64,000 nucleotides of DNA from NCBI GenBank assembly GCA_019044685.2, contig JAGTXX020000006.1:1445501-1509500 (forward strand), given 5' to 3'. The notes beneath the pieces were generated by a model. It had not been told where the DNA came from. It saw only the letters and a list, made by a program, of their open reading frames with translations, and made no database searches. This stretch comes from Nannochloris sp. 'desiccata'. Its lineage: Eukaryota > Chlorophyta > Trebouxiophyceae > Chlorellales > Chlorellaceae. Below, piece after piece: positions 1 to 64,000 of this stretch; position 1 is the first letter of the stretch, and each line of letters starts with the position of its first letter. A program made the position numbers and the translations under genes.

Positions 1-429
1 GTGCAGCAAGGCCGGTCATTTAATCTGATCTTATTTCAACGAAGAGAACGTTGAGCAAGTAATCAAATGGCGACCAAGGAAAGCATGGATCACAAATATC
101 TTGTTCTTTATAAGTACAGTAGGGAATATCGCGTGTCCGCGTTTGTAGCAATACAGAAGCAGATCAATTAGCTTATTTTCGTGTGATTTTAAAAAGCAGA
201 CCCTATTGTTAGCTAAACAGTTCTTGATCACTGTGTAATCTAGTTAATAATGATAAAATGTTTACAAACGATGATTTACAGCCAGTGATTAAAATGCAGT
301 AGGCCCTACTGAGTAGGGCCAATCCACTTCAAAGCATGCCTCAGCCAGACAGCGCCAGTAGCACAGCAGGGTAATCTATTTACCCACTCCTTTTTATTTC
401 TATGACGTTGTGCTGCCCATTTTACCTTT
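1..429. other. gene-free left edge
   Basis: This AT-rich stretch holds no convincing gene. It is the 3' flank of the minus-strand UBX gene that ends at 430. Its one clear structure is a short perfect hairpin at 302-320. A 66-codon minus-strand frame at 31-231 has no recognisable motif and looks like chance. Confidence 0.5.
302..320. repeat. perfect 8-bp hairpin, TGA loop
   Basis: The arms GGCCCTAC (302-309) and GTAGGGCC (313-320) are exact reverse complements around a three-base loop. It lies about 110 bp beyond the stop codon of the minus-strand UBX gene, so it may form in that gene's 3' UTR or mark its 3' end. Any function is inference. Confidence 0.5.
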
Positions 430-1811
430 TTATCTATTGCTTAATTTCATCCAACTAGGCACACCGCCAGGCTTGGCCCGTTTAGGTTCTCCTTCTGCCG
501 TTTCTCCCGACACCACCGCCGCTGCCCCCGCTGGTGCTACCGCAGCTCTGCTGCTCCCTGAAGGCCCAGCCGCATTCTCAGCTACTACCCCAGCATTCAT
601 CTTTTCCTCTATTCCTAACGCTTCAGCTCGGGATGGAGGTCGGCCCATTAACGCTGCCACTTCAGGACGCAGACAAGAAGAAACTTGCTCCTTGTCACCA
701 CCACCACCACCACCACCGACAACTGCTCCTCTAAAACCTACATGCACCCTCGCAGCAGGCACTAAACCAGCAGCATAAAACGACAACGATAAATCTTTCA
801 GCTCTGTTTTTGGCGGCGTAGTAAACAAATAGAAAGTTTTTGCAGCTTCAGGCAACAACGCAACTTTTATTAATTCCTGCAATTCCCCGACAGGTGCCAC
901 AGCTGGGAAAGAAGCTTGTAATACAGTACCCTCTGGAAACTCTACACGAACAGGGACTGGTCCATATGAAGCAGCTTTACGTGCTTGTTCTGCTTCTCTC
1001 ATTTGTTTTGTCATTAAATGTTTTCCTTCTTGTGCACGTTGATTTTTTGCGTAGGTTGCTAATTGTTTCCGGACATCCGCTTCTGTGACCTCGTACGCCG
1101 AGTCATCGAGCTCAGTTGTAGCAGGCGAAGCACGAGCAGCTTCTTCTTGTACTTCTGCTTCTCTACTAAATACATGGATGGGTCTGCCGGCAAAGTTATT
1201 GGCGCTAAAGTCTTTCCCCTCTGGAGTTGCTGCCAATGGTGGCGGTGGCTGTTGTGGTTGTGATGCACCGGCAGCAGCGGGAGAAGAATCAGCTATACGG
1301 AGTGAAGGTGCAGGGTTCTCATTTTTTCCTGAAATTGAAGCTACATTTTGTTGTTCACGTTGTTGGTTCGCAGCAACAGCAGCAGCTACTGAAGTTGTTG
1401 GAAGTGGCAGCTGAGCTCGGGCTTGGGCTGTCGAGGCGGGAGCCGAGTTGTCGTGGAAGCCTAAAACACGCTCATGCCCTGTTTTCAACGTTATCTTTGC
1501 TCCAGTGGGTAAGTTTGCAAATCTATATGCCAAGGTAGCGTCCAGAGGTTTATCTTTCAATAACAGCTGACACTCTTCTGGCTTCACAGTTGCGGCCAAT
1601 CCAGCTTGTGTTAAGATGCTAGGAATAGCAGAGCCTAAAGGCTGCATAGGCGGCATCCTATGTGTGTAATTTTTGCCTAAATTCATAGGGATGAAATGAT
1701 AAGACTGGGACGAACGGCTGCTGCTGCTTTCATAAAAGAAAAGTAGATCGATCTAAAAAATTTCAACTTTGCTCACTTACCATGGCACTCTATATATAAC
1801 GGGGCAGCCAT
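430..1811 (-). CDS. UBX-domain protein of the TUG/ASPSCR1/PUX1 type (p97/CDC48 cofactor)
   Basis: Proteins of this family bind the AAA ATPase p97/CDC48 through a UBX domain and disassemble or redirect its hexamers. I assembled two exons, 1781-1811 and 430-1676, around a 104-nt GT-AG intron (1677-1780); the 31-nt first exon adds the start MAAPLYIECHG and restores the first strand of the TUG-type ubiquitin-like domain. The domain's typical motif (YRFANLPTGAKITL) follows near residues 52-65. The UBX domain lies around residues 240-310, beginning VPVRVEFPEG and ending near AARVHVGFRG. The middle and C-terminal parts are low complexity, including an eight-glycine run. Without the first exon, translation would begin at an ATG inside the intron's 3' end. 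The family call is strong; membrane-traffic roles known for mammalian TUG should not be assumed here. Confidence 0.82.
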
Positions 1812-1976
1812 CTTTACTCAGACTGTTGGTTTTATATCTCTATATGAATTTACAATATGTTCAAGGCATGACAGAAAACAAGCTAAAACTCCAAGACATC
1901 CAGGAACTTCAAGTTGCTTTCAATTCATTTTAAAAATGATTCTTTCACCGGCAAACAGCCTGCCTCTAGATCTTTC

Positions 1977-4005
1977 TTACTTCTTCTCTGCGTCTGCAGT
2001 AGCCTTCTGACCAGCCAGCATTGCCAGCATAGCCACACTGCCAGGCTTCATCGCAGCAGGCGCAGCAGCTATGGTAGCAGGGGGAACTCCAACGGGCAAA
2101 GGGGTGATACGACGCCTCTGACTTTGACCAGCGATAGAAGCTGGTTCAGCAGAACGAGGAGCAGCTGATGCTGTGGCTGCATTATCAAACCTAGGTTGCA
2201 GTGGAAACTCGGCTACAGGGGTGGGGGTAATACGTTTAGGACCCTTGTCAGCTTCACCACTAATGTTGGTGGGTGCTGTAGCAGCAGCAGCAGCAGTAGT
2301 TGCACTAGGCTGGATCATTTCAGGTACTACACGCTTAGGCTTCTTAACAGTAGGAACAGCTGCTTCTATAGTAATGGGAGCAGAAGCAGCAGCAGAAACC
2401 GCTTCGGGAACAATTCTTTTCCTAGGCTGCACCTCTTTCACCGCTGAAGGAGCAGCAGCAGCAGCAACAGTGGCAGTAGCAGCAGGCTTGGATGCAGCCA
2501 TCTTGGGCTTTATAGACGAAGGCTTTACATCTGCAGCAACCTTGGTAGGTTTCTCAGCAGCTGCCTTTTCAGAGGCTTCTCTCACTGCAGCCCATTTAGT
2601 AATTGCCGCTGGCAGTTCTGCTTCAAGTAACTTCTCTCCCAATTCATTTTTCGTAAAGGCAGCAATGCTACAGTAGCAATCTCTAGATGAAATAGCAAGA
2701 TATTGACCATCTCGAGACCATGCTATCTCAGTAATAGAGTCATAGTGAAGCTGTCCCATCACTGCCAAGGGTAGAACAGAGGCGGTGTCATAGATAATCA
2801 CGCTATCTAGGGTAGCAACCGCAAAGACCATTTTATAAGGCAGCTGATCATAGAGAGCAGGGCAGGATGCGTTAGGATCCTTACGGAACAAGACAGGGCA
2901 GAAACGAACTGCGACAACAGGCTTACTCTGAGCCGGGAGGTGTGCGACAGGCGCTGCCCAGTTTCCGCGAGCATAGAGGTAGGCTGTATTGAGATCACGA
3001 GGGCCTGTAGGAGCAGTCGAACGATGTGTACCAGCAGGAAGGGCTAAAAGCGAGCCATCAGGTGACCAGGAAGGACGGCGGAAGAACGTAGGAGCTGATT
3101 CATCCATAAACAGAGGGAGACGTTCAGGTTTTACCGCATTTGTCTGTTGGTGCTGTTGATCTGCATCACCTCCTTGCTGTTGCTGCTGAGTAGTATTTTG
3201 TTGGGGAGCAACTACTTTTTTACTTAATGTAGCAGCACAGTAGAATTCCTTGGCAGTGTCACACGCTGGTTGCATGTACTGGCTCACTTTATTACGGCGC
3301 CCAGCAGCGGGTGGGCGGAGAGCATAGACTTTGCATGTGCGATCAGCACTTTGAGAGATAACAAACTGCTGCATGGGATCCCAGGTAACACCTTGGACGA
3401 AATGCTTGTGGTTAGCAAATTGGGTCAGCATAGATCCACGTTTCTTTTCAGAAACTTCCCATACAATGACTTTGTTGTCGATCGAGCCGGAAATCAATGC
3501 ACTGCCGTCTGGAGACCACGCTAAATCCATAACATCATCTGTATGGCCACGCAAAGAAGCGGCACGACGCCAGCTTGATGCAGCCTCTTCTGCTGATACT
3601 AAATTGCCGTGGACAGCATCGACACCTTGAGGTTGCCAAAGGAGCATTTCTCCGCTGTCACCGCTTGTTACTAAATGACTGCCAGACGGGGAAAAGCGAA
3701 CGCAGTTGACGGTTTTGGTATGACCAGTTAAAGTTGCTGTATGCTTGACAGAAGCATATCCATCTTCTTCCAAGAATATCTGTTTATGAGTGAACTAATA
3801 TTTTATAATTTTGAAAATTTATGATCCGCAAAATGAGAATGATCCAAGCTCAAAGCAACCTTGCAGTCGTTAAAAGACTCACCTCCCACGATTTAATTTC
3901 CTTATCTGCTCCTGCTGTATAGAGGGTGCCATCAGGATGGAAGTCACAAGAATATACTGGCTCTTTTGAATGCCAAACAATTTGAATAGTTTTTACTTTA
4001 GGCAT
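1977..4005 (-). CDS. Chromatin assembly factor 1 subunit p60 (CAF1B/FAS2-like)
   Basis: This WD40 protein is the middle subunit of CAF-1, the nuclear chaperone that deposits H3-H4 behind replication forks. Two exons, 3883-4005 and 1977-3779, are separated by a 103-nt GT-AG intron in phase 0 and give about 641 residues. Exon 1 encodes the family's first blade, with motifs such as IVWHSKEPVYSCDFHPDG; exon 2 continues with repeats including TGHTKTVNCVRFSPSGSHLV and RGHTDDVMDLAWSPDGSALI. After the propeller (about residue 430) comes an Ala/Pro-rich tail with four short basic motifs (KRIVPE, KRVVPE, KRITPT, RRITPL at about residues 495, 523, 556 and 597). They resemble the B-domain motif by which CAF-1 p60 and HIRA bind ASF1. 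HIRA is less likely because of the CAF-1-specific first blade and the position of the tail. Confidence 0.9.
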
Positions 4006-4267
4006 CCTCCCTACTGCCTTCTAAATAGCTCTGATGAACGCTTAAACTTTATTTTAAGGAATAAAATAGCTGGTGCAAAGACAAACGTCGAATATTAGCT
4101 GCAATCAATAACCTCAAAATTCAAATATTTGAATATCTGTCTTGGAGCATAGCCCCAGTAGTTTCGCAAGCTGACGATATCTAAAGTACAGTTTTTCAGG
4201 CTCCAGCCTTTGGCGACGAAAATGTTTGATAAGCAATTCAAGCTAGTTGGATTACAAGTAGAAAAAT

Positions 4268-6154
4268 TTAATAAGTGATGACCATTTCACGTTTGCCCAT
4301 ATCGTACACCATATCTAAAGCCTCCGTTAAAGCAACCTGACCAAACTGAGTAATGTAGTTGGCATTTACTTTAAGTTCCCTGGGCGCTCCTCCAGGATTC
4401 GCTTTCAAAGCTTGAGCAATTGCACATGCACCTTCATCTTTGATTTCGTTGTACCCCAGGTCCAGCTCTGCCAATTTCTCATTTTGATGCTCCTTCATAC
4501 CACGAGACAAATAGATGGCTCCATCATTCCCAAACCCATTGCCACGCACATCCAATACACGCAGGGAGGTATTAAACATCACCAAGTCAGCGACAGCTTT
4601 TGCGCCTTCTCCTCCTCCAATTTTGCACCACCCAAGCTTCAAAGTCTCTACATTCATATCATACTTCAAGATATCAGCAAATGCTTTGGCACCTTCGGGT
4701 CCAATCGGGTTATAGGCCAGTTCCAAGGATTTCAGGGTCTCGTGGCCTTGAAGAGCAGCGGCGAGGGCCTTTGCCCCGTCAGGTCCTATATTGTTACCAC
4801 CTACATCCAATTCAGCAATCGTTTTATTGTCATTCACTGCTGTAGCCAATTGGAAAGCTCCATCATCACCCACATCATTCATATAAATATTCAACTCTTG
4901 CAACGATGTGCACGATCGTAAAAGTGCTGCCAAAGCAGATGCACCTTCTTTGCCCAAGCTATTGTTACCAAGATCTAACGCTTTCAATTTACCTTGACGT
5001 TGTTGCAATGCTTCACATAACACTTTGACGCCTTCATCTCCAAGCTCGTTGCCTTTGATGTACAACTCTTCGAGCGTGGTGTTCTCTTTAAGAGCATTCG
5101 CCAGAACTTCAGCACCCCCAGGTCCAATGTAGTTATCACTTAACCCAAGTACTTTCAAACTCTCATTTCTAATGAGACCTTCTGCAAGGGCTGTAATACC
5201 CTCGAGGTCGATAACATTCCCGTTGAGTTCCAACGCTTCTAATGTAGTGTTGCCCTGCAGCATTTCAGCTAGAGCCTTTGTACCCGCATCACCAATATTA
5301 TTACCACTCAGATTGAGGGTCTTCACACGAGAAGCACCAGCAAGAGCCGCTGCTAATGATGCAGCACCGTCATCGCCCATAGCGTTTGTGTCAAGTACAA
5401 GAGACTGAAGACAGGTGTTTGATCCCAAAGCCTGTGCCAATTGCGCTGCACCGGTAGCACCAATTCCATTCTTGGAGAAATCTGCTGCAACACAACGTTC
5501 ATTAAAAGAAAGTGAGTCTACGATATAACAGAACCCTTCATCGCCAAGATTTTTAGCACTCAGATCAGCTGTAGTCTGATTACGGAGCTGGGACATAAAA
5601 TCGGACAAACGCTGCTGAGATTCACGTGCCAATTGCCGAGATTCCATTGCCTTTTGGACTTTGGGCGCTTGAGATGTAAACAAGCGGTGAGCTACAAAAC
5701 CAAGGCCCGCCAGTCCAGCAAGAGCTACAACACCGCCAAGACCCAGTTTCCATACGGTTGACATATCGGGTTCTTCTATTGCAGCTCTGACAGGAGCTGG
5801 TCTTGCTACAGCTCGGCTCGATTGCTGCACAGGTTGGCTTTGAGCTGCCTCAGCGGTGGCGGAGACCTGTCCTTCAGCGGGCTCTACTTCCTCACCAGGG
5901 GCTGAGGCCTGCTCTTGCTCGCCTTCATATTCCGTAGGAGAACCAAAATCGTCGAAATCATCAGAGTCTGCGCCATCATCGTCGCTTTCTAAAGCTTTGC
6001 AATAATGTGCATCTCGTTTTTGTCTATGGAGCACCAAGGCTGGGGTGCGATTCACGCTAACTGTAATCTTAACCGGTTTAGAAAGATGTAAAGGTAGCCT
6101 GCAGCCGGTTTGCACCCCAAGGGGCTTTGCAACTAGCGACCTTATGCTCGACAT
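4268..6154 (-). CDS. Plastid-targeted membrane protein with ribonuclease-inhibitor-type LRRs
   Basis: A single-exon gene of 628 residues starting at the first ATG (6154); an in-frame extension to 6244 would begin with TTG. The N-terminus is rich in Ser, Arg, Val and Pro with almost no acidic residues, as in a chloroplast transit peptide. It is followed by an acidic linker, one probable membrane helix (about residues 134-158, GLGGVVALAGLAGLGFVAHR), a short helical stretch, and about 13 leucine-rich repeats of 28-29 residues (about 188-620) of the RNase-inhibitor class seen in RanGAP and NLRC-type proteins, for example LNLSGNNIGDAGTKALAEML. No nucleotide-binding or RanGAP catalytic features were seen. 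The likely role is as a protein-interaction scaffold on a plastid membrane; partner and function are unknown. Confidence 0.75.
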   Translation of the reverse strand: MSSIRSLVAKPLGVQTGCRLPLHLSKPVKITVSVNRTPALVLHRQKRDAHYCKALESDDDGADSDDFDDFGSPTEYEGEQEQASAPGEEVEPAEGQVSATAEAAQSQPVQQSSRAVARPAPVRAAIEEPDMSTVWKLGLGGVVALAGLAGLGFVAHRLFTSQAPKVQKAMESRQLARESQQRLSDFMSQLRNQTTADLSAKNLGDEGFCYIVDSLSFNERCVAADFSKNGIGATGAAQLAQALGSNTCLQSLVLDTNAMGDDGAASLAAALAGASRVKTLNLSGNNIGDAGTKALAEMLQGNTTLEALELNGNVIDLEGITALAEGLIRNESLKVLGLSDNYIGPGGAEVLANALKENTTLEELYIKGNELGDEGVKVLCEALQQRQGKLKALDLGNNSLGKEGASALAALLRSCTSLQELNIYMNDVGDDGAFQLATAVNDNKTIAELDVGGNNIGPDGAKALAAALQGHETLKSLELAYNPIGPEGAKAFADILKYDMNVETLKLGWCKIGGGEGAKAVADLVMFNTSLRVLDVRGNGFGNDGAIYLSRGMKEHQNEKLAELDLGYNEIKDEGACAIAQALKANPGGAPRELKVNANYITQFGQVALTEALDMVYDMGKREMVITY

Positions 6155-6276
6155 TCGTTTTCGGCTTAAATCACGATACTTGATGGATAATGCAGAACAA
6201 TTACTTCCTTTATGCCCAATGATGTAGCTGTTGCTTCGCTTCAAATCAATGAATATGTTCGAATGCCTTGAAGTTG

Positions 6277-6315
6277 GCAGTTAAACCTCGGCGACAGCAG
6301 TTAAAGCTCGGCGAC
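6277..6315. repeat. 19-bp direct repeat, period 20
   Basis: Two tandem copies (6277-6295 and 6297-6315) differ by one base and share the core CTCGGCGAC. They lie 120-160 bp upstream of the LRR gene's start at 6154 and beyond the 3' end of the glycosyltransferase at 6470, so they could be a duplicated promoter element of the LRR gene. This is inference from position. Confidence 0.45.
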
Positions 6316-6469
6316 CTCACTTCAGGAAACTGGAGCTTTCTCAGCCTTTTTCGAAATTGAACTTCATTCGGAATGATAAACTGCTTCTTTCGCCATCAAT
6401 TTCGAACATCACAAAATTACAGAGCAGAACAGGTAGCAATAAAAGAATACATGCACTTATCATTATCAA

Positions 6470-7567
6470 TCAAATCTGTTTTTCTATATCAAGAATCTCC
6501 CGGGATGCGACCCTTTGGTGGGGCCATGCAGATTTCTTTTTTTGCGTGGACCACACGGCCACCCCGGCCATCATAACCACCACCCCTAATCCCACTAGAA
6601 GACCTTTATACTTGTCCAACCAGAACACTAGTGCTGCATCATCAGCATGCCAACTACTCCCATGTAAATGATAAAACACAGGGTCCCCTGAGAAATCATA
6701 TTTACCATAGGCATCTGTCGGAATGACCGACACATCTACTTTAATCTTACGAGGCATAAGGGCATATTGGACCGTGAGAAACATAGGACCCGTCCCAAAC
6801 ATGACTTGAATGTATTTAATAAATAGCCAGTGATTCCATCGCGGTAGCTGGGTTACTGCTTTAGCTAAATATTCATTTTCTGGGGCGGCCGCCATGACGT
6901 CATTGGAAATTCCCATAGGGTACGTTAATGGGGCAGTAAAGTTAGCTCTTCTTAGGAAATCGAACCGTTTATTGCATCCCATGTCTAAATCTATATATAC
7001 ACCACCAAATTTTAGTAGAATGAAATAGCGGACTACATCCACTCGTTGGATGTCATAAGGGTAGGAAAGATAGGTTGGAAGGAACCAAGGGAAGTATTCC
7101 TGCAGACAGAATGTAGAGAATTAGGATGGGTTTAAGGTTAAAGGAAAATTATTAGGAAATATAGCAGAAAAGTAAATAAGTAGAAGATGTAACATGGAGC
7201 CCGGGCGGGGGTGGTAAAGACAGAAAGGTAGTTCAGGTGCACCAACCTCAATAAGCTCTAAACCGTCCTCATCAGTCCAAAGCTTATACTCATAATCAGG
7301 ATGCAAATCAATACACGACTTTTGAGCCTTTTGCCACTTCTCTGGGATATCTTTTGACTTCCATGTTTGGTGAATTATTGCTGGCACCGGAAGGGATTCC
7401 TTTTCGCTAACGAGTTTTGTGGATGCGTAACTTAGCGCAGGAAAGAGCCAGTATGCATAGGTGAAAGCGGTGCAGGAGATCATGTATACCCAGGGAAATA
7501 AGAGCACGATGAACACAATCGCTAGTGCGATTCCTGCTTTTTTACTGCTCCATATGGAGGCAATCAT
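6470..7567 (-). CDS. GT32-type glycosyltransferase (OCH1 / MIPC-synthase-like)
   Basis: Enzymes of this DXD sugar-binding family transfer mannose or related sugars, typically in the Golgi; fungal relatives act on N-glycans or inositol phosphoceramide. Two exons, 7247-7567 and 6470-7099, flank a 147-nt intron with donor GTTGGT in phase 0, giving 316 residues. The junction restores the conserved block in which LELIE is followed by EYFPWFLPTYLSYPYDIQR. Visible features are an N-terminal signal anchor (about residues 10-32), the IPAIIHQTWKS-type entry motif (here VPAIIHQTWKS), the catalytic GGVYIDLD with the DXD at about 144-146, and a second hydrophobic helix near the C-terminus (about 285-303). 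The acceptor cannot be read from sequence, and the MIPC-like label is only a family resemblance. Confidence 0.82.
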
Positions 7568-7873
7568 TGCTACAGGCTGCTTATTTCATAGGAATTTGAC
7601 AGCACGTACGAGTGGCATCAAATAAGTAAATAACACAACGCGTTGATCAAGTCGTCGGTGAAAATACCCTCACCTCAGGCTGTTCGAATTCGCAGCAACT
7701 TCAGTGTAAGAAGTCTTAGCTAGATTCTTTTTCTTTCAAAAAAATATATTGATACCTGTTCTCAAGGTAGGAACTCGGGTACTGTAGACCTCTTTTACGT
7801 AATACATCCCATCTTTAATCGGATCATGGTACATGGAACTATCCTAGTTTCAAGGAAAATCCCCCCTGATTTC

Positions 7874-8785
7874 TCAAGTTATAACAAAAAGGCGGTGATG
7901 CGGCGCTCTGCCATGCTTCCCAAGCTCCTCTATGTAATAAATATCAGCCAGGGTCTCCCCAAGATCATCTTCTAATATAGTACAGACTTCGTGTAATCCA
8001 TCCATTAGAAGATCCGTATTTAAAGGACTTTCCGGGCCTACATTAATGCTTGCCGCCTGGCCTGCGCCCAACCTACAGGAAAGTAAACCCAGGTTCTTGA
8101 AAGATTCTGGAATTCCAAGTCAAAAGTAAACGTCAGAAACGTACCATATAATATTTCTCCATGCCATGGCTTCGCTTTCAAACTCCAAAGGCGTGCCAAT
8201 TTGACAATTTCCTAAATTTCCCACATCAACATCCCCGCTGCCAGATACCATATATTCTTTCGAATGGAACAACAGCCCTAGACCATGTGTTTGATCACGA
8301 AATAAGTGCGCATGATGTAGATCATACCTAGATAATGTCGTTTTCGGTAGATTGACAGTTTCTATCGCCTTTGGGAGGGCTAAAAATAAGTCTGCTAAAA
8401 ATTTGTTCACCGCTTTACTTAAAAATCTTCGACCCGACACAGTTCCTGTGATTGAGCACCGGCACGCTGCTGTGCTGATGATGTGAGGGACAGGGTATTT
8501 ACGTGAAGAGAGCGCCTTTTTGAGCTCTGTCCTCGTCCCTCGCTCTGCAGCGATGCATCTACGTTCTAGAGAGTGCCAAGAAGGCGGGACAGCTATGGCG
8601 TCGACATCTAAAATACGCAAAACGGGCTGGTCATCAGAGACGAGTTCAGTCTCTTTCCCACGTAAAGATATTTGACGTAATAACTTCTGTCCGGCGGCTT
8701 TTCGTGGGTGTAGATTAGTACTGTGAGGAGTGAGGGTGTTACATTCGACACCACCGCCATGTACATGGAATCTCGACACCAACAT
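7874..8785 (-). CDS. Unrecognised protein, possibly organelle-targeted
   Basis: I do not recognise this family. Two exons, 8145-8785 and 7874-8072, join across a 72-nt intron (donor GTACGT, phase 2) to give about 279 residues, with the frame restored as WRNIIW followed by LGAGQAASINVGPES. The start is the first ATG; a longer frame would start with TTG at 8806. The N-terminus is basic and Ser/His-rich, which would suit an organellar presequence. The C-terminal third is the most protein-like, with the blocks DVGNLGNCQIGTPLEFESEA and LHEVCTILEDDLGETLADIY. No transmembrane helix is obvious. It is divergently paired with the plastid ribosomal protein gene starting at 9019, which weakly suggests but does not show a plastid role. 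Confidence 0.6.
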
Positions 8786-9018
8786 TGACAGCAACGTGAC
8801 CCTCAATCGCTCTTAGACGCGCTTCTCAGGGAATCACACCATTGAAAAAAAATATCAAAGTAATTTAAGACAATGTGCTATTCTTTTCGGCCTTGAGCTT
8901 TTTGCAAGATGGAATGGAAGGATTTTAAAGGCGCCGTGGAGGCTCGCCTGACTGTTCAAGACAGCAGTTTCTTTGGCCGATTCCGATTGATTATATTTTC
9001 TAGAAACATCTAAACACC

Positions 9019-9535
9019 ATGCAGATGGTCGGCTCCCTCGTGGCCAAGCCAGTGGCTGGCCGTCGCACTTTGGTGATTGTCGGGTCCACCCACCCTCGTA
9101 AGTTTCAAGCAATGCGTTTGAGTTTTCTTATAGAACGACAGATGTCCTGATGAATTCAAGCGGAATGCAAACTCTGCATTCCAAGCTTTGCTGAAATGGC
9201 CATGAGGCTACATGCAACCACATATCCTACTGAAACTAATGCATTTCCGTTAATTTTCTTTGATTACAGAGCACAAGGCTGTCAAGTTAATGAACCACAG
9301 GTAAATAGTCAACCAACTATGCATTTTAGACTTCTAAGGAAGTCATTAATTTAAGCTTGGCTTGTTGATGTCAGGGACACTGCTCAATTTTTCCATCAAT
9401 TCTAACCATTCTTCTTGCCGTTTATTCACTTTTTACAGACGCCCTAAGAAGAAAGGTGCTGATAGGAGACACAAGGCTGCTGAATACGCTCCTCTCCCCC
9501 CCCCTCCTGCTGAATACACCGTCGTCTCCAAATAA
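9019..9535 (+). CDS. Plastid ribosomal protein cL38 (PSRP6-like)
   Basis: A three-exon gene (9019-9097, 9270-9300, 9439-9535) with introns of 172 and 138 nt encodes 68 residues. The mature C-terminal part (RRPKKKGADRRHKAAEYAPL, then an AEYTVVSK end) matches the signature of the plant plastid-specific 50S protein PSRP6/cL38, which carries RPKKK followed by a YAPLPPLPAEW motif. The first exon supplies a short transit-like sequence (MQMVGSLVAKPVAGRRTLVI). None of the exons is long enough to stand out as an open frame, so the gene is easily missed. The 31-nt middle exon has clean GT-AG borders and keeps frame on both sides. The protein is expected in the chloroplast large subunit, near its surface. 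Confidence 0.8.
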
Positions 9536-9564
9536 AATATTATAGAATGGAAATATACCAGTTT

Positions 9565-9569
9565 TGTAA
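9565..9569 (+). terminator. possible TGTAA polyadenylation signal
   Basis: TGTAA is the usual poly(A) signal in chlorophyte algae. Here it occurs 30 nt after the stop codon of the cL38 gene, a plausible position for cleavage just downstream. The signal is short, so chance cannot be excluded. Confidence 0.35.
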
Positions 9570-9648
9570 CAATTCTTAATTAAATTTAATGGCATGCAAC
9601 ATTATCATATGATTGTCAGAGTGGAAAAACACAGTCAGTTATATACAC

Positions 9649-10272
9649 TTAATGCCAAGGTCTATCAAAAATGCCTTCCCTATCAAGTCTCCCATCAACC
9701 GCTTCTCCAAAAGCAGGGAGCTGTTGTCGCTCTAGATGGCTCCAAGGATTAGATAGCATTTGAGGCGAGAAATAAGATTCGATATTTGCAGCAAGTCGTG
9801 GAGCATTGCCTCTGCCACCCCGCCCTCCTCTGCCTCTGCCACCAACACCACCGCCTCTAGGTGGACCGTAGCCACTATTATAGCCCCTTCCGCTCATCGA
9901 AGGGCCTCTTCCTCTTGCATATCCGCCTCTGCCGCCCCCTTGCCGACCTCCACTCCTTCCAAACGACGTAGGGTACCCATCTGCAGGGTGCTGCTGTCCC
10001 CAATGTGGTGGGTGCGGTAGACCAGGGGGATAGGGGGGTGGGAGAGGCTGGGGAAAAGGAGGCATGGTAGAAATGGGGTTGGGTAAATTACTTGCAGGAG
10101 GGGCTGATGCTAATGAGATATCTACAGAAGGAAGAATACTATTGAATAGGGGAAGTTCACATGAAATTGAGATTGTATCAATAGTTGTGCTCTTACTGTT
10201 TTGGCCTGCCGCGGCCGCCTCAGTTGCCATCGCACGAAGTCTTTTGCGTCGTTCTTCTGGTCCTTCTTCCAT
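9649..10272 (-). CDS. SICKLE-like Pro/Gly-rich nuclear protein
   Basis: In land plants SICKLE is a small disordered nuclear protein needed for microRNA production and normal splicing. This single-exon, 207-residue protein has the same architecture: an N-terminal motif MEEGPEERRKRLRAMATEAA, a Pro-rich middle, an RGG-rich stretch at about residues 108-157 and a short C-terminal block (ESYFSPQMLSNPWSHLE) corresponding to the plant motif with PW near its end. Only these two ends are conserved; the rest is low complexity, so the assignment rests on short motifs plus overall order. It is divergently paired with the ANP32-like gene at 10632, with 359 bp between starts. Confidence 0.68.
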   Translation of the reverse strand: MEEGPEERRKRLRAMATEAAAAGQNSKSTTIDTISISCELPLFNSILPSVDISLASAPPASNLPNPISTMPPFPQPLPPPYPPGLPHPPHWGQQHPADGYPTSFGRSGGRQGGGRGGYARGRGPSMSGRGYNSGYGPPRGGGVGGRGRGGRGGRGNAPRLAANIESYFSPQMLSNPWSHLERQQLPAFGEAVDGRLDREGIFDRPWH

Positions 10273-10631
10273 CAGATGATTTAGCGAAGCTTCAATATAA
10301 CAAAATGACGCCTGCCTTTCTTTTAAGGAAAGGGTTTTAACGGGTTGATCAGATGCTAAAAGTTGTGATCGAGAGCATGTCGGTTATTTGGAAGGCATTC
10401 AGCGGGCGATGCACCCAAATTCATCAATTCCATTGGGTTTTATATACAATTAGGATTGAAACATGTGTCGCCGTTCTATTTCGATGGGTTGTTTTCGCTT
10501 CGGAACGTCCCCAATGTTGCGCTTCTTTTTGTTTTTTTCAGAAAATTCTGATTTTCGCACTATAACCCTGACCTCCAGACACGTATTTACACATATTAAC
10601 AGTGCTACATACAGCATTATTGCAAGAGGGT
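10273..10631. promoter_or_regulatory. shared upstream region of SICKLE-like and ANP32-like genes
   Basis: These 359 bp separate two divergent start codons and must hold both promoters and 5' UTRs. No TATA box or conserved motif stands out. Several short frames cross it on both strands but have no protein-like content. Confidence 0.5.
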
Positions 10632-11964
10632 ATGCGAAGCTTTTCGGAAGCGCTTGCATCAGCTAAAGAACAAGATTCTTCAGACCCCTCACTTCGAGAG
10701 TTATATCTTGACGGTCGATTTTCATTGGCCCAGGACGATTCTTTGCAGGTTAGTCTGATTAATCGCAGGGCCTGCATATAACGGTTTTAATATAAAGTGG
10801 CCCCGCTGGCCTTTTGCTTTGCGATTATTCAAACCGAATTTTTCACTGGCACTTTCTTGTGCTCACAAATACCACACAAACACCATTTATGTTTACAGGA
10901 ACTTGCTAGTTTACCAGATCTCGAGCGCTTAAGTCTTGGGGGCTGTAAAATCCGCGGAAGTTCTCTCATTGATTTCCCGTCGTTGCTAAATTTGTCTTGG
11001 CTCAGTTTGACAGATAACGCGATTGCAGACAACCTCGGCTCTCTCACAGTATTAACCAAACTTAGGGATCTTGATTTGAGTGGAAATCGTATTACCGATC
11101 TCTGTCAACTTCAACCTCTTACTGCATTACAACAACTGAGCAGCGTTGACATTAGCGGCTGTCCTGTAGAAAATAAAGACTCTGTTTCAATTCGTAAATC
11201 TATATTTGAAATGTTGGCCGTACTTCCTGCTTTGAAGTACGTTGATGGCGAGGATCTTCTCGGTAATGGTAAGTTATATATTATTAGTTTAAGAAGTAGA
11301 GATATTATTTCTCTGTCTTCGGGTGGTCTTCAATTTTTTAATAACTTCTCATCTTTAAACTTTTTCTTGTATTGCAGAGAAACCCGTTGACGATGATGAT
11401 GGTGCCTCTGAAGAGGAAGAAGATGACGAGGTAACATCTATCCTTACTTATTATATTAACTAAGCTGCCTTTAAGGTTATATATCTATAGATACAAACAA
11501 TCTTTTTATTATTATTATTATTATTCTTCCCGCCGCTACTGCAGGATGTCGAAGAAGAAGAATACGAGGAAGGGGATGACGAGGAAGGAGGCGACGAAGG
11601 GGATGACGATGACGATGCTGGTGGTGCCGGTGGCGAAGCTGGTGGCGCTGGTGACGACGACAACGATGAAGGAGATGACGATGAAGGTGCTGGAGTTGAG
11701 GAGGATGACGATGAGGAAGAGGACGACGATGAGGAAGAAGAAGTCCCTACCGCCGTGCTTGCCCAGAAAGATTTACTGAGCGAAGATGAGGATGAATTCC
11801 TTGCTGGAGAAGAGGAAGAGGAGGAAGAGAGTGATTACGACTCTGAGGATGATGATGCACCTGCTGCTCGTCAAAAACGCAAGAGGGACGTTGATGAAGA
11901 CTCCGACGAAGAAGATGAAGAGCAAGAAGAATCAGAAGAATCTGACTATGATGGAGATGATTAA
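10632..11964 (+). CDS. ANP32-like acidic leucine-rich nuclear phosphoprotein
   Basis: ANP32 proteins are histone chaperones and phosphatase/acetyltransferase regulators of the nucleus, with an N-terminal LRR cap and a long acidic tail. Four exons (10632-10748, 10899-11268, 11378-11430, 11545-11964) encode 319 residues. Residues 1-160 hold short SDS22/ANP32-type LRRs (LRELYLDG, LERLSLGGCKI, LSWLSLTDNAI, LRDLDLSGNRI) and the capping sequence ending LPALKYVDGEDLLGN. From about residue 163 the protein is almost entirely Asp/Glu with some Gly, then ends with a basic patch (RQKRKRDVDEDSDEE) suited to nuclear import. Introns are 150, 109 and 114 nt, with exon junctions in the middle of the protein, unlike the 5'-biased pattern of most neighbours. 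Which ANP32 subtype it corresponds to cannot be told. Confidence 0.85.
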
Positions 11965-12677
11965 ATAGAACGAGGAGGAATAGGTATTTAGAGGTAATTT
12001 ATTTGGGTTGGAGAAAAAATAGAAAATAAAGGAGGTAGAATATCGGCAAGATGTTTTTCTTTCAAATATTTTTCGTGTCGTTGGTGAAGAAAGCAAAGGA
12101 GCCTCTAGTGAGTTCCATCTCCCTTCCTTTTTATAGCAAAGATCACTTCTGTTTCTTGCCCTTTTTGTTATCCTCACCCATGTGTTCTTTCTCTTTTGTA
12201 TTCTCCATTCATTGCTTATACTTACATTTCTCTTTATTTTGCATTGTCTTTTATCATCTGCTGACCGGCATTGTCCTCTCTCTTCACTTTAACCGCTCCA
12301 AAAAAGAAGATTTTTTAATTATTTTTAAATAGGAATATCTAATCTAATTGGATTGGAGCGGTGGTATATTTACCACACCGTGTTTTGACAGAATTTGGTG
12401 CTGCTGCTTCAAACAAAAGGATAGTAGTGCAAAATTTTCTAGTTTGTAAGCCAAATCAAGAGTCGGTATTCACAAGAGCGGTAAGTTTATTAAGGAAAAG
12501 TTATTACACTAATCAAAATGGCTGGTTGGTTTGATGATAATATGCAGAAAAACGAAATGAAAATTATGCTGCGGTATTAAACCAAGAAATTTGGGGAAGA
12601 GCAAAGATAAATTAATTATAATCGAATCAAAATCTCGGTAAACTGAGAAAATTTTAGTCTGTATTGCATTAAACAAC
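11965..12677. other. intergenic region between convergent genes
   Basis: These 713 bp lie between the 3' ends of the ANP32-like gene and the minus-strand gene ending at 12678. The left half is pyrimidine-rich on the plus strand and carries short frames with no protein-like content. The notable element is a small hairpin at 12361-12376. No gene is supported. Confidence 0.5.
12361..12376. repeat. 6-bp hairpin
   Basis: GTGGTA (12361-12366) and TACCAC (12371-12376) pair around a four-base loop. A second imperfect AT-rich palindrome (AATCTAATTGGATT) lies just upstream. Both are in the space between two converging genes, where they may belong to a 3' UTR. Confidence 0.35.
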
Positions 12678-13693
12678 TTAGGAATCCAGAATGAAACGAG
12701 CAGCAATGAATACAGCCACCCAAAACATTGCAAGGACTGCCAGACGGGTAGCACCTTCCTTTAAATTGTTTGTTAAATTTCCAACAACAGCCCGTCCACC
12801 GACCACTGTTGCAACGACTCCTACTAACAAAACAGCAGTTTCAAGAAGCAATTTAGTATTCTCATCAAGTCCAGCAAGAGCTGCAGGGCTAGCACCAGTA
12901 CTTCCGCTGATGAAACGCTCACCGATGTCCCCAGCATCGTTCAATAAGAGACCTCCAGTAACGGCAGATGCGCTAATGATTCCTGCAACGATAAGAGGGC
13001 TTTGTTGCTTTCTTCTGCTACCTTCTGGGGCAAAGGGGACCTCTCCAGTCTCAACAAATCGACGAAGGCCTGCTTCGCCGCCAGAGAAACCGCCGGTAAG
13101 ATTAGAATCTCTGCCTGTTGTTTTAATTATTACAGCCTCATTGTTGGCGGGGTCATAAGGTAAATACCGGCCCTTGCCTACATACAAAGAGTTTTTGCTT
13201 TTGTTAGTTGGGGAAGCTTTGCTGTTGGAAGCTTTTTCCTCTTTTTTGTACTTCTTGTCTCCTTCATCAAGTTCTGAGACGAATTGTTTTAGGCCAACCT
13301 GTACAGAGATAGTAGTGGGTGAGGGGTGAGTGAATTGTGAACGACTAAGATAGAGCTGGTAAGATGTTTTTAGTTTGAAAAACTGCCTTTACTGTAAAAT
13401 TGGCGCCATTGGATCGTGTTTGCTATAGTTCTTACCTCTCCACCAGCAAATCCTCCGGTTAAAGTCGTCCTATTGGGATATTTTGCGGGATCATCGACGA
13501 TATATCGACCTTTACCCACATAGATCTTTGCTTTGCCTTCAGGGACTACCTCCGCCTTTGTTTCTTCGGGCTTGGCCTCAGATGTGACTTCAGACGCTGC
13601 CATGGCGCGATTGCGGACGCGCATTGCCCTGGCACTGGGCCGGCAAGGGGTTGCCACAGCGCCCAATGGAATTTTAATCTTGGCTCCCAACAT
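12678..13693 (-). CDS. Unassigned plastid membrane protein with a duplicated YVGKGRY...TGGF(A/S)GGE motif
   Basis: Two exons, 13436-13693 and 12678-13298, separated by a 137-nt intron in phase 0, encode 292 residues. The N-terminus is basic and Ala/Arg-rich, like a chloroplast transit peptide. A module of about 40 residues occurs twice: YVGKGRYIVDDP followed by LTGGFAGGEVGLKQFV (about 58-94), then YVGKGRYLPYDP followed by LTGGFSGGEAGLRRFV (about 124-170). The C-terminal third has three probable membrane helices (near 187-206, 232-255 and 268-288). The intron falls inside the first copy, right after GGE. This combination suggests a thylakoid or envelope protein with two soluble ligand- or partner-binding modules. 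I cannot name the family with confidence and give no function. Confidence 0.7.
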
Positions 13694-14138
13694 TTCAGAA
13701 AGGAAGGGCTTTTAATGCTTCTTTGCTACTGGAGCAGTCAATAAAATATTGCCTTAATAATATTTGATGCGAGAATATCCGGATAACAGGCGACGACGTA
13801 AAAAAGGCGGAAAAGGTTGACACACTATTTCAAGTTGTCGCAGACGACTGGCGTACCTCACCCAACTTCGGTGTGTACCTCCCTTACGCATAGACAAAGC
13901 TTTTATTCGTTAAAATGCAATCCCCATGTTTAACACCATCAAGACACTGCTACTGTCGATCGAAACCCAGTAAAATGTCAATTCATGCTTACACCTCATT
14001 TAAAATCAGGTATTTACGACCTTGCCGCCGCTCAGTCGTCGGCATTGGTTCTTTCTTTAGTTTCTATTTTTCAACTATATTCTCTTGTCATATCTCACGC
14101 AGGAAGACTTATTATAAGCAACGCTTTACCAAGTAAAT
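13694..14138. other. intergenic, upstream of the minus-strand gene at 12678-13693
   Basis: This interval holds the promoter side of the duplicated-motif gene and the 3' flank of the minus-strand gene ending at 14139. A plus-strand frame at 13915-14136 has no recognisable content. A short palindromic GTCGCAGACGAC occurs near 13837. Nothing else is supported. Confidence 0.45.
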
Positions 14139-14764
14139 CTAAGCTACTTTTTCTCTGCTAGCTAATAAAGCATCCTTTACTCCTGCCCTTACTTGTTCTA
14201 ATGTCGCTTCCATCACTACCCGAACACCGTCCACACTATGCACTGTAACCAGCACCTTGGCATCAAATGCTGTAGAATGTGCATTGGGATTGCAGAATAA
14301 CTCGAAATGAGGAATCTCCCCGGCATTAGTGTCTCCTGCGAGGGCAGAAAAGGAAAAAAAAAGGAAACTTAATGAGCGGGAGGAACTGGGTAGAGGGATA
14401 GCCACGTTGCTAGAATATAGAATCATAACCTAGAAATAAATAATTTACACGTCTAGCAAGTTTTGTCACCTGAGAATTTGCATTCTACAGAATCAACACG
14501 CTGTGGGCCCTCTGCCTTTTGTTTCTCTGCAAATGTTTTTAGCAGGCCGTTGATGGCACCGGCTAAAGATTGAACATGACTCGTGGAAAGAGGAACATTG
14601 AGTGTCGTCGCTCCGCAGTGCAGAGATAAGGCATGTAAACTGCTTTGGACAGTAATATACCGCTGGGATGCTCGTAGTTTGTTGGGTTTAGGAGTGGCTA
14701 AGATATTTTGAAATGGTTTGGCAATGCCATACCGCAGCTGTGAATTGACTATCATAGCAGGCAT
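14139..14764 (-). CDS. Unrecognised plastid-targeted protein
   Basis: Two exons, 14470-14764 and 14139-14335, join across a 134-nt GT-AG intron (phase 1) to encode 163 residues; the junction reads ECKFSG then DTNAGEIPHFE. The N-terminal 35 residues are basic, hydroxylated and lack acidic residues, typical of a transit peptide. The rest looks like one compact alpha/beta domain, with the stretches TTLNVPLSTSHVQSLAGAI, VLVTVHSVDGVRVVMEATLE and VRAGVKDALLAS. I do not recognise the family. Continuous well-formed secondary-structure periodicity and matched splice sites make it a real gene. It is divergently paired with the sterol reductase at 14998. Confidence 0.65.
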
Positions 14765-14968
14765 TGCTGTTGAGTAGTAATCAATTGCGATGCGAATAAA
14801 AGATCCGTGACGTGTGTGTCAGCTTATCTCCTTTTTCCATTCTTTATCATAAAGATAGTATCGTCTCAGACGACGTCTGCTCCCTCCGAAATTAAGTGGA
14901 GACCTCATCAATATTCGAAGATTGTCTATTTGCATACTTATATTGCCAGGTCGAAGCTACGGCGATTC

Positions 14969-14984
14969 CACCTGTGATCAGGTG
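14969..14984. promoter_or_regulatory. inverted E-box-like repeat before the sterol reductase start
   Basis: CACCTG (14969-14974) and CAGGTG (14979-14984) form a perfect inverted repeat with a four-base spacer. It ends 13 bp before the ATG at 14998, so it is probably inside the 5' UTR, either as a DNA site for a basic helix-loop-helix-type factor or as a small RNA hairpin near the start codon. Both readings are inference. Confidence 0.35.
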
Positions 14985-14997
14985 GTCATTTTCCAAG

Positions 14998-16281
14998 ATG
15001 GCTCCTACAACTCGCAGCCAATTAAAAGTAAATACTGCTCATTTTGAATTTTTCGGGCCTTACCTAGGCCCTATAGGCATCATTATCGGACTTCCACTGG
15101 TATGTTATGCGCTAGTATACGCTTGCAACGCCGATGGCTGCATGCATCTTTCTCCTTTCTCTATTCCTGGCTTCCCTGCCAACCAACGGTTTTTCACCTG
15201 GGAAGCTGTTGGCGTCTTCTTAGGCTGGATGGCATTCCAAGCTGCCCTTCACTTAGTTCTCCCTGGTAAGAAAGCTCAAGGCGTCAAGCTCCCTAATGGA
15301 TCTCGCCTCATATACAAGCTCACAGGATTAAATAATTTCTTCGTTACATTGGCGGTCCTTGGTTATTTTGGTTTTTATAACCGCTCTTTAAATCTCTCGT
15401 GGGCATACGATAACTACATCCCATTAATGACAGCGTCTATTATTTTCAGCACTGCTCTTTCTGTCTACCTCTACGCTTCTTCTTTTGCTAGAGGAGCGTT
15501 ACTTGCTCATGGCGGAAATACTGGAGTTGCCATCTACGATTTTTTCATTGGCAGAGAACTCAACCCTCGTATTGGGTCTTTTGACCTGAAAGAATGGTGT
15601 GAACTCTACCCTGGGATGATTGGATGGCTTGCGCTTAATCTCGCCATGGCACACAAACAGCTCGCAACTACCGACTCTCTGTCGTTTTCAATGATGCTTG
15701 TGTGTTTTTGCCAAGGTCTTTACATTTTTGACGCGTTATACCACGAAACCGCCATTTTGACAACTATGGATATTACTACTGATGGATTTGGATTCATGTT
15801 GGCCTTTGGAGATCTTGCTTGGGTGCCTTTTACCTATACATTACAAACTCGAATCTTAGTTGACCACTCTCCCGCATTGTCCTACTACGTAGCACTTGCT
15901 ATCTTATGCTTCAATATGCTTGGATTTTTTATTTTTAGAGGATCAAACTCTACTAAAGATCAATTCCGTCGTGATCCTACGCACAAAATGGTTAAAAGTA
16001 TCAAAACTATGCCTACCGAGCGGGGCACCAAATTGATGGTTTCTGGTTTTTGGGGTGTAGCTCGCCACATTAATTATTTCGGGGATTGGCTTATGGGTCT
16101 TGCATGGTGTTTACCAGCTGGATTTCAAAGCATAATTCCCTATTTCTATGCTGTTTATTTCGGAATATTATTAATTCATAGAGATCGACGGGACGATGCT
16201 GCATGCAAAATTAAATATGGCAAAGATTGGGATAAATATTGTGAATTAGTGCCTGCACGTATTGTACCTTTCGTATATTAG
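14998..16281 (+). CDS. Delta(14)-sterol reductase (ERG24/FACKEL-like)
   Basis: This ER membrane enzyme reduces the C14=C15 double bond of sterol intermediates with NADPH. The single exon encodes 427 residues from the ATG at 14998; an in-frame extension to 14896 would need a GTG start and lacks family similarity. The protein is strongly hydrophobic with 8-10 predicted membrane helices, and starts with the family pattern FEFFGPYLGPIGIIIGLP. The C-terminus carries the reductase signature: LMVSGFWGVARHINYFGDW, then LLIHRDRRDDAACKIKYG and DWDKYCELVPARIVPFVY. Those residues bind the nicotinamide cofactor in sterol C14/C7 reductases. C7 reductase (DWF5) is the closest alternative; length and N-terminal motif favour the C14 enzyme. 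It shares a 233-bp promoter region with the minus-strand gene ending at 14764. Confidence 0.88.
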   Translation: MAPTTRSQLKVNTAHFEFFGPYLGPIGIIIGLPLVCYALVYACNADGCMHLSPFSIPGFPANQRFFTWEAVGVFLGWMAFQAALHLVLPGKKAQGVKLPNGSRLIYKLTGLNNFFVTLAVLGYFGFYNRSLNLSWAYDNYIPLMTASIIFSTALSVYLYASSFARGALLAHGGNTGVAIYDFFIGRELNPRIGSFDLKEWCELYPGMIGWLALNLAMAHKQLATTDSLSFSMMLVCFCQGLYIFDALYHETAILTTMDITTDGFGFMLAFGDLAWVPFTYTLQTRILVDHSPALSYYVALAILCFNMLGFFIFRGSNSTKDQFRRDPTHKMVKSIKTMPTERGTKLMVSGFWGVARHINYFGDWLMGLAWCLPAGFQSIIPYFYAVYFGILLIHRDRRDDAACKIKYGKDWDKYCELVPARIVPFVY

Positions 16282-16529
16282 TAATCCTCTGTTATACTGT
16301 TCAAATTTTTATTTAATATAACATCATGTGCCTCAGATCCAAAAATGAATTAATGGCGCTTTGCGGCGAAAGCCAACAACAACAAAAATAAAACAATAGA
16401 TGCAACAAGAAATCATCAACAGAAAGGTACGCGTGGGAGCTCAAAGCTACCAATTTATTTATTAACAACAAATTATTCACTTAACATATCCAATCAATCC
16501 TTATTATTTCAGTTTTAATAAGTAATATA

Positions 16530-17972
16530 TCATTCGATATAGGGGTTCTGCCGATATTTACTGATGTCGTTTAAGATCAAATTCACAAAGAAGAAAGTCT
16601 CTTCAGGATTAGCAACCCACAAAATCGAGCAGCAATCTCTCGTTGCAGAGTCATTCCCACTTTCTGTAAACCGATCCCCGACGTGGAGGACCTCTGCAGG
16701 TGTAAAACCGAGATATTTTTGTAGAGTCCAAATGCCTAGACTTTTATTTCCGACATCTACAAAAACATCATTGCCCCCATTAAACGCACAGAACGGCAAT
16801 TTTGAATCTAAACGAGATTGCACTGTGATTGCTAAATCTTCTAATACTTCATAAATGGTAGGAACAGTGGGGATTACACCTACGGCACGTTGCTTTCTCA
16901 TTACCGTAACTGGAAGGCGAAGGCGGGACGCCCCTTCAAGGAGCAACGTCTCAGCATCGTGGAGAAGCTCTTTGATATCGGTTTCTGTCCATGACATCAT
17001 AAATGGCGATTTCCATTCTTTATCAGGTACAAACTCTAGTCTTCGATCAGGTCCAGCAACACGCAACAAATAATTGCACTCCCCGCCCATGATGTGAAAC
17101 CTATCCGTAACATTTTGAGGCAAATTTAATGCTTTAAACGCAGCTAATAACCCTTCTACTCTCTGTTCAAACCGTTCTGGAGCTCCAGGATACCCTGCAG
17201 CGGTCACAATAGCTACGTGGACATTCGATCGCATTAATTTAATTATCATACTAATCATGGCGTTATCATGCTGCATGTGTGCACCATCAGCATAAAGAGT
17301 ACCATCTGCATCGAACGTTACTAATCGTAGAGTTTCTGAAGATGCATGGAGTTGTGCAATGTTTAGTATATGTCTCATTTCAGCAAAGTTTGGAGGAACA
17401 TATTGCCGCCGGGACAAAGCAAAAAATTCATCATATTCTAAGAAGGCATTAACTAATCGCAATGGGGTGAAAAATGAGCCTAAAGTAGGTACCATACGAC
17501 GAAGCCGGCTTGCACGAGGGTCTCTACGGTGGTCATCAATCCATTTTTCTACTTTTTGCATGGCCTCTAAACTAGTGTGCGTGTGGTGCATATCAAGAAT
17601 GAATTGAATAAAGCGATCTTGTTCTTTGAGATGGCCTTTTCGTCGGAGAACTGCAGCATCAGAGGCACTACGAGCTCGTGCTCCAAACATCTCAGGCTCT
17701 GGAGTGGAGAGGAGCTCTTGCCACTCGGGTGTTTTGCCAGCCGCCAGTGCGTCGCCGTCGTGTTCAGCCACAGAGCTGGTGGAAGGAGGATTTAGTTGGA
17801 TTTCATGTTGAAACAGCTGGGCAGGTTGTGTGGAATCGTGTTCACGTGGGAGAGAGCGTACATGGGTTCGCTGGTGGCGTGCGAAAGTTAAAAAGTTAAT
17901 TTTAATCCCTGTTGCTGAGGGGTGCAGCAATTTTGGTGCGCCTGCCCCAGGTGCAGTGAGGAGCGCCTTCAT
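16530..17972 (-). CDS. IMP-specific 5'-nucleotidase (ISN1 family)
   Basis: ISN1 dephosphorylates inosine monophosphate to inosine, tuning the purine nucleotide pool. This single-exon, 480-residue protein carries the HAD-type catalytic motif FDADGTLYADG (both aspartates present), followed by the family block MRSNVHVAIVTAAGYPGAP, HIMGGECNYLLRV, and a C-terminal GDRFTESGNDSATRD that supplies the magnesium-binding acidic residues. The region before the HAD core (FIQFILDMHHTHTSLEAMQ and RRMVPTLGSFFTPLRLVNAF) is the extra N-terminal domain that distinguishes ISN1 from other HAD phosphatases. The first 50-60 residues are basic and could be an organellar presequence. ISN1 is best known from fungi and Plasmodium. 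It is divergent from RAF1 with 231 bp between starts. Confidence 0.9.
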   Translation of the reverse strand: MKALLTAPGAGAPKLLHPSATGIKINFLTFARHQRTHVRSLPREHDSTQPAQLFQHEIQLNPPSTSSVAEHDGDALAAGKTPEWQELLSTPEPEMFGARARSASDAAVLRRKGHLKEQDRFIQFILDMHHTHTSLEAMQKVEKWIDDHRRDPRASRLRRMVPTLGSFFTPLRLVNAFLEYDEFFALSRRQYVPPNFAEMRHILNIAQLHASSETLRLVTFDADGTLYADGAHMQHDNAMISMIIKLMRSNVHVAIVTAAGYPGAPERFEQRVEGLLAAFKALNLPQNVTDRFHIMGGECNYLLRVAGPDRRLEFVPDKEWKSPFMMSWTETDIKELLHDAETLLLEGASRLRLPVTVMRKQRAVGVIPTVPTIYEVLEDLAITVQSRLDSKLPFCAFNGGNDVFVDVGNKSLGIWTLQKYLGFTPAEVLHVGDRFTESGNDSATRDCCSILWVANPEETFFFVNLILNDISKYRQNPYIE

Positions 17973-18203
17973 AACGTCCTATCTAATGGCTTTAATATTG
18001 TAAATTCATTATAACGTATGCTTCGAAATTCCATAAATAGTGCTAGAAAATTCAGCCGAAAAAAAATTGGAGAACTTTATCCGCAACGTTAAAACCGGCA
18101 ATGTGCTATAAAATTACATTTGTCAATATTTAACAAGCATTAATAAACGCAGTAAAGCAGGCAACATTGCCAATTACCTTTCATTGCTAAACATTTCTTC
18201 GCC

Positions 18204-19738
18204 ATGCGTATCACAGCCCAGCTTGGGAGAGCCCCAGCAACGCCCGCTCAGAGGGCAGTAACATGCAGAATGGGTGGCCCTGGAGGCAATTCGGGCGGCG
18301 ATATGAACAGACAGCAGCCTGGCAGGCTCATCATCCCTGGCCAAGAGGGTGCCGGTCAGAACACACGTCCTGGTGGTGGTGGCCTTGTTATCCCCGGCGG
18401 CAACAACATGAGCGGTGTTACTGGCACTGCTCCTTCTACACAAGGCGCCGAATTCCGCAATTTCCGTCCTCCTCCTGGATTTATGGACGCTGGCGGTGTC
18501 AAGGATACCTTGCCCGACATTCCTCAACAAGAGATGCTCAATCGCTTACAAGCTCAAGCAGGACACTGGCATGAACTCGCTAAACTCCTCCCATCCCTCC
18601 AAGCCAAGGGAATTGATGCCTTTGCAGTGGAAGAAGCGACTGGACTGGAACGTAAAACTCAAAATCTTTGGACATCCTCCGCATCAATCTACGACGCCCT
18701 CAAAAATTCAGGCCTTGTTAAAGATGATATCATGGCTTACTATGACGTTCCTGGTGCTGAAATCTTACTCCACGAGTTGAGATTCTTATCTCTTAAGCAG
18801 CGTGCTGCTGCTGTGGCTTATATCGCTGAAAATGCTCTTGACGATGCTGCGTGCACCATTCTCGCTCGTGCAATGAAGGAGCATGAACGGAGGAATGGGC
18901 GCAGAGATGGATTCAGCGACAGCCCTCAGGATTCTTTAGCGTATAAGTATTATCGTGATGCCTTGGAGTGCAGAGATCAAGAAGAGGCTGCGAAGTGTGC
19001 TAAAAAAGGGTTGGCTTTGGTGCAGACTGAGGATGGCAGAGCGAAATTGGTAAGACGCAGAAAAGAGAATTTATTAAAGAATTTCCTCACCTCTGTCTCT
19101 CCCTTTAAATCAACTCATTCTTCTCCTTTGTTTCCTTTCTCTATCTACAGAAAGCTATTGATGCTAGTGATGGGGAAGTCGTTCAACAACGTGGTACTTC
19201 GAGCGAAGCTGTCCTCTCTGTCCTACGCCTAGAGAGAGACGAGGTCGGTTGTCGCCCCATCGCTCTCGCGGGTGCTTTAGAAACCGTAACTGCAGAAAAA
19301 GTCCGTTCTGCCCCTAAAGTCTCTTCTGAAGGTCCCTTTGCTGCCTTTACTGTACCCACAGAGGGTGCCACGTGGCCTTGGGTACCTCTCCCTGCGTGGT
19401 CCATCCTCTCATTGGCTGGCCGCCCTGTGGCGTTTGATGTGGCAAACTGTGCTTCTCTTCCTTGTTTACGTTCGTCCGCAAGGGTAAGATCTGACGATGA
19501 TTTAAGGAAGCTTCAGGGACCTGGTGTGATGATTATTGATATCTCCCCCTCTGCCAGAGAGGCTGCGTTGGATCCTGCTGCCTATTACATGGTTGCCCTC
19601 GAGAGCGGTGGAGTAGAGTTGCTGGATGGGGCTACTATTACAGATGCAGAGTCTGTGTTGGGACCTGTCTTGTTCTTATGCAGACCTCCTGCGAGGGATA
19701 CTACTGGCTCTACCACTGCTGAGTTGTTGAGTCTCTAA
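18204..19738 (+). CDS. RAF1: Rubisco accumulation factor 1, plastid
   Basis: RAF1 is the stromal chaperone that holds folded Rubisco large-subunit dimers during assembly of the L8 core. Two exons, 18204-19049 and 19151-19738, with a 101-nt phase-0 intron, encode 477 residues. After a transit-like N-terminus and a Gly-rich stretch comes the plant pattern FRPPPGFMDAGG, then the helical alpha domain (GHWHELAKLLPSLQAKGIDA, VEEATGLERKTQNLW, LLHELRFLSLKQRAAAVAYI, LARAMKEHERRNG). The beta domain in exon 2 includes ATWPWVPLPAWSILSLAGRP and ends near the stop. Length agrees with plant RAF1 (about 430-450 residues plus targeting). The intron lies between the two folded domains. Its presence implies a form I Rubisco with a plastid-encoded large subunit. 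Confidence 0.9.
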
Positions 19739-19932
19739 GAAATATAAAGAAAAGAAAAAATTAATCGGGGAAATACAGAAGAACACTTTTATTTTACCGC
19801 GAGATGTGCAGCACCGTTTTTTTTTGATATATATAGAAATGTTATGAGGTATACTACCATACTCCGCTGATAATTAATTAAATATGTTCTAAAATCAACA
19901 TATGTAATAAAGATTTTACAAATAATAACAGC

Positions 19933-20506
19933 TCAGCTTCCACTCACAAGGACACCTTGTTGACCAGATTTTTCTCCATTATTTGCACCGCCTGCACCTC
20001 CATTACCACCCTTTATTCTAATATTATACTTTTCCTGGTACGATGCCACCTCCTTTGACTTGGCCTCTAACTGTTCCTTAAAGTTCTTTGTTACTGCTGC
20101 TAAGTTGTCCCTCTGTTTCGTTAGCTCTGGCACCATTTCTTTGACTGTTCTCTCAACGAGGACGTCACCTACCAGTCTCCATGCTTTTTTCGCGTCATTT
20201 TCCTCCTGTAGCCTCTTCAACACTAAATCATGTTCATCTACTTCTGATTGACGCTCCAGCGTGATTGACATGAGAGTCTCACGCTCCTCCATCAACTGCA
20301 AGGAGACGGTCAAAGGGGTGCTGGAACTGATTAGATTAGATCACTTTCATAGATTTTATTAGAATATGGATCCTGGGGGATGTAACTGACGTTACACATG
20401 AAACATGTTGTGGATGTGATTGATGGGTAGTTAGAGTTGATTAAACAGCACTTGCCTGCCGGAATTTATTCACAATTGCTTGCTGTTCTTCTTCATTTCC
20501 TGCCAT
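19933..20506 (-). CDS. Prefoldin subunit 2
   Basis: Prefoldin is the cytosolic hexamer that hands actin and tubulin chains to the CCT chaperonin; subunit 2 is a beta-type subunit. Exon 1 (20456-20506) encodes MAGNEEEQQAIVNKFRQ and exon 2 (19933-20295) continues LMEERETLMSITLERQ, giving 137 residues. The family core VGDVLVERTVKEMVPEL is present between two long coiled-coil helices, and the second helix ends with the usual EKYNIRIKG. The intron (20296-20455) begins with GC instead of GT (CAG/GCAAGT); no alternative GT donor keeps frame. It is divergent from the prolyl-tRNA synthetase with 262 bp between starts. A second prefoldin gene, subunit 5, lies at 57231-57781. Confidence 0.88.
20296..20455 (-). 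other. GC-AG intron of the prefoldin 2 gene
   Basis: The donor is CAG/GCAAGT, a perfect match to the consensus of the minor GC-AG class except for the obligatory C. The acceptor is a normal pyrimidine-rich tract ending TTGCAG. All other introns assembled in this window begin with GT. Confidence 0.75.
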
Positions 20507-20768
20507 GGCTGATGCTGCTTCTGTGGTTGGGTAAATACAAATCTTAGTTGACTGTCTTCGATATCATTGATTTTATTACCCTGTTTGCTCCTGCACGTTT
20601 GGCTTTAAGCTCGCAAAATATAAAGTGGTGAACTTTTCTTCCTCGTGCATTTTTAATCATATCCACAAGTGCATTGCCAATATTATATTTGGTAACTAAC
20701 TTATCTTTCATCAATATATAGTTGTGCAAAGCAGCCGCGGAATTCTTGGCAATTAACAGATGCACGAA

Positions 20769-22562
20769 ATGTTATCAGCTGGGATGCCCACATGCACTAG
20801 AGGCCTGCAATGCGTCAAGTAAATATCTTAAATTATCAAAACACTCTTCTTCATAACCTGCAATACATGCTGATCACCGACTTAATTACGAATTCTGCCC
20901 CATTCTTCTATTTCCAGGTTTTGCCGTCCCCGAGGCGTTGGTGTCCGGCTAGGCCGTGGTTATCGCGCTTTAACCACTTCCACAACCACTACAACAGCAT
21001 CTAGTGGCAGTGGTACAGCCGCAACGGAGGAACCCCCCAAGCAGCTATCTAAACGTCAGCAGAAAAAACAGCAGCAGCAGCAAGGCGGTGGTGGTGGCGG
21101 CAGTGGTAAGGCAGATGTCCGTGCAGTTACCCCTCGCAGCGAAGATTTCTCTCGCTGGTACCTTGACGTCGTCCGTGAATGTCAGCTTGCTGATTATGGC
21201 CCTGTCCGTGGTACCATGGTTATTCGTCCTTATGGTTATGCCCTTTGGGAAGGCATTCAGTCTCATCTTGACGCTGAATTTAAAGCCACCGGCCATCAAA
21301 ATGCCTATTTCCCTCAGCTTATCCCCCTCTCTTTTTTACAAAAAGAAGCAGAACACGTTGAAGGATTCGCTCCTGAGCTTGCTTTGGTAACGAAAGGTGG
21401 AGGCAAAGATTTAGAAGAACCTCTTGTAGTGCGTCCAACTTCGGAGACTATTGTTAATCATATGTTTGCTCAATGGGTTCAATCTTACCGTGATTTACCT
21501 TTATTAATCAACCAGTGGGCGAATGTACATCGTTGGGAGATGCGTACTCGTCCATTTGTGCGTACATTAGAATTTTTATGGCAAGAAGGACATACCGCTC
21601 ATGCTACTCCGGAAGAAGCCGAAGAAGAAACTATCAAAATGCTGCGCGTGTATGAACGTTTTGCAAAAGATGTAGCTGCTATGCCAGTTGTAGCTGGTAG
21701 AAAATCTCGCAGAGAGTCCTTTGCAGGTGCAAATTGCACCTATACCATTGAAGCCATGATGGGTGACCGTAGAGCCCTGCAAGCTGGCACCTCCCACAAT
21801 TTGGGAGATAACTTCGCTCGTGCTTTTAATACACGATATTTAGCTGAAGACGGCGAGCTCAAATTTGTACATCAGAGTTCTTGGGGTGTTAGTACAAGAA
21901 TGGTCGGTGGAATAATCATGACCCATGGAGACGACGCTGGTTTACAATTACCCCCTCGTTTGGCTCCAATTCAAGTTGTTATTATCCCTATTTTAAAGAA
22001 AGGTGCTGATGCTGATGCAGTGCTCAACGCAGTCGCTGATATGGAGACCGCTTTGAAGGCTGCCGGCGTTCGTGTTAAGATAGATGCCTCTGCAGATCGC
22101 ACACCAGGCTGGAAATTTAACAATTACGAAATGCTTGGCATTCCCGTCCGCGTCGAGGTGGGCCCTAGGGATGTAGAAGGAGGTACCTGTGTGCTTGCCC
22201 GCCGTGATGTTAGCGGTAAGGACGGGAAAGAAATGGGCGTGCCTCTTGAATCTGGAGCATTTGTAGCTAGAGTACAAGGTCTTTTGGAGGAAGTGCAAGC
22301 CGGTTTATTAGCTAAAGCTACTGAGTTTAGAGATGCTAATATTGTTGATGTGACTTCTTATGATGAGCTCAAGGCGGCCATTGCTGATGGCAAATGGGCA
22401 CGTGGGGCTTGGGCTGGTACCGATGAAGAAGAAGATCAAGTGAAGGAAGATACACAAGCTACGTTAAGATGCTTCCCCTTCGAGCAGCCGCTGCATAGTG
22501 GCGTGTGTTTGTTCTCTGGGCGACCGGCAACTGAAGCCGCTATCTTTAGCAAAGCTTACTAG
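20769..22562 (+). CDS. Organellar prolyl-tRNA synthetase (eukaryote/archaeal-type)
   Basis: This class II synthetase charges tRNA-Pro. A 50-nt exon (20769-20818) encodes the start of a targeting peptide (MLSAGMPTCTRGLQCV); exon 2 is 20918-22562, with a 99-nt intron between. The joined protein has 564 residues. Following a Thr/Ser-rich transit region and a Gln/Gly linker, the catalytic core shows motif 1 (YFPQLIPLSFL), motif 2 (RTRPFVRTLEFLWQEGHTAH) and motif 3 (GGIIMTHGDDAGLQLPPR), then the anticodon-binding domain and the ProS-type C-terminal zinc-binding-like domain ending in the characteristic aromatic residue (SKAY). Plants use one such enzyme in both chloroplasts and mitochondria, and the leader suggests the same here. 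The very short first exon before a long exon is typical of this window. Confidence 0.9.
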
Positions 22563-22813
22563 AATTATTGATTATTTTAAGTTTTCTGATCACTGTAATA
22601 CTAGCATTGTAGAAATATGCCTGAGCTGTCAAACTAGAAAAAAATGTCACGAAATTCGCTAGAACGGATACGATGTTTTTCAAGCTAATGTCGGACTTCA
22701 ATTCAAGGATAAGATGGAAAGGCTCTGTGCTTCATCGCCAAGTGAAGCAGCTCAACTGTGGGTGTAAACTCCGATTCGTCCTTTTCTGATTATTTGCGAG
22801 TTTACCTGTAAAG

Positions 22814-25294
22814 ATGGTGGCCGCAATGCACATGTCCCTTGTTCAGCAGAAGGCCGCTTGCCTCGGCAAGTCTACCAATGCCAAGCAGACATTGTCTGCC
22901 TTCAGGGCCGTCCGTCCCGCCCAGCGCGCTATGGTTATCAGGGCCTCCAGCGCTGCTGTTGCCCCTCCCGCAACTGGCGAGATCAAGGAGAAGAACGCTG
23001 AGTTGGCTATCAACGGTGAGAATCAAGATGGCTTACGATGGGCAACTGCCCACCCAGAATGTGCCATTAATTGTCTAATCCACACCCTACGATTGTTTAG
23101 TACTTTTATAAGCAACAACTTTGGGCCCTTGGTATGTTGTTGCGGTGGCGCACAGCGCTGCCCAAGGCATGCCCTCCAACCAGAATACTGACCCAATTCC
23201 TCCTTATCTTGCAGCCATCCGCTTCTTGGCCATCGATGGTGTCAACAAGGTAGGTTTTCGAGCATTTCTATGGAAAATGCCCCAGGAAAACTGCTCAAAA
23301 AGTATGGTGCATCTTCTCACATGTTCTATTTTCGAATCTCTCAACCTTTGCAGGCTAACTCTGGCCATCCCGGTCTTCCCATGGGCTGCGCTCCCATGTC
23401 TTATGTCCTGTTCAAGGAGTTTGTCACTGCCGACCCCAAGGACCCCAAGTGGACCAACCGCGACCGCTTTGTCCTCTCTGCTGGTCACGGCTCCATGCTC
23501 CAGTACTCTCTCCTCCACTTGCTCGGCTATGACATGGGCATTGAAGACCTCAAACAGTTCCGTCAGTGGGGATCCAAGACCCCTGGTCACCCCGAGAATT
23601 TCCTTACCCAGGGTGTTGAGGTCACCACCGGCCCCCTCGGCCAGGGAATTGCCAACGGTGTTGGTCTTGCCCTTGCTGAGAAGCACTTGGCTGCCCGTTT
23701 CAACAAGCCCGGTATGGATCTCGTTGACAACTACACCTACGTTATCATGGGTGATGGTTGCAACATGGAGGGTATTTCTTCTGAGGCCGCATCTCTTGCT
23801 GGCCATTGGGGACTTGGCAAGCTCATTGCCCTTTATGATGACAACAGAATCTCCATTGACGGACACACCGAGATCTCTTTCACCGAAGATGTCTGCGCTC
23901 GTTATGAGGCTATGGGATGGCACGTCCAGCACGTCAAGGATGGAAACCACGACCTTGATGGCATGAAAAATGCTATCGCCACCGCCAAGTCTGTCACCGA
24001 CAAGCCTTCTCTTATCAAAATCTCTACCTTGATTGGATACGGATCCCCTAACAAGGCTGATTCCCACGATGTCCACGGTGCCCCTCTCGGTGCTGCTGAG
24101 ACTGCTGCTACCCGTGAGGCTCTTAAATGGCCTTATGGTGAGTTTGAGGTTCCCCAAGAGGCCTATGCCCAGTTTGCCAACTCTTTTGGCAAGCGCGGAG
24201 CTGATGCCCACGCTGCCTGGAACAAGATTGCCGCTGACTACAAGGGCAAGTACCCTGAAGAATGGGCCGAGTACGAGAGCATTGCCTCTGGCAAGCTCCC
24301 TGCTGGATGGGAAAAGTCTCTCCCCACCTTCACCTCTGCTGACAAGGGCTTGGCTACCCGTCTCCACTCTCAGACCATGTTGAACGCTCTTGCTAGTGTC
24401 ATCCCCGGTTTCGTCGGTGGATCTGCCGATCTTGCTCCTTCCAACATGACCTTGATGAAGCAGTTTGGTGATTTCCAAAAGGATACCCCTGCTGAACGCA
24501 ACATCCGTTATGGTGTCCGTGAGCACGCCATGGGTGCCATTTCTAACGCAATTGCCTTGTACGCACCTGGATTCGTCCCCTATTGCGCTACTTTCTTCAT
24601 CTTCTCTGATTACATGCGTAACGCTATGCGTATGGCTGCTATCTCAGAGGCTGGAGGTCTTTTCGTTATGACCCACGACTCCATTGGTCTCGGTGAGGAT
24701 GGCCCTACCCATCAGCCTATTGAGCACTTGGCCTCTTTCCGCGCTATGCCCAACATGCTTACCATGCGTCCCGGTGACGGTACCGAGACTGCTGGTTGCT
24801 ACAAGGTCGCTGTCGAGAACACCAACGGTCAGAACGCCAAAAACATCAAGCGCCCTGCTACCCTGGTCTTCTCTCGCCAAGGAATGCCCAACATGGATAC
24901 CACCTCTATTGATGGAGTGTCCAAGGGTGCTTACACCGTCCACGGTAGTGATGTCGCCAAGCCTGACTGCATCCTGATCGGTACCGGCTCTGAGCTCATG
25001 CTCGCTGTCGAGGCCGCTCAGAAGCTCGAGGGTGAAGGCAAAAAGGTCCGTGTTGTTTCCATGCCTTGCTGGGAGTTGTTCGATGAGCAGCCCAAGAGCT
25101 ACCGCGATACTGTCCTTATCCCTGGTGTCCCCAAGGTCTCTATTGAGGCTGGATCTACTCAGGGATGGCACAAGTATGCAGATATCCCCATTGGTGTTGA
25201 TGATTTTGGCGCCTCTGCTCCCGCTCCCAAACTTTATGAGGAGTATGGTATCACCACTGACGCTATGGTCAAGGCTGCCAAGTCCCTTATGTAA
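22814..25294 (+). CDS. Transketolase, plastid
   Basis: Transketolase moves two-carbon units between sugar phosphates with thiamine diphosphate and is central to the Calvin cycle and oxidative pentose phosphate pathway. Three exons (22814-23015, 23215-23249, 23354-25294), with introns of 199 and 104 nt, encode 725 residues. Exon 1 is a chloroplast transit peptide; the 35-nt second exon encodes [11 protein letters not shown] and the third begins [15 protein letters not shown]. Also visible are the cofactor-binding [30 protein letters not shown] at the C-terminus and the central [19 protein letters not shown]. Codon choice is strikingly biased to C- and G-ending codons (CTC, GTC, ACC, AAG, GGT/GGC), unlike most neighbours, suggesting very high expression. 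No other transketolase is in view. Confidence 0.95.
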
Positions 25295-25662
25295 AGCATG
25301 TGCGCATTTAAATTTGGGTTATTAAACAATAAACAGGATCGCTGGTGTGATGGTCGAAAATTTGTATTAAATTTTTACCGGCTGTGCAACTGCATCAGCG
25401 GTGCTCGAGATTCTCTATAATTCTTTTTTGATTCTGTGCTTGTGTTTTTACTACTATGAACTGATGGGAGGTGTGTGTTTTGCCGACCACTTTTGGGTTT
25501 CCGTTTTGCTAGGTTCCGCTATTGTAACATTTTTAACAATACAAAAAATAGAATAAAATACAACCAATCAAAGACTGACGGGTTTCATAGCGGAGCAAGG
25601 TAAATATATATCAAAAAATTTCCATCTAAAATAATTTTTACCCCCTTTTTTTCCCCTCTTCA
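25295..25662. other. intergenic region between convergent genes
   Basis: These 368 bp are the facing 3' flanks of transketolase and phosphoacetylglucosamine mutase. They are AT-rich, with homopolymer runs near 25640-25660. No coding or RNA gene is visible. Confidence 0.5.
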
Positions 25663-27294
25663 CTATGGTTCAGGTCCAACTCCACCAGCAAACTGATGCA
25701 CTGCCTTGGCCACACTCCGTGCCAACTTCTCCATCTCCTCTACAGAGTCAGCTTCCGCGTAGACTCGTACCACATCTTCGGTTCCAGACGGTCTTACAAA
25801 CGATCTCCCTCCAGGTACTCCAGCTATCAGACCGTCGATTTTCTCTTGTAAAGCCTTGGGCTCGGCAACACGTCGTTCAGCATCAGTTGTTGAAATTATA
25901 GAGCGGTCGGCAACTCGGACCTTCAGTTGACGGGACGGTAAGTCTGCATATAATTGAGACCACTGCTCTAAAGACCATTTCTTGCGTCGTAAAGCAGCTT
26001 CCACCATTAATATTCCACTGACGGCATCACCCACAGCTGCGTTGATGACGTTGTTTAAAGCTAAGAGTTCAGCAGCAGCGCTGTTTTCCGCTGCAACTGC
26101 AACGAGCGCTTTTAAAAAGGATGATTTGAAGAGGACAGTTCCATGTCCATTGGCTTCAAAATAAATTCCAGCGTCAAAGGCATGGGCAGCTTCGTGTAAA
26201 AATTTGACTCCGGTGGGGGTCACTGCCACGTCACAGTCAATGCTTTCTTTTAAAAATCTAGTTGAAGCGCCATTTGCATAAGCAGTTTGTACGACGCCCA
26301 CAGAAGAGGTTCTTAAATTACCAGGAAGCTGGGATACAAGGTCTTTAATCAGGCCTGCAGCTAATGCGGCAATCTTATCTCCGTCAAGAAGAATAACATT
26401 TTTAGACTTGCTGTCACCATTGCCGCTTTCTTCATTGCCGTCAGGGAGAGGGCTGAAATAGACTAAACGATCAGCATCTCCATCTACAGCACAGCATCTC
26501 GCTCCAGCAGGAATATCATGAAAACTGTCTGGTGTAGTACGATTATTCTGTACAAAATCTGATCCGCACCCGCCATTCAAAATTCCCTCTCCGATATTTC
26601 TGAGCTCTAATTTTAAGCCAGCTGCTTCAAGATGAGGAACTAATGAACCGATTTTAGGTCCGCCGACACCATTTGCACAATCTACATACAGTGTCATGGG
26701 GGGGTCAGCTTTCCCGGCAAGCTCCAAGAAGGCCGAAGAAAGAACAGAGTAGTAATCGTCTTCGCCCGCTGGCAGATTTTGGTTGGTTCGCATTACAGCC
26801 CAGTGCAGCTGAGGGGTGGTGAGTAGACCCAGGAATTTAGGTTCTGCCCCAACGCAGCGGACACCTGCGGCAGCGGCTTCAGCCAGCTCAGGGCCTGAAG
26901 GCCGAGTGTCGTGGGCAATGAGCACGGTGCCTGTGGCATCAGTGACCCCTTCCTTCTCCATAAATTCTAAAACGAGACGAGCAAGCGCTTCATCGGATTC
27001 AGCATTGGCAAATTCATCGGCAATAGGTTCAAAAGGTTGTTGTAACATCTCTCCAGTAGGCTCTACCATTTTGATTCCATTGTCGGGGGCCGGATTGTGA
27101 GAAGCAGTGAGACAAATGCCAGTTACCTTTGTTTCTTTCTGGACCAGAGCGCGGATCGCCATCAATATTCCACACCTGAACATGGTGGAGTGGAGAAGAT
27201 GGGCTTCAGCCCTGTATCCAGCTGTTCCATATCTGGGATTGAAATCTGATGGCTTGGGAAATTTCTGGCTTGCTTCCAAGATCGCAGCCTGCAT
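25663..27294 (-). CDS. Phosphoacetylglucosamine mutase (AGM1/PAGM)
   Basis: This cytosolic enzyme converts N-acetylglucosamine-6-phosphate to the 1-phosphate in UDP-GlcNAc synthesis, feeding protein glycosylation and GPI anchors. The single exon encodes 543 residues. All four alpha-D-phosphohexomutase landmarks are present: the phosphoserine loop TASHNPAPDNG, the metal loop VDGDADRLVY, the sugar-binding loop region EANGHGTVLFK and the phosphate-binding FVRPSGTEDVVRVY near the C-terminus. The domain order and the position of the serine loop close to residue 63 fit AGM1 rather than phosphoglucomutase or phosphomannomutase. No transit peptide is evident, and there is no intron. Confidence 0.93.
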   Translation of the reverse strand: MQAAILEASQKFPKPSDFNPRYGTAGYRAEAHLLHSTMFRCGILMAIRALVQKETKVTGICLTASHNPAPDNGIKMVEPTGEMLQQPFEPIADEFANAESDEALARLVLEFMEKEGVTDATGTVLIAHDTRPSGPELAEAAAAGVRCVGAEPKFLGLLTTPQLHWAVMRTNQNLPAGEDDYYSVLSSAFLELAGKADPPMTLYVDCANGVGGPKIGSLVPHLEAAGLKLELRNIGEGILNGGCGSDFVQNNRTTPDSFHDIPAGARCCAVDGDADRLVYFSPLPDGNEESGNGDSKSKNVILLDGDKIAALAAGLIKDLVSQLPGNLRTSSVGVVQTAYANGASTRFLKESIDCDVAVTPTGVKFLHEAAHAFDAGIYFEANGHGTVLFKSSFLKALVAVAAENSAAAELLALNNVINAAVGDAVSGILMVEAALRRKKWSLEQWSQLYADLPSRQLKVRVADRSIISTTDAERRVAEPKALQEKIDGLIAGVPGGRSFVRPSGTEDVVRVYAEADSVEEMEKLARSVAKAVHQFAGGVGPEP

Positions 27295-27519
27295 CTTAAT
27301 TGTTGACTTTTAATTGAGTTTACAAACTAGTTGAATAATAAGTTGAATTGTTTTGATGTCATTTTTGAGCTTAAATGTCTCAACGTGCTTCAACTGCTGT
27401 GCTGTTGCTGCAGCTGCTGAGCGGTGTGTACTGCTGCTTTGATTTTACAATCCCTTTTTGCCCCCTTTTCCCTCTTCTTGCCATCAGGCACTCAATTGCG
27501 TAAAGGTCTCTCAATTGTC

Positions 27520-29265
27520 TTACATTCTCCTATTTAGAGACTTTCTAAAATTATATTGCCCGCTAGTTTTCAACATAAAGTACGTCCCTCCCCCTATGCC
27601 ACTTACTAAAATAAAAGCAAATTCCCATGAACTATAAAAATTACCCTGCTTTATTGCCCCTCCATTCATAGCAGTATTAATCTTCACACTACCACTCTTC
27701 CCTCGTACATTAGATGCTGTAGTACTATCATTATTGCTCCCACCAGCGCTATAAAAATTCACCAAAAATTTAAATACAGCCTCTTCATTCCAGCTCTTTT
27801 CTACAGAATTGTTATCTTGACTACTACTAGTAGGACTACTGCAAGTAGGACATAGTTCTTCTGGTGGCCATTGTATCTTTGGATACTCTGGATCTCCAGC
27901 AGAGGCTTCCTCTTCTTCTAATTTCAGCCGAGCGTTTACTAAATTATGTGTCGCCCACATCCAGAGCACAGCTTCTCTTTTAGTTTGCACCTTATCTGCA
28001 GCGAGCGTGCTTGCATGTTTGACAAAATTACGTGCACAATCACTGCATTGGAAGAAGTTTTTAGCAAAACCACGGATTGCAGTCATCCAACGAGCACCAC
28101 TGAGGGCGTCATTTTCCGGAAGACGTGCAGCTAGGGTGTGGAATAATTGCCATAAAGCGCAGGTATACCCACGACTTGAAGGGAGAGACCCTTTACATCC
28201 AGTCCAATCATTGAATTCAGTATCTCCACAAATTTTCACATCATGGAGCGCAGCAGGGAGCGCAGCATGCTCATTCCCCTCTGGCCAGGCGCTAATCAGC
28301 ACCTCGGCTGCGTTTTCTGCTCCCAGTCTACATCTCTCTACAGGATGTGAGTCTGCGAGAAGATCTATCCAATCTTCTAGCGCTTTGCGAGTGTCCATGC
28401 CACGTAATAATGAGGGTGCAGTGAGATATTCCCATGATTTGACGACTGCTCCCTCGATATCGTTCAGATCAACGCTCTGTTGAAAATTCAATGGTTTCAA
28501 AATTCGAAGATGCCCTGAAGGATCACCACTGTTGTTTTTAATACCTAAAGAAGATTTCATTTTGGCATTACTATTAGTAGTAGTATCTCCATTACCACTG
28601 TCAGAAGAAGAAAGGGTCCCTGGATCTAAAGGGACCCCCCCTAGTTCTTTCGAGATGGCGGCAATGGTGTTTTCTTTTGATCTCGGCGAGGGATCGATAC
28701 GAACTACGTTTTTAAGTTCATATGCAGAGAATTGTGCTGCTGTACCTAGAAACATTGTTGGATAGGATCTAATTTCGAATTTATCGCAGATATCAGGGTT
28801 ATCTGGGCAATCTACTCTGGCTACTGCTATTCGAGGAGTGGCCGAGCCTCGGGAACCTAGGTGGGCGGCAATTTCAGCATACGTTGGCTGAAAGGCTTTA
28901 CATACTGGACACCTGTAAATTAGTAATGAAATGAATTTGTATGATGAGGAAAGGGGGCGGGAAGGGTGAGAAACATAGGAGAGGGGAATTTTATACAGCA
29001 AAGGTGCTTTTTTTGCTCAGTGGCGAGGTGCAAAATGAGAGGCAAATAAAATAAGATTAGTGAAGTAGGATAAATTAAAGACTGACCAATGAGCATAGAA
29101 TTCCATTAATACTCGATCATAGTCTTTGAAAATCACGGTTAGTGAGTCTGAAAAATTAGCAGAGGTTATTTCTAAAAGGTGAGGATATTGATCAGCCGAT
29201 GCATGGTCTATACGAAGCAGAGTGAGGGCTAAGAGCCACACCACCCGCTTCAATCGACCCATCAT
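27520..29265 (-). CDS. Quiescin-sulfhydryl oxidase (QSOX), plant type
   Basis: QSOX makes disulfide bonds in secreted proteins by coupling a thioredoxin domain to an Erv/ALR flavin oxidase domain. Two exons, 29087-29265 and 27520-28912, flank a 174-nt intron (phase 2) and encode 523 residues. A signal peptide (VVWLLALTLLRIDHASA) is followed by a thioredoxin domain whose active site, WCPVC, is created at the splice junction (W60, C61, C64). Residues about 290-440 form the Erv domain, with CALWQLFHTLA, the redox pair in FQCSDCARNF, and a further CPTC. A single membrane helix near the C-terminus (EFAFILVSGIGGGTYFML) anchors it, as in Golgi-located QSOX. There is only one thioredoxin domain, as in plants and protists, unlike animals. 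It diverges from the DNA polymerase with 215 bp between starts. Confidence 0.92.
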
Positions 29266-29480
29266 TGCTTACTCTTATTTGAAAAATAAATAAATGATCA
29301 AAATATGTGTGGTTTTTGATGAATACAATTCTTTTAAATTTCGTCTCAGAAATTACAAACTCAGGGGGAAAAGGGACCCATATCAGAATTGGGCAGTGTT
29401 CCGCCTCAAAAGTATTAATTTTATTGCTGACAATCATTGCAGTATTAGGAAACCTCGGCATGTACTAACGGCTCAGCCAA

Positions 29481-32400
29481 ATGCCTTTAGCACCAATTCC
29501 ATCGTCCGAGTTGAAACTCTCGCTGAGTCGCTCCACATACAATTCTGGGGGCAGCTCGGCCATGTCAAGAAGAGAATTATCTAAGACTTTTTTTAGGACT
29601 CTTAATCGGGGCTCTGGCCTTAGTGGTCGCCCTTGGGATGCGAAAATATTCGCATTGGCTGGCAATAGTGGAAACTATCAATATCCAAGTTCATACGAAT
29701 ATTTTAGATCATATGCAGTCGGAGGGAACCCCGTTCGAAGCAGTGCGTCCGCTGCCCCTAGCAACGAGAAGACTGCTATGCGGGGTCTTAACGATCCAAT
29801 AATGCAAAAGAATGTAGATTCACTAAGAGCAAAAGATCGAGAGCGCCTTAGAGCTGATGTAGTCGTTGACCACCGTGCTAAAAGCAGATTTGAAAGGCAT
29901 AATTATCGCGTGGATGTTGCATCTCCCATTTTTCAAGGCACCCATCTTCCTGCGGCAGCTGCTGGTACGCCAATGGCAGCCTCTTCTAGTGCTCTATTTA
30001 CACCAGCCCAAATTTCCAAAGGATCTGGAGCTTCCTCCACCTCAACAACCAATAGCAGCAGTAATGGCAGCAGTAATGGCAGCAGTAATGGCAGCAGCAG
30101 CAGTAGCAATGGAACAACGACCCCAGTGGCAAGCTTCCACACGACGGCAACTAAACCCATCAAGTCCACCACCATCACTGCTGAAAAACCTTTAAGTGAC
30201 GACGAAGACTTCGAATTAAATGTTTCCGATGAAGTTGTAGCTACTGTGTATAAAAATGAACCGCCACCAGATGTATATGTAGTTAATACCATAGCAGATG
30301 CTCGTCGGATTGCAGCTCGATTAGCTTCATCTGAATTATCAAGTAGACTCTTTGCCTGCGATACTGAGGTAATGGATATAGATTTGAAAAGGCATTCTCC
30401 ATGTTGTCATGGACATGTGATTTGTTTCTCTATTTATTGTGGACCGGACGTGGACTTTAGCCTAGATTCTAACAGCAGTAGCATTAGCAATACCAGCGGT
30501 GCCTCTAGCGGGGCAACTCTTTTCAGGTCTATGCTGTGGGTTGATACGTATTTAGATGGCGACGAAGCCAAATCAGAAGAAGTAGCTGGTATTATCGACG
30601 CATTCCGTCCATTTTGGGAATCAGAATCAATCAAAAAAGTATGGCACAATTACTCTTTTGATCGACATGTGATGGAGCGGCTCGGTGTAAAAATGAACGG
30701 ATTTGATGGAGATACCATGCATATGGCTCGTTTGTGGGATTCTAGTCGTGTAGGACGTGGTGGATACTCTCTAGAAGCGTTATCTTCTGACGAGAATCTC
30801 ATGGGAGCCACTGCATCAGGAGATGTGAGAGGTAAAGTCTCGATGAAGAAACTTTTCGGAAAACCTAATTTAAAGAAAGATGGAACAGAGGGTAAATTAA
30901 CGGTATTGCCACCTGTTCACGAGCTTCAACGTGGGGAAGATACGCACTGGAGGTGGGTGAATTACTCTGCCTATGATGCAAAATCTACTTGGGACTTGCA
31001 TGCAGCTTTAGAGTCAGAGCTGCGAGAGGAACCAGCAAAGCTGGATGAGGCTGTCGCGGCTGCATATGCCCGTTCAGGGATAGTAATTGAGACTTTATGG
31101 GATTTATACCGTGCTACATGGCGTCCATTTGGAGATCTTTTAACTGATATGGAAGCAGCAGGGATGGCTGTAGATAGAGCTCACTTGGCAGAGGCACAGG
31201 AACGAGCAGTGAGGGAAGAGGAAGAAGCAAAAATGAGGTTCCGTAATTGGGCAACGTCAAAAGTAGCTGATGCTGCGTATATGAATGTAGGATCGGGACC
31301 TCAGGTTTCACAGCTGCTATTTGGAGGGGTAGATAATAGGTGGAATGAGAAGCCCGGCGTCCCGTTGGAGCGGACTTTTAAGGTACCGAATCAATTGCCA
31401 CCAGAAGAAGGCAAGAAGCCTAAAAAGAATATGGATATAACCCTACATAATGTATGGGGTAAAATTCAAAAATCTCCTCTTGTTCCTGATATTTATACCC
31501 CTTCTGGTGTCCCCGCCTGCTCAACTCCGGTATTAAAGACCCTTGCTGGAAAACCCGGCCGTGCACGTAAAGCTTTAGCAGATATAGGTGCTGCAAACGA
31601 AGCTGTAAACGGCGCAGCTGGTCTAGAAGCCCTTCGTGATGATTTTGATGATGATGGCGCCACTCCGTGGTCAACCGACGATGCCGAGATTGCAAAATTA
31701 CAAATTGAACGACAAGAAGCATTAAGGGAACGTACGCCCAAAGAAATGGCTGACATTGGAGAGAAGAATGGATATGGAAAGCTATTTCAGTATTTCCCTA
31801 CTGTTCCTGATGGTCTTGCTGCCTGTGCAGCAGTTGATAGCTTAATTGACGCCTCCGCCATAGATACTTTACTTTCTAATTTTATTATTCCTCTACAATC
31901 TGATGATATCTCCAAACCGGATGCTTCTGGAGTGTACCGTGTCCACTGCTCTTTGAATATCAACACAGAGACAGGACGTCTTTCCGCTCGTAGGCCAAAT
32001 TTACAAAATCAACCTGCTTTAGAAAAAGATCGCTATAGGGTACGGAAGGCCTTTACCGCAGATAGAAAGGCTGGCAAAACTTTAATTGTAGCAGATTATG
32101 GGCAATTAGAGTTGCGTATTTTAGCACATATGGCGAATTGCCAGTCTATGTTGACTGCCTTCAAACTTGGAGGCGATTTCCATTCTCGAACTGCTCTTGG
32201 TATGTACGACCACATTCAAGATGCAATAGCCAAAGGAAATTGTCTATTAGAATGGGATGGAGTCGCTGAGGATGGGAGTTACACCCCGCCACCTGTGCCG
32301 TTATTAAAAGACCTGTACGGAGCGGAACGTCGTAGAGCAAAGGTACTTAATTTCTCTATTGCTTACGGAAAAACGGCCCATGGGTTGAGTAAAGATTGGG

Positions 32401-32873
32401 GGGTTAGCTTGACGGAAGCTGGAGAGACGGTAGCTAGATGGTATGCCGATAGAAAAGAAGTAGAGGCTTGGCAAAAAGAGCAGCGGTACTTGGCTGAGCA
32501 TGAAGGATATGTGTGCACTATATTAGGACGTAGACGGCAACTGCCCGATGCAAAAAGTGGCAATAAAGCAGCCAAAGCGCATGCTCTGCGTGCTGCGATC
32601 AATACCCCTATTCAAGGCTCTGCTGCTGACGTGGCAACTGCGGCTATGTTGCGTATAACAGCAGATGAAAGGCTTAGAGAAATGGGCTGGAGATTGTTAT
32701 TGCAAGTGCATGATGAAGTAATCTTGGAGGGGCCAAAAGAAACAGCGGAAATTGCACAAGCAGTAGTTGTCGAGTGTATGCGATCTCCCTTTGGTGATGC
32801 TGGTGGGGATCCTTTGAGAGTAGAGCTTTCCGTAGATAGTAAATATGCAGACACATGGTATGATGCAAAGTAA
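29481..32873 (+). CDS. Plant organellar DNA polymerase (POP, family A)
   Basis: POP replicates and repairs plastid and mitochondrial genomes. The single exon encodes up to 1130 residues; the ATG at 29562 (MSRRELSKTFFRTLNRG, an excellent mitochondrial/plastid presequence) is a possible alternative start. After a Ser/Asn-rich linker (30057-30092) comes a 3'-5' exonuclease domain with FACDTEV as exo I, WHNYSFDRHVMERLG as exo II and YSAYDAKSTWDL as exo III. The polymerase domain carries motif A (VADYGQLELRILAHMA), motif B (RRRAKVLNFSIAYGKTAHGL) and motif C (LLLQVHDEVILEG), all with their catalytic aspartates and lysine. A POP-typical insertion lies between thumb and palm near residues 640-680. 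It is the longest gene in the window and has no intron. Confidence 0.93.
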   Translation: MPLAPIPSSELKLSLSRSTYNSGGSSAMSRRELSKTFFRTLNRGSGLSGRPWDAKIFALAGNSGNYQYPSSYEYFRSYAVGGNPVRSSASAAPSNEKTAMRGLNDPIMQKNVDSLRAKDRERLRADVVVDHRAKSRFERHNYRVDVASPIFQGTHLPAAAAGTPMAASSSALFTPAQISKGSGASSTSTTNSSSNGSSNGSSNGSSSSSNGTTTPVASFHTTATKPIKSTTITAEKPLSDDEDFELNVSDEVVATVYKNEPPPDVYVVNTIADARRIAARLASSELSSRLFACDTEVMDIDLKRHSPCCHGHVICFSIYCGPDVDFSLDSNSSSISNTSGASSGATLFRSMLWVDTYLDGDEAKSEEVAGIIDAFRPFWESESIKKVWHNYSFDRHVMERLGVKMNGFDGDTMHMARLWDSSRVGRGGYSLEALSSDENLMGATASGDVRGKVSMKKLFGKPNLKKDGTEGKLTVLPPVHELQRGEDTHWRWVNYSAYDAKSTWDLHAALESELREEPAKLDEAVAAAYARSGIVIETLWDLYRATWRPFGDLLTDMEAAGMAVDRAHLAEAQERAVREEEEAKMRFRNWATSKVADAAYMNVGSGPQVSQLLFGGVDNRWNEKPGVPLERTFKVPNQLPPEEGKKPKKNMDITLHNVWGKIQKSPLVPDIYTPSGVPACSTPVLKTLAGKPGRARKALADIGAANEAVNGAAGLEALRDDFDDDGATPWSTDDAEIAKLQIERQEALRERTPKEMADIGEKNGYGKLFQYFPTVPDGLAACAAVDSLIDASAIDTLLSNFIIPLQSDDISKPDASGVYRVHCSLNINTETGRLSARRPNLQNQPALEKDRYRVRKAFTADRKAGKTLIVADYGQLELRILAHMANCQSMLTAFKLGGDFHSRTALGMYDHIQDAIAKGNCLLEWDGVAEDGSYTPPPVPLLKDLYGAERRRAKVLNFSIAYGKTAHGLSKDWGVSLTEAGETVARWYADRKEVEAWQKEQRYLAEHEGYVCTILGRRRQLPDAKSGNKAAKAHALRAAINTPIQGSAADVATAAMLRITADERLREMGWRLLLQVHDEVILEGPKETAEIAQAVVVECMRSPFGDAGGDPLRVELSVDSKYADTWYDAK
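30057..30092 (+). repeat. three perfect 12-nt tandem units in the DNA polymerase gene
   Basis: The unit AGCAGTAATGGC occurs three times without change and encodes repeated Ser-Asn-Gly-Ser residues, continuing imperfectly on both sides. It sits in the linker between the targeting region and the exonuclease domain, where length changes would be tolerated. Confidence 0.85.
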
Positions 32874-33206
32874 ATACACGAATTTCAAGCAGAGCAACAA
32901 GAGGCAACTGCTTTTTTCCCGTAAAACCTTCTTTCGTAGTTTATTATTATTCTTAGCAAGTTACGTTGTTGTATTGTTACTACATATCAGTCTTGCTAGT
33001 ACAGCATGCTGTGTAAAATCGATTTAGATAGACGCGAGTGGTGTGGTATTGTATCAGAGAGCTCTTGTCGGCGGTTGCTTCAAAAGAAAATCTGCCATGA
33101 AAGCTTGTGCTAGGAAACGATAAAGCATCAAGAGAATTACACATTTTTAGGAAGATTAATTTTTAAAAATACATTCGAATATGCAAGTAATGTAAAAGCG
33201 GCTACA
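32874..33206. other. gap between polymerase and ZNHIT2-like genes
   Basis: These 333 bp contain the polymerase 3' flank and the promoter of the following gene. Short frames are present but show no protein-like content. No motif stands out. Confidence 0.5.
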
Positions 33207-34654
33207 ATGGCAGCATCGTGTTCAGTATGTTCACGATCAGATGCAAATTATATTTGCCCACGCTGCAACGCCCGGTATTGTTCTGTAGATTGCTATAAGA
33301 ATCATTCTACGCAATGCACAGACACATTCTATAGGTAAGATAGATAGATTAATCCTTTGCGCAACGTACAATTATTGCTCCATTTGTTCTTCTCGCTCTC
33401 GCTTACACGTTTTTAATACACCGCTCTTACAGAGAAGCAGCCGAGGGAGAACTCCGCACCTTGACAGCAACCGAAGATGAAAAACGCCGCATGCAAGATA
33501 TCCTTCGCCTTCTACACCAGCAACAGATTGAAGATCTAGAAGGAGGCAGCGGTGGCAGCAGTGAAGGGGAAGAAGAAAGTTCTGATGATGAAGAGCTGGT
33601 ACCTGGTTTGTCTTTGCATCGAGCTTTACTATTTGCAACAGGTGAAATTACTCTAGATGACCTAACTACAGAAGAGCTTGAAGCCTTCCAAAAAGAAGCT
33701 TTCGCAGCAGACGGTGACGTAGCGGCCGAGGTGCAAGCCTGGGAGCCATGGTGGACGACGCTAGCTGCAGCAGAGCTTCAATTAAGCGCGTCAGGAATTA
33801 AATGCATAGAAGTAATAGTAGAAAGCACAGCTATTAGCAGTGCTGAAGCAAGGATGAACACCGGACTTGAAGACCAGCAGATACCTCCACCACCAGCAGC
33901 CCCGCTGCCATCGCTTTCCTCTTTAATCTCCCAACCTCCTTCTCCAGCATTGCCTCTTCATTTACTCGACTTGCTTTATTCCTACTGCCTTACACTGCGG
34001 CTCTTCAACGGGCGATACACTACAGATGTACTGGATGCTGCGAACACTGTACTGGCATCATCTTCAGTACTTGGAAGGGGGTCACATTCAAAATCCCAGT
34101 CACATTCCCTACCAGGTACTGCAGATGTTCCATCTACCGTGCTACTAAATAGCGTGATGCATGTATGTAGTAATACAGAAGCAGGGAGGGCACAGGTGCC
34201 TCGTAGCTTCGCAATTGGTATTTTATCTGATGTGGCGATGGTGTTGCGGCATGGTCGGCCAGTGGTGGTAACCGCATTGACAGACCTTTCTAGGCTAGTA
34301 GACGCTGGGTTAGTCGAAGCTCGCAGCTGTATTAATAACGAAAGTAATAGCCCTACTGCTGATAAAAATAGTCTAGGTAGAATGAATAAAGAAGAGCTAT
34401 TACTAGAGTTCCAGCAACAGGATCAGGAATTAAAAAATATGATTACTCGACTAAAACAAGCTCAAAGGAAAATGCTGTTTTTTCTTTCTTGGGCGAATGA
34501 AGTGGCAGATACAGTCGCTCCTGCGCTTGCAATGGCAGCAGGGATGGTGTATGAACAGCAAAGAGCGACTGTGGTAGCGCAAAACAGTGAAACGAAGGAG
34601 CTGATACTACCCAGACCTACAACGTTAACAAAAACATCGGGCGCTCGTGGCTGA
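33207..34654 (+). CDS. HIT-type zinc-finger protein (ZNHIT2-like)
   Basis: Exon 1 (33207-33334) encodes a complete zf-HIT module with the eight metal ligands in order: CSVC, then CPRC, then YCSVDCY, then HSTQC. Exon 2 (33433-34654) follows a 98-nt intron and continues as EAAEGELRTLTATEDEKRRM, a transition typical of ZNHIT2; the total is 449 residues. ZNHIT2 bridges the R2TP chaperone to the U5 snRNP during spliceosome assembly. The remainder has an acidic segment (SSEGEEESSDDEE), the conserved LTTEELEAFQ and EVQAWEPWW motifs, and helical repeats towards the C-terminus. Taken by themselves the exon 2 sequences would not be recognised; it is the short first exon that fixes the family. ZNHIT3 or box C/D factors are shorter and lack the PWW motif. 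Confidence 0.83.
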
Positions 34655-34860
34655 GGTGCACGTAATATTATTCTGCCATAGTTGTTTTTATGTATATTTA
34701 TAAGCTATAGATAATGCGGAACATACTTTGCGATAGTTTGTATTGCGTGAACGTTCATACACAGCGGATTTCTTTACTAAACAGATTTAAAAAAAAATTA
34801 GTGCACTGAAAAATGAAGTCGGAAAACAAGGACCCTACAAAAAATCAATCTTCTTATTCT

Positions 34861-36264
34861 TTAACTCCAGAATTGTCGTGCTACTTGGTAGGTCACTTGC
34901 GCCAACAAGACACTCCCCAACACCAGTATCCCACTGAGCCCCACTTTTCCTGCATTTGAATGTGTTTCCCAAGACAGCTTTGTATAGAAAGCAACAGGAA
35001 GGACCAAACTTGTGGACATACTACACGCACCACCGACGAGACTCAACACACTCCCTAACTGATTTCTCGCAGGCACACCCAACGCTAACGCACACCCTGC
35101 AATCGCAACCCGTGATAAAAACTGCGATTTTCGTTGCAACCAGGTTTGAGAATGAGCTTCATGCTGTTGTAGTCGGTGGAAAGAAACATCCGCGGCAAAG
35201 GCTTCTTGCCGAGTTCTTGCCGGTAAGACGCCCTTGATTAATTCTTCAACCACCATGACAAGCGCAGGGACTTTCGCACTGCATGTAATTAGAATTAACG
35301 AAGCTAGTATTCTGTCTATTTGTATCCATTGTTGCCACCACACCTGTCCATTAATAAGACCAGCCCTGTTGCTGCTTCTGGCGCCAGCGGTGGTTGTGAG
35401 TGAGGAGTAAGCAGAGTTTGTTGCTAGGTCAAAGGTAATCAGCGGACTGACTGCATCTCCCCAATAATAGTACCCAGCAGAAGCAACAACAGCATACACT
35501 CCAGCCATAATCGCAAACGACGCCCCTAGAGCACGTGGAAATCTACGAGGGTGCTGCATTTTTGAGCGGATGCTGGGAAGTGAAGAATGACCAGACATAC
35601 TCACCGCAAAAATACCGACTGATTGAAGGAGGCCTGGCCAATGTGCGACAGCATGCGGTGCAGGAGGTTGGTGTACAGACTGTCTCTCTGGATCTACAAG
35701 TGGTAACGAAAGAACTGCGATCGCTACTGCTGCACTAGCACCACTTCCTGCGGCAGCAATAGGCGCCAGACGGGAGACATCTTGAAAGGCCAAGGTCGGA
35801 ATTAAGCCGGAAACGGCGATAATACATGCTAATACGAGTGGAGAAAGTGTAAAGAGGCCTTCTCTAGGGAGAAGAAGTTCTAATTGTTGCAAAACGATGA
35901 CTAATCCGATCATAATGGCGCCAAATAATTCAAATCCTGCCAAAAGGGTCACCCCCGCTCGACCTGCGTTTCCAGCGAGCGCATGGCCTAATACAGGGAA
36001 CGTCTGCGCATGGCCTGGAGGCAAGAAATCACACGCTTTGGCTAGAAGAGTTGCAGAACAAAAGAATAATGCAGCTGTAGAGAGTAAAGAGATGAGACCG
36101 ATCCAGCCGCCGAGACGGAGTCCATACGGTTGACTTAATAATCCTAGCCCTACGTAGATTGAAAGGATAATAAGGCAAGTGGAAGATACACTTGCACCAG
36201 AAGTAGAAGTTTCAATACTTTCGTCCAGGAGAGGGACCTCTATATCCTCGTTTTCGGAACTCAT
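34861..36264 (-). CDS. Amino-acid/auxin permease family transporter (AVT-like)
   Basis: This single-exon, 467-residue protein has about 11 membrane helices and matches the AAAP/SLC32-SLC36 family, whose members exchange amino acids for protons at the vacuole or plasma membrane. The N-terminus is short, acidic and cytosolic. The first helices carry the family pattern TCLIILSIYVGLGLLSQPYG, followed by GWIGLISLLSTAALFFCSATLL. A later block includes FAVSMSGHSSLPSIRSKM, which in AVT1-type carriers lines the substrate path, and FAIMAGVYAVVASAGYYYWG. Substrate is not predictable. It is convergent with the ZNHIT2-like gene and divergent from the gene at 36761. Confidence 0.85.
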   Translation of the reverse strand: MSSENEDIEVPLLDESIETSTSGASVSSTCLIILSIYVGLGLLSQPYGLRLGGWIGLISLLSTAALFFCSATLLAKACDFLPPGHAQTFPVLGHALAGNAGRAGVTLLAGFELFGAIMIGLVIVLQQLELLLPREGLFTLSPLVLACIIAVSGLIPTLAFQDVSRLAPIAAAGSGASAAVAIAVLSLPLVDPERQSVHQPPAPHAVAHWPGLLQSVGIFAVSMSGHSSLPSIRSKMQHPRRFPRALGASFAIMAGVYAVVASAGYYYWGDAVSPLITFDLATNSAYSSLTTTAGARSSNRAGLINGQVWWQQWIQIDRILASLILITCSAKVPALVMVVEELIKGVLPARTRQEAFAADVSFHRLQQHEAHSQTWLQRKSQFLSRVAIAGCALALGVPARNQLGSVLSLVGGACSMSTSLVLPVAFYTKLSWETHSNAGKVGLSGILVLGSVLLAQVTYQVARQFWS

Positions 36265-36760
36265 ACTAGTTTTTGGTGGTCTCTAGTGTCCAGCTTTCAA
36301 AGTCTGGCAACGGCAGGGTGAAAGAAGATTGTATTCGAGATAGGAAAAAAAGTCTATTTTAAGGCTGCATTCTTGACTGGCAAATTAGACACACTTTCCG
36401 TTATTTCTGAACGTCTGTATAGCTCTTTTAATCGTCAAGTAGAAGATAACAATGTTGGGAATGTGATGTCTGTTCAATCGAGGAAATCGAGGAGTAAATG
36501 TCTAATAATAAACCTTGTTTGTGCTGGTCCAAGTAGTTTATGAGTTTATTAACAAATTGAGAACAATATTATTTGTTATGTGGCTTGTTATCATGCATCA
36601 AATTGCCGCAAAGGTGGTAGATACAAGAAGGAAAACTTTTACAAAGAAGTTTCAAAATTCGACACCAACAGTTTATATCAAGTTGCAACTTACTTGGTGG
36701 CGATACTTTTCCAAAATTACTATAATTATAGTAGTTGCAAAAATCTAGTACAATTGTATA
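36265..36760. promoter_or_regulatory. intergenic region between divergent genes
   Basis: These 496 bp hold the promoters of the transporter (minus) and the unknown gene at 36761 (plus). The sequence is AT-rich, with no obvious TATA box. Frames crossing it on both strands have no recognisable content. Confidence 0.45.
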
Positions 36761-37711
36761 ATGTCCAACCTCACCAAGCCCTCGGGCGTAATCAACAACC
36801 TTGGCAATGTGGCAAAATCCCAACACAGAGAAAGTGCCGCAACATATGCGGACGCATCAGGTAAGCTATTATGTCACTAATAGACGATATGCAGTGCACT
36901 GGGCGAATCGTGTGTTTTTGAACTTCCAAATTTGATTACTTCCCAAACTGCATTTAAACCAACCAACCATCCGGAAATTGATAATACCCAGAAGACCCCG
37001 AATTTACTTCATAGAGACTCACATATACTATACGCAACTTTGCAGACCTTATGACCGTGTCAGACCTTCTTCGAGCTCTTGGCATGAGCAACGAGCAGAT
37101 TGCAAGCGTCCCTGCGTTGCGCTCTCTGGCTGTAAGCATCCAAAAATTCACTTTATGAGCTCAATGGTTTTTATTTCATGCAACATAGCCACTAATGTTA
37201 GGCTGTGAAAGCTAAAGCAGCAAGTTTTCACTTTCTCTACAATTTCTCAATCAAATCTTTTTCCTTTTATTCCTCTTCAGGGCCTCAATATCTGTGCTGT
37301 GTCCCAAAACAGAGCTCAACCTGCCAGATTAGTCAGTAAATCTATCTGGGGGGCTCACTTCCCCGACTTTTGCCGCAGGATGGCACCCCAGGCACCAACC
37401 GCCACCAAGCCCGCTGCTAGCCAGTGCGCCCCTGCCAGGTCTTTACCTACCCCCGTCTCTTTGGGCCCGGCTCAATCCAATATCAAGTCAGCAAATGGCT
37501 TAATTAAGAATATCCGACCGGCCACGAGTGCCAGCGCTTCTGCTGCTGCCGCCACCAAGCCTGCCGCTGTTGTTGAGAATGCCAAGCAGTATGCTCCTTT
37601 GAGAACCTTACCTGTGCCTGCCTCATTGGCCCCGTCAAAAGCCAATAACCCCGCTAATGGATTGACTAAAACGTCCATTCAATCCCTCGCCAGAGCAGGC
37701 CCTTCTGTTGC

Positions 37712-37756
<45 letters not shown>

Positions 37757-38570
37757 CGACGACTCCAAGAGCGCTGTACCCGTCAAGGCACCTGCAGCAG
37801 CTCCTCCTAGTAAGCTTGGTCCTGCATTCGACGAAGCAGCTCCTTCATGGTATAACCCTGGAAACTATGGTCCATTTTCTACCTGGAGCGCCGACGAGCT
37901 TCTTAGCATTTATAAGGCATCTGACGATGCCAAGCGGGTTTGTGTGAAGCATTTGGAGAGAAAGTATTTGGAAAGCAAGAAAGAACATGTCGCGTTAAAT
38001 GGCTTGAAAGGCAAAGAAAAGCTCGAAGTACCTGCACATATTGCCAAAAGCATCAACGAGAAGGTCTACGGCATCGCAGCTCCAAAGCAGCTTGCAGCCG
38101 TGAAAATTAAATCCACGGCAGCAGTCGCAAAGAAACATTCTACACCAATCACCCCTACCACGCCTGTGACCCCAGTAATAGAGGCACAGACAATCAGAGC
38201 TCCCTTGGAATCTCAAGATTCTATTAGGTCGACGCCTGATTCTAGTGACTCTGCATCTGTTGCTTCCCAGGAGAAGATAGAATCTCCTTTGGTAGCAGAA
38301 GACCCCTCAGCTGCCAAAGACAGTTCCATGACTAAAACTGCAGCTTTCGCAAAGGTCGCTGAAAACAAAGAAGTAACCATGTCGCAGATATTTGTCATTC
38401 CTGCAGTTGACACTACTATTTTTGAAGATGAAGAGCCTGGCTGCTTCTACTGTGGTGCTCCAAATCTGGCTAGCTTCAGGTTTAGCGATATGAAAAAAAG
38501 TGTGAAATACCCATACTTGGCAATTTGTAGGCTCTTGAGCAAGAAGAAGAGATCAAAAATACTCAATTAG
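36761..38570 (+). CDS. Unrecognised Ala/Pro-rich protein with internal repeats
   Basis: Three exons (36761-36860, 37046-37131, 37281-38570) with introns of 185 and 149 nt encode 491 residues. Junctions are clean GT-AG and restore the N-terminal sequence DLMTVSDLLRALGMSNEQIA, which looks like a small helical interaction motif. Two related 40-residue units follow (APARSLPTPVSLGPAQSN with ANGLIKN; APLRTLPVPASLAPSKAN with ANGLTKT), then a polyalanine run and a more ordered, lysine-rich helical segment (WSADELLSIYKASDDAKRVC). The C-terminal part is Thr/Ser/Pro-rich and ends with a CFYC pair. I do not recognise a family, and function is unknown. The last exon has been copied in inverted orientation immediately downstream (38618-39008). 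The gene's real 3' end may therefore be altered by that rearrangement. Confidence 0.65.
37707..37757 (+). repeat. CTG/GCT trinucleotide repeat encoding polyalanine
   Basis: An almost uninterrupted GCT repeat (broken by one GTT) encodes about 17 residues, nearly all alanine, in the unknown protein at 36761-38570. Such a tract is prone to slippage and would differ in length between strains. Confidence 0.85.
38083..38408 (+). repeat. source arm of an inverted duplication (inside last exon)
   Basis: This coding segment is present again in reverse orientation downstream. 38083-38386 matches the reverse complement of 38618-38931, and 38336-38408 matches the reverse complement of 38934-39008. Most positions agree, with scattered substitutions and small indels. 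Confidence 0.9.
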
Positions 38571-38617
38571 AGTTTTCTAAACTCGTCCATATGTGCCTTG
38601 ACCATCATGTAATGTAC

Positions 38618-38931
38618 TGCAACATGGTTACTACTTTCTTTTCAGCGACCTATGCGAAAGCTGCAGTTTTAGTCATGGAACTGTCTTTGGCAGCTGAGGG
38701 GTCTTCTGCTACCAAAGGAGATTCTATCTTCTCCTGGGAAGCAACAGATGCAGAGTCACTAGAATCAGGCGTCGACCTAATAATATTCTTGAGATTCCAA
38801 GGGAGCTCTGATTGTCTGTGCCTCTATTATTGGGGTCACAGGCGTGGTAGGGGTGATTAGTGTAGCGTGTTATTTTGCCACTGTGGCGACTGCTGCCGTG
38901 GATTTAGTTTTCACGACTGCAAGCTGCTTTG
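38618..38931 (-). pseudogene. inverted copy 1 of the upstream gene's last exon
   Basis: Read on the minus strand this is a diverged copy of the 38083-38386 coding segment. A long reverse-frame translation that survives in both source and copy shows that the two share nearly the same base sequence. It lacks a start, the 5' exons and the C-terminus, so it is a gene fragment. Together with the source arm it can pair over about 300 bp around a spacer of about 230 nt. Confidence 0.85.
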
Positions 38932-38933
38932 TT

Positions 38934-39008
38934 AACTGCAGTATAATGATAAATATCTGCAACATGGTTACTTCTCTGTTTTCAGCGACCTTTGCGAAAG
39001 CTGCAGTT
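38934..39008 (-). pseudogene. inverted copy 2, 75 bp
   Basis: A second reversed copy, corresponding to 38336-38408, follows copy 1 directly. It overlaps in content with the start of copy 1 (both include the stretch around AACATGGTTACT), so the inverted material is itself partly tandem. It is closer to the source than copy 1 in the shared part. Confidence 0.8.
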
Positions 39009-39690
39009 CCTTTTCCGAATCCTTTAAAAGGGTAGAGATTTCCACTACAAAGGCCTTGTTTTCATTTATCCTTGATGTACGCTCAGTGTAAGATTGTTTA
39101 AATTAAAGATACGAGCGCAACCAGTGTCCAAAGGGTGGCCGAGGCTTTGTTGGAATGCCCGGTGGGCTGTACCTCAGCGGTACAAATTGACTTTGACCGA
39201 GACCAACCTTCATTATTTTGCACTTACCCTCACTTGCCCACAATTGCTGGATTATGCAGCAAGTTTCGGTGTGTAGGTGTCTAGAGACACTGGTTGAATT
39301 GCCTATTTGTGATATGGACCGATATCTCTACCTAAAATTACTAAAAAATTGACAGAAACAACAAGATCATTAATTATTACAAAGCTTACTTTTCAAACGA
39401 CAGGAGAGATTAAAACCACTTTCTAAAATAAATCAGTTCTTACACTTCGTATCTTCACTAGAAATTACGTTCTTATAACTGCTGTGAGATAAATTAAGGC
39501 TTCTGTGAAATTACCCATTCATTTTCACTAATTCCAGTCGAGATTCAGCTTTCCGCGTTATTGTTTCTTGCCGCCGACGCTCTCAAGTTTATCCCTTATA
39601 AGAAGCTATCCTCAGTTGTGACAGCGTTACTGCACCCTTCAAATTAGAGAACTATGCTACCCGAGATATATTTAAATACCAAAACGTTAT

Positions 39691-42119
39691 TTAAATACCC
39701 AAAACCAGGGATATAACAAGATCGCTGGGGAAATTTTTAATTCGCACAGCAGCATCTTCCAACCTCTGGTTGTACTCCAAGAGAGTGTCCCTCAATTTAG
39801 GACGGATCCACTGTTTAACCTCCTTAACCTTATCTGCAGCTCGGTAATAAAGCGTATTCTCACCAGGAGGGAGTGATAGAGGAGGAACCTTCCACACATC
39901 GGAGAGAACCCGCTTTCTACAAGATGCCCCTTGGCGCGCCGCACGGCTTCGACTGATTGCCAAGTCAAGAGGAGGGCGGTTGACTGTGCAGTGAAAGGGC
40001 ATACCATTTGATTCGCGAGTCAAAATCACACCGCTTCGTTTGAAAACCGCAGGGTTGTCGTTCACTTCAGGCATATTTTCCACTTCATCTCTGCTAAGCT
40101 GCACAGGGGGGCGGGCGTACTCTACACAGCTGTTTTCAAAATAATACATTGCTTGGGCTGCTGCATCTTCTGCCAAGCGCATGTCCCTTTGGCTATTCTC
40201 GCTACTTGGGTACTCAAGCGCAATGCCAAGTCCCGTGCCAAATCCAGGTCCAGTAGGAGCAAGGCGTTTCCAAACTTGCTGGCTATAGTCAGCCTCCAGA
40301 AAGCGGTGTTTGATCGGGGAAGCAATGCTCACAATGTTATTTAAATAATTCTTGGTTATTACGTTGTCATAGGACTGGTTGACTTGCACCAGATTGCGGC
40401 GACTCAGCCTTGCAGAACGTTGACTTGACAGCTTCCGTTTGTTAAAAGAAGCAGTGACTTCAAGTTCTTTGAATGCTACTTGGGCAGCTTCTAGTTTCGC
40501 CTCGGCAGAGGTGATTTTCTCCTCGGTTTCCAGCATTGCTGCTACTTTCTGCGACCTCTCTGCGCAGTAGGTATCCCACTCTTTCTGCATAGCGTTAAAA
40601 TCTAATTTAGAGGTGGGGACATCCTCATACCATTCCTTGTCCACCATTGCTTTCCACTCTTCTTCTTTCTCTTCGACGATTTCTTCATCATCAGGCAGGG
40701 GCACCGCCAAGGGGTCAACCTCATCCTCCTCTGCATCTGCCCAAGGCGCAGGAGGACGAGAAGCATCCTCCAGGGGGGAACCGAACGTCAGTTCCCAGGG
40801 CGCAGGCTCGCGGACAATGTTGTCTACTGGAGAGCCAAAACCAAAAGTTTCTTCGTTGTCAGCGGCTGTTTCGGCAACTACAGCTTCTTCTTCGGGTGCT
40901 TGTGCCGGAGCCACAAATCGCTGCAAGAAGGCAGGGGCGCGCGTGCGCACGAAATACTTCAAGATATCAGAAGCAATGTGTGTAGGTGACAAAGAAGCGA
41001 GTGCTTCTTCGGACACACGTGCCAAGGGGCGAGCTTTGACTTTTTCTTCGCTAGTAGTTGCAGCAACGTCGTCAGCGGGGGGGCCAAGAGTCTTAAAACT
41101 GGCCAGATCCAGGCGAGGTTTCTTTGCATAAGAGTAATTGTAATCTTCAATATTGTTGACGAAGATGGGGCGAGGCCTAACTGCCTTGGGAGGAGCAGCA
41201 GGTGCGATAGTAGCAGTGGCTGGGGCTGGGTTTTTTTTCTGTCCAGGCGTGCAGTCAACATCAAAGGTGAAAGCGCTGCTAGAGTCAGAATCAGAAGTAT
41301 CTGAGTCTGTAGATGGGCGTACAGCTACTTCGTACTGATTTCCAGGAACCTCTGGTAATAAAAGCGCAGATTCAGCCTCAGAATCGTCTTCTGCTTCGTC
41401 TTTTTCTTCAGGGTCATCGATGCTTGCATAGTCACTGTCGGAGCCGTCAGCTACAGAGACAGCCATGAGGGAAATAGATCCCTCAGTTTTAATTTCCTTC
41501 TCGATTTTTTGAACATTCATATCCAACGATTCCAGAGGAGAAGAAGTTGGATGGGCTGCAACTGTCAGGGTACTAAAATCAGCAGAGGGTGCGTCTGCTG
41601 ATTGCACCAAGACAGGAGCTCCAGCGATGAGTTTTTTAGGAGAGTTGCTGGGACGATCTGCATCAATGCTTGTATCCAGCATAAGCATCTTATTGATATT
41701 GATGTTCTCCAAGTACTCAGTATTGGTAGGAGCAGCGATCCCTACATCACGATCTGTTGAAGTGTTGGTGACATTATTTGTTGCCAACTTCGAGCTTTCA
41801 GGAGCAATGATGGCTGCAGAAGTAGCGACATAAATTCATTATAATGCAAGGAAGCTAAATTATTCCTTTATTGAACGTGGTGAGCAAGCAATGGGTCCTT
41901 GAAATTTAAAATTTTAAAATTTTGGTGTTGATGGGCTCCAATTTTTAACAATTAAATCCACCCTGAAGGCATTACCCATGATGAATATAGTATTAACTAC
42001 TTACCTGCAGGCTCTTCAACCAAGTGCTCGTTCAGATTTGCGATCGCAGTTGCAGTTGCAGATGCTCTCGCAATTATATTATTTTGAAGTGCCTCGCGGG
42101 CCCTTTTAGACCTTGCCAT
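39691..42119 (-). CDS. Unrecognised large acidic, coiled-coil protein
   Basis: Two exons, 42005-42119 and 39691-41813, joined across a 191-nt intron (phase 1), encode 745 residues. The first exon (MARSKRAREALQNNIIARAS) is basic and could be an amphipathic targeting helix or a nuclear signal. Residues about 110-400 are acidic and disordered, with a degenerate repeat: FGSPVDNIVREPAPWELT and FGSPLEDASRPPAPWADA. A coiled coil follows (about 440-500, MQKEWDTYCAERSQKVAAML onwards), then a basic segment NKRKLSSQRSARLSRRNLVQ. The C-terminal 250 residues look folded, containing HRFLEADYSQQVWKRLAPTG and MPFHCTVNRPPLDLAISRSR. I do not recognise the family. Function is unknown; structure-based comparison of the C-terminal domain would be the best route to a name. 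Confidence 0.7.
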
Positions 42120-42343
42120 AATGTTGATGACACTACTATGCGATAAACTATCTGTGTAAATTATTTCAAGTGCCGAGGCTGAGGGAGATAGTAGCTTTTA
42201 TTGTCGTAATCATCAAAAAAAAATCAATTTTTGCCTGTTCCTACCTTCTTCTAGTCTGCAAATTCTAGCGGCATAATAAGAAGCAACCTCGTAGTTCTAG
42301 TCATTAATATTGCATTCTAGATATAGCAACAACAGTGTGCTAC

Positions 42344-44032
42344 ATGAAGAAGGGCCCTCGGCTCCTTGGGAGCCTACTAATGCTGTTCATAACTTTATTG
42401 GATCATTTCACACTGGGTGCTTCAGAAATTTTCATCAAGGTATCTATTCCACTTAACAACAGCTCCAAAAATAACAATATCGTTGCTACCTCTGAAATCT
42501 ATAGCATTCACTGCATTAATTCTAACAAAAATCCTTCCCTCATTCATGTTCAGGGTGGCACCGTCGTCAATGCTGACCGCCAGTTCCGTGCAGACGTCCT
42601 CATTCGCGACAAAACCATCGCTGAGGTGGGACAGGGAATCAAAGCAAGTAGATATGCTCAACTTATAGATGCAACAGGCAAGCTTGTAATGCCTGGAGGC
42701 ATTGATCCTCACACCCACCTCGCCATGCCGTTTATGGGGCAAGTCGCTTGTGATGATTTTTATACCGGCCACGCTGCGGCTCTCGCTGGTGGCACTACTT
42801 TTCATATAGATTTTGCCCTTCCTGTTGATGGGGATTTACTCAAAGGCTATGAAGCATGGAGAAAGAAAGCAGAGAATGCTGCAATGGACTACGCCTTTCA
42901 CTTGGCGGTGACCTCTTGGGATGATAAAATTAGTGAACAAATGGGTACATTAGCTGAGAGACATGGTATAAATTCCTTTAAATTCTTCATGGCGTATAAA
43001 AATGCGCTTATGGTGACCGATGAGCAGCTTGTAGCCGGGATGTCTCGGTGTCGAGAAATCGGTGCGCTTGTTCAGGTACATGCAGAGAACGGAGACGCTG
43101 TAGCAGAAGGGCAAAAACGTGTTTTTAATGCCGGAATCACTGGTCCAGAAGGGCATGGATTATCAAGGCCTGCAGGGCTAGAAGGGGAGGCCACCGCTCG
43201 TGCCGCCCGCCTTGCGGAGTTTGTAAATACCCCTCTATATGTAGTCCACGTGATGAGTAACGATGCAGCTGAAGAAATAACACGTTCTCGTTCTCGTGGA
43301 GCACGTATAATAGGTGAAACTGTAGCTGCAGCTATCGCTTTAGATGAGTCAAAACTCTGGGATAAAAATTTCACTGTTGCTGCTCAGTATGTCATGAGCC
43401 CTCCTATCCGTTCCAAGGCCCATAGCGCTGCAATCCGTGCTGCTTTAGCTGGTGGACAACTTCAATTACTTGGCACTGACCATGCTGTATTTAATTCCAC
43501 ACAAAAATTAGCTGGAAAAGACGATTTCAGAAATATTCCCAATGGAGTCAACGGAATTGAAGAAAGACTGCACGTGGCTTGGAATGAGCTAGTTAACACT
43601 GGTTTAATTGCTCCAACAGATTTTGTACGAATTACAAGCACTGCGGCTGCACAGATCTTTAATATCTATCCTAAAAAGGGGGTTATTCAACCAGGATCTG
43701 ATGCAGATATTATTTTATTTGACCCAGGACAGGATCACGTCATCAGCGCTGCTACACACCATTCTGCAATGGATACAAACGTGTATGAAGGAATGCAAAT
43801 GCGTGGGAAAGTAACGACGACGATTAGTAGAGGGAATGTGGTGTGGCATGAAGGGAAGCTGACGGCAGAACGGGGGAGCGGGCAGTATGTGCCGCTGCCT
43901 ACTGGAGGGCCTCTATTTGCTGGGCTGGATGCGAGGGATAAGGTAATCAGGAGTGTATATGGGGGAGCGCCTGTAGATAGGAAAGGGGTGGCATTAGAAA
44001 AGGAGGAAGAAGAAGCAAAGGATGAGCTGTGA
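42344..44032 (+). CDS. Dihydropyrimidinase (PYD2-like)
   Basis: Dihydropyrimidinase hydrolyses dihydrouracil and dihydrothymine, the second step of pyrimidine breakdown. I place exons at 42344-42439 and 42554-44032. Removing the 114-nt GT-AG intron joins SEIFIK to GGTVVNADRQF, the exact family N-terminus; the intron is a multiple of three and has no stop, so an unspliced frame also reads through. The spliced protein has 524 residues. An N-terminal hydrophobic stretch (LLGSLLMLFITLLDHF) suggests a signal peptide, as in plant PYD2. Catalytic residues visible are the DPHTH metal site, the carboxylated lysine in FKFFMAYKNAL, histidines in VQVHAENGD and YVVHVMS, and the aspartate in LLGTDHAVF. The signature MSPPIRSK is also present. 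It shares a 224-bp promoter region with the minus-strand gene ending at 42119. Confidence 0.92.
   Translation: MKKGPRLLGSLLMLFITLLDHFTLGASEIFIKVSIPLNNSSKNNNIVATSEIYSIHCINSNKNPSLIHVQGGTVVNADRQFRADVLIRDKTIAEVGQGIKASRYAQLIDATGKLVMPGGIDPHTHLAMPFMGQVACDDFYTGHAAALAGGTTFHIDFALPVDGDLLKGYEAWRKKAENAAMDYAFHLAVTSWDDKISEQMGTLAERHGINSFKFFMAYKNALMVTDEQLVAGMSRCREIGALVQVHAENGDAVAEGQKRVFNAGITGPEGHGLSRPAGLEGEATARAARLAEFVNTPLYVVHVMSNDAAEEITRSRSRGARIIGETVAAAIALDESKLWDKNFTVAAQYVMSPPIRSKAHSAAIRAALAGGQLQLLGTDHAVFNSTQKLAGKDDFRNIPNGVNGIEERLHVAWNELVNTGLIAPTDFVRITSTAAAQIFNIYPKKGVIQPGSDADIILFDPGQDHVISAATHHSAMDTNVYEGMQMRGKVTTTISRGNVVWHEGKLTAERGSGQYVPLPTGGPLFAGLDARDKVIRSVYGGAPVDRKGVALEKEEEEAKDEL
42440..42553 (+). other. 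in-frame, stop-free intron of the dihydropyrimidinase gene
   Basis: The interval begins GTATCT and ends TTCAG. It contains no in-frame stop and is 38 codons long, so translation through it would insert a Ser/Asn-rich segment into the first beta strand. Family alignment strongly favours removal. Confidence 0.8.
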
Positions 44033-44195
44033 CGAGGGCTGAAATTTTTAAGCAGTTTCATATGTTCGTTAAAAGCAAAATAATTCAAATGGTTTCGTAA
44101 TTTTATTAAAAATTTGTGTCATAGATAATTTTACCAATAATTCTGTATCTACTGCTAACTGTCTCAGCTGTTAAATTTATAGTATTTGCTTCAAA

Positions 44196-44999
44196 ATGTT
44201 CAGTTTCGGAATTGGTCCCAACGGATGGCGGATGTTCCAACGCCACCTGCAGCAAATCAGAAAAACAGGACGTTCAGGTCCACGTAATATGTCTGCTTCT
44301 TCCAGCAGTGCCGGAGCATCCACCGGATCTTCAGGAGTAGGTTTCCCATAAAAATCATCACCATTGCAAAACGCTCCAACAACTACATTTTTTCATCTCA
44401 TATTTTTGACATTAAATATCCTTTTACAGGGCATGTTGAGCAATCCAGTCCTCAAATCAGGTCTTATCTCAGGTTCTTTATCCCTTGCTGGCGATTTAAT
44501 CGCTCAAGTTCTCACAAATCGTGATAGCAAGTCTGGCACCGCTTCTTACGACGCGGCCCGTGCAGCACGAATGGGCAGTTTTGGACTCTTTTTCTACGGC
44601 CCTTACCAACACTTCTGGTACCGTGCATTAGATCGTGCTATGCCTGTCCGTAACATGCCAAATTTCCTTGCAAAAGTTACTTTAAACCAACTCTGCCTTG
44701 CCCCCATTGTCATTGCCGGCGTCTTTGCTTGGAACCTCGCATTACAAAACAAAATCAAAGAATTCCCCGATAAGACTCGTCGTGATTTCGTACCTACGCT
44801 CCATGCTGGATGGAAATTCTGGGTTCCTGCTGCTTCTGTTAATTTCTTAGCAGTACCATTACAGCATCAGGTACTGTATATGTCTCTTTGTGGGGTTGTT
44901 TGGACGGGGTACCTTTCTTACTCATCAGCAATAGCGACACAGTTGCAAGAAGCAGGTGTTGGTAGTAGTGAAAAGGGTGGTAAAGGAAAGAAGAAATAA
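44196..44999 (+). CDS. Mpv17/PMP22-family membrane protein
   Basis: This family of four-helix proteins sits in the mitochondrial inner, peroxisomal or plastid membranes. Exons 44196-44336 and 44430-44999, with a 93-nt phase-0 intron, encode 236 residues. Exon 1 is a basic, Ser-rich presequence (RHLQQIRKTGRSGPRN). Exon 2 begins with the family start LSNPVLKSGLISGSLSLAGD and LIAQ, followed by GSFGLFFYGPYQHFWYRALD and the C-terminal signature WKFWVPAASVNFLAVPLQHQ and GYLSY. A plastid or mitochondrial location is suggested by the presequence. Substrate or channel function is not established for most members, and none should be assumed. The gene is followed by a convergent CPBP protease. Confidence 0.88.
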
Positions 45000-45202
45000 T
45001 AAGCGTATTAATGACACAGTATGTTCATGATATTGGAGGAAAGGTGTTAAAACAGCCTTTTTATTATCTAATTTGCAAAACTCAATCGACAATTTGAACA
45101 ATATTATTATCAAGTCAATAGGGTATTATTACTAGTTTAATTTTACCCTTCAATACTTGGTTATTTACTAAACTGTAACTGCAATTTTACAAGATAGAAG
45201 TA

Positions 45203-46532
45203 TTAAATTCCTCCATGAATGAGTTTCTGTACGTCAACTCCATTTGCCTGCAAATAGTACAACACACAAAGTACCGTCCCATTCCAAGCTCCGTGAATCA
45301 TCATTGGAGTTAATAAATTCTTTGATCGTATGTAAGAAAATCCTAATAATATACCTAAAGCAGTCAATTGTGGGGTATCCCTCGGTGATAAGTGGACTAA
45401 TCCAAAGGCTACTGCAGAGACAAGGACAGCAAGAGGCGTTGGCATTATTTTGCCCAATGACGGCAAGAGGAAACCACGAAAAACTGTCTCTTCTAAGATA
45501 GGTGCCAGCACTGCTGTGGTACCAAACAGCGATGCAAAGGTAAGGGGATCTAAAACAAGTAATTGTGAGACAGCGTCTGCAGTGCCACGAGCGTTAGGGT
45601 CGTCTTTAATTCCAATTGCTTCCAAAGAGGCGGCAGCAGCAAAGACGACAGCAGGCGAGAGAATGACACCTAACAAGCCCCATGCTGCCCATCCATCAGG
45701 TTTTCTAAAGGGAGATTTGAAATCTATACGGAAGAAACCTTCAGGTAAAGGGGCTGCTTTAGAAGCAGCGAAACGGACTACCGCAATGCCCACTGCAGTC
45801 TCCACAACTTGATTCACAAATATAAAAATTGCTTTGTCCTCTTGAGAGAGTCCTGCGAGGCCTTCTGGACCAGCTAGGAGCTTTGCAAGGGGTAGAATGG
45901 CAAAACCAACACCCACAAAGGATACAATCCAAGCGAGCATACCGAGAGCAGCGCTCTTCCCGCTCCATGGAGCAACAAATGGCTCGGCGTATTTCTGCCA
46001 ACTAAAGACTGCAAAGGCTTTTTCAATTTCTTGTTCTCCTTCATCTTGTGATGATGTGGACTTTTTATACTTGGCCGGTGGTTTTGATGGGGTTTGGCGT
46101 TTCAGTTCTTCCTTGGAAGGCTCTGCAAGAGGAGTATAGGAGAGAAAGTAGGTAAGGAGGGGCTGACCTAGTGCCAAGTACCTTGGGAGGAGAGTTATTG
46201 AATTAAAGACAGAAGTGAATTGTAAAACTGGAGTGCATAGCTTACTTTGGGCTGCACATAGAACATAACGTGATGCGTCAAGTTGCTGCCGATATCTACA
46301 AGAGGGAGCAGTGAGAAAAATGGGTGCTTTAATCTAAGTTATTGGGGACCTGGGGAAAGACAGCAAAGGGTCACGACGTAGCCACAGAAAAGTTCAAGAA
46401 AAATACTCACCTGGATCTAGAATCGCCTAATCTAGGGACTACATTGCGTGCAAATTGCAATGGACGCACAGGTGGTTCAGAACGCAGTGTGAATAGAGTG
46501 CTTTGCACGTAAAGTGCCTGTGCCATGGCCAT
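45203..46532 (-). CDS. CPBP-family intramembrane metalloprotease, probably plastid
   Basis: CPBP (CAAX protease and bacteriocin-processing) proteins are membrane glutamyl proteases related to Rce1. Exons 46411-46532 and 45203-46295 join across a 115-nt intron (phase 2), giving 404 residues. The N-terminus (MAMAQALYVQSTLFTLRSEP and onward) is transit-like. The three family motifs are in order: EETVFRGFL with the paired glutamates and arginine, FGLVHLSPRD with its histidine, and MIHGAWNGTV with the second histidine. About seven membrane helices are predicted. Plant homologues such as SCO4/BCM-unrelated CPBP members lie in chloroplast membranes, and this one probably does too. The first exon was found only by following splice sites. 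Confidence 0.87.
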
Positions 46533-46775
46533 GTTTGATCACAAAATCTTGGAAGCAGTCGCGTTTCTATTTTATCAGCCCTCGATGGAACTTATAAACA
46601 ATTCAAATTTATATACCATAGCGAGATTTCTCTGGCCCAATGAGTATATATTGTGCAGAAGAAGCTACTAAGAATCGCTCCCCATCATAGCAAAGTTTTT
46701 TCAAAAATTTAAAACTTAGTTTTGGCGCTTGGAATTTAAAACATTTTGTTACATGCAGGAACGTATTAACTAGAT

Positions 46776-48686
46776 CTATAACTTCCTCTTCCTTCTACTC
46801 TTTGGCTCTCCTAAATATTTCACCATATACGGCCCTTCCAACTCAAATCCAAGCTTTCTATAATAATGTCTCGTCCCTACCCCTGCAATCACTGCCATTT
46901 TCACCGACCTATGTTCCTCTCTAGCAATCCTCTCTGCCTCCTTCATTAACAACGTACCATACCCTTGATGCTGCCATAATTTGGTATCACGTGATTGTAC
47001 AGCAACTGCAGTACCGTACACATGTAATTCCCGCACCATTGATACTTTTCCTTTCAAAGTCGGCTGTCGAGTTTTATCTGCCCCTGCCAATTTTCTTAAT
47101 CGTAATAAGCCTACAAGAATATCCTGCCCTGGATCTTCGTACGCCAAAAAAGTCTCCCATCCTCCATTTGCAGTGTACTCTCTTCTAACTAATTCCACTT
47201 CATCAGGCTTCACTTTGAAATGAATATCTCGGATCCCGACTTCCCTGGATCTAATATCTCTACACCTTAATCCTAATTCTCTACACCGAGCTAACGCTAA
47301 TTCACGTAAGTTCCCCTTTTCTACCCCCGAAGAGACTAATGGCATAGGAATATCACGTTGAATGCGGTACACACGTGTCCAGGGCGGTACAAGCGCAAGA
47401 CATCTTGCAACAAGATCTATAAGACGATATGGTTCATAATTTTTATATAATCCTTTCTTCCACAATTCGTACAGGCCTGTGCCTCGAATTACAAGCGTAG
47501 GGTAGATTTTCAATCCATCTGTACGGAATGCCGGGTTTTCAAAGAATTCTGTAAAGGATTCTACGTCTCTTTCCCATCCCACATTAGGCAAGTCTGGCAT
47601 CAGGTGTGCCACAACTTTGAAGCCGGCATCCTTTGCTAGTTCAAAGCATTCCCCTACTGCTGCAACTGTATGTCCTCTGTTGGTATCTCTTGCAACATCC
47701 TCATACGTACTCTGCAACCCTATTTCTAATCTGGTACATCCGTACGAAAGCATGGCAGTCAAATGAGGGGTCAAACAAAAATCCGGTCGGGTTTCTATGG
47801 TCATTCCAATACACCGTGTCGTACTTTGTTCGCTATACCGTACTGCCTCGTTCACATCTTTACTGGAATGGCCAGATAATGCATCATGGAGATTACGGAT
47901 AAAATAATCTCTATATTCTATAGGCAACGACATAAAAGTACCACCCATTAAAATAAACTCAACTTTGTCGACGGAATGGCCAAGACGGCGGAGCTGGTCA
48001 ACACGAGCACGTGCTTGAACGTAGGGGTTATATCGTGCACGAATAGCACGCATTGAAGTTGGTTCATAGCCTGTGTAACTTTGTGTAGAATATTCGAAGT
48101 CTGAGTCAGGGCCTCCGGGGCAGTAGACGCAAATATTGCCGGTAGTGGCAATGTGAGGGCAACGATGAGGTTTTGACATGACTGCGACGACGGCAATGCC
48201 TGACGCTGTACGGACAGGCTTTGCTCGGAGTCTGAAGAATAATAGGGGTTTAAGAATTAGAAAAGGTTGGTGAAATTTTAGATTAATACTTTCATTTTTT
48301 GGGCGGCATCTAGGACTGATTAACTAATTAAATAATAACTTACTGAGGAAGGAGCTCTTGTCTGTGTTCTTCAGGCAAGGCAGCGATGATTTCTACTAGT
48401 TTAGGTCCATGGGCTACTGAATATTTAATGCTAGCATCACGTTTAATAGCGTTCAAGTCCACGTCCTGCCCCGCCTTGACGCCCGCAACTAATGCGTTGA
48501 CAATCTCTGACACAGCACGCATTCGAGCCTGCAGCGGAATTAAATGGTACTTAATCTATACGACTTCTTGATCACATCGTTGCATGCATTAGAATAGGCT
48601 GAAAAACATACCTCCTGCTCTGTAAGAACAACATTGCCCTTGCGATTTCGACCAAAACGCCCAGTGGGCTCTTCCATGGCGCCCAT
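46776..48686 (-). CDS. ELP3: Elongator complex catalytic subunit 3
   Basis: Elp3 modifies wobble uridine 34 in certain tRNAs by a radical-SAM acetyl transfer. Three exons (48612-48686, 48344-48528, 46776-48231), with introns of 83 and 112 nt, encode 571 residues, the family length. The start is the outer ATG of [11 protein letters not shown]. Exon 2 supplies the helical N-terminal tRNA-binding part ([20 protein letters not shown]); exon 3 begins [20 protein letters not shown]. The radical-SAM cluster ligands are in [14 protein letters not shown], followed by [20 protein letters not shown]. The C-terminal acetyltransferase domain contains [20 protein letters not shown]. It diverges from the FolD gene with 208 bp between starts. 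The assignment is very secure. Confidence 0.96.
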
Positions 48687-48894
48687 AATGGCGTATTACG
48701 GCACAATGTATATACAGAAAAGTTTAATTTTGCCAACAAGCCGAGTAGATTTGCAAGTTTTAGGGGCGCTATGTCTGGTCCGGTGGTTCCAATTTGAGAC
48801 AAATTATTGATTTAAAAGACCCAAATTCACCTCTCCTTTCATTAAACAAATACAGTAACTTTATTTAAGCAATATCAGCGCAGCAGAGCTGCTC

Positions 48895-50035
48895 ATGACT
48901 TCTGTGACCATCATCGCTCCCATCGCCACTGGTGTCCAATTTGCACAACACCGCCGCCAGTGCGCTGCCCCTCGCCCTGCTCGTCTTGCTGGAAAGCTTC
49001 AACGCTCTTTTAGCACAGCTCTTCCATCCCTCAACATCAGCAGCCGCAGAATGACAACCATAATGACTGCAGGTGAGTGATCACTTTCTATCATCATTAG
49101 TTTCAAAAATTTTCCTATCAATTCTCTCTAAAATTCACCTTTTCCTTGGCATTTCAGAACTGATTGATGGTAAAGCGATCGCAGAGACTATCCGCAAGGA
49201 ACTCAGAATCGAGGTAGATGAACTTAAAGCTCAATATGGCCGCACCCCTGGGTTAGCGGTGGTCTTGGTTGGCGAACGTAAAGATTCCCAAACCTACGTA
49301 CGCAACAAGAAAAAAGCTTGTGAGGAAGTAGGCATTGCATCTTTTGGCACTGATCTTCCAGATACTGCCACCGAGGAAGAGGTTCTTGCTGTCGTTGCTG
49401 GATATAATGCCGACCCAAATGTTCATGGCATCTTGGTTCAGTTACCTCTTCCCAAGGGCATTGACGAGCAACGCATCCTTGACGCTATTTCCATTGAAAA
49501 AGACGTTGATGGATTCCACCCTTTAAACATCGGTGCTTTGGCTATGAGAGGCAGAGACCCTTTGTTCGTTCCCTGCACGCCAAAAGGCTGCATCGAGCTG
49601 TTAAAACGCAGTGGAGTGAAAATGTCTGGTAAGAAAGCAGCTGTGGTAGGTCGTAGTAACATTGTAGGTATGCCTGCTGCGCTGCTTTTACAGCGTGAGG
49701 ATGCCACTGTCACTGTGTGCCATTCCCGCACGCCCAATGCCGCGGAAATTTGCGCGGAAGCAGATATCATCATCGCTGCCTGTGGAGTCGCTGAAATGGT
49801 GAAAGGAGACTGGGTCAAGCCTGGAGCAGCTGTTATTGACGTTGGAATCAACGCTGTTGACGATCCCAATGCAAAGAGAGGGTATCGATTAGTTGGGGAT
49901 GTTGCCTTTGAAGAAGCAAAAGAAAAGGCAGCGTGTATTACCCCTGTGCCTGGCGGTGTGGGCCCTATGACGATTGCAATGTTAATGAGGAATTGCGTGG
50001 ATGGAGCGAAACGGACTTTCCAGAATGCTTCTTAA
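48895..50035 (+). CDS. Bifunctional methylenetetrahydrofolate dehydrogenase/cyclohydrolase (FolD), organellar
   Basis: FolD interconverts 5,10-methylene-, methenyl- and 10-formyl-tetrahydrofolate. Exon 1 (48895-49072) is a transit peptide (APRPARLAGKLQRSF and neighbours) and exon 2 (49158-50035), after an 85-nt intron, carries the enzyme; together they encode 351 residues. Motifs present are LIDGKAIAETIRKEL, the YVRNKKKACEEVGI segment with the catalytic lysine, QLPLPKGIDEQRILDAI, EKDVDGFHPLNIG, the Rossmann loop VGRSNIVGMPAALLL and the C-terminal PVPGGVGPMTIAMLMRN. Plants have several FolD isoforms; the leader suggests plastid or mitochondrion. Confidence 0.94.
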
Positions 50036-50517
50036 AGAGCTGCCAAAATCTATTCTTTCTTCATTTCATTTACTCATTCATATTTTTTCGTCCTTTCTTT
50101 CTGGTTGTACAAAAACTTCATGTAATGATAATTTACAGGAAGGGGAATTCAGGTAATGTTCCATTAAAAGGTTCCTTCTTTTGTTTTGGTTTTAAAAGGC
50201 AAGGTTTATGTAATCTGAGATCAAAAACAGTTGTTGTTGTTGGTCGTGTGATGAAATTGAACAGCAAAAAAAACGGCGGGAATTAATAAAGAAACGAGAA
50301 AAGACAGGGAAAAGAAAGACAAGAGAACTAGTAGTAGGTCGTACTTTGTACAAAAGATAATGATATAACTACTTAGAAAGTTCGTATATTTAGGTTGCAA
50401 ACAGTACTTTTATCTACTCTAGTCAACACCAGACAGGCAGAGAGAAGAACCAATGGTAAAGCGGTGAGATTAGAAAAAAATAAAAAAAAATACCGCAACT
50501 TAAAGTAACTCTCTCTC
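50036..50517. other. intergenic region between convergent genes
   Basis: These 482 bp are the facing 3' flanks of FolD (plus) and alanine aminotransferase (minus). A short plus-strand frame overlaps the FolD end in another register and is not a gene. No RNA gene or repeat is evident. Confidence 0.5.
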
Positions 50518-52254
50518 TTAAGCATACTTGGCCATGAATTTCTTGTGGAAGCTCTGGAACTTCTCAACAAAGGCAGGGATCTTAGGCTCAGGGGGCAAAA
50601 TCGTGGTACGGAAATGGAAAGTACCAGGTTCTTGACCAAATCCAGATCCGGGAACAGTGACAATACCAGTCTCTTCTAACAATGCCAAGCAGTAGAACGT
50701 ATCAGGAGTCTTTCCAGCTGCTTTAGCAGCTTCAAGTGCCTTGGGAGGTAAATGAATCTGAGGGAAAGAGTACATGGCACCTTCAGTGAAGGTGCAAGTA
50801 ACACCGTCCAGGGCATTGAACGCGTCAGTCATAATGTGGGCACGGCGACGGAGAGACGCCAAACCTTCAGTCATCTCGCTGTTGAACTGCTCGTACGACT
50901 CGTCACCAGGTTGAGGCGGGTTGACCATAAGGGACATAGTGACCTGTCCAACGGTGTTGGGACTCAAGTTGACCGAAGCGACCTTGTACATCTGATCGAT
51001 CGTGTCGGGGTGGAAATTTGTAAACTCAACATACCCTCCCCGAAGACCACATTCTCCTAAAACACCCTTGGAAACGGTGTGGAAAGATGCCAATTCAACG
51101 GAAGAGGCGTAAGGTTCTTGCATGTCACCCAAGACCTTTTTAGCAGACACGAAAGGCTTCTCATCGGTGTAGATATTAGGCTGGTAGACCTCATCAGCAA
51201 GCAAGACGAGACCCTCCTCGTGGGCGAGTTTGACAAGTTCTTTCAAGTTATCGGCAGTGAGAACCTGGCCAGTAGGGTTACCAGGGTTGATGAAAACAAT
51301 GGCACGGACGTTAGTACCCTTTTCACGCGCAGCATGGATAGATTTGCGGATAGCCTCGGTGTCCATAGACCATCCAGTCTTTTCTTGCAGATCGTAAGGC
51401 AAAAGTTGTCCGCCATAAAGCTGAATGGAGGCAGAGTATAGAGGGTACTGAGGGATAGGAACCAAGATAGCGTCATTTTCATCGCGGATGGCGGCGTTAA
51501 GGACGTAACGGACGGAAACAGAGGCTCCATCGGTTAAGAAAATGTTATCGGGGTTGCTTGGGTGGCCATCACGCTTGGCGATGAAATCGGCAACTTCTTG
51601 ACGGACACCTGGAGCACCGCGAGAGTCAGTGTAGGCACCTACAGCACCACCAAACATAGTGTTGATCTTTTTTGCGCGGGCAATGGCGTCAGCAGGGAAC
51701 ATCTTGGAGACCAATGGGTGGTCAAAAAGGAAGGGCGCCGACACGAGGGCCATTACTTGACGATTGAAGGTAACAGGCTTCTCACCGAGCTGTTGGGGGT
51801 TACCGACTGCAAACAAGGGAATAATAAGATAATAAGAAGGTCCGTGAAATCAAATTCAGGGTGAATACGGTAAGTAAGATAGGATCTTGTAGGTTCTACA
51901 ACTTGAAACATTGCATTCTCTACCACACCCACCATTGGTATAGGTAATTTCCATGTCTCCCTTGGCAGCCATTTCAACAGCTTTGTTGTATAATTCACCA
52001 CGAACAGCGTACTGGGCTTTGAGGATGTTGGGATTGAGAGTAGAAGGGTGGAGAGCATAGCCATCGATGGTGTTGGAGCGTTCAGAGCGATCCACAGGCT
52101 GAGGGACAGCAGCGTAGGCGCGGGTAGCCATGTAGTTGGCACCTTTGGACTCTACTGCAAACAAGCTGTCCAAACAGACCTTCTTAGAGCGGTAGGCAGA
52201 AGTCACCATCTTGGTGAGGCCCTTTGCCTTTTTGGCATGACAAAGGATGCACAT
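50518..52254 (-). CDS. Alanine aminotransferase
   Basis: This PLP enzyme exchanges amino groups between alanine and 2-oxoglutarate. Exons 51933-52254 and 50518-51806 join across a 126-nt intron (phase 1) and encode 536 residues. The splice junction re-creates the family motif EITYTNVGNPQQLGEKPVTF. Other landmarks are the YCLNAAIRDEND-type substrate region (here RYVLNAAIRDEND), VFINPGNPTGQVLTADNLK (as IVFINPGNPTGQ), LLADEVYQPNIYTDEKPF and the PLP lysine in SFHTVSKGVLGECGLRGGYV. The N-terminal 50 residues are basic with few acidic positions and resemble an organellar presequence. Codon bias towards C/G-ending codons is clear, suggesting high expression. Glutamate:glyoxylate aminotransferase is a close alternative within the same family. 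Confidence 0.92.
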
Positions 52255-53093
52255 TGCTGATGTGGGCACTAAAACGCACAGAAAGTGGTTTATAGTAATC
52301 TAATTTAAGAATGTTGTAGAGAAATTTGAGACATTAAGTAAAATAAGCGCGTGCTATGCAAAAACTCGCATCGGATGATCATCTCATGAGACCACCCATC
52401 TAGAATAGAAGTTGGCGATTCCCGATAGATTGCTATTTTAAGTATCTGGAAAAATTAAAAAAAAATGAATTTATGCATTGAATGCGCAAGACAGGCTCAC
52501 ATCCTGCCACCACGAATTGCCACAGATCATTTATGATCTTGGACAGCTGAAACCTAGAATGCAACCAAACAGCGTGATTTTAGCCTCAAATACAATAAAT
52601 GCGCTTGATATAGCCGTTAGAAGAGAGTCAACGAGAAATTCATCAGAATTGCTAGGTGCAGGCGATTATTGTCGGTGGCGGCAAGTTGAGGAATGATACT
52701 ACGTGGACAAAGATGCACCAACCGATCAATCAGTAGTCGAAAGATTCACTTAACATAGAATATCATCTTCATTTGAGTTGATGGGTAAAGCTCGCCAACT
52801 CAGCATGTTTATCTTCATTCAAATTTTTCTTCTTGTTGCCGGCATAGTCGACTAAGGGAGGCTTCTTATTGCATAATTGGGGAGGCTGACAAAGCCAATG
52901 CCCCGAATTCCATTCATGTATTATAATCAATATTGTAACATGGCAGTTAAGCTGCTTAAGCATATTCCTCTACTTGCACTAAAAACAAATTAAAAAAATG
53001 CTGTCAGTTGCGAACTTTTCCCAATTTTCGAACACTTTTATTCTTCTTATCTCTCTAACTTAATTAATAAGCATCCATCATATACTTGTTCTC
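52255..53093. other. large divergent intergenic region with a possible orphan exon
   Basis: These 839 bp separate alanine aminotransferase (minus) from the glycosyltransferase (plus). On the minus strand, 52769-52882 reads as protein-like sequence (KKPPLVDYAGNKKKNLNEDK, then HAELASFTHQLK and a stop) preceded by a fair splice acceptor (TTTGTCAG). I find no matching upstream exon, so it is either a gene remnant or an unannotated last exon. The rest shows nothing clear. Confidence 0.35.
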
Positions 53094-54926
53094 ATGCGTC
53101 CGCCCAAACTCAAATTACGAACTCCCAAGCTTCTCCCAAATAAATTACCTCTAGCAAGGTGTTTGATAGCTTTCTATGTCTTCATCTTCCTTATATTCTC
53201 TTCCCTCTTATGCCTACTAGTCGTCCCCTTCCCATTAACAGTGCCTTCGGCACATAAATTTCAGAAGCAGAATAACAATAGCAATGTTGGCAGTGGCGGT
53301 CATCAAGGCGGTGGCAGTCGAGATATTGAATGGCTTATGTTTCACCCCAACCCTGTCAACCAGTCCACCATCTCTGTATGTGCTCGATTAGGGGGACTTG
53401 CTGCTATAGGTGGCATAGAAAGCTGGTTTTGGGCACTTCAAGAGTACGTTCTTAGCTCTTGCAATTTCCGTCTCCATGCCGTCAACCTAGAGGCCCTTCA
53501 TTGGCTTGAGCCTTCGTTAGATAGATTTTATTTCGCTCGTTCTGCAATGGCACGTATTGTAGAGTTAGGTGCACGGTTGAATATAGGTCCAGAAGAGATT
53601 ATAGATGAGTGTGATATTGTTTTAAGCTCCTGGGTTGACCCCCCGCTCCGTCCACCACCCGCCCATCCCAGTTTCAAAAGTTTATTAATTATTCACGGCT
53701 CGGATGCTATTGAACGAAAAGGTACATGGCTGTATGCACAACAGTTGCATGCGTATGACGCGACTGTGTGTGTTAGTGCTGGATGTATGGATGCCTACGG
53801 TCCTGCTTTCCAAAAGCAAATTAACGATAATAAAGATTTCGTTGAGATCCCTCTCGAGTACATTCCATCTTCAATAGATCTCACCAAATACGACCCTACC
53901 ATAGATATAACCCACGCTCGAGCTGCATTCAACCTTCCTATCGGCAATAGTCAGAAGATTCTAGGTTTCCTGGGTCGAATCGCCGAAGATAAGAACCCAC
54001 AACTGTTTGTCAATGTCGTTTCCAAATTGCCCAAAAATTGGATTGGCGCCATGGCAGGGCCTTTATACCTCCCTGAAGAACAAATATTATTAAACTTAAC
54101 ATCACGGATAGCTCTATTAGGAGATATACGTGACACAGGGTCATTTCTAGCTGCTGTGGATGCTTTGTATGTGCCTAGCAAGAAAGAAGGCGGTCCTATC
54201 GTATTGCTCGAGGCCTGGTCAATGCGGAAGCCTTTGTTTATGCGCCGCACGGGACTAGCAGTTGATCACGAAGACGGGGTATTAATAATACCTGAAGATT
54301 CAAGCCCCCAAGATATTGCACAATATATTGATGAGAAATTAATTGATGCCAGCAGCGGTAAGAATTATTCTCTAGAGGTTCAAAACAAGATTGAGTACGG
54401 GTTCAAAACTGTGAAAGAACAGTTTAGCACCGATGTTTTGAGACGAAAATATCATACGTTGATGAATGGCTTACTAGAACAAAATAAAGAAAATAGTGTT
54501 AGCGGACAAGCTTCTATTAGAAGGCTGCCATTTCAAGTGCACTACCCAATAGGCCATCCACCGTCTTTAGAAGTTGTGCAACTGACTCGAAGAGGAAGGA
54601 CTCTTTGGGCACGATGTTTCAACAAACAATGCGTGTTCTACGTCAAATTTACTTCATATAATACGAATTCTTCGTCTAGCAAAGTTACGATTGTGTCGAG
54701 GACGTTTTCTGGGGTCAGCCAGCAGTCTGGAAGCAGGAGCGGTCCCAGCGCCCTTGCCGACGGTGTGGCCATATATTTTAGATCAGAGAAAGCGACAGAG
54801 AAGATAGCAAGCATAAATGTCAGTACTGCGCGGCAAAATATTAGTTTGAACTTACCTACGAATATTTTTGCAGTAGAGTTAGTTGATGGCCACGCTATTC
54901 AAATTCTAGACGTGCTGGCTGCTTAG
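53094..54926 (+). CDS. GT-B fold glycosyltransferase (GT4-like), type II membrane
   Basis: This single-exon, 610-residue protein begins with a basic cytosolic tail and one membrane helix (about residues 22-46, LIAFYVFIFLIFSSLLCLLV), as in Golgi or ER glycosyltransferases. The first half has a Rossmann-like domain with GGLAAIGGIESWFWALQEYV. The second half carries the nucleotide-sugar part: ILGFLGRIAEDKNPQLFVNV, then SKKEGGPIVLLEAWSMRKPL, which contains the E-x7-E pair typical of retaining GT4 enzymes. A C-terminal domain of about 130 residues (from about 480) has no obvious match and may be a beta-sandwich. Donor and acceptor cannot be inferred. It is followed in the same direction by DBR1. 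Confidence 0.82.
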   Translation: MRPPKLKLRTPKLLPNKLPLARCLIAFYVFIFLIFSSLLCLLVVPFPLTVPSAHKFQKQNNNSNVGSGGHQGGGSRDIEWLMFHPNPVNQSTISVCARLGGLAAIGGIESWFWALQEYVLSSCNFRLHAVNLEALHWLEPSLDRFYFARSAMARIVELGARLNIGPEEIIDECDIVLSSWVDPPLRPPPAHPSFKSLLIIHGSDAIERKGTWLYAQQLHAYDATVCVSAGCMDAYGPAFQKQINDNKDFVEIPLEYIPSSIDLTKYDPTIDITHARAAFNLPIGNSQKILGFLGRIAEDKNPQLFVNVVSKLPKNWIGAMAGPLYLPEEQILLNLTSRIALLGDIRDTGSFLAAVDALYVPSKKEGGPIVLLEAWSMRKPLFMRRTGLAVDHEDGVLIIPEDSSPQDIAQYIDEKLIDASSGKNYSLEVQNKIEYGFKTVKEQFSTDVLRRKYHTLMNGLLEQNKENSVSGQASIRRLPFQVHYPIGHPPSLEVVQLTRRGRTLWARCFNKQCVFYVKFTSYNTNSSSSKVTIVSRTFSGVSQQSGSRSGPSALADGVAIYFRSEKATEKIASINVSTARQNISLNLPTNIFAVELVDGHAIQILDVLAA

Positions 54927-55489
54927 TTTTAAAAGGAGACGAGATAATTGACGCCCATGTGCATAATTTACTGACATGACCACTATCTGCTTATTTGTTT
55001 TTGAATTGATTGAATAAATCTTTATGTATTGCTAAATGTATCGCATATACCCTACTGTATAACAATTCATTGCCCCACCCCAGCTACTTTTCATAATAAC
55101 GCTGCTGGGCATGAGGCGGTGAAAGCCCAGCATGCCACCTAGTTGCCTTGTCTAGAATAAGTTAATAGGAATAGCAACACATTTAATATTTTGGGAAATA
55201 TAATTGCAATAGTATCAACGCGTTCGCAGTTCAAATTATCTTTAATAACTGATCGTGAGCAATTATAGAGAAATGATCGCTTCTAATTATCAAGCGCCTA
55301 GAATTAATCGCTAAAGTGCACCACCTGTACTCAAAATGGAACCTAGTAACGTTCCAATGGAACATGCAGGTCTTAGGGTCAGTCTGTGCTTTTGAAATTT
55401 GCATGACGAACATTCTATGAAATGCCAAGCCCGCTTACTTCCTCACAGCCATTTTAACCCCCCCCCCCCCCCCCCCCCTCCTCTTCCAG
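54927..55489. other. upstream region and first intron of the DBR1 gene
   Basis: The stretch from the glycosyltransferase stop to the first certain DBR1 exon must contain the DBR1 promoter, a tiny first coding exon (Met plus one residue) and the first intron. A possible exon is 55364-55369 (ATG CAG before GTCTTA), but its donor is poor. The intron ends with a run of 21 cytosines at 55458-55478. Confidence 0.5.
55458..55478 (+). repeat. poly-C tract (21 C) forming a polypyrimidine tract
   Basis: An uninterrupted C run ends 11 bases before the 3' splice site at 55489. It serves as the intron's polypyrimidine tract, which is normally U-rich. Homopolymers of this length are unstable in replication and sequencing, so the exact count is uncertain. 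Confidence 0.8.
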
Positions 55490-57092
55490 ATCGCTGTTGA
55501 AGGTTGCGGCCATGGCGAACTCGATAAAATCTATGAAACTGTACAGTACATGGAACAGCGCGATGGCAAAAAAGTGGATTTAGTTCTATGTTGCGGCGAT
55601 TTCCAAGCCGTGAGAAACAAGGATGATCTAGAGTGCATGGCATGTCCACCTAAATATAGAGATTTAGCTACCTTCTATAAATACTATTCGGGAGAAAAAG
55701 CAGCACCATATCCAACGATATTTAGTAAGTAATACCAAATGAATCCTTATGAAAGGCGATGTTGATTCTCTCTAGTTTTTTTTCATATTATTATTCTTGT
55801 TTTAAATATCTAATTCTCACCAATTTACTGTTTCCCTGAACTAAATTAATACAGTCGGAGGCAATCATGAAGCTTCTAATTATCTATGGGAGCTCTACCA
55901 CGGTGGCTGGGTCGCTCCAAACATCTATTTTCTCGGGTACGCTGGTGTTGTTCAATTTGGCGGTCTTCGAATTGCCGGCCTGTCTGGAATTTTCAAATTT
56001 CAACACTACACTATGGGCCATTTTGAACGCCCTCCTTACTCTGAATCGGCAATGAGAAGTGCCTATCACGTCCGTACCGTCGATGTGAACCGGTTACTGC
56101 GCCTCTCTGGCAGTCATATTGATGTATTTCTATCACATGACTGGCCAGCAGGCATAGCGCGTCACGGCGATGTGAATGCACTTCTCCGTAAAAAAAGATT
56201 TCTACAAAGAGAAATAGACGATGGCTCGTTAGGAAGTCCTCCAGCTGCGCAGATATTGGAGAAAGTAAGGCCAGAGTATTGGTTTTCGGCGCATTTGCAT
56301 ACTAAATTTGCTGCTTTGGTTCATCATCCTTCTGACTATAGCATTCATCAACGTCCTGGTAATGGCGGTGGCGGCAGTACTAGCAATGCTCCTGCTAGTG
56401 TTAATGAAGCTTCAATGACAAATCCACAAGAAGCTGAAGAATCACAAGCAGTTCCAGCTACAACACGCTTCCTTTCTCTAGATAAATGCCTTCCAGGCAG
56501 ACAATTCTTGCAAATTATTGATTTCCCTAAAGCGACAGGACCTAAAACAATATCTTATGATCCAGAATGGCTTGCTATATTGAAATCAACTCACCATTTG
56601 ACGTCGTTACACCCACGGCCACCCCCTCCGCCACCTCCAGAACGTGTCACCCAAGCACAAATTGCAGAAATTCAAGCTTTGCTAGGTAATAATCAAACCA
56701 TTCCTCTTAATTTTCAACCGACAGCGCCTGCGTATTCTGTTCTTGTGGATGGGAAAAGACCAGGAAAAATGCCGCAAATTGCAGTCAGAAACCCACAAAC
56801 TGTAACTTTATTTGAGTTACTAGGAGTAGAGTATAATTTAGACCACAGCGGTGGTGCAGGAATAGGAATAGGAGGCGGAGGTGGGGGGGGAGGCGTTCCA
56901 GCAGCGGCAGCATTAGCAGCCGTGAACAACCCAGAAGAAATTGAAATAGACAACGATGACGATAATACAATAACAGACGAGGTAATGGCCAATCCAGAAG
57001 AAATAGATCTAGGGGATGGTGATGATGATGAAGACGAGGATGGTGAAGGAGTGGATCCAGCATTAACTGCGGTGTTGAGTGCTGCCACGTAA
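55490..57092 (+). CDS. DBR1: RNA lariat debranching enzyme DBR1 (5' end uncertain)
   Basis: DBR1 cleaves the 2'-5' bond of intron lariats in the nucleus. Exon 55490-55724 begins [19 protein letters not shown], exactly one or two residues into the family sequence, so the start codon lies in an unseen small exon upstream. After a 130-nt intron, exon 55855-57092 restores [20 protein letters not shown]. Together these two encode about 490 residues. Metallophosphoesterase ligands are present in [25 protein letters not shown] and FLSHDWP; the RSAYHVR block is present as well. The C-terminus is low complexity: a Pro run, a Gly run and an acidic end. A weakly spliced first intron could leave the enzyme subject to regulation, but that is inference. 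Confidence 0.92.
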
Positions 57093-57230
57093 ATGCTGTT
57101 GTTCACAGTTTACGTCGTTTGATTCTTTTTCTATAATTAATTTTTTAAATATATAACTCGTCTGTGTTTCTCTGTAACCTACTTTAATTGATTACATATA
57201 CAACTGATAATTAAATAATGCATTGAAAGT

Positions 57231-57781
57231 TTAAGCTGTTGCCTCAGCTTGGTGTTGTTTCTCTGTTGCAAACGCTTGGATCTGCGTCAACGCTGCTCGT
57301 CTTGTTTGAATAATTTGAGCGAGCTGTTCTACTTTATCTCGCACGAGATTGACCTTGCGTTTCGCATAGTCTATTCCTCCATCTATATCTTTCTGCAATA
57401 AACGAGAGAAAGCACCAAACAAACATTACTAAGGTTCAGCAGAACCCAAAGAAAATTCAAAACTTTTGTTCACCGTCCTTAATAAAAGTAAAGTCTTACC
57501 TCAATATAATAGCCTGTCCCTATTTCTAAAAGCACAGTCTCTACGCTATCTAATGTTCCTGATACGTAGAGGGACTCTGTCATAGGTATCAATACAGGCT
57601 GGCCCTCTTCTCTCTCTTTAAGGGCTTCTATACTTTGGCCAGCAGAAGCAAACCTGCCTGCCGTCTGTTGAAGAGCCATCATATTGGTGGTGAAGCTCTC
57701 AACCTCCTGAGAGAGCTGCTGATGCAGTTCCTGCAACTCGGGTAGACTAAGTTGGGAGATATCTATGCGCTGGTTCGCCAT
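57231..57781 (-). CDS. Prefoldin subunit 5
   Basis: An alpha-type subunit of the cytosolic prefoldin hexamer. Exons 57500-57781 and 57231-57392, separated by a 107-nt phase-0 intron, encode 147 residues. The start is the ATG giving MANQRIDISQLSLPELQELH; an upstream in-frame extension exists but lacks family similarity. Two coiled-coil helices flank the beta-hairpin core VLIPMTESLYVSGTLD and VLLEIGTGYYIE, after which exon 2 continues KDIDGGIDYAKRKVNLVRDK. It is divergent from the IF-2 gene at 58078 with 296 bp between starts. Together with the subunit 2 gene at 19933-20506, the window holds two of the six prefoldin genes. Confidence 0.88.
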
Positions 57782-58077
57782 TTTGAGTGAGTTGGGTTTA
57801 ATCAAAGTCAAACAAGTGATCAAATGCAATCAGTCAAACAGAAAAGATGGCGAGCTAGGAAGGACGCAGCAAGCGAGTATGGTATTGCGAATATTAGGAA
57901 TAATGCTATAAATGAATTTTTATAGTGTTTGCAGGAGAGTTTGACTGTTTAAAATGCGGCTAATTGATGGCGCGATATTTGGGGTATCAAATGAGCTAAA
58001 CCCATGCATACAGCAATTATTTATATTATAACCTGTTGCAATTAGAGCTGTTTAGTTGCCGGTTTGCGTGGATCACC

Positions 58078-60987
58078 ATGCATCGCTCAACTGCGTTGGC
58101 AATCAAAACTTTAATTGAAGCATCAATACCTAAATCAATTACGCTTGTAGAATGCCAGCAGTTGCTCAATTTGAGATCATGGAGTTCCGGTACATCTACT
58201 GTAGATGCCCTGCGATGCCAAACTCCTTCTGCTGCAGACTCGATATTTGCCGCCGCCTCCAGGCCCTACGCCTCCTTGGCTGCGGAAGCACCTCGGGAAA
58301 ACCGTAATAACGGACCTCAACGGCCTCGAAACCCTAATTCTCAACATCAAAATAACAATAGAGGCCCACCAGGGTCAAGCAATGGCACTCCAGCCAATAG
58401 AAATCGAACTTATGGCCCCAGACCGACTGGAGGCGGCGGCGGCGGTGGCGGCAGTGGTGGCAATGGACCTTATAGAACAGGGAACCCAGGTGGCGGCGGT
58501 GGTGGCAATGGACCTTATAGAACAGGGAACCCAGGTGGCGGCGGTGGTGGTAGTAATAATTCTAATTTCAATAGAAACGGCCCGTCATCTAATAGAGGAG
58601 GACCAAATGATAGGGGACCTAATAACAATGCAAATAACAATAATAGACCGTTTCGACCATCGACAGGATTTCGGCCAGGAGGCGGCGGCGGTGGCGGGAA
58701 CCAACAGCAACAAAATACAAATTTTAGACCCCGACCTCACCCAGGACATAGACCACCAGGTGGTGGTGGTGGACACCAGCAGCGTCCTCCAGGTCGGTTT
58801 AATAATAATAATAATCAAAATTTTCAACAAAATTTCCAACAAAATCGACCTCTATATCGACCTCGTGCCCCCATTGCCCGCCCAATTCCTTGGTGGGAGA
58901 AGAATAAAGTGCAAGAAGAGCAGCAGGCAGCGCAGCAGGCTCAGCACGCCCGTCAAGAAATGCAGACGAGGATGAGAACACAACGTAGGACTCCTAAAGA
59001 ACCTGAGGCTATCATCATTCCACATGATGTTACTGTTTTAAAATTAGCTCAACTTTTTGGTAAGTTCACAAGTTGTGCGGCATTTTTATGTGTTTGTATA
59101 TGTGTCTAAACTTGTCTTCTTCTTGAAATTTCCCATTTTTCTCCTATTCTTTTTCCTCTGCTTATTTTGGACTTCAAAGTAGTCCTCATGAGTATTGATG
59201 TGTGTCCCCGAAAATTCCTCTCTGCAGGGGTCCCAGTGAAAGATCTAGAAAAAGTTTTAAGCGACCTTGGAGAGCCACCTCGCAGTGAACAAGACACCGT
59301 TGCAGCAGATGCCGCCGAGCTTGCTGCACTCGAGCTAGGCAAGGTTGCAGTTGTCGCTGCAGTTCCAATTAATAAAAACAAATCCAAGAACAGCAACAGC
59401 CTCTCCAAAAACAACAAAAAGAAACAAAGAGAGGAAGAAATTACCTCGACAATGATTCTGGACTTGCCGCCTCGTCCTGCTGTGGTGACAGTCATGGGTC
59501 ACGTGGATCACGGGAAGACGACACTTCTGGACGCGTTACGTAGCACTAGTGTCGCAGCACGCGAAGCAGGTGGTATCACTCAACATGTTGGTGCCTTTGA
59601 AGTCTCAATGCCTGGCTCAGGGCAATCTTTAACTTTTCTTGATACACCCGGCCACGCGGCGTTTACCGCCATGCGAGCTCGTGGCGCTGCCGTAACTGAT
59701 CTCGTGGTACTTGTTGTTGCCGCTGATGATGGTGTGATGCCTCAAACAAAAGAAGCACTTGCGCATGCTCAAGCAGCAGGCTGTCCTATCGTCGTAGCTA
59801 TTACAAAATGTGATATGCCATCTGCCAATCCAGAAAAAGTCCGACGTCAATTGGCATCAGCGGGATTGCCGTTGGAAGGCCAAGGTGGCAATGTTCAAGC
59901 TATTGAAGTCGCATCACCAACTGGAAAAGGATTACCAGAGCTTGAGGAAGCGTTGCTATTAGAAGGAGAGATGCTGGAGCTGACTGCAGATCCGATGGTG
60001 CCCGCTACAGGCACGGTGATTGAAGCGAAGTTAGATAGAGGCCAAGGACCACTTGCCACGTTAATTATCACCCGTGGAACCTTGAAAACTGGACAGTTTG
60101 TTGTTGTAGGATCAGAATGGGGTAAAATACGCGCTCTACGCTCTCCTGGAGGTGAGCTTATAGACAAAGATGGAGTCTTACCAGGACGCCCGGTTGAAAT
60201 TGTCGGTTTAAAGGGGCTTCCTCTTGCAGGAGATGAAATGATGGCTGTAGCAACCGAAGAACGCGCTCAACGTGTCAGCAAAGCGCGTACTGATCGGTCA
60301 GAAGGGACGAGAAGAGCGGCACTCGCTCGAATTCAACCACCGCTTGCCGCGGTAGGACCCAACGGAGAAGAGCAAAGAACAATCCCTATTGTTGTAAAAG
60401 CAGACGTTCAAGGGTCCGCAGAAGCTGTTCGTGATGCGTTACTCAGTATGTCTAGTAAAGAAGTCCGTGTACAGGTTGTTCACGCTGGTGTAGGACCAAT
60501 TACGTTATCAGATGTCGGGTTGGCAGTACCTTCAGGTGCTAAGGTCATCGGATTTAATGTCAAGGTCGCAGCTGATGCCGAAGCTGAGGCAAAATTACAC
60601 GGGGTTGAGGTACTCACCCGACGTGTTATCTATGAGCTTTTGGGGGATGTTGGCTCCTTGATTGAAGGCTTGACACCCCGAGCACTTGAAGAAGTCGTGG
60701 TTGGACAAGCTCAGGTTCTCGCAATGTTTAAGGCCTCGCTTGACAAAAAAGGTAAAGAAAAGCGAACGATTGCTGGATGTCGGGTTGGAGAAGGTACCAT
60801 GAAGTCTGGATTAAAGGTAAAAGTGCTTCGTGGGGGTGAAGTGATAGCAGAAGGGATTTGTAATTCTTTAAGACGGCATAAATTAGATGTCGACACGGTG
60901 GGTCATGGATCTGAATGTGGGCTGGGAGTTGAAGGGTTTGATGACTTTCAGGCTGGAGATATGCTGCATTGTGTAGACGAGCAGTGA
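58078..60987 (+). CDS. Organellar translation initiation factor IF-2
   Basis: IF-2 brings initiator formyl-Met-tRNA to the organelle ribosome. Exons 58078-59059 and 59228-60987, around a 168-nt intron (phase 1), encode 913 residues. A presequence ([20 protein letters not shown]) leads into a long Asn/Gly/Pro/Arg-rich low-complexity region (about residues 80-270), then the linker [20 protein letters not shown] that is characteristic of IF-2. The G domain has G1 GHVDHGKT, G2 [10 protein letters not shown] and G3 DTPGHAAF; G4 reads TKCD instead of the usual NKxD. Domains II-IV follow, with [15 protein letters not shown] and the C-terminal fMet-tRNA-binding part ending near the stop. Mitochondrial and plastid forms are hard to separate by eye. 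Confidence 0.93.
58456..58545 (+). repeat. two 45-nt tandem units in the IF-2 gene
   Basis: Two nearly identical 45-nt units encode repeated [15 protein letters not shown] segments. They lie in the low-complexity N-terminal extension and point to expansion by slippage or unequal exchange. Confidence 0.85.
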
Positions 60988-61006
60988 TTTTGATTATAGA
61001 TTTGCA

Positions 61007-61011
61007 TGTAA
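61007..61011 (+). terminator. possible TGTAA polyadenylation signal
   Basis: The chlorophyte poly(A) signal TGTAA occurs 20 nt after the IF-2 stop codon. Position fits, but the motif is short. Confidence 0.35.
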
Positions 61012-61216
61012 TAGAGTTTGGCTTGGGTCGTTGAGGGAAGAAAAAGAGAGGCACCGTGATGGTAGAGAAGAGGGAGACGTAACCACCCTAAAACATAAAA
61101 TTGAGCTCATACTTTACTATATTTTTGATAAGAGTTGTAAATTAGTGCAGTTTGCACGCACATTGCTGTTCAATAAGCACATCGTGTGATCAACAAAGAT
61201 CGCATCTTCTCACATC

Positions 61217-62379
61217 ATGTTTAATGCTCAGCACCGTCCTCTTGTGGCCAGTTTATCTGCCTCTAAGACCCGGTCTGTGGTCATGATGGCCACTCCTGCT
61301 GGGAAACTCAAGGTAATTTAACCCTTCTTTACATTCACTAAACAACATTGCCGTCGGTGAAGCCTGCCACAAGATGAGATGAATAAGAATTTCCAACCCT
61401 TTCGATATTTACAGGTGGTAGTAACTGGTGCTGGTGGTCGCACCGGCAGTCTTGTCATGAAGAAGCTTCTTGAACGCAGCGATGAGTATGAAGCGATCGG
61501 TATTCTCCGTAGCGAAAAAAGTGCCCGTCAGCTCAAAGAATGGGGCGCTGCAGACTCGAATATCTTTCTAGGAGACATTTTAGGTGATAACGGGGCTGCT
61601 GTGTTGGCTGAATCTCTCAAAGGGGCTGATAGATTGGTCGTATGCACCTCTGCTGTGCCCAAAATTAAACCATTTTCCCTGGTGCCAGTCATTCTCGCGA
61701 AGATTTTTAAAAAGGAAGGTGTGAGGCCTAAATTTACTTTTAAGGAAAATCAGTTGCCTGAACAGGTTGATTGGATGGGTCAAAAAATGCAATTTGATGC
61801 TGCCAAGGCTGCTGGAGTAGAAAAATGTGAGTCGATGAATTTAACAAACACATTTCTTCTTAAATTTTCCCTGGCCACCACCCTACTTCGAATAATTCTT
61901 TCCTAGTACTAATCAATATTACCCTCTCGACTCTTTTTAAACCAGGTGTCGTTGTTGGTAGCATGGGTGGCACAGATCGCGACAACTTTTTGAATACCAT
62001 CGGCGACGGTAACATTCTTGTTTGGAAGAGAAGAGCAGAAGCCTACCTGTTAAAGAGTGGACTGAATTTCACCGTCATTCATCCTGGTGGTTTAAAAGAC
62101 GACGAAGGCGGTAAAAGAGAGCTTGTGCTGGATGTCGATGATAATTTAATTTCATCCAAGTCTAAATATCGTTCTATTCCTCGGGGAGATGTGGCAGAGC
62201 TGTGCGTTCAAATGTTGCGTGTTGGCGGTGCAGCATTTGATCGCAGAGCGATCGATGTCGTTGCAAAAGACGTAGGTGATGGTCAGCCTACGACTGATTT
62301 TGTGGGGTTGTTGGAGAAGATGGACAAGAATTGTAGCTATAAGGATATGGAAGGAGACGAAATACTGGCTAAGTTTTAG
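61217..62379 (+). CDS. Atypical short-chain dehydrogenase, NAD(P)-binding (At5g02240/At2g37660-like)
   Basis: Three exons (61217-61312, 61415-61826, 61946-62379), with introns of 102 and 119 nt, encode 313 residues. Exon 1 is a transit-like leader (RPLVASLSASKTRSVVMMAT). Exon 2 begins with the nucleotide-binding VVVTGAGGRTGSLVMKKLLE. Exon 3 contains VVVGSMGGTDRDNFLNTIG, the ILVWKRRAEAYLLKSG lysine-containing segment, and FTVIHPGGLKDDEGGKREL with SIPRGDVAELCVQML. These are the hallmarks of the plant NAD(P)-binding Rossmann proteins in chloroplasts related to NmrA-like SDRs. The canonical YxxxK pair of classical SDRs is not evident. The physiological substrate is unknown; a stromal redox or regulatory role is likely. 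Confidence 0.87.
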
Positions 62380-62732
62380 AAAGGGAACAGGGCGTGAGCC
62401 TAAAACCGGCAGAAAGTATTTTTAATTTAAATTTCATTTTATTCTTTTAGAAAATAGCCGAATACTGATATCGAGGCGAACTTGTGAATACGTAGCAGAA
62501 CAATTTAATGGCATGTTGACCTCGAATTAGTAAATGCAGAAATGTAGCAGCTTGAGCCCAACTCAAATTGGGCCAGCCTTTGCAAAGTTTGTCCCTGGAG
62601 AGAACCTCGATTTTGGAAGCTCGCTTGGATTGAAGCTTTCATCTTGATTATTTGCATCGATTCCGCTGAACGTAAGACTCTAATCTTTATACTTTGTAAT
62701 TGGTTCATTTGATTTCTTTATAAAAGTGCAAG
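62380..62732. promoter_or_regulatory. upstream region of the PsbY gene
   Basis: These 353 bp carry the 3' flank of the dehydrogenase gene and the promoter of psbY. An inverted repeat, GCCCAA (62556-62561) and TTGGGC (62568-62573), lies about 160 bp before the ATG and might bind a regulator; this is inference. No TATA box is certain. Confidence 0.4.
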
Positions 62733-63633
62733 ATGGTCGCTATCGCCTCTGCTCCCGTGGCATTCAAGCCTGCTCTCTTGCAGCAAAAGGGTGTTCGCGC
62801 CTCTAGGGCACAGAGAGTGGCTGTGTGCGCCTCTAGCAACAAGAGTGTCACTCAGGTATGTGAAATGCGTTCATCTGGCGTGCGACAAACACCAGTTAAG
62901 CATTTTACAGCGTCGATCTGCAACTACAGAATTTATAAATTCCGAGTTTCCTTTATTTTTAGCAGTTTTACTGACAAATTGCACTATTCTGTTACAGGAC
63001 GCTCTCGTAAAGTCTATTGCTTTCGGCTCTGTTGCCACTTCTTTCCTTGCTGCTGGCAATGCTCAGGCTGCCATGGAGGTCGCTAACATTGCTGGTGGTG
63101 ACGGCCGTGCTGGTCTCCTTGTCCTTCCCTTAGGAGCTGCAATTGCATGGGTAGGAATCAACATCCTTCCCGGATTGAAGAATCAGATCGATGCCATGAG
63201 CGAGAAGAACAAGTCTGTTGCCGCCGGTCTCGGTCTTGGTGCCGCCTCTTTACTTGCGGCCCAAGGAGCTGATGCTGCCGAAATCATGGAGCTCGCTGCC
63301 GGTGACAGTCGTGCTGGTCTCCTTCTCCTTCCTTTGGGAGCTGCATTCGCATGGGTAGGTGTCAACATCCTTCCCGGATTAAAGAACCAGCTTGACGCCA
63401 TGGCTGAAAAGAACAGCGGTGCTTTCGCTGCTGGACTTGGCCTCTCTGCTGCTACTCTCCTTTCTGCTCAGAGTGCTGATGCCGCTACTGAAATCATGGA
63501 TCTTGCTGCTGGTGATAACCGCTTTGCCCCCGTCTTGGGAATCTTTGCCTTAGTACTTGGATGGGTTGGCTTCAATATGTTGCAGCCTACCCTTAACCAG
63601 TTGGATGATATGGCAGCTAAGAACAAGAAGTAA
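62733..63633 (+). CDS. psbY: Photosystem II protein PsbY precursor, polyprotein of three units
   Basis: PsbY is a small single-helix protein at the edge of photosystem II near cytochrome b559. Exon 1 (62733-62855) is a chloroplast transit peptide; exon 2 (62998-63633), after a 142-nt intron, encodes the rest, 252 residues in total. The mature part contains three PsbY units, each preceded by a hydrophobic thylakoid-targeting segment ending in an Ala-x-Ala site (AQA at 63-65, ADA at 132-134, ADA at 201-203). Units 1 and 2 are almost identical (RAGLLVLPLGAAIAWVGINI), while unit 3 (FAPVLGIFALVLGWVGFNML) is divergent and closest to the classical sequence. Arabidopsis PsbY has two units. Codons are strongly biased, as expected of an abundant photosynthesis protein. 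Confidence 0.93.
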
Positions 63634-64000
63634 ATATTAGGAACTAGATATAAAGAAGAACATATAATCCGAATCACTTTTCGGGCACCGGCAAAAAATA
63701 CCGTCTTTGCCTTGATCCCCCACCTTTTCTTTTAAATATAAGAAGTACCCTCACGTAAGAGAAATAAGCTCTGAGATGATCTTTAAAGAGTGATGTTTTC
63801 TTTTGCAGTATATTTTCACTGCTGTATCACAGTTCACTTTGATTGCTAAAAACGCTGTAAAAATTTTAATGTTTTTGAAATTTCTGGGCGCCGCTATGAA
63901 GATTTTCTGTGAGCCAATTTAGGGAGCAACTCGGGCCTGTTGACTAAACAGTAGTATAATTCTTTGAGAACGAACGTAATAGGTAGCCACTCAGTAGGCC
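63634..64000. other. right edge, no gene seen
   Basis: The 3' flank of psbY and 367 bp in total of AT-rich sequence. No frame has protein-like content, and no RNA gene is recognisable. A gene beyond the window edge may have its promoter here. Confidence 0.45.

Follow-up and report, generated by a model that had tools for sequence, protein, structure and literature searches.

Part of the last exon of a protein-coding gene in the green alga Nannochloris sp. 'desiccata' is present a second time, in reverse orientation, immediately behind the gene, and the resulting inverted repeat at 38083-39008 is real and not a product of chance. Positions refer to the window, the whole 64,000-nucleotide stretch that was analyzed (C6:1445501-1509500; G+C content 45.1%), unless preceded by a contig, and the genome searched comprises 21,550,525 bases in 18 contigs. 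The reading that we favor, and hold to be probable, is that of an inverted duplication generated by template switching that has mostly been drifting since, and that would act as a Dicer substrate whenever a long isoform of the gene is made. Both the mechanism of origin and the drift of the copy are inferred, and the siRNA and dicing part of this reading would follow from the capacity of the arms to fold and from the RNAi genes of the organism, from which it is predicted. What is new is that a deposited gene model places both arms in a single mRNA, with the copy as terminal coding exon.

Comparison of the window with itself (blastn, minus strand) resolves the repeat into two arm pairs. In the first, 38083-38387 aligns with 38931-38617 over 315 columns at 92.7% identity (E 2e-125), and in the second, 38336-38412 aligns with 39008-38930 over 79 columns at 91.1% (E 4e-23). 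The parental arm therefore occupies 38083-38412 on the plus strand of exon 3, with copy 1 (38617-38931) and copy 2 (38930-39008) on the minus strand and 2 nt common to their join. The first-pass annotation had located these inverted copies, among them a second reversed fragment, to within a few bases, and its spacer of about 230 nt corresponds to the 229 nt that separate the inner arm ends (38388-38616, plus strand), made up of the end of the short-form coding sequence and 46 nt past the stop. The only further inverted match in the window at E<=1e-5 is a CTG-type run of 35-38 nt. As an adjacent reverse-complement copy, the repeat belongs with inverted duplications of gene fragments that are able to form a long hairpin.

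The parent gene had likewise been correctly recognized. Exons 36761-36860, 37046-37131, and 37281-38570 on the plus strand join into an open, in-frame sequence of 491 amino acids, the short form, with its stop codon at 38568-38570. As far as sequence searches reach, the product is an orphan with a single homologue, KSW81_006713, a hypothetical protein of 493 residues from Nannochloris sp. 'desiccata'. No further homologue emerged when the whole protein was used as query (8000 candidates scored out of a larger number), residues 228-491 again retrieved only KSW81_006713 (2036 candidates), and hmmscan of the last exon returned no Pfam family at E<=0.1. A paralogue of the gene was sought throughout the 21.55-Mb genome by protein search to E 1 and by DNA search, and none was found. 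The repeat is for this reason unlike a mobile element, and the earlier proposal that the locus might silence paralogues is not supported.

Copy 1 differs from its parent by 14 substitutions, a 9-nt insertion, and a 1-nt insertion. Introduced one at a time into the parental frame, 12 of the 14 substitutions alter a residue (two of them creating stops) and two are silent, against the 25% expected to be silent if changes in this region were random, so there is no sign that copy 1 has been kept for the parental protein; read in the parental frame it is shifted and contains stops. The copy would accordingly be without a coding role for that protein and, for the most part, drifting. One feature of the alignment counts against this. 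Between 38653 and 38782 (minus strand), copy 1 is complementary to parent 38222-38351 throughout, and an exact run as long as this 130-nt tract arose in 0.17% of 100,000 trials in which 16 events were placed at random, a test that was chosen post hoc with the data already seen. Since plain drift does not give such a tract, either the arms were later made alike by conversion or template switching, which would explain it, or constraint has been at work. In the 52 nt common to parent, copy 1, and copy 2, the two copies differ from one another at four places, copy 1 differs from the parent at four and copy 2 at two, and at position 38383 the copies share a base that the parent lacks.

The order of the inserted pieces bears on how the copy was made. 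On the minus strand, the insert runs from parent 38336-38412 into parent 38083-38387, the two overlapping by 2 nt, an order consistent with a backward template switch that slipped once. The growing strand would have left its template shortly behind the gene and copied exon 3 backwards from 38387 to 38083; a slip to 38412, where 2 nt match, would have let it copy the exon again as far as 38336 before it returned to its course. Short shared bases are the mark of a template switch at its joins; the inner join has its 2 nt, and the outer joins need an empty site for comparison. The same order is what would be expected of a 330-bp DNA circle of 38083-38412 that was opened, re-inserted next to its source in reverse, and read slightly more than once, and the 2-nt shared join suits such a circle as well. 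We regard this origin as highly doubtful, because a template switch with one slip yields the identical sequence and explains the adjacent reversed position without the extra step. According to PMC8794818, template switching can generate reverse-complement repeats, create and mend hairpin stems, and give rise to perfect stems, and inverted copy-number variants formed by template switching have also been a subject of study (PMC10766183). The repeat resembles the template-switch mutations treated in PMC8794818 in that a nearby stretch was copied as its reverse complement and in that an exact tract lies within an older stem; it differs from them, as they are presented there, in comprising about 300 bp in two pieces, without an ancestral sequence as proof.

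A repeat of this kind might also be produced by misassembly or by a fold-back read artefact, and the assembly does seem to contain a very large inverted duplication on another contig, C15. A fold-back would be expected to be near-identical and in one piece, whereas the arms here are 92.7% identical, contain indels, and lie in two pieces; moreover, the translated copy is part of KSW81_006713, which comes from another contig and departs from the window in one indel and two substitutions. The occurrence of the same copy in a slightly different deposited protein argues against misassembly, an explanation to which we give very little credence. The contig carrying KSW81_006713 has 2,688,822 bases and C6 has 2,785,254, so the two assemblies differ. 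On the evidence of the protein, a second sequence of the species, which departs slightly from the window, also has the copy, or at least 38646-38860, so the inverted copy is not private to the assembly of the window. The signs of a very large inverted duplication on C15 are centered near 630 kb. Here, a stretch of 3,258 bp at 616 kb recurs at 642 kb as its exact reverse complement, and 176177-176392 (minus strand) and 1083616-1083831 (plus strand) match one query equally; LINE matches at 947 kb and 1586 kb are without a mirror partner. This structure may represent two joined haplotypes or a real palindrome.

Inverted repeats of comparable size were also surveyed around the gene, in a background that samples about 1.4% of the genome and largely one region. 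In 264 kb of C6 that include the window, a search at E<=1e-6 for inverted matches of 60 bp or more yields five pairs, of which two are pieces of the exon repeat, and small loci elsewhere (40,986 bases counted, 34,356 without overlaps) contained none. If inverted repeats are counted as local when their arms reach 60 bp and lie within 3 kb (E<=1e-6), the 264 kb contain three, and the exon repeat is the only one in unique sequence, the other two having copies elsewhere. One of these, at C6:1564317-1567668, is formed by 1,567 bp of a LINE-like element at 99.7% identity, with RVT_1 scores of 80.8 bits in one frame and 25.6 bits, below the cut-off of 29.6, in the other; the element has 29 matches in the genome, including five near-full copies on other contigs. 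Its two copies stand tail to tail around a 220-base spacer, and many 5'-truncated copies share one end. The other (C6:1513553-1514668; 427 bp, 99.3%, spacer 263) has six genome matches, counting its own two, with a related copy on C9 (92%). The fifth pair is of 109 bp, with members 6.7 kb apart. The similarity of the three spacers (220, about 230, and 263) was considered as the mark of a common process, an idea that was dropped given that there are three cases, two of them repeats with copies elsewhere. At C11:2352268-2353124, adjacent LINE-like pieces lie in opposite orientation (positions 993-1550 and 632-947 of the element query), which looks like twin priming, a process known from mammalian LINEs.

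The deposited protein changes how the end of the gene may be read. Removal of 38455-38645 and 38755-38841 from the window DNA yields 495 residues, 491 of which are identical to KSW81_006713 in 495 columns. The differences (two Ala in an Ala run, I/M at 320, and A/T at 335) all lie upstream, and the C-terminal end, ...EDEEPGCFYC ATYAKAAVLVMELSLAAEGSSATKGDSIFSWEATDAERGRGD, is reproduced exactly once both implied introns are spliced out. This tail is encoded by the plus strand of copy 1, antisense to its source exon. The protein thus implies, as predictions on the plus strand, intron 3 (38455-38645, GTGCTC...TTTCTTTTCAG), exon 4 (38646-38754, within copy 1 and antisense to the parent exon), an 87-nt intron 4 (38755-38841, GTCACT...GGTCACAG), and exon 5 (38842-38860, terminating in TAG). 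Taken at face value, the inverted copy would be the regular terminal exon of the gene, reached by splicing from 38454 to 38646, the last residues would be coded by the antisense strand of the gene's own upstream exon, and the mature coding mRNA would be self-complementary. Such an arrangement is compatible with a template-switch origin, and we rate it as unlikely.

Beyond the exact agreement of KSW81_006713 with this structure, two details speak for it. Copy 1 lacks the one purine that interrupts the tract preceding AG in the parental antisense strand (TTTGTTTTCAG to TTTCTTTTCAG), a loss that would make the 3' splice site stronger, and intron 4 lies within a frame that is open throughout in the window, so that a predictor would have had no need of it, which hints at read evidence behind the deposited model. 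The DNA behind KSW81_006713 may, however, differ from the window at intron 4. The antisense strand of the parent exon already carries GTTTTCAG, matching window 38617-38664. Set against this, the usual splice donor consensus is GTRAGT, by which the donors GTGCTC and GTCACT are both poor, and the unspliced gene ends just as openly at 38570. Attempts to calibrate donors in this genome were set aside: a home-made intron finder picked 84 introns without any donor consensus and was rejected, and in a donor count around frame ends the signal was drowned by coding bias. For the reading of a mostly drifting duplication, the use of the copy as an exon in the deposited model is a second point of difficulty, since it suggests that the copy is perhaps more than idle sequence. 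The first-pass annotation had supposed that read-through past 38570 would join the arms; this stands as a possible route and fails as the sole one, the deposited model splicing over the stop into the copy. A search for a poly(A) signal found TGTAA at 38608, before copy 1, and at 39087, behind copy 2. Behind 93 long frames, TGTAA outnumbered its reverse complement by 63 to 41 in the first 250 nt and by 13 to 12 in the first 50 nt, and because it is only mildly commoner over the longer distance and about equal over the shorter, nothing was concluded from either site.

The arms are well able to form the long double strand that had been proposed for them. RNA of 38083-39008 folds at -633.7 kcal/mol compared with -261.3 +/- 9.7 for 20 dinucleotide shuffles, and the minimum-energy fold of 38050-39110 contains 294 arm-to-copy pairs. 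The spliced form, from 37900 to 39110, retains 185 such pairs at -473.8 versus -254.0 +/- 7.9 (20 mononucleotide shuffles), whereas the short isoform, 37900-38630, at -193.5 versus -182.6 +/- 6.6, is near the expectation of its composition. Since the spliced form folds well below its shuffles and the short isoform does not, the presence of the duplex would be set by the choice of 3' end. With the copy lying behind the stop codon, it is the long isoform that would carry both arms. In the reading of an inverted duplication that is mostly drifting, an isoform running or splicing into the copy would form a long duplex and would be cut by a Dicer-like enzyme, with the outcome that this mRNA is lost and siRNAs matching the gene itself are released, an action in cis. 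A stronger version, in which the coding mRNA itself is self-complementary, seems to us quite unlikely. Were it true, an mRNA with its stop at 38570 would be stable, the alternative 3' end would yield a folded duplex of about 185 pairs that passes to Dicer and Argonaute, and a single mutation would have equipped the gene with a new protein tail and, at the same time, with an isoform that silences it.

Dicing presupposes the machinery, and domain matches indicate neighboring genes for a Dicer-like protein and an Argonaute, the two proteins that a hairpin-siRNA locus needs in its organism. Frames at C11:114626-120426 combine an RNase III pair with DEAD/ResIII, Helicase_C, and Dicer_dimer; two of the seven RNase III matches in the genome lie at C11:118944-120270, and PAZ in these frames scores 20.1 bits, below its cut-off of 28.8. 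Piwi matches occur at a single place, C11:123501-124418, some 3 kb beyond the RNase III domains, and the Dicer-like and Piwi (Argonaute) frames are arranged head to tail on the same strand in a span of less than 10 kb (C11:114626-124523). A Gly/Arg-rich frame at C11:121097, without a Pfam match, may be the N terminus of the Argonaute. No RNA-dependent RNA polymerase was matched in the genome, and the control genomes gave none either, so the search leaves its absence undemonstrated. A search for Dicer homologues contained no entry of Nannochloris desiccata among the 120 matches listed of 271. In Medakamo hakoo, also a small green alga, no RNAi genes were detected according to PMC9871001, and it is in view of this non-detection that their presence in Nannochloris is worth stating.

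A more ambitious interpretation is that the repeat is a working hairpin-siRNA locus or a young microRNA locus under selection, and the long near-perfect stem, the exact 130-nt tract, and the genes for a Dicer-like protein and an Argonaute are all in keeping with it, as are the 154 of 372 tested 21-nt words of the copies that pair exactly with the parental arm. Such a locus would be without a second target, given that neither protein (to E 1) nor DNA search found a paralogue, and no Rfam family lies at the locus: the sole hit at E<=1 in 36500-39800 was isrG, in a CTG run and far below its cut-off, although a new microRNA need not match a known family. We consider selection of this kind decidedly unlikely, and the hairpin silencing locus of the first-pass annotation is partly supported. 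MicroRNA stems are usually shorter than about 300 bp, and with arms of this length the locus would resemble a long hairpin-siRNA locus rather than a microRNA gene.

Among known systems, the cutting of mRNAs by DCL3 in Chlamydomonas is, by analogy, the best model for what may happen to transcripts of the locus. Valli et al. (2016; PMC4817775) describe mRNAs with hairpins in UTRs or coding exons that are cut by DCL3; at least 43 mRNAs are proposed there to be cut directly, and 61.1% of high-confidence miRNAs are assigned to introns or UTRs of mRNAs. The likeness lies in an exonic mRNA hairpin in a green alga, for which cutting of the mRNA is predicted with small RNAs as by-product. The Chlamydomonas case was established with dcl3 mutants and sequencing, whereas the Nannochloris hairpin is predicted from DNA and, unlike the targets described in PMC4817775, consists of an exon of the gene and its reversed copy. 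In maize, Mu killer, as portrayed in PMC3440606, is also a partial inverted duplication of a coding gene, for which hairpin RNA formed by read-through from a flanking gene is proposed; it spans about 4 kb, has a transposon family as its target in trans, and was tested genetically, whereas the searches here gave no second target. In Drosophila simulans, hairpin-RNA loci are gene-derived inverted repeats that feed endogenous RNAi, and those treated in PMC10317233 act in trans on driver genes, whereas here the gene itself is the only match. As in the origin of young plant microRNAs by inverted gene duplication outlined in PMC5511227, a reversed gene fragment can pair with its parent; the arms here differ in being long and still joined to the parent gene. 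A title search of the literature, with most subscription journals outside its coverage, returned no publication on small RNAs of the Nannochloris/Picochlorum group.

Judged from its sequence, the locus is a good test case of a kind of hairpin locus that is already known, in a cell that appears to have the parts for silencing in cis. If the long isoform is made, it would be a young hairpin locus adjoining the gene it came from, in a genome of 21.5 Mb where a single Argonaute locus was detected. The step from inverted duplication to small RNA would then be testable in a single RNA experiment, and an inverted duplicate would be seen to supply a coding exon read antisense. If it is not made, the repeat would be an ordinary drifting duplication. 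Duplications of other kinds are also seen in the window. At 58444-58550, a 62-bp direct repeat (98%) lies within a Gly/Asn-rich coding frame, and at 62791-63633, as befits a photosynthetic eukaryote, three PsbY units occupy a single frame of a nuclear gene, two of them forming a direct repeat at 77%.
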